From a virus: a stretch of DNA of 28,660 bases. Positions 1-28,660 of this stretch are shown here, piece after piece (position 1 is the stretch's first letter; each line of letters starts with the position of its first letter). A program made the position numbers and the translations under genes. Where the stretch lies: the IMG/VR virus record IMGVR_UViG_3300011269_000012, positions 1 through 28,660 of that record; one strand, written 5' to 3'. The notes under the pieces are model-generated. The model was not told the origin of the DNA. It searched no databases and saw only the letters and a program-made list of their open reading frames with translations.

Positions 1-67
1 CTCCTTCGGTAATGCCCAGAGCGGCAAACTGAGGCGGGATAGGAATAATATTGTCGTTGTCACTCAC
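1..67 (-). CDS. Unknown protein, N-terminal 22 codons only (runs off left edge)
   Basis: A leftward gene starts at GTG (67..65) and leaves the window still open. Reading leftward, GGAGG lies eight bases upstream of the GTG, which fixes the start. The visible protein begins MSDNDNIIPIPPQFAALGIT and is too short to place in a family. It diverges from the gene at 137, with 69 bases between the two starts. The evidence is only the ribosome site, the open frame and the sensible composition; the function is unknown. Confidence 0.6.
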   Translation of the reverse strand, partial: MSDNDNIIPIPPQFAALGITEG

Positions 68-136
68 GTCTTGTCCTCCGGTGTTTCCTGTGATCTAATA
101 TTCCATATCCTATTACACAAATCGGAGAACTCTCCA
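68..136. promoter_or_regulatory. Divergent intergenic spacer
   Basis: These 69 bases separate two divergent starts. They hold the ribosome site of each gene (GGAGG for the leftward gene; CGGAGAA ending eight bases before the ATG at 137) and an AT-rich centre around 90-112, where promoters would be expected. I cannot assign -35 and -10 boxes with good spacing on either strand, so only the position supports a promoter here. Confidence 0.25.
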
Positions 137-607
137 ATGGCAAAGAAATCACAAATGACCGGAGAATGGGCAGGATCAAGCGGTTCCGGCGGAACCGTTC
201 TTAATCCAGACGCGCCAGATATCAACACTGGTGGTGATTTGTTGAACAACCAAGATGAGGAACGGCGTGAGGCATCGGAGAACCACGCCAGTAGCGCTGT
301 CAACGGCGGCCCTACTCCATTGAATGACGCCACCACAGAGGCAAAAAAACCAAAGAAGACGCTAGAGGAGAAGCGCGCTGATTTCTCGCGTCTCGCTTCC
401 GCTCGGGTGTCGCGTGCGATCGATGCCCTTAACGCCCTCAATCATCTTTCCAGCATTCAGTCTTATGACTGGACGGATGAAGCAAAGGACAAGATTTTCG
501 AGACGCTACGCGAGAAGATCGACACCGTCGAGGCGTCCTTTGTGGAAGCCAAAGCACCGACTGAAGGCCGCAAGAAAACATCGAAGCAATTGAGCTTCAG
601 GGTTTAG
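137..607 (+). CDS. Conserved-looking unknown protein, 156 aa
   Basis: I chose the ATG at 137 because CGGAGAA lies just upstream; an in-frame start at 71 would overlap the divergent gene and lacks a ribosome site. Roughly the first half of the protein is polar and low in complexity (Gly, Asn, Asp, Glu, Lys). The second half looks folded and helical: an LASARVSRAIDALNALNHLS helix is followed by YDWTDE and a second helix, KIFETLREKIDTVEASF. That layout resembles a short domain common in bacteria and phages (helix, then Y-[ED]-[WFY]-[TS]-[ED]-E, then helix) with no agreed function. Its place near the terminase makes a small-terminase role worth testing, but no DNA-binding motif is visible. Confidence 0.7.
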   Translation: MAKKSQMTGEWAGSSGSGGTVLNPDAPDINTGGDLLNNQDEERREASENHASSAVNGGPTPLNDATTEAKKPKKTLEEKRADFSRLASARVSRAIDALNALNHLSSIQSYDWTDEAKDKIFETLREKIDTVEASFVEAKAPTEGRKKTSKQLSFRV

Positions 608-609
608 TT

Positions 610-682
610 ACCGACACAGGGGTGATACACAGGCAAGCAGCGGTGTCGGTGTAACAAAAGAGCTTTGGTCGGACCCTGTGTC
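610..682. terminator. Overlapping inverted repeats between convergent genes
   Basis: Between the convergent genes ending at 607 and 717, one arm can pair in two ways. ACCGACAC (610-617) is complementary to GTGTCGGT (643-650), and the overlapping GACACAGGG (613-621) is complementary to CCCTGTGTC (674-682). The two stems exclude each other. Neither is followed by a T run, so this is not a classical intrinsic terminator. A bidirectional transcription end or processing site is the simplest reading. Confidence 0.35.
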
Positions 683-716
683 TGACGTGAGCCGAAACCA
701 GAGCGACCGCTGCACT

Positions 717-938
717 TCATTTTTTATTTCCCTTTGCACTGCGTGCCGCCTTATCTGCGGTGGCGCGCTGTCGTTGCCCATCATCAAACGCCTTAGAATA
801 TACGTCTGCCGCCACAGCTTGACCGGCATAAAAACGCTCTTTACGAAAATATCCGTCGTCAAATCCCTGATGCTCTGCCTCCACAATTATGTTGCGAGGT
901 GATCGCGGCAATCTATCAAATGGAGTTTCCTTTATCAT
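717..938 (-). CDS. Small unknown protein, 73 aa
   Basis: This leftward ORF starts at ATG 938..936, with AAGGAAAG upstream. That site overlaps the stop codon of the preceding leftward gene (TAG at 944..942), so the two are probably translationally coupled. The product is polar and helical, with Arg/Lys/Asp-rich stretches and a basic C-terminus, and has no membrane segment or cysteine. I recognise no family. It forms a two-gene leftward unit with the 942-1241 gene, transcribed from the promoter near 1271-1298. Confidence 0.65.
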   Translation of the reverse strand: MIKETPFDRLPRSPRNIIVEAEHQGFDDGYFRKERFYAGQAVAADVYSKAFDDGQRQRATADKAARSAKGNKK

Positions 939-941
939 GGG

Positions 942-1241
942 CTACTTTCCTTCGAAGTATTTGCACGACAACAGCGCGGACTTGATCGCAGGTCCGTGTT
1001 TACCTGTTATGAGGAAGTACTTTTTACATGCTTCGCTGGCCTTCATTGGTTTGTAAATTTCACCTGTTTCTTTGTTCGTGCGCTCGCGTCCATATTCCTT
1101 GCTATAGCCCCAATAGATACAATGACCGCACGTCTTTCCACGAGGTCCCGTGCCGGCGAAGTACGCCATTCCCGGTTCGCTCTGCACTTGCCTCGCATCA
1201 AGATCGGTAAGATTGTGATTAAGTATCGGCATGGCTGCCAT
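942..1241 (-). CDS. Cys4 putative zinc-binding protein, up to 99 aa
   Basis: First gene of a leftward pair. Two starts are possible: ATG at 1241 and a second in-frame ATG at 1232. AGGA lies almost against the first but about ten bases before the second, so the 96-residue form may be the real one. Four cysteines, at C38-x2-C41, C72 and C93 (long-form numbering), are set among aromatic and basic residues (KTCGHCIYWG; ACKKYF; SCKYFE). This spacing suggests one structural zinc or iron site. The gene at 24999 has a related Cys-rich look (KTCTDCGYFG). Nucleic-acid or protein binding is possible; the function is not known. Confidence 0.72.
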   Translation of the reverse strand: MAAMPILNHNLTDLDARQVQSEPGMAYFAGTGPRGKTCGHCIYWGYSKEYGRERTNKETGEIYKPMKASEACKKYFLITGKHGPAIKSALLSCKYFEGK

Positions 1242-1252
1242 GTCCTAATGCA

Positions 1253-1280
1253 TTGACGTTTCAGCGATTTATGATACTAT
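1253..1280 (+). promoter_or_regulatory. Candidate sigma70-type promoter, rightward
   Basis: TTGACG (1253-1258) and TACTAT (1275-1280) are 16 bases apart. The expected start near 1287 gives a leader of about 20 bases before the ATG at 1308. This could serve the whole rightward series that begins with the terminase group. The -35 matches well; the -10 is only four of six. Confidence 0.45.
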
Positions 1281-1298
1281 CCACAGGAATTTTTGCAA
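1271..1298 (-). promoter_or_regulatory. Candidate sigma70-type promoter, leftward
   Basis: On the minus strand, TTGCAA (1298..1293) and TATCAT (1276..1271) are separated by 16 bases. The -10 matches the consensus at five of six positions and the -35 at four of six. Transcription would start near 1264, some 25-30 bases before the start of the Cys4 gene. The -10 overlaps that of the rightward promoter. Confidence 0.5.
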
Positions 1299-1307
1299 GG
1301 TGAAATT

Positions 1308-1538
1308 ATGCGCCCTAATCGTCTCTTGCGCCAGATGGCGGGTCTCGCCCCTACAGCGTATGACCGCAACCTCCGTCGTCATGTCACGCGAGTTGAGCGC
1401 GCTAATAGGCAAATGCTCGGAGAGTTGCAAATGCTCGACATGGTGGCGCGGCGCCAGCGTGGAGAGGAAGGCTTGCCGGCCATGCCGTTCGCGAAGATGC
1501 GAGGCGACCTTGAGAAAATGGCAAAGGGTGAATTATGA
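1308..1538 (+). CDS. Small basic unknown protein, 76 aa
   Basis: First gene of the long rightward series. The ATG at 1308 has AAGG about eight bases upstream; an in-frame TTG at 1293 lacks a ribosome site and would sit on the promoter's start region. The protein is Arg/Met-rich and probably one long helix (RVERANRQMLGELQMLDMVA) with no cysteine or membrane segment. It ends KMAKGEL and overlaps the next gene by ATGA (1535-1538). A small-terminase role fits the position, but no helix-turn-helix is visible, so I leave it unnamed. Confidence 0.65.
   Translation: MRPNRLLRQMAGLAPTAYDRNLRRHVTRVERANRQMLGELQMLDMVARRQRGEEGLPAMPFAKMRGDLEKMAKGEL
1515..1538 (+). repeat. Translation-coupling repeat, copy 1
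   Basis: AAAATGGCAAAGGG (1515-1528) encodes the C-terminal KMAKG of one gene and supplies the ribosome site of the next, whose ATG begins 20 bases after the repeat starts. The same 14 bases recur at 1664 with the same geometry. Confidence 0.6.
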
Positions 1539-1687
1539 ATGAAGAAATGAAAAAAAAGATATCAGATTTGGCAAAAAAGAGAGACTACTGCACTGATGTT
1601 CTTGGGAAACCTCTTTTGGGGTGGACTTACCAAGACGAAATAGACCGTATTATTAGCGCCCATAAAATGGCAAAGGGGGAACTGTGA
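1535..1687 (+). CDS. Small unknown protein, 50 aa
   Basis: The ORF starts at ATG 1535 in an ATGA overlap with the upstream gene and ends at TGA 1687 in a GTGA overlap with the downstream gene. GGCAAAGGG upstream supplies the ribosome site. The protein starts MNEEMKKKISDLAKKRDYC, is charged and helical, contains one cysteine, and ends HKMAKGEL, the same C-terminal tag as its upstream neighbour. I recognise no family. The overlaps on both sides are the main support that it is translated. Confidence 0.6.
   Translation: MNEEMKKKISDLAKKRDYCTDVLGKPLLGWTYQDEIDRIISAHKMAKGEL
1664..1687 (+). repeat. Translation-coupling repeat, copy 2
   Basis: Second copy of AAAATGGCAAAGGG (1664-1677). It again encodes KMAKG at the end of a gene and again precedes the next start (GTG 1684) by 20 bases. 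A local duplication of a gene-end plus ribosome-site cassette explains both copies. Confidence 0.6.
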
Positions 1688-2235
1688 GAAAATGGTTTTG
1701 GTTTGTGCTTGCAACCGCATTTATCCTTATAATTTTAGCCGGTCGGCTGCACGCTGAGTGCTTGTCCTCTGCGAAAGAGGTCCGCGCCGTTCACGGCATG
1801 TCGGCGCATTCGTATTGGGGCTATCATGTAGATGGTCACAAAGGACAACGGTGCTGGTCTAACGTACAGATTGCAAAGGAGGTGATGCGAGTTGGACAAC
1901 GCGGGCGGCCCAATACCGAACGATTACCGCCCAATGATGGGAAGTTAAGAAAGGAGGTGATGCCAGAGAAACGGCCGTTAGAAACCGCTAGTGAGGTCAT
2001 GCAAACACACACTGCGGAATCTGCTCTCAGCGCGGCCGTTACTCACTCTGATGTCGTCGTAAACATTGATCGAGTAATTGAGTTATTACTAGAGCACAGT
2101 TGCGTTGACATGGAAGTTATGGCGTGGAACAAACTTGTGGATATCGCATACGATCGGTGGATAAATGAAGTCTGCACGACGTCAAAACTTCAAGATCGGT
2201 GCCCCTACCAAGGTCGCCAAGTTCCCGCTCGCTAA
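1684..2235 (+). CDS. Secreted Cys-containing protein with long C-terminal extension, 183 aa
   Basis: Starts at GTG 1684 in a GTGA overlap, with AAAGGGGGA upstream. Residues 1-24 form a clear Sec signal peptide (basic MRKW, a hydrophobic core, cleavage after LHA). The next stretch, AECLSSAKEVRAVHG to KGQRCW, looks like a short two-cysteine periplasmic domain that I associate with Bradyrhizobium-type genomes. From about residue 66 the sequence changes character and repeats EVM (KEVM, KEVM, SEVM, MEVM). The first two of these lie on perfect AAAGGAGGTGATGC repeats, which look like internal ribosome sites. The last 71 bases overlap the terminase gene in another frame. The C-terminal part may therefore be a separate product made by internal initiation. 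Confidence 0.6.
   Translation: MRKWFWFVLATAFILIILAGRLHAECLSSAKEVRAVHGMSAHSYWGYHVDGHKGQRCWSNVQIAKEVMRVGQRGRPNTERLPPNDGKLRKEVMPEKRPLETASEVMQTHTAESALSAAVTHSDVVVNIDRVIELLLEHSCVDMEVMAWNKLVDIAYDRWINEVCTTSKLQDRCPYQGRQVPAR
1875..1888 (+). repeat. Extended Shine-Dalgarno-like repeat, copy 1
   Basis: AAAGGAGGTGATGC lies inside the 1684 ORF. It can pair almost completely with the 16S anti-SD tail. The in-frame ATG is only two bases from GGAGG, whereas a TTG at 1892, nine bases away, opens an 18-codon frame ending in TAA at 1948, directly before copy 2. Confidence 0.5.
1950..1963 (+). repeat. Extended Shine-Dalgarno-like repeat, copy 2
   Basis: The same 14 bases as copy 1, exactly 75 bases (25 codons) downstream. 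With two upstream bases, AGAAAGGAGGTGAT (1948-1961) is a 14-base complement of a 16S tail ending ATCACCTCCTTTCT. The ATG at 1960 is in frame with the 1684 ORF. Confidence 0.5.
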
Positions 2236-4006
2236 GTTCAAGCGCTACATCAAGCACCTGAAAATCCAGTCTCGCGATTATGGTCGGGTTCCTCTTCGTT
2301 TGCTCGGCAGTCAGCAATATATTTTGAATGAGGTCGCCAAGGGCCTCAACGAAGGGATTACGACTTTCGTTGTCCTTAAGGGCCGGCAACAAGGATCGAC
2401 GACGCTCTTTCTTGCGGTCGATTTTTTCTACGCCCTTGCACATCCTGGCTTGCTCGGCACCTTCATCCTGCACGAGGAAAAGGCGCTCGCGAAGTGGCGC
2501 GCTCAGATTGAAATTCAGCTTGCATCAATGCCGAAGAAAGTTGACGGCAAGAGGTTCCGTCCGAATGTCATAAGCCACAACCGTAATATACTATTGTTCG
2601 ATAATGACTCTAGTTTCTCGTACCTCATAGGTGGAGTTAACGAAAACAGCGGTGGTGGTTTAGGGCGCTCTCTTGCTGCTAATTACGTCCACGGGACGGA
2701 GGTCGCGTTCTACGCAAACGAGGATGATCTAAAGGCGTTCAAGTCGTCAATTTCGTCTATTTACACGCACCGTCTGCAAATATGGGAGAGCACCGCAAAT
2801 GGATTTAATCACTTCTATGATCAGTGTCAGTCAGCAAAAACGTCAAAAACTGTACGTTTTATTTTCTCTGGATGGTGGCGAGACGAACGAAACCAGTTCC
2901 ACGTGCGCGACAATCGCTTCAAAATATTTGCTCCCAATAATAAACTATCGCAACTTGAGCGTGAACGCGTGCGTGCAGTTCGGGAACAATATCAGTTCGA
3001 TATCAGCCTGCAACAACTAGCATGGTATCGATGGAAGATGGAGGATGAATTTGCAAACGATCAATCTATAATGGATCAAGAGTTCCCTTTTACTGAAGAT
3101 GATGCATTCCAATCTACGGGATCGAAGTATTTCACCGCTCCGGTGCTCACACAGATTACGCGAGACGCTCATAAGCGCCCGTTTCAAACTTACCGCTACC
3201 GCATGACACGACGATGGGAGGAAATCGACGTTTATCAAGTCACCGATCTTCGCGCGGAACTTAGGGTATGGAAACATAGTTCAAGATTTGGTAGTTATAT
3301 TATTTCGTGCGATCCTAATTTCGGATCGTCTGATCAAGCGGACAACTGTTGCATTCAAGTGTGGAGAGCATTTGCAGAATGTATAGAGCAAGTAGCGGAA
3401 TATTGCACTTCTGTCTTTTCGACTTATCAAACAGCGTGGGTCGTGGCGCACCTCGCTGGTTTCTATGGTCAAAAAGACAGCCGCGTCATACTGGAAATAA
3501 ATGGCGCAGGAAAGGATGTATTCGAGGAACTGAAAAGGCTTAAGGATCATCTTGTTCAAATATCACCAACGTCAGACAATTACGAATTGAAAAACTGCCT
3601 GAAAAACGTAAGGGATTTCTATTATCAGAGAATTGATTCAATGTCAGGTGAGTTGGCGTATCATTTAGTAATGACAGATGACATTAAACGGTATATCATG
3701 TCTGGATTCAAAAGCGGCGTTGAATTAGGAAGGGCTGATGTAAGTTCATTGCCGCTTATCGAAGAAATGCGCCGTTTGGTGAACAACGAAGGGTCTATAG
3801 CCGCAGAAGGTGGTGGAAACGATGATCGTGTTGTTGCTGCGGCGATGGCCTACCATTGCTGGCGGAGGTGGTTGCAACCAATGTTGATTGGTCTCAGAAT
3901 GACACGCGAGAAGGCGCTTGAAATCGACAAACGCGGCGGCGATCAGCCGATTGACAAGTTGATTTCCAACTACCTCCGTCGCAGCAATATAACGGTGCCA
4001 ACGTGA
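2165..4006 (+). CDS. terL: Terminase large subunit (TerL), 613 aa
   Basis: ATP-driven packaging motor and headful or cohesive-end nuclease. The ATPase domain carries the Walker A-type motif KGRQQGST (residues 72-79), a Walker B-like YVHGTEVAFY (174-183, acidic residue E179) and the coupling motif STANG (209-213). The RNase H-like nuclease domain shows its expected acids: D383 in IISCDPNFG, E444 in VILEINGAG, and the D553/D554 pair in GNDDRVVAAA. The length is normal for the family. The ATG at 2165 has GGTGG a few bases upstream. The start lies inside the end of the preceding ORF, and the stop overlaps the next start by GTGA. The usual portal gene follows within about 600 bases. Confidence 0.95.
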   Translation: MKSARRQNFKIGAPTKVAKFPLAKFKRYIKHLKIQSRDYGRVPLRLLGSQQYILNEVAKGLNEGITTFVVLKGRQQGSTTLFLAVDFFYALAHPGLLGTFILHEEKALAKWRAQIEIQLASMPKKVDGKRFRPNVISHNRNILLFDNDSSFSYLIGGVNENSGGGLGRSLAANYVHGTEVAFYANEDDLKAFKSSISSIYTHRLQIWESTANGFNHFYDQCQSAKTSKTVRFIFSGWWRDERNQFHVRDNRFKIFAPNNKLSQLERERVRAVREQYQFDISLQQLAWYRWKMEDEFANDQSIMDQEFPFTEDDAFQSTGSKYFTAPVLTQITRDAHKRPFQTYRYRMTRRWEEIDVYQVTDLRAELRVWKHSSRFGSYIISCDPNFGSSDQADNCCIQVWRAFAECIEQVAEYCTSVFSTYQTAWVVAHLAGFYGQKDSRVILEINGAGKDVFEELKRLKDHLVQISPTSDNYELKNCLKNVRDFYYQRIDSMSGELAYHLVMTDDIKRYIMSGFKSGVELGRADVSSLPLIEEMRRLVNNEGSIAAEGGGNDDRVVAAAMAYHCWRRWLQPMLIGLRMTREKALEIDKRGGDQPIDKLISNYLRRSNITVPT

Positions 4007-4164
4007 ACTCAATTGAAACTGCGCCAAAAGATCGCCGTATAATCGTTTATGCGCCACCTCGCGACGGATTGTCGGACCTTGTATCATTTTGTCAATGGCA
4101 CAAGGATGCAGGTTTTTGCATTGACGAATTACGGGAAGCTACACATTGGATTGAAATTCCATGA
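4003..4164 (+). CDS. DUF551-like small phage protein, 53 aa
   Basis: Begins at GTG 4003, overlapping the TerL stop (GTGA), and ends in an ATGA overlap with the next gene. The pattern SIETAPKD near the start, IIVYAPP, a central FCQWH and the terminal ATHWIEIP is the signature of the short DUF551-type proteins widespread in phages (APKDG...ILVY...W...ATHW.PLP). The usual glycine after KD is replaced here. The function of the family is unknown. Its tight coupling to TerL says only that it belongs to the late operon. Confidence 0.75.
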   Translation: MNSIETAPKDRRIIVYAPPRDGLSDLVSFCQWHKDAGFCIDELREATHWIEIP

Positions 4165-4637
4165 TTTCTCGCGACTGGCGGTGCCTCAATGACCGATGTG
4201 GCGAAACGTTCCACTCGTTTGCGAACGACAATCCGCCATGTCCTGCTTGCGGGTGCGTCCGGGTTGGTTGGATACCTGGGGGTGGCCATGTTAATTCTAT
4301 TGCACCACGCATGGACGCTCGCATCCGTAGTATTGCTGACCAGCACGGCCTTACTAATCTTAACAGCCCTTCTAATTCGCGACTTAATCGTGCAATGCCG
4401 CGCGCACCAATCCATCCAACGGTCCCCGGAGTAACTCATAATTGGGGATTCGGGATATCAAGCCCGATCCCGGATGCACACCATCCCAACGCGGGAGCCA
4501 TCGCATCGTTTTCCGCAACGTCCGTCTCAAATAAAGTGGTGGTTGGAGATTCGGCGCAAAGCCGTGATAGCAGGTGGCTACCTGGACCACTCGCAAACTC
4601 CGTTATCGTGGCGCGAACAAAACAGCGTGGAATATGA
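4161..4637 (+). CDS. N-terminal zinc-ribbon protein, 158 aa
   Basis: Starts at ATG 4161 (ATGA overlap) and ends at 4637, overlapping the portal start. Residues 1-43 form a zinc ribbon of the FmdB-like kind: C8-x4-C13 and C27-x2-C30, followed by the aromatic/glycine strand GWIPGGGHV. The rest is Pro/Ser/Asn-rich and looks extended, with SRLNRAMPRAP in the middle. Small zinc-ribbon proteins of this shape sit between TerL and portal in many phages; the role is unknown. The same DNA carries, in another frame (4189-4434), a two-membrane-segment ORF discussed as a finding. Confidence 0.72.
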   Translation: MISRDWRCLNDRCGETFHSFANDNPPCPACGCVRVGWIPGGGHVNSIAPRMDARIRSIADQHGLTNLNSPSNSRLNRAMPRAPIHPTVPGVTHNWGFGISSPIPDAHHPNAGAIASFSATSVSNKVVVGDSAQSRDSRWLPGPLANSVIVARTKQRGI

Positions 4638-6370
4638 TCCTTCCAACCGAAAAAGAAGAACTACAAAAGTGCGTGCGCTACCTTATTGAGCGCTGTCTTT
4701 CGACACGTGATGAACGGGATAAAATATATCAGTGGCGTGAAAAATATTACCTATTCGGTAACTCAGGTTTGGAGCAGGCCCGCGTCAATGTCATCAATAG
4801 TCACCTTGATCTTGTGACTTCGTTTCTGTACGCGCCAGACCATGCGTTTTTCCACATCGCAGCGGAGAACACCGAAGACGAATTGTCGATCCTGAAAGCG
4901 CAAGCATTGCAGGATGATTTCAATGAGGATTTCCAGGACTGCGGTATTTCAGAGGCGATCATGGACGCAATCCCGTGGTCGTTGGTTTACGACACGATAC
5001 TCACCAAACAGGGATGGAATCGCGACAAAGGCGAATGGTTTCTTGAGTTGGTTCCTCCGCATAATTTCGGCGTTTACCGGGAGGACATCAAGGACTTGGA
5101 TAGCCAAAGTTGTTTTGTGCATACGTATTTTATCGAGTATCAAGAGGCGGTCGGGAAACTTATTTTGGCCGGCAAGGATGACGAAATAGAGCGGCTTAAG
5201 GTGACGCACACCGCGGCCATGTCGCCATTCCCTGAAATGCTTCAGAGAATGATCATTTCAGGATCGACCGGAGCAAGCTTAAGCGGGACTCTGTTTGGTC
5301 AGGTTAATCCTGACTATGCTCCAACAGCAACTTATCAGGCAAAGTCGTCCGTCCCGCTTGTGAGGTGGAATGAGCTTTGGGTGTGGGATGACCGCACGAC
5401 AGATTATCGAACGATTCACGTCCTTGAGCCTGATATTATGGTCGGTGATAGTGTAGATACAATAAATCTATATAAAAAGGCGACATCTAACGTCGTTGAT
5501 TTATTCGGCCGGCTTAAGGCCGGAGAGAAAATATCAGATTCAAACCCATTCTATCCGGGGGTGCACCCATTCTCAAAAATACAACCATACACCAAGTATA
5601 ACTACTTTTGGGGTAAGGCACATATCGACGTTCTCATTCCCCTGCAAGATTGGCTATTGCAGCGTATAGACCAGATTGACGACATCCTTGATCGCCAGGC
5701 AGACCCGGCGAAAGTCGGTTCCGGTTTCCTTGGCTTGAGCGAGGAAAAGATGGCCGCTTTTGGTGGTGCTGGATCGTATCTATTCGACCAACTTCCACAG
5801 GCGGCAGTAAAGGAACTGGCCCCCGATATGCCGCCCGACATTTTCGCAGAGTACAAAGAGATTAAGGGCGAGTTTCTGGAGGCGTCTGGCCTTACGGAGG
5901 TTGTTGCCGGCCACAGCGAACGGGGTGTCCGATCCAGGCAGCACGCACAAGACTTAAAGAAATCCGGTTCCGGTCGCATCAAGAAGGCGGCGCTCGCTAT
6001 CGAGCCAGCTTTGGTGAAAATCGGAGACATCGGCCTCAAGTTGAAGATGGCTCACGACGACGACAAGTTGCGGACCGCGCCTGATGAGAATGACAAATCA
6101 CACGAGTTTTTTCCGGGCGAGGCCGGCAACGTCAAAATGCGGGTGGACGGACATTCTCACTCGCCGCTGTTTGGTGACGAGGCCCGCGAGATGGCAATGG
6201 TCTATCGCAAGTTCGGTACGATCGACGACGAAGATTTCATCCGCATGACCAACCCACCGTCTCGCGATAACCTCCTGCACTCGATACACAAGCGGAAGCG
6301 GCAGCAAAAGAAGATGGCGCAGCAACACCCGGAATTGCTTGCAAAGCAGGCCGGTGGAAAGAAAAAATGA
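4634..6370 (+). CDS. Portal protein, 578 aa
   Basis: Forms the dodecameric ring at one capsid vertex through which TerL drives DNA. Identification rests on position (directly after TerL and before coat), length, and portal-like content: an N-terminal helical part with YYLFGNSGLEQARVNVINSH, a central mixed alpha/beta wing, the stem-like LIPLQDWLLQRIDQIDDILD, and a long charged C-terminal helix ending in KRKRQQKKMAQQHPELLAKQ. I chose ATG 4634 because it makes an ATGA overlap with the upstream stop, like most junctions here; an in-frame ATG at 4574 would add 20 Arg/Trp-rich residues read from the middle of that gene. It overlaps the next gene by ATGA. Confidence 0.88.
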   Translation: MILPTEKEELQKCVRYLIERCLSTRDERDKIYQWREKYYLFGNSGLEQARVNVINSHLDLVTSFLYAPDHAFFHIAAENTEDELSILKAQALQDDFNEDFQDCGISEAIMDAIPWSLVYDTILTKQGWNRDKGEWFLELVPPHNFGVYREDIKDLDSQSCFVHTYFIEYQEAVGKLILAGKDDEIERLKVTHTAAMSPFPEMLQRMIISGSTGASLSGTLFGQVNPDYAPTATYQAKSSVPLVRWNELWVWDDRTTDYRTIHVLEPDIMVGDSVDTINLYKKATSNVVDLFGRLKAGEKISDSNPFYPGVHPFSKIQPYTKYNYFWGKAHIDVLIPLQDWLLQRIDQIDDILDRQADPAKVGSGFLGLSEEKMAAFGGAGSYLFDQLPQAAVKELAPDMPPDIFAEYKEIKGEFLEASGLTEVVAGHSERGVRSRQHAQDLKKSGSGRIKKAALAIEPALVKIGDIGLKLKMAHDDDKLRTAPDENDKSHEFFPGEAGNVKMRVDGHSHSPLFGDEAREMAMVYRKFGTIDDEDFIRMTNPPSRDNLLHSIHKRKRQQKKMAQQHPELLAKQAGGKKK

Positions 6371-6591
6371 CTATTTATCGTGGCTGGAATGGAAAATTAA
6401 TTGATCGAAAATCCACAAACAGACGGGTTGACGATACCAAATTGAAAGAATTGTGGGATACGTATTTGACTGATAAAGAAATAGCCGAAATTCTTGGGCA
6501 TCATCGTGCCGTTTTCAGGCGGCGCGCGGAACAGATTGGCTTGCCACCACGGAACGTAGCGAGACGACAAAATGGCGATAGCATTCGATGA
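6367..6591 (+). CDS. Helix-turn-helix DNA-binding protein, 74 aa
   Basis: Coupled to the portal gene by ATGA (6367-6370). Residues about 35-58 (LTDKEIAEILGHHRAVFRRR) form a helix-turn-helix of the sigma-region-4/resolvase type: an acidic first helix, a short turn and a basic recognition helix. The N-terminal 20 residues are basic. A small DNA-binding protein inside a head operon could be a late regulator or a displaced small terminase subunit; TerS genes often have such a motif, and none is obvious before TerL. The sequence does not decide between these. It overlaps the next ORF by 20 bases. Confidence 0.7.
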   Translation: MTIYRGWNGKLIDRKSTNRRVDDTKLKELWDTYLTDKEIAEILGHHRAVFRRRAEQIGLPPRNVARRQNGDSIR

Positions 6592-6790
6592 AATGGACCG
6601 CGCTTTCGGGATTACAAAGGCGTCCAAACTGATCGACATTCGAGCGGAGGCGCGTGCCGAAACCCAAAAGGCTTTCCAACTCTATGATGGCAAGCGAACC
6701 GCGTGGGTGCCGAAGTCCCAGGTTGAGGACAACGGCGACGGTACGTACACAATGCCAGAGTGGTTGGCCACCAACAGTGGCTTCATATGA
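6572..6790 (+). CDS. Small conserved-type phage protein, 72 aa
   Basis: ATG at 6572 lies inside the end of the helix-turn-helix gene; only a weak AGCGAGA ribosome site is seen, so coupling is likely. The C-terminal half (QLYDGKRTAWVPKSQVEDNG, then DGTYTMPEWLA) matches a pattern I know from many phage proteins: a strand ending W[VI]PKSQVE, then DGT..[VM]PEWLA. It looks like a compact beta structure. The function is unknown. It ends in an ATGA overlap with the next gene. Confidence 0.68.
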   Translation: MAIAFDEMDRAFGITKASKLIDIRAEARAETQKAFQLYDGKRTAWVPKSQVEDNGDGTYTMPEWLATNSGFI

Positions 6791-7017
6791 GCGATGTCAG
6801 CCGCATGACGTTGGCGGAAATTCAGGCTGAGCTACGCTCGTACAGGCCGCAGTTGGCTGAGGAATTGGTATTGACATCTGAACACATGGACCGGCGCGCG
6901 CTCTTGTGGCGACGGCTTGACGCGCTTGTGCGATCGGGCGCTTTGCGGTATTCTTGGCGGCGCTCAACTCCCCGCCCGTGGACCACGGGCAAGCAAGAGC
7001 AAAGGAGCACACCATGA
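6787..7017 (+). CDS. Small unknown protein, 76 aa
   Basis: ATG 6787 overlaps the upstream stop (ATGA), and the stop at 7017 overlaps the ATG of the next micro-gene (ATGA again). The protein starts MSDVSRMTLAEIQAELRSYR and contains a helical segment rich in Leu, Arg and Glu up to about residue 60, then a basic Ser/Arg/Pro/Thr tail. No family is recognised. Coupling at both ends supports translation. Confidence 0.55.
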   Translation: MSDVSRMTLAEIQAELRSYRPQLAEELVLTSEHMDRRALLWRRLDALVRSGALRYSWRRSTPRPWTTGKQEQRSTP

Positions 7018-7079
7018 ATTCCGAGGTCATCGTTCACAACCGGCGCGGCAAGCGCCACAAGCGGCGCGGTCGCCGGTAG
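7014..7079 (+). CDS. Micro-ORF for a 21-residue Arg/Lys-rich peptide
   Basis: ATG 7014 has an excellent ribosome site (AAAGGAG ending seven bases upstream) and overlaps the previous stop by ATGA. The peptide MNSEVIVHNRRGKRHKRRGR then one Arg and stop is almost half Arg/Lys and His. It sits directly before a terminator. It could be a nucleic-acid-binding peptide or a leader peptide whose translation affects the terminator about 36 bases downstream. Length alone makes it uncertain. Confidence 0.45.
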   Translation: MNSEVIVHNRRGKRHKRRGRR

Positions 7080-7114
7080 TTTATTTTTCAGATACATCGT
7101 CCAGTCGCACGGGG

Positions 7115-7148
7115 CGGCCTCACCTCACGGATGGGGCCGTTTCCTTTT
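7115..7148 (+). terminator. Intrinsic terminator candidate
   Basis: CGGCCTCA (7115-7122) pairs with TGGGGCCG (7132-7139) through eight pairs including one G-U, with a nine-base loop. The stem is followed at once by TTTCCTTTT. Together with the candidate promoter 17 bases downstream, it divides the terminase/portal genes from the capsid genes. Confidence 0.6.
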
Positions 7149-7164
7149 GTGGAACCTGATTGAC

Positions 7165-7193
7165 TTGACGTAAGTTCAACGGAGGCATACCAA
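7165..7193 (+). promoter_or_regulatory. Candidate promoter for the capsid block
   Basis: TTGACG (7165-7170), identical to the -35 at 1253, is followed after 17 bases by TACCAA (7188-7193), a weak -10. It lies just after the intrinsic terminator and before the gene at 7228, where a new transcription unit would make sense. The gene-free stretch 7080-7227 otherwise contains only the terminator and a stray GGAGG at 7181. Confidence 0.35.
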
Positions 7194-7227
7194 TACGCAT
7201 ATCTTTCATGCGGATTTGCTGATTTCC

Positions 7228-7638
7228 ATGGGACTTATGCCCCAGCCCAAGCCCGGTATCGGGCTTCCGAAATCGCCCATAGGAGGCCCTAGCGGCCCCG
7301 GCGGTTCCCCAATGGTATCGCCTGGAACTGGCGCGGGGATGCAGGCGCGGGGAAAGCAGCAAATCGGCAAGGTCATCGACATGCTTATGGAGGTCGGGCC
7401 GGCATTCCCAAATGGGACGCCAGAATTTGGCACCTTGGCCCGCGTTATTTCGATGCTGAACGGCCTTATGAAGAAGTCGACACCGGAGGCCCCTAAGCAG
7501 CCATTGCCCGTCCCAGCGACGCCCCCAGGGGCAGGGCTGGGCGGTCTACCAGGTGGCGCGGGTGGAATGCCGGGTGGCCCGGCAGGCGCTCCACCGCTAG
7601 GTGCCCCGGGTGGAATCGCACCGGGAGGCGAAGCGTGA
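7228..7638 (+). CDS. Pro/Gly-rich unknown head-region protein, about 136 aa
   Basis: The frame is open from 7216 (TTG) with ATG at 7228; neither has a good ribosome site, and the only strong site (GGAGG 7181-7185) is too far upstream, so the start is uncertain. The protein has proline/glycine-rich ends and one folded helical core, GKQQIGKVIDMLMEVGPAFP and LARVISMLNGLMKK. This layout is common in small phage proteins coded between portal and coat, where they are thought to be structural. The C-terminus is almost all Gly, Pro and Ala. The stop overlaps the next start by GTGA. Confidence 0.6.
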   Translation: MGLMPQPKPGIGLPKSPIGGPSGPGGSPMVSPGTGAGMQARGKQQIGKVIDMLMEVGPAFPNGTPEFGTLARVISMLNGLMKKSTPEAPKQPLPVPATPPGAGLGGLPGGAGGMPGGPAGAPPLGAPGGIAPGGEA

Positions 7639-7892
7639 AAACCTACAGCGATCATCCCAATCCAGGGATTGCCCATTCATGGTCAGGCCGACCGTCGTTT
7701 GTGATGAAACACATCGACGGTCCATTGCTTGTCTTTCGTGACGGCCAAATGCATTGGCTCACATTATGGGAGCGGTTCCTCGTGTGGGCTGGACGCCAGA
7801 CGGCCGAAAGTCTTGAGCGCAAACGCCGTCCGAATCTTTTGAAATGGGACGCAGAACAACCGCCGAATCCTGGAGGTTATAATGGCCGGTGA
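7635..7892 (+). CDS. Small unknown protein, 85 aa
   Basis: GTG 7635 overlaps the preceding stop (GTGA). The protein is compact with several aromatic residues: HSWSGRPSFVMKHIDGPLLV, then HWLTLWERFLVWAGRQTAES and a Pro/Asn-rich tail. The LTLWER helix after a short beta section recalls other phage head-region proteins, but I can name no function. Its 3' end overlaps the next gene by 11 bases, and the ribosome site of that gene (GGAGG) lies in its last codons. Confidence 0.62.
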   Translation: MKTYSDHPNPGIAHSWSGRPSFVMKHIDGPLLVFRDGQMHWLTLWERFLVWAGRQTAESLERKRRPNLLKWDAEQPPNPGGYNGR

Positions 7893-8082
7893 ATTTCTGA
7901 AGCCGAAAGGCGTAGACACTGCGGACTTGGATCGCCGCCGCATGGAAGACGGTCAGTTTAGAAACCCGCCAATGTACATGGACTACGGCGGGTTTTCTTC
8001 AGCCTCCAAATCCATGTTCGACAAGAACAAGATGACCCTTGAGAAGGGCGGACCGCAGGCTGTCCGCGGGCGTCCGATCTGA
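7882..8082 (+). CDS. Small unknown protein, 66 aa
   Basis: ATG 7882 has TGGAGG six bases upstream, one of the better ribosome sites in this block. The protein is polar (MAGEFLKPKGVDTADLDRRR, later PPMYMDYGGFSSASKSMFDK) with no membrane segment or cysteine and probably little stable fold. No family is recognised. It ends TGATG, sharing one base with the next start. Confidence 0.6.
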   Translation: MAGEFLKPKGVDTADLDRRRMEDGQFRNPPMYMDYGGFSSASKSMFDKNKMTLEKGGPQAVRGRPI

Positions 8083-8210
8083 TGCACGCGCTTGCGAAGT
8101 GGATCGAAAATTATCGTCTGTACAGACGCTATGGTGCTACCCGCTTCGCGGCGGCGAAAGGCGCATGGAAGTTTGTCAACAAATACCATAGATGGCGACC
8201 GATCCGATGA
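8082..8210 (+). CDS. Small basic aromatic protein, 42 aa
   Basis: ATG 8082 shares one base with the preceding stop (TGATG). The peptide begins MHALAKWIENYRLYRRYGAT and continues RFAAAKGAWKFVNKYHRWRP; it is strongly basic and rich in Trp, Tyr and Phe, and would form an amphipathic cationic helix. That composition suits contact with nucleic acid or membrane. It is too short for family assignment. The stop overlaps the start of the next gene (ATGA at 8207-8210). Confidence 0.5.
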   Translation: MHALAKWIENYRLYRRYGATRFAAAKGAWKFVNKYHRWRPIR

Positions 8211-8440
8211 ACGTCTTCGCATACTTTTACGGCAGTCCGGGCGAGGCCCTCGACAAGGCCGCCAACGCCATTTTCAAAGATCATGGCGGCCGACACGTCG
8301 GCTCGGGAACGATACTCGTTGGTTCGGGCGCTGGGGAGCGTGACGTTCAATACGACGTTCCCGAAGACCGCGTTGAATCCTGTAGGGCGGCACTGAAAAA
8401 GGCTGGTTTCAGACTCGAACCAACACGGGACGCGGCATGA
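8207..8440 (+). CDS. Small unknown protein, 77 aa
   Basis: I chose ATG 8207, which makes an ATGA overlap with the upstream stop; an in-frame ATG at 8192 would add five residues and has no better ribosome site. The sequence NVFAYFYGSPGEALDKAANA, followed by GSGTILVGSGAGERDVQYDV and VESCRAALKKAGFRLEPTRD, suggests a small alpha/beta fold (strand-helix-strand-strand-helix-strand) like a ferredoxin-type fold. Function unknown. It ends ATGA with the next gene. Confidence 0.62.
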   Translation: MNVFAYFYGSPGEALDKAANAIFKDHGGRHVGSGTILVGSGAGERDVQYDVPEDRVESCRAALKKAGFRLEPTRDAA

Positions 8441-8649
8441 CCGACAAACCTATCGCCAAGCCGTCGTCAACGAGCGACAAGCGCATTTTCGAGGCGCACG
8501 CTCAAAAAATCCATTTCGTCAACCCGCCCGGTGCCGAGTACTTCGCGAGTACGCGCTACGGCGAGTTCCGCAACCACATGCACGCGGAACGGCGCAAGGT
8601 TCACGGCATGGAAAAAGAACTGTCGGTCAAAGGGAGGCCGGTGACGTGA
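8437..8649 (+). CDS. Small unknown protein, 70 aa
   Basis: Coupled upstream (ATGA, 8437) and downstream (GTGA, 8646). The protein is hydrophilic and basic, with HFVNPPGAEYFASTRYGEFR in the middle and a His/Arg/Lys-rich helix after it. No known motif. The head operon contains many such single-use small proteins, and this looks like another. Confidence 0.55.
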   Translation: MTDKPIAKPSSTSDKRIFEAHAQKIHFVNPPGAEYFASTRYGEFRNHMHAERRKVHGMEKELSVKGRPVT

Positions 8650-8831
8650 CGCCAAGCCAAAAAGATTGGCTCGAACAACATCCGCGTTATGAGCCGGTGG
8701 GGAAACCGAGGCCGGGCGTGAAATTCTCCGATTGCGGAACGCTCTATACCGATGGCCGGTTCGATTCATTACGGCCGATGAAAGTTGTCCGTTTAGAGCA
8801 AGGTTGCTTTGCTGTAGGGGTGCGCCAATGA
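8646..8831 (+). CDS. Small unknown protein, 61 aa
   Basis: GTG 8646 overlaps the upstream stop (GTGA) and the stop at 8831 overlaps the scaffold start (ATGA). MTPSQKDWLEQHPRYEPVGK is followed by short strands (SDCGTLYTDGRF, MKVVRLEQGCFAVGV) and two cysteines. A small beta protein is likely; the function is unknown. Confidence 0.55.
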   Translation: MTPSQKDWLEQHPRYEPVGKPRPGVKFSDCGTLYTDGRFDSLRPMKVVRLEQGCFAVGVRQ

Positions 8832-9400
8832 CAGGTCCGCAACTCAGCCCGGCCGATATGGACCGGCTTTCCAAGCTGGCGTTCAATCTTTCCCACAACG
8901 AGAAGACCCGGAAGGATTTTGCCGGCCTCGTGAAGCAGGTCGATCCAGGTGCGGCGCGCGCCTTTGGTGACGTTGCCCTCGAAGAAAAATTCGACGCGTT
9001 CACTAAGAAATTCGAGGACGACCGTCTTGCCGAGCGGATGCAGCACGTCGCCCGCGCGCGTGACCAACAAAAGCGCAACGTTATCGCCAAGCGGAAATTG
9101 AACGAAGATCAGGTCAAGGTGATTGATCGGATCATGCAGCATTACGGCTTGCCAGATTGGGAGGCCGGCGCAGACATTTACGCGCAGCGCAATCCGCCTC
9201 CAAATCCTGATTTGAAACCCCCACCGGAACTACAGCACGGTGGCTCGACCTGGGAGTTTCCAACGGTTCCCGGTCAAGACGGAAAGATGCTTGGTTTCAA
9301 GGACTTCAAGGAAAATCTTAACGGCGCGACGCGCAACGCGGCGTTCCAGGTCATTACAGAATTCAAACGCAACCGGCTCCCGGCCGCGTTCCAGAGGTAG
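8828..9400 (+). CDS. Scaffolding protein candidate, 190 aa
   Basis: ATG 8828 is chosen over an earlier in-frame start because it gives an ATGA overlap and the protein sequence becomes sensible from there. The N-terminal two thirds are highly charged and helical (DMDRLSKLAFNLSHNEKTRK; KFDAFTKKFEDDRLAERMQH; RDQQKRNVIAKRKLNEDQVK), followed by a proline-rich linker and a short basic C-terminus (FKRNRLPAAFQR). A charged helical protein with a basic C-terminal hook, encoded just before coat, is what a P22-type scaffold looks like. The assignment rests on position and composition, not on a diagnostic motif. Confidence 0.55.
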   Translation: MTGPQLSPADMDRLSKLAFNLSHNEKTRKDFAGLVKQVDPGAARAFGDVALEEKFDAFTKKFEDDRLAERMQHVARARDQQKRNVIAKRKLNEDQVKVIDRIMQHYGLPDWEAGADIYAQRNPPPNPDLKPPPELQHGGSTWEFPTVPGQDGKMLGFKDFKENLNGATRNAAFQVITEFKRNRLPAAFQR

Positions 9401-9410
9401 GAGGCGTTAA

Positions 9411-10424
9411 GTGCCCCAATTCGGAAGTGGAATCATCCCGTCACAGGGGCCGATTACGCAAGAGCTGACGGCTGTTGTCCGACGTGCTTTCATGCCCCGC
9501 GTCTACGTGCAGATTTGGAAGTCCGCGCCCCTGATTTGCGCGCTCCTATCTGCGGCGCAGGTCGCGAGCGGCGGCCTCTCTCCGATCACCGCGCCCGTGC
9601 AAGGGACGCCGATGGTGGCCGGTCAATGGACCGACTACAGCGGCAGTTTCCAACAGCCAGGTGCGATCCCCGGAATTCAGAATGCCGAGTTTAACCTCAA
9701 GGCGTTCGTCACTCCGATTCCGTTCCTCGGTTTTGAGGGATTGGTGCAGGTCGATTACAGCATTGTTCCGTTGATCGACGCGAGGTTTAACGATGCGACC
9801 AACGTCACCATCGACGCCATGGCAACTGCGTTATTCAATAACGTGGCTAATACTGCGCAGTTGGTCGGACTACCGGGTGCAATTGACGATGGAACTTTCC
9901 TCAATTCCTATGGCGGGATTCCTCGTCTCACAAACCAGTTTTGGAAATCCACGTTTGTCAACAACACCGGCAACGTAATTCCAACGCGAAATCTGATGAT
10001 TCAGTATATCGCCCAGGTTACTAAAACCACGGGCGAAATGCCGACAATAGGGATTATGGGAGCTGGCACTTGGGCGCTTTTGGCCGAAGATTTCACGCCG
10101 CAGGAACGGTACAATATCAACCCGTCCGACAAGTTGGATTCCGCAAATTTCGTCGGACATTCATCGTTCCAGGCGTTGGATATCGCGGGCATTCCGTTCT
10201 ATGCGGATGTCTACTGCCCGGAGGGCACCATTTACTTGATCAACACAAGCTACCTGAATTTGTTCCTGCACGAACGCGCTGCGTTTTCATTCTCCGGTTT
10301 CGAGAGCACCCTTCCGAACAATCAGTTCGGGTGGATTAGCGCAATCCTGTCGTTGCTTGAGGTCGTGAACGTCAAACCGAAATGCCACGGCAAGTTTTCC
10401 GGTCTGCAATTCCTTCCAATTTGA
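9411..10424 (+). CDS. Major capsid (coat) protein, 337 aa
   Basis: GTG 9411 follows AGGAGG, which overlaps the scaffold stop. Length, position after scaffold and the mix of strands with few charged clusters fit an HK97-fold coat subunit of the P22-like branch. The N-terminal arm and E-loop-like part run to about residue 100, and a spine-like helix (FNDATNVTIDAMATALFNNV) lies around 126-145. The A-domain part includes LMIQYIAQVTKTTGEM, GAGTWALLAEDF and ALDIAGIPFYADVYCPEG. The C-terminus is KCHGKFSGLQFLPI. The next gene is a truncated paralogue of residues about 187-278 and 322-337. No maturation protease gene is seen nearby, as in P22. Confidence 0.85.
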   Translation: MPQFGSGIIPSQGPITQELTAVVRRAFMPRVYVQIWKSAPLICALLSAAQVASGGLSPITAPVQGTPMVAGQWTDYSGSFQQPGAIPGIQNAEFNLKAFVTPIPFLGFEGLVQVDYSIVPLIDARFNDATNVTIDAMATALFNNVANTAQLVGLPGAIDDGTFLNSYGGIPRLTNQFWKSTFVNNTGNVIPTRNLMIQYIAQVTKTTGEMPTIGIMGAGTWALLAEDFTPQERYNINPSDKLDSANFVGHSSFQALDIAGIPFYADVYCPEGTIYLINTSYLNLFLHERAAFSFSGFESTLPNNQFGWISAILSLLEVVNVKPKCHGKFSGLQFLPI

Positions 10425-10433
10425 GGTGACGCT

Positions 10434-10826
10434 ATGGCGACGCGTAGAGATTTCATTGTAGGGTCGCTGGCCTCTCTTGCGGCAATTCCAAGTCTGTCCA
10501 CTGCTACCGGAGAGCCGATCAAGCCTACGTGTCATTTGATGATTCGCTATATCGCCAGCGTCACCAAGCAATCCGGTCAAATACCTGAATACGCGGTGAT
10601 GGGTCTTGGTACGTGGGCCATGTTGGCGGAAGATTTTGCGCCGCAGACATTAGCGCCATCTGATGACCGTCTATCCATTACGGCAGACGGTCATCTTGTA
10701 ATCGAGATTGCCGGCATCCCGTTCTGCGCAGTTGCGGAGTGTGAGGAAGGGTGCGTTATCTTGGTGCATCCCGATAACCCCAAGGCTTGCGGAAAATTCA
10801 GCGGCCTCGACTACATAAAAATCTGA
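10434..10826 (+). CDS. Truncated coat-protein paralogue with Tat-like signal, 130 aa
   Basis: Residues 26-130 align with the C-terminal part of the coat protein encoded just upstream. Over residues 35-71 I count 24 identities in 37 (LMIRYIASVTKQSGQIP against LMIQYIAQVTKTTGEMP; GTWAMLAEDF against GTWALLAEDF). The match resumes at IAGIPF, CEEG and CGKFSGL. Coat residues about 279-321 and everything before 187 are absent. In their place is a 25-residue N-terminus, MATRRDFIVGSLASLAAIPS, which fits a twin-arginine signal (TRRDF, then a mild hydrophobic core, then STATG). It has five cysteines, four of them not in the coat protein. The stop/ribosome-site context TGAGGT is the same as after the coat gene, suggesting tandem duplication. 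GAGGTGA precedes the ATG. Confidence 0.85.
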   Translation: MATRRDFIVGSLASLAAIPSLSTATGEPIKPTCHLMIRYIASVTKQSGQIPEYAVMGLGTWAMLAEDFAPQTLAPSDDRLSITADGHLVIEIAGIPFCAVAECEEGCVILVHPDNPKACGKFSGLDYIKI

Positions 10827-10837
10827 GGTAACTCGCC

Positions 10838-12025
10838 ATGGCGCAGATGAGAGGCTTTTTTCCGCTTCCGTTCAGTGGCCCGCAAATCAGCGGCACGCCA
10901 ACCGAAGTGATGTTGATCCCAGGCGGGATTTACTACCCGCCAGCCGGGGAATATGTGGTTACCACGGGATCGCAGACCGTTATTCAATGGTGGGATCCGT
11001 CCAACGCTATTTGGAGAAATTACGCCGGGCCAAACACATTCGAGCAAATTTCAACAGACGGTGCGAACTACCGTCTTGTGAACATGTCGGGTTGCGTCGC
11101 TGGCGCGCTGATCACGAATGCCGGCTCCGGTGGCGTGAACGGCATTGGCCCGAATCAAACCGGGTCGTCGGTCACCTTCGCGGCCCCCGGCGCTGGTGGT
11201 GTCACAGCGACCGCGCAGGGCTACGTGGTGGTCGGTGGTACAGTGCCCGCCCCTACGGTCACGCAGGGCGGTTCTGGCTTCCTGGTTCCTCCTACGATTG
11301 CCTGCGACCCGCCGCCTCCCGGTGGCGTGCAGGCGACATTCATCGCGACCATATCCGCGGCCGGCGTGATCACGGGCGTGACGCAGGTCAACCCCGGTGC
11401 GGGTTACACGTCGATCCCGCAGTTTTATATCATCCCGACGTACCAATTCTATCCGGGTGCAATCCGGTTCCCTGGCGACACACCGCAGACGATCCCAGCC
11501 CCCGGCCTCATCAATCCGGCAAACGCTTGGCAGGGATCTCCGTTCCAGGCCAACCTCATTTCCGGTACGGCCGGCGCGCTACTGACGGGTGTCGCACTTA
11601 CCGGCTCCGGCACGCTCACCGCAATTGTGATGACGTATTTTGGCAACGGCTACACGGGCGCGACAGTTCCGGCGATTTCGTTCGGTGGAACCTCTCTTGG
11701 TGCGGCGGCAGCTACGGCCATCATGTCGATGTGCCTCAACACCACCACGGTCACGACAAGCGCGGGCGCTGGATTTGTCGTTGGTACGGTCGCCGAAACC
11801 GACGTTGCTTTGGTGGCATCGGTGAACAACAACAACACGTTTTTCCCGCGCCCAGCCCGTGGCATCATGACATCAACGGCCGGCGCGTTTACCGCACAAG
11901 ACCCTGGGTTTGGTTTCCAGAAAGCGGCGCTCAGCGAAGTTGGTGGCACCACGGCGGCGGCGATCACAACATCGCAGATTGGCGGCATTAACGACGTGTC
12001 CGTCCTCCAGCCGATGGTGCAGTAA
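10838..12025 (+). CDS. Glycine-rich beta protein: head fibre or decoration candidate, 395 aa
   Basis: ATG 10838 has GAGGT upstream in the same context as the two preceding genes. Residues 1-85 look like a distinct N-terminal domain (MLIPGGIYYPPAGEYVVTTG, WWDPSNAIWRNYAG). The middle holds repeats of a beta module with G[ASN]G[YF] turns: GGSGFLVPPTI (144-154), GAGYTSIPQF (187-196) and GNGYTGATVPAISFGG (269-284), plus FAAPGAGGVTATAQ (114-127). The end is Thr/Ala/Gly-rich. Its place after coat suggests a capsid-surface or head-fibre protein; a tail role is not excluded. Related modules occur in the adaptor (12732) and the tail-hub protein (14115). Confidence 0.65.
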   Translation: MAQMRGFFPLPFSGPQISGTPTEVMLIPGGIYYPPAGEYVVTTGSQTVIQWWDPSNAIWRNYAGPNTFEQISTDGANYRLVNMSGCVAGALITNAGSGGVNGIGPNQTGSSVTFAAPGAGGVTATAQGYVVVGGTVPAPTVTQGGSGFLVPPTIACDPPPPGGVQATFIATISAAGVITGVTQVNPGAGYTSIPQFYIIPTYQFYPGAIRFPGDTPQTIPAPGLINPANAWQGSPFQANLISGTAGALLTGVALTGSGTLTAIVMTYFGNGYTGATVPAISFGGTSLGAAAATAIMSMCLNTTTVTTSAGAGFVVGTVAETDVALVASVNNNNTFFPRPARGIMTSTAGAFTAQDPGFGFQKAALSEVGGTTAAAITTSQIGGINDVSVLQPMVQ

Positions 12026-12514
12026 ATGACGGAACCGGAAGCCGACCGGCCTTCGCCGGCCGTGATGATGGTTGAGGTGATCAACCACAACGAATTTCTG
12101 ATCAACGATATGTTTAACGGCGTCCCCATCCGGTTCCCCCCGGAGGTCCGCGTTGATGTGACCGCGGAACAGGCCACGCACTGTTTCGGCTACCCCGGCG
12201 AGCTCCAGGACCGCGCGTTGCACATGGCAAAGCGCTACGGGTGGAGCGGGAGAGATTATTTGAAGCCCGAAGGGCTGGGAGACGGCCCGCCTCGATATGA
12301 AGTCCTTGCCTCGAAAATCGAGTTGCGGCCTATCTTCTATGACCTCGTGCGTCGCAATCCGAACGACCCGATTCCGGTCGATCTTGGCAACGAGGAAGAT
12401 GACCGGCCGAATCCGCCTCCCGAGGGCGATCCAACGACGAAGGTTGGCCGGCGCAAACGGGCAAAGCCGCGGACCGACCGGCAGCGCGTTGACCGCGGCA
12501 CCGCGGTGCGATGA
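12026..12514 (+). CDS. Unknown head-region protein, 162 aa
   Basis: Its ATG follows directly on the TAA of the preceding gene and in the same frame; only a weak GGTGCAG precedes it. The first 110 residues look folded (MVEVINHNEFLINDMFNGVP; ALHMAKRYGWSGRDYLKPEG; LRPIFYDLVRRNPNDPIPVD). The last 50 are polar and basic (RRKRAKPRTDRQRVDRG), which suggests contact with DNA. No family is recognised. Its position between capsid and connector genes suggests a minor head or completion role. Confidence 0.6.
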   Translation: MTEPEADRPSPAVMMVEVINHNEFLINDMFNGVPIRFPPEVRVDVTAEQATHCFGYPGELQDRALHMAKRYGWSGRDYLKPEGLGDGPPRYEVLASKIELRPIFYDLVRRNPNDPIPVDLGNEEDDRPNPPPEGDPTTKVGRRKRAKPRTDRQRVDRGTAVR

Positions 12515-12609
12515 ATTTCCCACGGCGATAGCCAACGGGAAATAGGGCGAGGGCGTCAGTACGGCTAAGGCCGCGGCCCTTCCCCACCTCCACAACATCA
12601 CCTAGAATG

Positions 12610-12709
12610 CAGATGAGCCCGCCGCTGTTAACGACGGGCTCTCCATCTGAAAACCCCGCTTGCGCGGGCTCTAACTCTGGCCGAGGTAGCGCTTCTTTTA
12701 TAGAGCGCT
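12610..12709 (+). promoter_or_regulatory. Structured leader with alternative hairpins before the adaptor gene
   Basis: The 217-base gap 12515-12731 contains three compact hairpins. The first pairs CAGATG (12610-12615) plus AGCCCG with CGGGCT plus CATCTG (12644-12649). The second pairs CCCGC (12655-12659) with GCGGG (12664-12668) across TTGC. The third pairs AGCGCT (12688-12693) with AGCGCT (12704-12709). In addition, GAGCCCGC (12615-12622) is complementary to GCGGGCTC (12664-12671), a pairing that would break the first two. No long T run follows. The stretch 12515-12609 shows nothing I can name. Confidence 0.45.
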
Positions 12710-12731
12710 TTCCCAGAGAAGGGAAGAGGCT

Positions 12732-13664
12732 GTGCAGTTGCAGGACTACATCAACGACGTGCTTGAAATCGTGCACGACAGCACGAACAGTTCGTGGCCG
12801 CTCTCCCGCGTAATTTCCCGGATTAACGACGCCCGGATCGACGCGGCCCGCGACATGTGGTGTGTGCGGCAAAACGTCACTGGTATCCAAATTTTGCAGG
12901 GCAAGGAAATCTACGCGCTCAACGGCGCGATCGCGGGCGCGACAGTCACGGCCGGCGGATCGAACTACGGCGCGGGCTCGACGGTTGCGGTAACGTTCGC
13001 TGCGCCCCCGCCCGGTGGCGTGCAGGCCCTTGGGGCAGGAACTCTCGTTTCCGGGGCACTCACGTCAATCACGATGACGCAATGGGGGCAGGGCTATAAT
13101 GCGGTTCCGGCGGTGACGGTCGGTGGTACAGGATCGGGTGCGGCGGCGGCTGCGGTTCCGTTGTTCCAGGCCAATCCGCTGTCAACAATAATCGGTAACC
13201 CATTGTCAATTATAGGTATTTCGTACATATGGAATCAACAGCGGCGCTCGCTGTCCTACCTGCCGTTTCAGCTTTTTCAGGCATATGCGCGGGCATGGGC
13301 CACAACAACTTTTGTGCAGCCTCCGTCAGTTTACAACCAACACCAACAGGGGCAGCAAGTCTATATTCAGGCCCCGCCAGACCAGATGTACCTATCCGAG
13401 TGGGACGTATCCTTTTTGCCGGCCCCTCTCGTTGCAACAACAGATGTTGACACGCAGTTGGTCGATCCGTGGGACAAAGCGGTGCAGTTCAAGGCCGCGG
13501 CCTATTTGCTGTACAAGCATCAGAATTTTGGGCAGGTCGCAGCGCTTGAGGATCGCTACGCCCACCTCGTGCCCCACTTCATTACAACGTCGGCAGGCAT
13601 TCGTATTCCTAACCCGTACCACACGACGTTCGCGCGCAAGGTCAACAGAGCGTTCAATGGCTGA
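12732..13664 (+). CDS. Head-tail adaptor (P22 gp4-like) with inserted beta module, 310 aa
   Basis: GTG 12732 follows AGAAGGGAAGAGG. The N-terminal segment (LQDYINDVLEIVHDSTNSSW, RVISRINDARIDAARDMWCV) has the helical signature of P22 gp4/T7 gp11-type adaptors that bind under the portal (L.DYI...L.HD....W....V...IN.AR...A.D). The C-terminal segment (DTQLVDPWDKAVQFKAAAYL, LYKHQNFGQVAALEDRY) is the matching helical pair. Between them, residues about 67-143 are a foreign-looking Gly/Ala/Val-rich insert with GGSNYGAGS, PPPGGVQA, GQGYNAVPAVTVGG. That insert shares its motif, and 17 identical bases, with the 10838 gene. The stop overlaps the next ATG by eight bases. Confidence 0.72.
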   Translation: MQLQDYINDVLEIVHDSTNSSWPLSRVISRINDARIDAARDMWCVRQNVTGIQILQGKEIYALNGAIAGATVTAGGSNYGAGSTVAVTFAAPPPGGVQALGAGTLVSGALTSITMTQWGQGYNAVPAVTVGGTGSGAAAAAVPLFQANPLSTIIGNPLSIIGISYIWNQQRRSLSYLPFQLFQAYARAWATTTFVQPPSVYNQHQQGQQVYIQAPPDQMYLSEWDVSFLPAPLVATTDVDTQLVDPWDKAVQFKAAAYLLYKHQNFGQVAALEDRYAHLVPHFITTSAGIRIPNPYHTTFARKVNRAFNG

Positions 13665-14115
13665 CGTTCTTGCGATTGATGATGTCTTATCGCCCGTCAG
13701 TCCGATGGGGCTGCTCCCCGCTGACGAGCCTGATCTACAATCGAACTTTGCACGCAATAAGGACTGGATTGCTGGCGACTCCTCTAATTTCAATACTGAT
13801 TTAGGACTGCGTGAAACAGATTTTCGTAAATGGGTACAGCAAAATAATGTACCATTCCAATTTGATCCGGGGCCGCAGGACTATGACATGCGCGGGTTTT
13901 GGCAGGCTCTCATGTCAGGTGACCCACGCGCCGTTTCTGCGGTTGATCCTAACGACAGACGCCTACATTATCCAGACTACTGGAAAACGCCATACCACGA
14001 GACGTTTTCCAATGAAAGCCAATGGGCTGCACCGAATGCCCCTCGGTGGAACGACAAAGATCAACTTGTTGCGCCGGATGGCACTATTTTGTTTGACGAT
14101 AGGGCGGCAAGGTAA
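13657..14115 (+). CDS. Conserved phage structural protein (YDMRGFW type), 152 aa
   Basis: ATG 13657 lies eight bases inside the end of the adaptor gene. The N-terminus MADVLAIDDVLSP nearly repeats that of the gene at 21877 (MPDVLAQDDVLS). The rest carries a pattern I recognise from many podovirus and prophage structural regions: FRKWVQQNNVPFQFDPGPQD, YDMRGFWQALMSG, LHYPDYWKTPYHETFSNESQ and a final W..(K)DQLVAPDGTILFDDR. The family has no settled function; its position between adaptor and hub suggests a virion or assembly protein. It shares one base with the next start (TAATG). Confidence 0.7.
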   Translation: MADVLAIDDVLSPVSPMGLLPADEPDLQSNFARNKDWIAGDSSNFNTDLGLRETDFRKWVQQNNVPFQFDPGPQDYDMRGFWQALMSGDPRAVSAVDPNDRRLHYPDYWKTPYHETFSNESQWAAPNAPRWNDKDQLVAPDGTILFDDRAAR

Positions 14116-15896
14116 TGGGCCTCTCTCCACAATCATTTCGACAGTCGTCCCAGGTTGGGAACTCTAAATTTATTCTGTTTCAGCAATTCGAGAAAATGAA
14201 TACGAAGGTTGCTCGCCAAAATCTCTCAGAGAAAGAGGTGGCGTGGATGGAAAACCTACAACCAATTGCGCCGAATGATTTGCAGACAGTTCCGGCTCCG
14301 GCTTCACAGTTAGCCAATTTCCCAATTCAGACTATATCACGACAATTTCCTGCTAATATAGGTGGCGTCGATTATATTATATTGTGCTTTGTCTCCGGTG
14401 GTATTGCCGCTGTCAATGCCGGCACAGGAGCCCAAACAGCATTCGCCCCTAATGGAACATTTTCTGCAAAACCAGACATAGTTTTGTTCGCGTCCAAGCG
14501 CATTTTGATCATGGACGCAACCGGAGGCTATGCGACCTGGGACGGCACTTTATTCGTCAAGTCCGGCGGCATTTCGCCGAATATCAACGTCACAAATGGA
14601 GGATCAGGTTATGGCGCACCCCCCGCAGTCAGCTTTACCGGAGGCGCAGGCGGAAACGCCGGAGGTGCAACGGCTACGGCAGTCCTTTCGGGAGGCTCAG
14701 TTGTCGCGGTTAATCTCACAAATTCAGGAACTGGAAATGCGGCAGGCGCGGCAATTGTGGTTGTTTTCACGGGGGCTAACACAACACCCGCAACCGCAAC
14801 CGTCGTTGTCTGGCCGCAGGTCACCGGCACCACCATAACCGTATTCGCGGGGCGCGTGTGGTGGGCTAACGGTCGTATTCTCAATTTCACTGGCACGGGA
14901 ACGTCAACAGGTCAGACATTCGATGACATCAACCCCGCCGACGCGGCCGGATCAACCACAATTACTGACGCGGATTTGGTGCATTCCATCACCGGACTGC
15001 GCGCGCTTAACAACTTCCTGTACATTTTTGGAGATCAGAGCATTAAACAAATCGGCTCAATTACCGTATCTGCCTCAATCACACTCTTTACTATACTTAC
15101 GCTTTCTTCGGATGTTGGAACATCATTCCTGATGTCAATTCAGTCGTATAATCGTATTGTCTTGATCGCAAATAAACAAGGTGTGTACGGTATATTCGGC
15201 GCAACGGTGCAAAAGATATCTGACGATCTTGACGGAATTTTTCAGTTGACTGATTTTAGTTTGGAACCAAGCGCCGCGCTCAATGATTTGTCGAATATTC
15301 ACTGTTACCTACTTTTGCTGAAGTATAACGATCCGACGCTAGGCGCTCGCTCAATTATCGTTGTGTTCCAGCAAAACAAATGGTTTGTCGTTTCGCAAGG
15401 CGCGCTGTTGTCTATTTGCTCCGTACCTCTGGCCTCGACAACGCAGGTCGAGACTTTCGGATCGTCTGGTGGCGATGTAACGCAGTTGCTTGCCAACAAG
15501 GCTGTGGCTGTTCCGATTTTGCTGATCACTTCGCTAACGCCACACGGAAATTTGGTGACGGCGAAGAAAGCCGTAACGTCTGGTATTGCGGTGACAACGC
15601 AAACGGCGCAAAACCTTACGATGTCTCTGGACACAGAAAACGGATCGAACGCATATATTTTCGTCGCGGTCTCTCTCATCACATGGGTAAATAATAATGG
15701 TCAGATTGTGCAGTTTCTAAATAGTTTGTCTGCAAACTTCAATTTCGTAACTGGCGGTTTTAAGTTCCCTTATCAGGACACGGAAGGATACGGAAAATTC
15801 ATCGGTAATACCGTGCAAGGAAGTGTCTTAGGTCTATCAATTAATGCGATAGCCGACGAATACAACGACGCAGATTTGTGGGGAACGTCGCCATGA
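14115..15896 (+). CDS. Tail hub / stabilisation protein (P22 gp10-like) with beta insert, 593 aa
   Basis: Probably forms the nozzle below the adaptor that plugs the packaged head. The N-terminus (SEKEVAWMENLQPIAPNDLQ then TVPAP) and the series of short blades fit the gp10-type beta-propeller: FASKRILIMDATGGYATWDG, FAGRVWWANGRILNF, LRALNNFLYIFGDQSIKQIG, YNRIVLIANKQGVYGIFGAT, QQNKWFVV. Residues about 156-232 differ: INVTNGGSGYGAPPAVSFTG followed by a Gly/Ala/Thr/Val-rich stretch, a copy of the GSGY module also seen in the 10838 and 12732 proteins. The length is above the usual gp10 size partly because of this insert. ATGA overlap with the next gene. Confidence 0.68.
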   Translation: MGLSPQSFRQSSQVGNSKFILFQQFEKMNTKVARQNLSEKEVAWMENLQPIAPNDLQTVPAPASQLANFPIQTISRQFPANIGGVDYIILCFVSGGIAAVNAGTGAQTAFAPNGTFSAKPDIVLFASKRILIMDATGGYATWDGTLFVKSGGISPNINVTNGGSGYGAPPAVSFTGGAGGNAGGATATAVLSGGSVVAVNLTNSGTGNAAGAAIVVVFTGANTTPATATVVVWPQVTGTTITVFAGRVWWANGRILNFTGTGTSTGQTFDDINPADAAGSTTITDADLVHSITGLRALNNFLYIFGDQSIKQIGSITVSASITLFTILTLSSDVGTSFLMSIQSYNRIVLIANKQGVYGIFGATVQKISDDLDGIFQLTDFSLEPSAALNDLSNIHCYLLLLKYNDPTLGARSIIVVFQQNKWFVVSQGALLSICSVPLASTTQVETFGSSGGDVTQLLANKAVAVPILLITSLTPHGNLVTAKKAVTSGIAVTTQTAQNLTMSLDTENGSNAYIFVAVSLITWVNNNGQIVQFLNSLSANFNFVTGGFKFPYQDTEGYGKFIGNTVQGSVLGLSINAIADEYNDADLWGTSP

Positions 15897-16231
15897 CCGG
15901 AAACTTGCAGAATTCGTTAATCCTGGCGTTCAATACGATTTCGACAACGCCGATTACGGTTATCGGCATAAATGCCGGACGCGGCAAGATCACGTTTCAC
16001 AATCCTGGAACGGTCGATATTGTCGTGTTCCCTCTCACCGTTTTGCTAGGGACTCCCGGCGGCGGTAGTGTTGCCCTAGTTCCAACAATATCGGCCCTCG
16101 GTGGCGGTTTCCGCGTGTTTGCGAACGGCGGCCAAATAGTTCTTTCAGGTCAAGCGGCCAAACAGGGATTTCAGGCCCTTTCGGTTAGTGCTTCCGGAAA
16201 TCCGCTGACGATTATGGAGGAATCGCAATGA
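15893..16231 (+). CDS. Small beta-sandwich tail protein, 112 aa
   Basis: ATG 15893 overlaps the preceding stop (ATGA). The protein is almost all beta strand: TPITVIGINAGRGKITFHNP, VDIVVFPLTVLLG, VALVPTISALGGGFRVFANG and a final PLTIMEES. The layout (VI..N.GR..I...NPG, then G..L.PGG.F, then a terminal L.V.E) is a small domain common near phage tail-fibre genes. The exported protein at 26287 has the same layout (LVGANPGRKSIQI, ALTP, GFQL, LVLEY), so the two may be diverged paralogues. It overlaps the signal-peptide fibre gene by ATGA. Confidence 0.62.
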   Translation: MTGNLQNSLILAFNTISTTPITVIGINAGRGKITFHNPGTVDIVVFPLTVLLGTPGGGSVALVPTISALGGGFRVFANGGQIVLSGQAAKQGFQALSVSASGNPLTIMEESQ

Positions 16232-17385
16232 AACGGCTGTTCCTGGCGCTTCTTTTCAGTCTCATCACCAACGCTGCCCTCGCGCAAAATCCGACGTGCC
16301 CAACGCGACCCGTTGGAGACAACTCCAATGCGTGTGCATCCACAGCTTTCGTTTCTGGGGGCGGTGCCATCGCAGCGCCGGGAGTGTTCACCAACACTCA
16401 ACAAAACGACCTTTCGACGTTTCTTCTAAATGGGATTAGCCCATCGACGGAATTCTCAACGCATCAGGGCGGCAACTTCGCAACGGAGGCACTGGCGGCT
16501 GGCGTTCTCGTTCCAAACACCTCGACGGTTTATCAGGTCAATGGAATTGCCAGCTATGTAAAATCCAATGCCGCCCAGGTCAGCACGGGCGGTTATGTAG
16601 GGGGCTACTTCTCATCTTTCGCCAATGCCAACAACGCCAATATGTTTGGCATCAATGCTGCGGTGGGAGATTTTGCCAGCTTAAGCGGCGTGAAATTACA
16701 AAACGAGTTGGACTTCAACGTCAACAATACCGGAACTGTCGTTACCGGAATCAGTATGCAGATGAGCGGTACCGCTCAATCTACATCCGCTACCGCTTTG
16801 GCATGTCAAACGCCAGCCAGCGCCGGGAAAATCTGGTCTACTTGTTTGTTTTCTGCCGATGGCGCAGTAACCAGAGGCGCATATCTTGGAACCAACGGCA
16901 CCGCGAACAGCGTGCCATCGCAACAATTGCAATTTGGGGGCAGGGATGCCGGCGGCACGATTCGCACATCAACGATTAACGGTGATCTTAACGGTGTGTT
17001 GCAATTCAATGGTGGTGCCCTGGCTGTTGCCAGCGGCGGAACCGGAGACACCGGCACGGCATGGACAGCTTTCACGCCGTCGCTCGTCTGCGGAACGGCA
17101 ACATTTACGGTTAACTCCGCGCGTTTCAAGACAATGGGGAAAACGACGTGGTCTCAAATAGATTTCACCATAACAGCAATCGGAACATGCACGCGCCCGG
17201 TCGCTTTCACGACACCGAATACGGTCAACTCTACGGCATTTCTGGCCGGTACAAACACGGCGACTAACAAGGGTGTTGGATGCGTCGTTTTTAATCCAAC
17301 GACGGCCAACTGTGACAAGGCTGACGCAACGAATTGGTTGGTAAATGACCGTGCAATTGCGTCCGGAGTATATGAGAACCAATGA
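16228..17385 (+). CDS. Tail-fibre-like protein with Sec signal peptide, 385 aa
   Basis: ATG 16228 overlaps the upstream stop (ATGA); GGAGG lies just upstream. Residues 1-20 (MKRLFLALLFSLITNAALAQ) are a textbook Sec signal peptide with an ALA cleavage site. The mature N-terminus, PTCPTRPVGDNSNACASTAF, resembles the N..ATTAFV linker of many tail fibres, here with a Cys pair. A long beta-rich, Asn/Thr/Ala-rich shaft follows, then ALAVASGGTG and a C-terminal domain with WTAFTPSLVCG and four more cysteines. Fibre features with an export signal are odd, because virions assemble in the cytoplasm. Either the signal is vestigial from a host gene or the product is exported. Confidence 0.7.
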   Translation: MKRLFLALLFSLITNAALAQNPTCPTRPVGDNSNACASTAFVSGGGAIAAPGVFTNTQQNDLSTFLLNGISPSTEFSTHQGGNFATEALAAGVLVPNTSTVYQVNGIASYVKSNAAQVSTGGYVGGYFSSFANANNANMFGINAAVGDFASLSGVKLQNELDFNVNNTGTVVTGISMQMSGTAQSTSATALACQTPASAGKIWSTCLFSADGAVTRGAYLGTNGTANSVPSQQLQFGGRDAGGTIRTSTINGDLNGVLQFNGGALAVASGGTGDTGTAWTAFTPSLVCGTATFTVNSARFKTMGKTTWSQIDFTITAIGTCTRPVAFTTPNTVNSTAFLAGTNTATNKGVGCVVFNPTTANCDKADATNWLVNDRAIASGVYENQ

Positions 17386-17735
17386 GCACTGAATTTTCCT
17401 TTAACCTTTTCCAATTCGGAGACGCTGCGGGAAGCGGCGAATTTCTTGTTGGTCATTTCCGGCAGCACCTTCGCTACAACGCCGTTCTCGCAGCCCGCAC
17501 GCCTGCGGTCCTGATACCGGAGTTCCCCATTCTCAACATGGAAGCCGGTCCGATTGGGCGTCGTGACTGGCTTGATTCCCATGAAAAGTGGCACGAACAA
17601 ATCCGACCGTACGCCAACGTTACGGGCATCAACCTATCCGAGGTCGATTTAGACAATGAGACTGCTTTCTATGACTGGTTGAATATCCACGCTGTGGAGC
17701 ACCAAGAATTAGATCAGGCATTCGGAGTTGGGTAA
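17382..17735 (+). CDS. Unknown conserved-type protein, 117 aa
   Basis: Coupled by ATGA to the fibre gene and by TAATG to the GNAT gene. The protein has a regular run of histidines and aromatics: FLVGHFRQHLRYNAVLAART, WLDSHEKWHEQIRPYANVTG, DWLNIHAVEHQELDQAFGVG. Repeated H..H and HxxxH spacing in helices could bind metal or simply pack a helical bundle. I have seen similar small proteins after phage tail genes but know no function. Confidence 0.62.
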   Translation: MSTEFSFNLFQFGDAAGSGEFLVGHFRQHLRYNAVLAARTPAVLIPEFPILNMEAGPIGRRDWLDSHEKWHEQIRPYANVTGINLSEVDLDNETAFYDWLNIHAVEHQELDQAFGVG

Positions 17736-18208
17736 TGCTGCAAGCGGTTCCAGACCTTGAGTTTGTGCGCTACCAGAAAGAAATATTTCCCGGCCCAAAA
17801 AGCGAGTTCGCGCGCCTGTTTGATTTACACGGCCGAGAGGTGCGTGGGAAACCGTTTAATCTTGACTTCAAACGGTATCATCAAATCGAATTCGAGAAGC
17901 GCCTTGTGTGGATCGTGGCGCGGTCAATAGAGACCGGAGCACCGCTCGGCTACGCCTGTTCGTCGTGGTGCCGCGATTTGAACTTTGACGAACGCGTGGC
18001 GTACGACGGTCTTTGGTTTGTGCAAAAGGAATTTCGCCGCTCGGGTGTCGGAAAGACGGTCAAGGTGATGTGTCACACGGAGTTGGCAAAAGCCGGTGTG
18101 GTGAGGATTTGTGACAGCATTAGGGGCGCGTACAATCACCCGACGTTGATGCAAGATATTGGCTTCGAGAAATGGGGAACAAGGTGGACTAAGAATGTCA
18201 ATATATGA
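17735..18208 (+). CDS. GNAT-family N-acetyltransferase, 157 aa
   Basis: ATG 17735 shares one base with the preceding stop. The fold signature is a GNAT: strand ARSIETGAPLGYACSSW, strand VAYDGLWFVQKEFRRSGVGK with the acetyl-CoA loop R-R-S-G-V-G-K after beta4 (residues about 99-105), then helix VKVMCHTELAKAGV, strand ICDSI, and a terminal GFEKWGTRWTKN. Length is normal. Substrate unknown. GNATs of this kind are common in phage tail/late operons, where they may modify a virion or host protein. The last 14 bases overlap the HNH gene. Confidence 0.8.
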   Translation: MLQAVPDLEFVRYQKEIFPGPKSEFARLFDLHGREVRGKPFNLDFKRYHQIEFEKRLVWIVARSIETGAPLGYACSSWCRDLNFDERVAYDGLWFVQKEFRRSGVGKTVKVMCHTELAKAGVVRICDSIRGAYNHPTLMQDIGFEKWGTRWTKNVNI

Positions 18209-18476
18209 ATACGTCACAGTGGACGGAAAATTAAAACGGTGGCGGAAGATATACCATCGCGTGAGGGAATTTAGGTGGAAAATTATTAAAGATCGTGGTT
18301 TCAAGTGCGAAAGATGCGGTTCTACACAAAAATTAGAAATGCACCACAAAACATACGAAAGAATATATTATGAATTACCGGAAGATGTCGAAATATTATG
18401 TCGAAGCTGCCACAAGAAACATCATAGATTGCTAAGGCAGTACCAGCGTTGGCGCACATCAGAGTTGCATTTATGA
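18195..18476 (+). CDS. HNH endonuclease-like protein, 93 aa
   Basis: ATG 18195 has AAGGTGGA about six bases upstream; the earlier in-frame start lies deep in the GNAT gene. The motif is C38-x2-C41, then LEMHHKTYER (H50, H51), then LCRSCHKKHHR (C69-x2-C72-H73, H76/H77). This is the zinc-stabilised HNH fold with the double His at the catalytic strand; the middle position that is Asn in classical members is not obvious. Codons are AT-rich (ATA, AAA, AGA, TTA) unlike the neighbours, pointing to recent acquisition. It could be a free-standing homing endonuclease or a packaging cofactor; small HNH proteins help TerL in several phages. Confidence 0.8.
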   Translation: MSIYEYVTVDGKLKRWRKIYHRVREFRWKIIKDRGFKCERCGSTQKLEMHHKTYERIYYELPEDVEILCRSCHKKHHRLLRQYQRWRTSELHL

Positions 18477-18477
18477 C

Positions 18478-18503
18478 ATTGCTTTCAAAGCAATTTGTTG
18501 TTT
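18478..18503 (+). terminator. Intrinsic terminator candidate after the HNH gene
   Basis: ATTGCTTT (18478-18485) and AAAGCAAT (18487-18494) are exact complements around one base; a realistic hairpin is six pairs with a five-base loop. TTGTTGTTT follows. The stem is short and AT-rich, so read-through is expected. It closes the AT-rich HNH segment and may have come with it. Confidence 0.5.
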
Positions 18504-18548
18504 ACCTCCGCCGAAGGCGCAGGACCAGCCGGATACCGGAGGAACATC

Positions 18549-18839
18549 ATGGGAACATTGCTACCGCCGTCGCAGTACGATCACCCGCCGACTATTCCGG
18601 TGATTGAGCAGGTCATGCAGTGGAACGAATTGCAGAAATCGCCTTGTCGGTCGTGGTTTGACCGGAATGGATTTTCACAAGCGTCGGGGGCGGGCGGCGG
18701 GGGCTGCGCTTTTCTCAAGGACGGCAAGTGCTACGTATTCCGGCTCGACATGCCCGATATCGCCCGGCACGAACTGGCGCACTGTAATGGCTGGCCTAAT
18801 GATCATCCCGGTGGTTATTATGAGCGTGTGTTGAGGTGA
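18549..18839 (+). CDS. Putative zinc metallopeptidase (HExxH), 96 aa
   Basis: ATG 18549 is preceded by CCGGAGGAACATC, a strong site; an earlier in-frame start at 18495 lies on the terminator. The protein ends with ARHELAHCNGWPNDHPGG: H74-E75-x2-H78 is the zincin core, followed by G81 and D85/H86 as candidates for the third ligand. The spacing to H86 is two residues longer than in true metzincins (HExxHxxGxxH), so it is a related but different type. C33, C53 and C61 lie upstream around a glycine-rich loop. Proteins ending in HELAHCNGW occur in other phages, but the substrate is unknown. No signal peptide. Confidence 0.65.
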   Translation: MGTLLPPSQYDHPPTIPVIEQVMQWNELQKSPCRSWFDRNGFSQASGAGGGGCAFLKDGKCYVFRLDMPDIARHELAHCNGWPNDHPGGYYERVLR

Positions 18840-18843
18840 TCAG

Positions 18844-20433
18844 ATGAATGAATTCCTGCCCCGCTTCGTTTGGAAACTTCTCCGCAACGCCAACTTCGGA
18901 GACGGAGGGGGCGATGGGGGAGGCGATGGCGGTGGTGGGGAGGGCGGGCAAGGGGATTCCGGTGGCAGCGAAGGCGATGCTACCGGCGGAACGGCTGGCG
19001 GAACGGCGGGGGAAGGTGGCAGCACTGGAGCTGGCGGTGGAGCATCAGAAGGCGGTGCGAGTGGCGCGGGAGGTGGCGGGCCGGGCGAGGGCACCGAAGG
19101 GGGAGCAAGCACGGGAGCTGGCGCACCGGGGATGAGCGCTGCGGAGGGGTTTAGCGGCGCTGCCGCCCCTGGATTTGGTGGCACGCCCGGCGGCTTTGGT
19201 GCCGGTGCCACGGGCATTACGGAAGCAACCGGCGGCCAACCCGGCGCAGCCGCTATGGGCGGCCTTGGTACCTCGGCAGTCGGCTTTGACGCCGGATTGG
19301 GTGGCTTTACGGGCGGATTTGGGGGGCCGGGCGGATTTGGCGATCCTTCGGGTTTTGGCGGGTCGCCAACAGCTACGGGCGGCATATCGTCGGCGGGCGG
19401 ATTCGATTTTAGTGGTACGGAAGCAGAAACCGCCGGTATGGGCATAACTGGCGCGGCCGCTCAGGGATTCGAGGCCCCCGGTGGCAGTAGTGCGCCAGAT
19501 AGTTTCGGATTCAGCACGGGGGGGTTTACTTTCGGGGATGCGCCCGGTGTGGGGCCGCAGGGGGAGATTGCCGATGTTGGTGCCCCCCAAACAACGCCAG
19601 GTGGTTTACCGCAAGCGACAGCTCTAGACCTCGAACAACTTGCAAACCCCGGGAGGGGTGATCAACCAGGGCTTACACCAGGTACGCAGAGCGTTCTCGG
19701 CAATCCGCCATCGGGCATAGAACAGGGGACACATACGGGTGTCGGACCGGGCGCGGTAGGCGGTATTTCTCTTGGCGGTACCGCACCGGGAACGGACTTC
19801 GGCGGTGGCATAACAGGCGCCGGGTTAGGTGTTTCGGGTGGTGGTGGCGGGGGTGGTGGTAATTTTGGTGTTCCGATTGGAACGGGTGGTGGCGGCGGCG
19901 GCGGTGGTGGCGGCGGCCTCACGCCACCTTTTGGCACTCCGGGCCTTGCCGGTACTCCCGGCATAATTGACGTTCTGTCGCCGGGCGGGGGCGATATTTT
20001 GAGCTTAGGTGGCGGAGCCGGAGGTCTACCGGGCGACGTTGCTGGCGGAACTGGAATCGGGGGAACCAACCTGACTGCGGAACAAGCTTTGGCTGAGGCC
20101 AGTGGTGCAGTAGGTGGCGGCAATAATTTTTTTAACGACCTTGCCTCACGTCTTGGTTTGACTGGAGCTGGCGGGACTGGCGGCTTAGGAGTGGGCGGTG
20201 CCTTTGGGGGCCTTGCTGGCGGCGGGTTTGCAGATTGGTTAGGTGGGCAAGGTCTGACGCCCGACCAAATAGCTGCTATGACGCAAGCGCAGGACAGCCT
20301 ACTTGCCCAATGGGCACAGATAATTCCGCCATCCGACCCACGTTGGCCGCAGGTTTTGGCGCTCGTGCAACAGCAAACGATGCAACAAACAGGCGGTCAA
20401 TCCGGCGGCGGGGTTCCAGGTTTGGCAGCGTGA
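18844..20433 (+). CDS. Very glycine-rich protein, ejection/internal virion candidate, 529 aa
   Basis: ATG 18844 has GGTGATC upstream. After a short aromatic/basic N-terminus (MNEFLPRFVWKLLRNANFGD) the protein is dominated by Gly, with Ala, Thr, Pro, Phe and acidic residues and almost no Lys or Cys. Two poly-glycine tracts of 8 and 11 residues are coded by 19837-19860 and 19885-19917. The last 100 residues become helical (EQALAEASGAVGG, FADWLGGQGLTPDQIAAMTQ) and end with DSLLAQWAQIIPPSDPRWPQ. That end resembles the C-terminal half of the next gene (W....DARWPQIEAAIDQQ). Position after the tail block and before coiled-coil genes fits an ejection protein such as P22 gp7/gp20, but composition alone does not prove it. 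Confidence 0.6.
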   Translation: MNEFLPRFVWKLLRNANFGDGGGDGGGDGGGGEGGQGDSGGSEGDATGGTAGGTAGEGGSTGAGGGASEGGASGAGGGGPGEGTEGGASTGAGAPGMSAAEGFSGAAAPGFGGTPGGFGAGATGITEATGGQPGAAAMGGLGTSAVGFDAGLGGFTGGFGGPGGFGDPSGFGGSPTATGGISSAGGFDFSGTEAETAGMGITGAAAQGFEAPGGSSAPDSFGFSTGGFTFGDAPGVGPQGEIADVGAPQTTPGGLPQATALDLEQLANPGRGDQPGLTPGTQSVLGNPPSGIEQGTHTGVGPGAVGGISLGGTAPGTDFGGGITGAGLGVSGGGGGGGGNFGVPIGTGGGGGGGGGGGLTPPFGTPGLAGTPGIIDVLSPGGGDILSLGGGAGGLPGDVAGGTGIGGTNLTAEQALAEASGAVGGGNNFFNDLASRLGLTGAGGTGGLGVGGAFGGLAGGGFADWLGGQGLTPDQIAAMTQAQDSLLAQWAQIIPPSDPRWPQVLALVQQQTMQQTGGQSGGGVPGLAA

Positions 20434-20461
20434 TCATGTTATCGAGAAAGGAGGTGCTGAT

Positions 20462-21722
20462 ATGAGTTTCATGTCAGACCTTTTTTGAGGGCAACTTCAG
20501 CAACCTGGGGACCGATCTTTCCCATGCCCCGTCGTCGTTTGCTAACCACCCTCTTGAAATAGGCGAGACGGCTGCGGCCATAGCAACGATTGCAAGTTTA
20601 GGAACTCTGGGACCGGAAGCCTTTGGTTCTCTTGGGGCGGCTGAAGCCGGCGCGGAACTCGGCGGCGAAGCGGCGTTAGGAGCCGGTGCGGCGGATCTTG
20701 GACTTGGAGCGGCAGAGGGCGGGCTGGCGGCCGACCTTGGTATTGCCGACATCGGCGCGGGTTTAGGTGCGGCCGACCTTGGTGCGGGGATTGGCGCAGC
20801 GGAAGCAGCCGACCTGGGACTTGGTGCCGATTTTGGTTTTGGCGCTGGCGGGTTGCCGTCCGAGGCCCTGGCGTTTGCACCGGGCACATCGTTCGACACA
20901 GCCGGGCTTTTCGACATTTCGGGCGCAGGGCTCGGATCTGACGTTCTCGGCGACCCGGCGATTGCAAATTTTGGCGATACCTTCGGGGCCGGCGCGACCG
21001 ATCTTTCCGGCTCGACGACCGGAGTGACCGGAACCGACGCGGGATTCACCTCACCAGCCGCGGGAGGTGGCGCAGGGGCGGCCCCTGGCGGGGCAGGCGC
21101 AACACCATCTGTTGCCGCAAATGAGGAATGGGCGGGCCTTACAGCCCCATCGGCGACCGATGGCGGCGGTGGTTTCCTCAGCGGAGCAACCGACAAGCTC
21201 GGCGGGATCATGTCGAGTCCGTGGACGAAACTCGCGCTTGCTGGCGCACCGCTCGCATTGACGCTCGGGATGGGCGAGGCTCAATTGTCGCCCGCCGCAC
21301 AACAGCTTCAGGCCCAAGCCAATGCTTTGTCGCAACAGGGCATGTCTGATCTTGCGTCGGCGCGCGCCGGCAAACTCAATGCGGGGCAGACCGCACAGCT
21401 CGCTTCCGACAAGCAGGACTTGACCAACCAGTGGAGGCAGACCCTCTACAACCAAGGTGTGACCGACATAAGCAAGGACGCTCGCTGGCCGCAAATAGAA
21501 GCGGCTATTGACCAGCAAATTACGAAGGAAACGGCGCAGTTGATCCAGCAAAACATAACCAACGCCCTTGCTGAAACTGGACAGGCATCAACGGCACTTA
21601 CCTCTATTGCGCAAATGCAGTTGGCCGCGGATACGGCGTTCACCAACCAACTAATCAACGCCACGAAGTCGCTTGGGCTGGCGGCCGGTGGCGGGCAGAC
21701 AATCACTCTTAAGGCGGCATAG
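20462..21722 (+). CDS. Gly/Ala-rich internal virion candidate, interrupted by a +1 frameshift (8 + 411 codons)
   Basis: AGAAAGGAGGTG (20445-20456), the strongest ribosome site in this region, precedes ATG 20462. The frame reads MSFMSDLF and meets TGA at 20486-20488, on a run of six T. In the +1 frame from 20487 the reading continues EGNFSNLGTDLSHAPSSFAN without a stop to 21722. Removing one T restores MSFMSDLFEGNFSNL, so the two parts are one gene. The only other start is a TTG at 20853 without a ribosome site. The N-terminal third is an A/G/L/D repeat (GAADLGLGAAEGGLAADLGI). The C-terminal half is helical (LTNQWRQTLYNQGV, KDARWPQIEAAIDQQITKET) and resembles the end of the 18844 protein. An assembly error, a real mutation or programmed frameshifting are all possible. 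Confidence 0.65.
20480..20488 (+). other. Candidate +1 frameshift site CTTTTTTGA
   Basis: In the zero frame the codons are CTT TTT TGA. A Phe tRNA in the P site on UUU can move one base forward and still pair with UUU, while the A site holds the slow stop UGA. The layout recalls the prfB site (CUU UGA). Unlike prfB, no Shine-Dalgarno sequence lies within a few bases upstream. Confidence 0.4.
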
Positions 21723-21902
21723 ATGTTTCAGGGAAGACAATTAGTGGGATACATCTGGAAAGTGTTCCAGATGGGTCACACAGGATGGTGGTGGACTGAC
21801 AATCGTGGCGTCACATGTCGGCAACCATTCGGAACCAAAGAAGCTGCACAAGCCGACATGAAAAGGGCGAAGGCATATGCCCGACGTTCTCGCACAGGAT
21901 GA
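21723..21902 (+). CDS. Small Trp-rich basic protein, 59 aa
   Basis: ATG 21723 follows directly on the TAG of the previous gene, and AAGGCGG lies just upstream. The protein begins MFQGRQLVGYIWKVFQMGHT, continues GWWWTDNRGVTCRQPFGTKE and ends in a basic helix. The short strands with WKV and WWWTD followed by FGTKEAA...A resemble small single-domain proteins that read as a three-stranded sheet plus helix, of unknown role. Its end overlaps the next gene by 26 bases in another frame. Confidence 0.6.
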   Translation: MFQGRQLVGYIWKVFQMGHTGWWWTDNRGVTCRQPFGTKEAAQADMKRAKAYARRSRTG

Positions 21903-23493
21903 CGTTCTTTCGTTCGACCCGTCGTCCGCGATGGTGACGATACCCCCGTCTGCGCCTCCCGCTATAGCTCCACCCGTCCCCGCGCGTCCTGATCTTCAGG
22001 CCCAAATTCAACAAGATCGCAGCCGGTCGGACGCGGCGATCGCCGCAATGGAAAGATCGCAAGCGCTTGAAGAAGGCAATTTGCAGCAACGCCAGCGCGA
22101 AATGGAACCTCTGCGGCAGAGAGCGCTTTCAGAGGTTCAACGGCCGTTGCCGCAGCCTCCAAGGCAGGAAAAGCCCCCAGAAACACCGAAACGACAGAAT
22201 CAACACGATGACGAACAGTGGCTATTTGCTTCTGCCCTTCTTGGCTCTCTTGCTGGTGCGTTTACTCGGCGTCATCAGACGAACGCGCTCGCAGCGTTTA
22301 CGGGCGCAATGGAGGGATATCAGGAAGGGTCGAAACAAAAATTCGATCAGAATATGAGAATATGGGAGACGGAGAATAAAAGGGCGTTGGAAACCAACAA
22401 ACAGGCAATGGACGAATATAAGGAGATTTTACAAAACCGTAAATTCTCGATTGAGCAAATGTCCGTTGCAATGCAAATCACTGGCCAAAAATACGATGAT
22501 CAGGCGGCGATAACGGCCGCAAAAACGAAGAACAGCCTCGTGATGGCGCAGTTTTTCGACAAGCGAGCGCAGGCGGCAGAAACGGCACAGATAAGTTCTG
22601 ATCGTCTGTCACAGCAATATGCTCGGCAGCAACAGCGCGAACAGGCAGTCAAGCAGGCGCAAATGGAGGAGGCTGCGAGGGCATACCTGCAAAGCCAAGA
22701 AGGGCAAACGCGAATTGAGCAAACAATGAATTTGTTGAGGCCGCCCCCATCTCAGGCAACACCAAGAAACACTCCCATGGGGCTGCGTGAGGCGATGATT
22801 GCCGACGAACTCAGCGCAAGAGGGCTAGATTTTGGAGCCTTTAAGCGTCGCGCTAACGTAAAGAACATTGAGGAAACAACCCCGGCGATGGCGAGGCGTG
22901 CTGGTGAAACGTCGGCGGCGAGAACGTTCAACGTTGCAGGCGCGAATATCGAAATTGTCATGAGCCGGGCCGGACCTGTTCTAACGAATGCAGCGGAAGC
23001 CGCTAATGCTGTGCCCGCTACGGAGTTCAAACGTATCAATCAACTGTATCAGACAGCGGCAGAGGAAATCAGCGACCCGGCCATCCGTAATTTCAAGGTC
23101 GCCAACGAAGAACTGGCAGGACTGTTTGCAGCGGTGCTAAATCCGCGAAGTGGCGTGATCACAGTTTCCGCGTTCGACCATGCCCGCCAGTTGATTGCGG
23201 CCTCCGATGGCCCCGAGGCTTACGACGCGATTTTGCGCAACATTCAAAGGCTTGCAGAACGGGAGTCGGCGAACATTCGCAGTCTGCGGGCAGGCGGGGA
23301 GTCCGCGCCTATCAACATTCCACCGATCAGCCCGGAACGCCGAGCGTCAGTTCCGGAACTCACGCGAAAAACAGTTGAACGAACAACCGCTGCCACCGAA
23401 GGCGCGGCCCCAGGGTCCGTTGGCCGCCGGGAACCTTCAGGTGTGCGCATAGGAGCTTGGCCGCCCGGATGGATAGTTAGGGAGGTACAGTGA
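21877..23493 (+). CDS. Coiled-coil internal/ejection protein candidate, 538 aa
   Basis: ATG 21877 lies inside the preceding small gene with GAAGGCAT upstream. The N-terminus MPDVLAQDDVLSFDP repeats the tag of the 13657 protein. Residues 20-110 are Pro/Gln/Arg-rich. Residues 115-130 (WLFASALLGSLAGAFT) are one hydrophobic segment. About 140-290 is a Gln/Ala/Glu-rich coiled coil (QQYARQQQREQAVKQAQMEE). The last third is mixed helix with a Pro/Arg tail. A long coiled-coil protein with one membrane-like helix, placed after the tail genes, is typical of podovirus proteins that leave with the DNA (compare P22 gp16/gp20). There is no lytic domain. One-base overlap with the next gene (TGATG). Confidence 0.62.
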   Translation: MPDVLAQDDVLSFDPSSAMVTIPPSAPPAIAPPVPARPDLQAQIQQDRSRSDAAIAAMERSQALEEGNLQQRQREMEPLRQRALSEVQRPLPQPPRQEKPPETPKRQNQHDDEQWLFASALLGSLAGAFTRRHQTNALAAFTGAMEGYQEGSKQKFDQNMRIWETENKRALETNKQAMDEYKEILQNRKFSIEQMSVAMQITGQKYDDQAAITAAKTKNSLVMAQFFDKRAQAAETAQISSDRLSQQYARQQQREQAVKQAQMEEAARAYLQSQEGQTRIEQTMNLLRPPPSQATPRNTPMGLREAMIADELSARGLDFGAFKRRANVKNIEETTPAMARRAGETSAARTFNVAGANIEIVMSRAGPVLTNAAEAANAVPATEFKRINQLYQTAAEEISDPAIRNFKVANEELAGLFAAVLNPRSGVITVSAFDHARQLIAASDGPEAYDAILRNIQRLAERESANIRSLRAGGESAPINIPPISPERRASVPELTRKTVERTTAATEGAAPGSVGRREPSGVRIGAWPPGWIVREVQ

Positions 23494-23654
23494 TGCCACA
23501 CGATCACGTCAATCTTGGCTTTCCGTCGATCTGCGATTGGTGGTGTATGTCAATTACGGATGGAGATAAAACCATTCCTGTTGTTTTTACAAAAGAACAG
23601 GCGCTTGAAGTTGCCCGGCGCATTAACGATCACTACAAGGCAGGATCGCAATAA
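23493..23654 (+). CDS. Small unknown protein, 53 aa
   Basis: ATG 23493 shares one base with the upstream stop and has GGGAGG nine bases before it; its stop TAA shares one base with the next start. MPHDHVNLGFPSICDWWCMS is followed by a strand, IPVVFTKEQALEVARRINDH and YKAGSQ. A small sheet with one helix is likely. It is sandwiched between two large candidate ejection proteins, so a chaperone role for one of them is conceivable but unproven. Confidence 0.62.
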   Translation: MPHDHVNLGFPSICDWWCMSITDGDKTIPVVFTKEQALEVARRINDHYKAGSQ

Positions 23655-25021
23655 TGCCGATTTACGAATTCAAATCGCCGGAAGGGACAAGTTACTATGG
23701 CGAAGGTGCGTCGCCAGAGGAAGCTTTCCATACAGCGGAGGAACGCGAGCCGAACGAACTAGCGGCGATGCGCCAGCGGCAGGCTGTGAAGCCATCTGGC
23801 GGGCGCGGCGAAAGTGAGTTCACGGGGCAACTAGAGGATCTGCTTGTCCCAGGTTTAGGCGCGGCTAAGTCTGCGATGCGTGGCGACTTTGGAGAGGCTG
23901 CGATTCAAGGCGGCCTCGCGGCCGCTCCCTTCCTCCCCGGCCCCGTCAAAAAAGGAATAGCGGGCGCGGTCGGTCTTGGTGCGGCGACTGCCCCAACTGC
24001 CACGGCGGGCGGCATGTTCGATTCGGTCGCGGACCCGAAGGTGCGCCGGTCGTTGCAGAAACAGTACGATGAGGCTTCGCCAAAGGGTAAACGCGAGATT
24101 ACCGCCGCGTTCATGGCCCAACAGGGTAAGGCCGCTGAAGAACAACGAGCAACGGAGCGCGAGACAGAGGCAAGAGGGCAGACGCAAAAACAGCGCGAAG
24201 ATTGGTTCGCGGGGAACGCCGACGCGATCAAAAGTCTAAAGCCGCAATGGCAACAGCAAATTCAAGGCGCAGGGTCGCTCCCCGAAGCGCAGGAAATGTT
24301 CAATCGCGGTATGGAGGAACGTAGACAGTCGAGCATGACCATCGCGGAGCGCTACCCCGAAGCGGTCGGTGGTCTTGAGGCGGCTGGCATGGTGGGGGCA
24401 GCGTTGTTGCCTGGAAAACTGGCGGCCGGGCGATCAAGCACGATCAAACAGGCGACGACCGACGCGGAGGAAGCCTTTCGTGCCGCGTGGGGACCGGGTG
24501 CGAAAGCTTCGAAGGGACGCAAGGCAGACGCGGACCTTGCAGAGAACATCCTGAAACAGGCCCAAGGAATGGGGCAATTCAGCCCGACCGAAATAGCCGG
24601 TGGTTTGGCTGCGCCGTGGATCATGGGGCAAATGCCTAATTTCTACGACATGGTGGTCGGGCAGCTATCGAGTGATCCCGGTGCGCAAGAGAAGGTGCAG
24701 CGGGCCTGGGACAACGTGCTTAGTCTCGGGCCATTGGAACGCGCTCTAATCGAGGGCGGGGCCTCAACATTCCTTGGTACGTGGCTGGGTAGCGGCCGTC
24801 GCGATTGGGGGGCGACGAAAGCGCGCTCGCAAGGTGTCCTAGACACGTTTGAAGGGCGAAGGGCGGCGGAGACGGCAGCCGCGGAGGCGAAGGCAGCAAA
24901 AACGCGGAGAGGATCGAAGCCAACCCTAGTTCCACCCTCAAAGGACGTATTGTCAACCGCGGGGCCGCTCAGTAGCGATGATGTTTTGGGCTACGAACAT
25001 GGCGGCGGATACGGACATTGA
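23654..25021 (+). CDS. Internal/ejection protein candidate with hydrophobic segments, 455 aa
   Basis: Starts at ATG 23654 in a TAATG overlap. Residues 1-35 form a small separate domain (MPIYEFKSPEGTSYYGEGAS then PEEAFHTAEE). Then come a Gly/Ala-rich hydrophobic stretch at about 65-118 (GLAAAPFLPG, GIAGAVGLGAATAPTATAGG), a charged helical part (QQGKAAEEQRATERETEARG), and a second Gly/Ala-rich stretch (GGLEAAGMVGAALLPGKLAA). The C-terminus carries DVLSTAGPLSSDDVLGYEHG, which contains the DDVL tag seen at the N-termini of the 13657 and 21877 proteins. Alternating amphipathic and hydrophobic segments suit a protein that inserts into the host envelope during injection. Confidence 0.6.
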   Translation: MPIYEFKSPEGTSYYGEGASPEEAFHTAEEREPNELAAMRQRQAVKPSGGRGESEFTGQLEDLLVPGLGAAKSAMRGDFGEAAIQGGLAAAPFLPGPVKKGIAGAVGLGAATAPTATAGGMFDSVADPKVRRSLQKQYDEASPKGKREITAAFMAQQGKAAEEQRATERETEARGQTQKQREDWFAGNADAIKSLKPQWQQQIQGAGSLPEAQEMFNRGMEERRQSSMTIAERYPEAVGGLEAAGMVGAALLPGKLAAGRSSTIKQATTDAEEAFRAAWGPGAKASKGRKADADLAENILKQAQGMGQFSPTEIAGGLAAPWIMGQMPNFYDMVVGQLSSDPGAQEKVQRAWDNVLSLGPLERALIEGGASTFLGTWLGSGRRDWGATKARSQGVLDTFEGRRAAETAAAEAKAAKTRRGSKPTLVPPSKDVLSTAGPLSSDDVLGYEHGGGYGH

Positions 25022-25304
25022 ATCCCAACAGGAAAAAATTCACTCGTTATATATGAACGGATATAGCGAAATGAGCGGTAAAACATGCACCGATTGCGGA
25101 TATTTCGGCCGTAACCACGGGGCCGAATTGGAAAGGTCGTATCACTGCTTTGCGCCACAAATAACACCGCTTGCGAGATTGCTATACGGGGAATCTGCGT
25201 CTGATGGATCAAGGGTGGTGGGCGAGTGTTCCATATCGTTGGAAGCTGTCAGACTTCATTCCGAGCACTGTGGTCCGGCGGCGAAATGGTGGAAACCCAA
25301 ATAA
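24999..25304 (+). CDS. Cys-rich putative metal-binding protein, 101 aa
   Basis: The start is uncertain. ATG 24999 overlaps the previous gene by 23 bases and has no clear ribosome site; an inner ATG at 25053 is also possible and would keep all cysteines. The motif is C30-x2-C33 (GKTCTDCGYFGRNHG), then C50, C77 and C91. It resembles the leftward Cys4 protein at 942 (KTCGHCIYWG). A single zinc site is likely. Such proteins recur in phages without a known function. It ends directly before the KTSC gene in the same frame. Confidence 0.6.
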   Translation: MAADTDIESQQEKIHSLYMNGYSEMSGKTCTDCGYFGRNHGAELERSYHCFAPQITPLARLLYGESASDGSRVVGECSISLEAVRLHSEHCGPAAKWWKPK

Positions 25305-25646
25305 ATGCCTAACCAACAAAACACCTTCCAGTCTCCGCTAGAGCTTGGTGGAGAGGCCGCGTCCGCCGCCGCGGCAGCGCTAGCCGCCCTCGCTTCCGGC
25401 GCTGTGCTGCGCGCGCAAGAGGTCGTGGCGCTTGCTGACCAGTCGGGCGAAGTGGAGATTCCGGTGACCTCATCCTGCATCGCGTCGCTTCGCTACCGGC
25501 TAATTTCCGGCAATCTGGACGTGACTTTTACCGACGGTGCGGTGTATCCCTATCACCGGGTGTCGATGTTCAATTTTCTCAGGTGGTTGAATGCCTCCTC
25601 GCGCGGTTCGTTCTTCAACAGCGAAGTCAGAGGACGGTGGACCTGA
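25305..25646 (+). CDS. KTSC-domain protein, 113 aa
   Basis: Residues about 54-112 match the KTSC domain: VTSSCIASLRYRLISGNLDV, then TFTDGAVYPYHRVSMFNFLR, then the end ASSRGSFFNSEVRG. All the usual marks are present: the T/S-S-x-I start, the F..G..Y.Y..V strand pair, and the S.G..FN..IRG end. The first 50 residues are Ala-rich and helical. KTSC domains are small, widespread in bacteria and phages, and often next to or fused to nuclease or lysyl-tRNA synthetase-type partners; their role is not settled. The ATG follows directly on TAA, with a weak ribosome site. Confidence 0.8.
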   Translation: MPNQQNTFQSPLELGGEAASAAAAALAALASGAVLRAQEVVALADQSGEVEIPVTSSCIASLRYRLISGNLDVTFTDGAVYPYHRVSMFNFLRWLNASSRGSFFNSEVRGRWT

Positions 25647-25908
25647 CTTGGCCGCCCTTGCTGAATTGGCTGAGGTTGAGCGCGCTCGATTCGCCGACAA
25701 GATAGCCAAAACCAAGGCTGAAGGTGAAAAACGTGAGGAAAGATTTGTCACGTTGCTCCAATCTTCAATGGAACTGGATCTAGAGGATTGCCGAACGTAC
25801 GACCTCAAGGAGCGCAACGCGCTTTATGCCAACTGCGTTAAGCTGCTTGCGATCTTGACCAAAATCAAAGGTGACGACGATGACGGAAGCTTCTTCGGAG
25901 AGGATTAA
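25591..25908 (+). CDS. Coiled-coil unknown protein, 105 aa
   Basis: ATG 25591 lies 56 bases inside the KTSC gene; AGGTGG is found a few bases upstream. The centre is a charged helix (AELAEVERARFADKIAKTKA then EGEKREERFVTLLQSSMELD) and the C-terminus is an acidic tail (GDDDDGSFFGED). It probably forms a short coiled-coil oligomer. No enzymatic motif. The long overlap is unusual here but both proteins look genuine. Confidence 0.6.
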   Translation: MPPRAVRSSTAKSEDGGPDLAALAELAEVERARFADKIAKTKAEGEKREERFVTLLQSSMELDLEDCRTYDLKERNALYANCVKLLAILTKIKGDDDDGSFFGED

Positions 25909-26290
25909 ACCCCCCAGGGCGGCCTACAAGGAAACGCCGTACGAGTCGCCGGCCCGGCTCGGCAACGGCACCTTCGTTGGTTCCGATGCGGTTGTGGATG
26001 CATCGCCGATTGTGCCGCACAGAACTACTCTGACTATCAGGGGCATCGAGGAGGCCCCTCTTGAGGGAAACGCGGCCCTGATCGACGCCGTGGGCAAAAT
26101 CTATGCTGCGGTCACCCGGCAAATCGCCTATCATGAGCGCGAGCTGAAACGGCTGCGGGAATCCCTGACTCCCTTTGCGTCTATGTCGCGTCAAAATGAC
26201 GCACCGAAACCTTCGTTAGACGCGGACACAATTCGGGCAGTGTTGGACTACGCCGACAAGCTGCCACAGACCGGAGACCAGACACCATGA
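25880..26290 (+). CDS. Unknown protein, 136 aa
   Basis: I chose ATG 25880 because AAAGGTGA lies six to ten bases upstream; a GTG at 25871 would sit on that site. The first 60 residues are Pro/Ser/Thr-rich and extended, and the later part is helical (AALIDAVGKIYAAVTRQIAY, HERELKRLRESLTPF) ending in LDADTIRAVLDYADKLPQTG. A small oligomeric helical protein is likely. No family recognised. ATGA overlap with the next gene. Confidence 0.6.
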   Translation: MTEASSERIKPPRAAYKETPYESPARLGNGTFVGSDAVVDASPIVPHRTTLTIRGIEEAPLEGNAALIDAVGKIYAAVTRQIAYHERELKRLRESLTPFASMSRQNDAPKPSLDADTIRAVLDYADKLPQTGDQTP

Positions 26291-26712
26291 AAAGTCCTGT
26301 GCGCCCTCGTATTTTCATCGTCGGGCTTTTCGCCCTCGCAATGGCGGCGATTTTGTTTGTGACGGTTCCGCCCAAAGCGCAGCCAACGATCAATTTGCCT
26401 TTGGCTTCTATTGTTTCAGTAACGACCACTGCGGCTACTCTTGTCGGCGCAAATCCAGGGCGCAAGTCGATTCAGATTTGTATGCCACCCGTTGCTCAAA
26501 CGTTGACGATTATTCCATCGTTCAACTTTGCGGGCGCGGCGCTTACTCCTGTGACGGGAACGACCGGGTTCCAGTTACAAGGCGCGACGGGCGCAACAAG
26601 TCCCTGTTTCACCCCTCCTGCCAATCTTCAGGCTGTTGTACAGGGCGGTATGGGCGGGCCGTGGAGTGCGGTGTCGAGCGCAACCATGAACGTGCTGGTT
26701 TTGGAATATTGA
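26287..26712 (+). CDS. Exported beta-sandwich protein, 141 aa
   Basis: ATG 26287 overlaps the preceding stop (ATGA). Residues 1-32 carry a basic start and a long hydrophobic segment (FIVGLFALAMAAILFVTV) with a possible cleavage after PKA; it could also be an uncleaved anchor. The rest is beta-rich: VSVTTTAATLVGANPGRKSI, LTIIPSFNFAGAALTP, GFQL, MNVLVLEY, with two cysteines. The layout matches the unsignalled 15893 protein, so this may be its exported relative. Role unknown; a surface or tail-associated factor is possible. Confidence 0.62.
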   Translation: MKSPVRPRIFIVGLFALAMAAILFVTVPPKAQPTINLPLASIVSVTTTAATLVGANPGRKSIQICMPPVAQTLTIIPSFNFAGAALTPVTGTTGFQLQGATGATSPCFTPPANLQAVVQGGMGGPWSAVSSATMNVLVLEY

Positions 26713-26722
26713 AGAAAAAACG

Positions 26723-26742
26723 GAGGATTGTGCTCAATCCTC
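26723..26742 (-). terminator. Perfect hairpin with T6 on the minus strand
   Basis: GAGGATTG (26723-26730) and CAATCCTC (26735-26742) pair perfectly around a four-base loop. On the minus strand the stem is followed after two bases by TTTTTT, a proper intrinsic terminator; on the plus strand no T run follows. There is no leftward gene here, so it may block antisense transcription or act as an RNA stability stem for the plus strand. Confidence 0.4.
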
Positions 26743-26790
26743 GGGTTGCAAAATACCGGCGGAAACGACGGATTGTGATGGGAGAGCAGT

Positions 26791-27168
26791 ATGTGGAAAA
26801 GGTTTCTTACGGCCGTCGTTATCGTTCTCGCCGTGACGCCGGCCCTCGCGGTAACCAAGACGTTTAGTTGGACGTGGCCCACACTGCGCACTGACGGATC
26901 GGCACTTCCACTCACGCAAATCGGAGGGTTTACGCTTTACGATACGAGCGTTCCAACACCCGGCTTGCCGGGGAATCTGATTCCGTGCCCGACCACAATC
27001 CCACCAACCACAACAACAGGGACGTGCTCTGCAAACGTAACGGCCGGCCATTCGTTCGTCGCCGTGACGCAGGACACAGCCAGCCCGCCGGATATTTCGG
27101 CGGTAAGCAATTCGGTCACGGTCCCTTTCACCGCCCCCGCCGCAATCACTGATTTGAAGGTACAGTAA
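26791..27168 (+). CDS. Secreted fibronectin-III-like protein, 125 aa
   Basis: ATG 26791 has GGGAGAG six bases upstream. Residues 1-20 (MWKRFLTAVVIVLAVTPALA) are a clear Sec signal peptide. The mature part looks like one fibronectin-type-III or Ig-like sandwich: TFSWTWPTLRTDGSALPLTQ, IGGFTLYDTSV, VTAGHSFVAVTQDTASPPDI, SNSVTVPF, with two cysteines. Small FN3 domains are frequent in phage virion proteins but normally without an export signal. It ends with TAA directly before the next ATG in the same frame; the next three ORFs follow in that frame. Confidence 0.66.
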   Translation: MWKRFLTAVVIVLAVTPALAVTKTFSWTWPTLRTDGSALPLTQIGGFTLYDTSVPTPGLPGNLIPCPTTIPPTTTTGTCSANVTAGHSFVAVTQDTASPPDISAVSNSVTVPFTAPAAITDLKVQ

Positions 27169-27522
27169 ATGGCCGGTGGTCTGCGGTTTCGTTCTGAGGC
27201 TTTCAAAAGCGCTACGGTATCTTTCCCGGCGGCAACTACAGTTTTTCTGGCGGCATCTCAGGTAGTTGGAATTCAAAGGGCAGGGATATATCGTCTAATT
27301 TTGAGTGGAAACCTGACGACGGCGGCAACATTCAAGTTTCAGGATACCGGAGGAAACGACATCTCTGCGGTATATAATCTTGCGGCTAACGGATTATTTA
27401 TTCTCGATATTCCCATAAACGGCGACCCGTGGTGGCAAGCAACTGCCGCAGCGCTAGGTCTGCAAATAGTTGTCGTTGGCGCGACGATAACCGGCGATAT
27501 ATACACCGCAATGGGGGCATAA
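27169..27522 (+). CDS. Small beta-rich tail-fibre-associated protein, 117 aa
   Basis: The ATG directly follows TAA; AAGGTAC supplies a ribosome site. The protein is beta-rich: SATVSFPAATTVFLAASQVV, GIYRLILSGNLTTAATFKFQ, ANGLFILDIPINGDPWWQAT, LQIVVVGATITGDIYTAMGA. No signal peptide, no cysteine. This looks like a small jelly-roll or beta-sandwich of the kind found in fibre operons. Same reading frame as its two neighbours. Confidence 0.6.
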   Translation: MAGGLRFRSEAFKSATVSFPAATTVFLAASQVVGIQRAGIYRLILSGNLTTAATFKFQDTGGNDISAVYNLAANGLFILDIPINGDPWWQATAAALGLQIVVVGATITGDIYTAMGA

Positions 27523-27771
27523 ATGTCAGGTGGTTATAATCCACCGCCGAATCCTCTGCCCGTAACAATGGGCGGGACAGGCATGACGAACGGCGGCCCC
27601 GTGACTGCCTTTACCACAGTTGGGGCCCTCCCCGCACCCAGCAACGCAAACAAGGGGCAATTCCTGATCGTGACCGACGCACTCTTACCGGCGATTGGCG
27701 CGATAATTGTTGGGGGCGGCGCGGTCAATACACTTGTGTTTTCTAACAGTGTAAACTGGATAGGCGCATAG
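27523..27771 (+). CDS. Small tail-fibre-like protein, 82 aa
   Basis: The ATG directly follows TAA; GGGGGCA precedes it. It contains NPLPVTMGGTGMTNGG, the LPV..GGTG motif found in many phage fibres at the junction of shaft and tip, followed by GALPAPSNANKGQFLIVTDA, which resembles the start of a C-terminal fibre domain (LP......G....VTDA), and a short strand pair ending NWIGA. As a free 82-residue ORF it looks like one fibre domain coded separately. Confidence 0.6.
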   Translation: MSGGYNPPPNPLPVTMGGTGMTNGGPVTAFTTVGALPAPSNANKGQFLIVTDALLPAIGAIIVGGGAVNTLVFSNSVNWIGA

Positions 27772-27780
27772 GAGTTTCCT

Positions 27781-28530
27781 TTGGCGCTTCCGGTTATCTT
27801 CGGTGCGATCACAGCGGCAACTGATCCTCTTTCGTTGCTTGATACAAACTACAATGCCGTTGCTGCGCTTGGTTCCATCCCCTGCACGGCGACCGGACAA
27901 AATACGATTGCCCTTGCGCCTGGAACAAACACCCCGACGATATCGAGCTACCCCGACCTCGCGCCGTCATTCGTCTTTGCTGCCGCGCAGACATCAAACG
28001 GCGCGGTTACGATGAATGTCAGCGGTGTCGGCGCACGCAACGCCTACAAATGGAACGGCTCAGTTCAGTGCGGATCCGGCGATATCGTCGCCGGACAAGT
28101 CTACCGCGCGACGCCGCTGCTAGCTCTAAATAGCGGGGCCGGTGGTTTCGTTGTTGATGCGGTTGGTAACCTTAATGCTAGAACGGCGATAGAGTTTATT
28201 ATTGACGGTGGCGGAGTCGCGATTACAACAGGAAACAAGGGTCAAATTAATATACCATTTCCTGCTAATATTATATCATGGCGAATAATTGCTGATCAGT
28301 CAGGTTCTATTGTAGTAGATATTTTGCGAGCGTTCGCGGCCGTACCTGTAACGTCTATGGTCGGAGCGGGAAACAAACCGTCTTTATCATCCGCTCAGAT
28401 TGATACTGGAGAGACTCCTACAGGATGGACATCAACAGCGGTAGTCAATAATGATTTTCTTGCCTTTAACGTTGTGTCAGTGACGACAGTTACACGCGTA
28501 ACTGTTATTCTTATATTAGACAAGAGTTGA
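27781..28530 (+). CDS. Tail-fibre / receptor-binding protein, 249 aa
   Basis: The start is TTG 27781, with AGGAG six bases upstream; no better start exists. The N-terminal 130 residues are Ala/Thr/Asn-rich beta structure (LLDTNYNAVAALGSIPCTAT, VFAAAQTSNGAVTMNVSGVG). Residues 136-249 match a C-terminal domain I recognise from many phage tail proteins: AIEFIIDGGGVAITTGNKGQ, INIPFPANIISWRIIADQSG, SIVVDILRA, then NKPSLSSAQIDTGETPTGWT and a final strand. This is the best candidate receptor-binding tip in the window. One-base overlap (TGATG) with the next gene. Confidence 0.72.
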   Translation: MALPVIFGAITAATDPLSLLDTNYNAVAALGSIPCTATGQNTIALAPGTNTPTISSYPDLAPSFVFAAAQTSNGAVTMNVSGVGARNAYKWNGSVQCGSGDIVAGQVYRATPLLALNSGAGGFVVDAVGNLNARTAIEFIIDGGGVAITTGNKGQINIPFPANIISWRIIADQSGSIVVDILRAFAAVPVTSMVGAGNKPSLSSAQIDTGETPTGWTSTAVVNNDFLAFNVVSVTTVTRVTVILILDKS

Positions 28531-28660
28531 TGGCGATGAAAATGGTCACAGTCCACGAATGGAACGGGATGCGCGTCGATGTCTGGCGCATGGATGCGGG
28601 CGATAAGATTGAGCGGCACAGCCACCCGTTTGTACACACCACGGGCGTTGCGCACGGCAG
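28530..28660 (+). CDS. Cupin-like protein, N-terminal part (runs off right edge)
   Basis: ATG 28530 shares one base with the preceding stop. The visible 43 residues start MAMKMVTVHEWNGMRVDVWR and then MDAGDKIERHSHPFVHTTGV. G-D-K-I-x-R-H-S-H followed by H about four residues later is the first metal-binding motif of cupins (G.....H.H......). Small cupins are often found beside phage fibre genes. The second motif lies outside the window, so the assignment is provisional. Confidence 0.6.
   Translation, partial: MAMKMVTVHEWNGMRVDVWRMDAGDKIERHSHPFVHTTGVAHG

Follow-up and report, generated by a model that had tools for sequence, protein, structure and literature searches.

A stand-alone A-domain paralogue of a phage coat protein that carries a candidate Tat-type signal

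Directly downstream of its major capsid (coat) protein gene, a soil phage was found to carry a small paralogue of that gene, which encodes a free HK97-fold A-domain preceded by a candidate Tat-type signal. The paralogue is a small accessory protein under purifying selection rather than debris. The best explanation for it, to which we assign a probability of roughly 0.5, is that this selected A-domain is exported through the Tat route and acts as an accessory (moron-like) factor in the cell envelope. A wider proposal, that a group of soil phages repeatedly carved a free A-domain from the coat gene and that one lineage sends the folded domain to the periplasm by Tat export, is put forward tentatively, at a little under even odds.

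The coat gene and its trimmed copy

The window (the whole stretch of DNA analysed, an IMG/VR virus record of 28,660 bases) encodes a terminase, a weakly matching portal and a major capsid protein (Table 1). Among the later genes is one for a GNAT-type acetyltransferase (17735–18208), whose match to PF00583 was just over the cut-off. The coat protein belongs to NCBIfam NF033394 capsid_maj_Podo (107.8 bits vs. a cut-off of 80), matched phrog_9953 (E 4e-24) and was 49% identical to the annotated major capsid proteins of MW202825 and MW202753. A host search in bacterial and archaeal genomes returned no relatives of the coat or portal proteins.

The open reading frame of the paralogue starts MATRRDFIVGSLASLAAIPS, as the original prediction had stated. 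Its product was 40% identical to the coat protein across 136 columns (E 2e-25), and a search of 10,710 six-frame ORFs with a coat profile recovered it (E 7e-19), with matches to coat positions 188–278 and then 322–337; both results bear out the proposal of a cut-down coat paralogue. The numbers given earlier also hold, namely the alignment to coat residues 187–278 and 322–337 and, in the stretch LMI...PQ, the 24 of 37 identical residues, which were counted on the sequences. Judged by sequence, the paralogue is a tandem duplicate of the coat gene trimmed to these two segments, and the N-arm, E-loop, spine helix and P-domain excursion are gone from it. While the tandem duplication is upheld by homology, the TGAGGT context that had been offered as its sign was rejected, since a TGAGG stop combined with a ribosome site is common in relatives that lack the paralogue. 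A scan for promoters and terminators between the coat and paralogue genes found none.

Because the gene that follows the paralogue lies directly 3' of the coat gene in most relatives, the paralogue sits in an insertion slot. The same slot in L004 holds an unrelated ORF of 72 aa (5016–5237), and the spacing in L005 is identical, which points to a site where accessory genes insert.

An HK97 A-domain needs a main block and a closing C-terminal segment, with the P-domain excursion lying between them. The two coat pieces of the paralogue are one such A-domain from which the excursion was cut out. The earlier description of the protein as the C-terminal region of the coat was thus correct as to a cut-down coat piece, but the piece is not simply the C-terminal region; it is a complete, foldable A-domain. 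A model of the paralogue was predicted from an alignment of the paralogues and the coat A-regions and had a mean pLDDT of 65.7; most body residues had values of 70–90, and those of the signal lay below 50. The top structural matches were nearly all HK97-fold proteins and spanned model residues 27–130. Superposition on residues 250–383 of HK97 (1ohg) gave a VIA-align Z of 8.0, and that on 2pk8, a 94-residue protein consisting of the A-domain only, a Z of 7.6 with 88 of the 94 residues aligned and a TM of 0.61 by target. A Z near 8 is modest alone and agrees here with the clear sequence homology to the coat protein. Foldseek returned no matches for the model at E ≤ 0.001, and a PDB sequence search with the paralogue gave no convincing match. 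The whole-coat prediction reached a pLDDT of 29.5, and the A-domain assignment is based on the paralogue model, whose fold matches solved A-domains, together with homology to the coat A-domain.

Table 1. Coordinates of the coat gene, its paralogue and their parts in the window.
Feature	Position	Strand	Description and basis
Parent major capsid (coat) protein	9411..10424	+	337 aa, GTG start
Coat residues 187–278, copied in the paralogue	9969..10244	+	Bulk of the A-domain; profile positions 188–278 match
Coat residues 322–337, copied in the paralogue	10374..10421	+	Closing C-terminal segment; profile match to paralogue C-terminus, weak alone; GKFSGLxxxxI by eye
Junction, coat to paralogue	10425..10433	+	9 nt; GAGGTGA ribosome-site-like sequence overlaps the coat stop TGA
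Stand-alone A-domain paralogue of coat protein	10434..10826	+	130 aa; homology, purifying selection vs. the L003 copy, fold
Candidate Tat-type signal, residues 1–27	10434..10514	+	MATRRDFIVGSLASLAAIPSLSTATGE; PF10518 match, motif pattern
A-domain body, residues 28–130	10515..10823	+	Contains C33, C98, C103, C107 and C119, kept in L003; VIA-align to A-domains
Next gene	10838..12025	+	Virion structural, repeat-bearing; directly after the coat gene in most relatives

The N-terminal signal and the cysteines

The N-terminus, MATRRDFIVGSLASLAAIPSLSTATG, contains the motif T-R-R-D-F-I followed by 20 uncharged residues, and S-T-A forms a plausible cleavage site that would lie after residue 24. The h-region is moderately hydrophobic (best 11-residue mean hydropathy of 2.2). 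In the copy on contig L003 the motif reads TRRNFV in place of TRRDFI, so that both have the arginine pair, one variable residue and two hydrophobic residues. Of the 3,751 ORFs in the window and its relatives that are 60 aa or longer, only the window gene and the L003 copy have an RR motif together with a long uncharged stretch. The Pfam family TAT_signal (PF10518) had a single six-frame match in the window, at 10440–10484 (E 0.0035), with a score of 13.8 bits, which is below the curated cut-off of 22.7; the L003 copy gave no match to this family. The proposed twin-arginine signal was therefore sustained by its motif and by the constraint on it in L003, but not by the Pfam scores, and on balance the N-terminus of the paralogue probably is a working Tat signal. 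Two origins of this segment were considered and rejected. An alignment to the coat N-arm (VVRRAFM...), of which the signal could be a remnant, was matched by 271 of 500 and 458 of 500 shuffles, and capture from a plasmid gene found no match.

All five cysteines of the paralogue (positions 33, 98, 103, 107 and 119) are kept in the L003 copy. The original prediction had correctly given their number and the pairing of C103 with coat C269, but had overlooked that C119 lies one residue off coat C325. Five cysteines in approximately 103 mature residues compare with 0.79 expected from the other window genes (P ~0.0013). The signal-less paralogues described below have 2 and 3 cysteines, and the enrichment is thus confined to the signalled form. 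It is compatible with residence in an oxidising compartment or with a metal site, and gives a second hint of export that is independent of the signal motif.

Selection, distribution and origins among relatives

On the L003 contig the gene occupies the corresponding position and is 83.6% identical to the window copy in nucleotides and 81.5% in amino acids. A pair of coat gene and signalled paralogue had been suggested as something to look for in related phages, and it was found here, with the two paralogues 82% identical. The presence of the paralogue in two independent records argues against an assembly artefact. Between the two copies, dN/dS was ~0.18 for the whole gene and 0.20 for the signal part. 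The 18 nucleotide changes in the signal part were distributed 7/0/11 over codon positions 1/2/3, and the lack of any second-position change has a p of ~7e-4 under equal use of the codon positions. The paralogue diverges faster than the coat protein (dN 0.10 vs. 0.009).

Apart from the window, 82 coat-bearing records were searched whole, 50 of them also with an A-domain alignment. Stand-alone A-domains were present in 4 of the 83 records, i.e., the window, L003, L023 and the contig of L046. In L023 the protein is encoded directly 3' of the coat gene and has no signal. On the contig of L046 (L087 2004–2342, minus strand) a signal-less protein is encoded ~11 kb from the coat gene, and adjoins a 551-aa DNA ejection protein (phrog_26400, E 2.7e-21). 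All four paralogues have the same domain start, lack the same coat segment and end on the same C-terminal segment, and the signal was found in the window and L003 copies only. It had been expected that homologues would retain the RR motif and the hydrophobic segment; these are conserved in the one close homologue but absent from the two more distant paralogues, which counts in part against the original reading, and consequently the signal is not general to stand-alone A-domain proteins. When 50,697 annotated phage records were searched with the paralogue, the only matches were at chance level.

In the tree, the window and L003 copies grouped within the clade formed by the coat proteins of their close relatives (100/99), and the other two were placed elsewhere. 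No bootstrap tree grouped all four paralogues, and the free tree needs two origins. In pairwise comparison, too, each paralogue scored highest with coat proteins from its own group or one next to it. The AU test did not reject a single origin of the four (p 0.104), a result in which long branches are involved. Two or more separate origins of the trimmed coat gene are thus probable, and the Tat-type signal is confined to a single lineage.

Other pieces of the coat gene were observed as well. L018 (6802–7062) and L088 (1375–1653, contig of L036) encode homologous small proteins, 49% identical to each other, in which part of the coat N-arm (residues ~18–50, RAFMPRxYVQLWK) is fused to a helix of amphipathic appearance and a hydrophobic leader with KR/RR. 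These constitute a second kind of fusion between a leader and a coat fragment, made with a different coat piece. Short ORFs with a coat N-arm segment (~11–50) and no hydrophobic leader were seen in L040 (3098–3298) and L043 (8238–8413), the match in L043 being weak. Coat-gene pieces thus seem to be scattered in these phages. In L025 (~3889–5004) the coat gene is split over two overlapping frames (residues 1–92 and 29/64–337), which reflects a frameshift or an assembly error.

Proposed role and comparison with known systems

As an exported envelope factor, the paralogue would be translated together with the late structural genes, and its A-domain would fold in the cytoplasm before the twin-arginine signal sent the folded domain across the inner membrane. 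In that compartment, disulphide bonding or metal binding could engage the additional cysteines, and the domain would serve as a moron-like accessory in the envelope. A-domains form rings at the centres of capsomers, and the guess that suggests itself most readily is that the exported domain would likewise associate with itself into rings. Counted against export, besides the low Pfam scores and the two signal-less paralogues, are the odd number of cysteines and the assumption that the host has a Tat system, and we are aware of no capsid domain with an envelope role that would serve as a direct precedent. No support was found for the specific functions proposed at the outset, i.e., receptor mask, superinfection exclusion or periplasmic decoy. 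Because incoming capsids stay outside the cell, a periplasmic capsid domain is unlikely to serve in superinfection exclusion by capsid contact.

The same gene could encode a minor capsid or plug protein, whose A-domain would sit in or on capsomer centres or modulate coat assembly in the cytoplasm, and whose N-terminus would be an arm or a membrane tether. This fits its co-oriented position between coat and structural genes, the ring contacts that A-domains form, and the existence of signal-less versions, one of them beside a DNA ejection protein; Ccm, a capsid homologue that occupies pentamers, offers a loose precedent (PMC8569155). However, a protein encoded in 4 of 83 records is not a required capsid part, and without P-domain and E-loop a normal lattice position should be impossible. 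The residue class of the signal, conserved at every second codon position, and the enrichment of cysteines in the signalled form only also speak against a capsid role, and we consider it unlikely. Less likely again is a cytoplasmic decoy or antagonist of capsid-sensing immunity, in which a soluble coat piece would bind a sensor without activating it and the leader would be a membrane anchor or incidental. Coat proteins do set off defences, and CapRel-SJ46 makes contact with the P-domain of the coat as well as with a loop in its A-domain (PMC9712102), but that contact includes P-domain strand beta5, which is missing in the paralogue. The patchy distribution, the signal-less forms and the faster divergence relative to the coat would suit a decoy, whereas export would take the protein out of the compartment in which such sensors work, and there is no known defence system or host for these phages. 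The least probable reading, which we regard as very unlikely, is recombination debris, i.e., a decaying partial duplication that is open by chance. Although short coat-gene fragments do recur (L018, the L036 contig, L040 and L043), the paralogue has kept its frame intact across 16% nucleotide divergence under the low dN/dS given above, has a good ribosome-site context, and shows the exact domain cut in three genomic settings.

Export of a selected A-domain remains our preferred reading. A parent gene and its cut-down copy stand side by side here; such pairs occur in at least two lineages and differ in how far they have diverged, and they make visible the cut that turns a coat protein into a free A-domain. 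Whether a free A-domain folds and assembles alone becomes directly testable. If export is true, the known roles of capsid domains would extend to the cell envelope.

The original prediction knew of no described phage protein of this kind, and in the literature searched we likewise found none. No description of a stand-alone A-domain with an export signal was found there either, which is not proof of novelty, nor was a precedent for a capsid domain as Tat cargo. The N-terminus resembles twin-arginine signal peptides (PF10518) in its T-R-R-D-F-I motif, short n-region, uncharged h-region and plausible S-T-A site, and differs in its score (13.8 vs. the curated 22.7 bits) and in having a capsid domain as cargo. 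CapRel-SJ46 illustrates that coat domains can be ligands outside virion assembly (PMC9712102), but it is a host sensor whereas the paralogue is a phage gene, and its relevance is hypothetical. Ccm of SaPIbov5 is a satellite-borne capsid-protein homologue that alters capsid assembly by taking pentamer positions (PMC8569155). Like the paralogue, it is an additional protein of capsid origin that is presumed to play an accessory role; unlike Ccm, which sits in the shell, the paralogue lacks P-domain and E-loop and has a signal.

The closest structural likeness is to Family 4 (A-domain) encapsulins (PF08967), which are ~100 aa long and consist of the HK97 A-domain alone, e.g., 2PK8 of Pyrococcus furiosus (PMC8346489). 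They are cellular, mostly archaeal proteins, usually encoded beside enzymes (PMC8346489). Their function is open, and they are thought to be derived from viral capsids. The paralogue shares with them an HK97 fold cut to an A-domain of ~100 aa, as reflected in the 2PK8 match (Z 7.6). It gave no match to PF08967 up to E 5 to 10, and its neighbours are coat and virion structural genes in place of the cargo enzyme of the archaeal two-gene operon. In its predicted structure, the paralogue therefore resembles a Family 4 encapsulin without being a member by sequence or gene context; in contrast to that family, it is encoded by a phage, next to the parent coat gene, and bears a predicted export signal.
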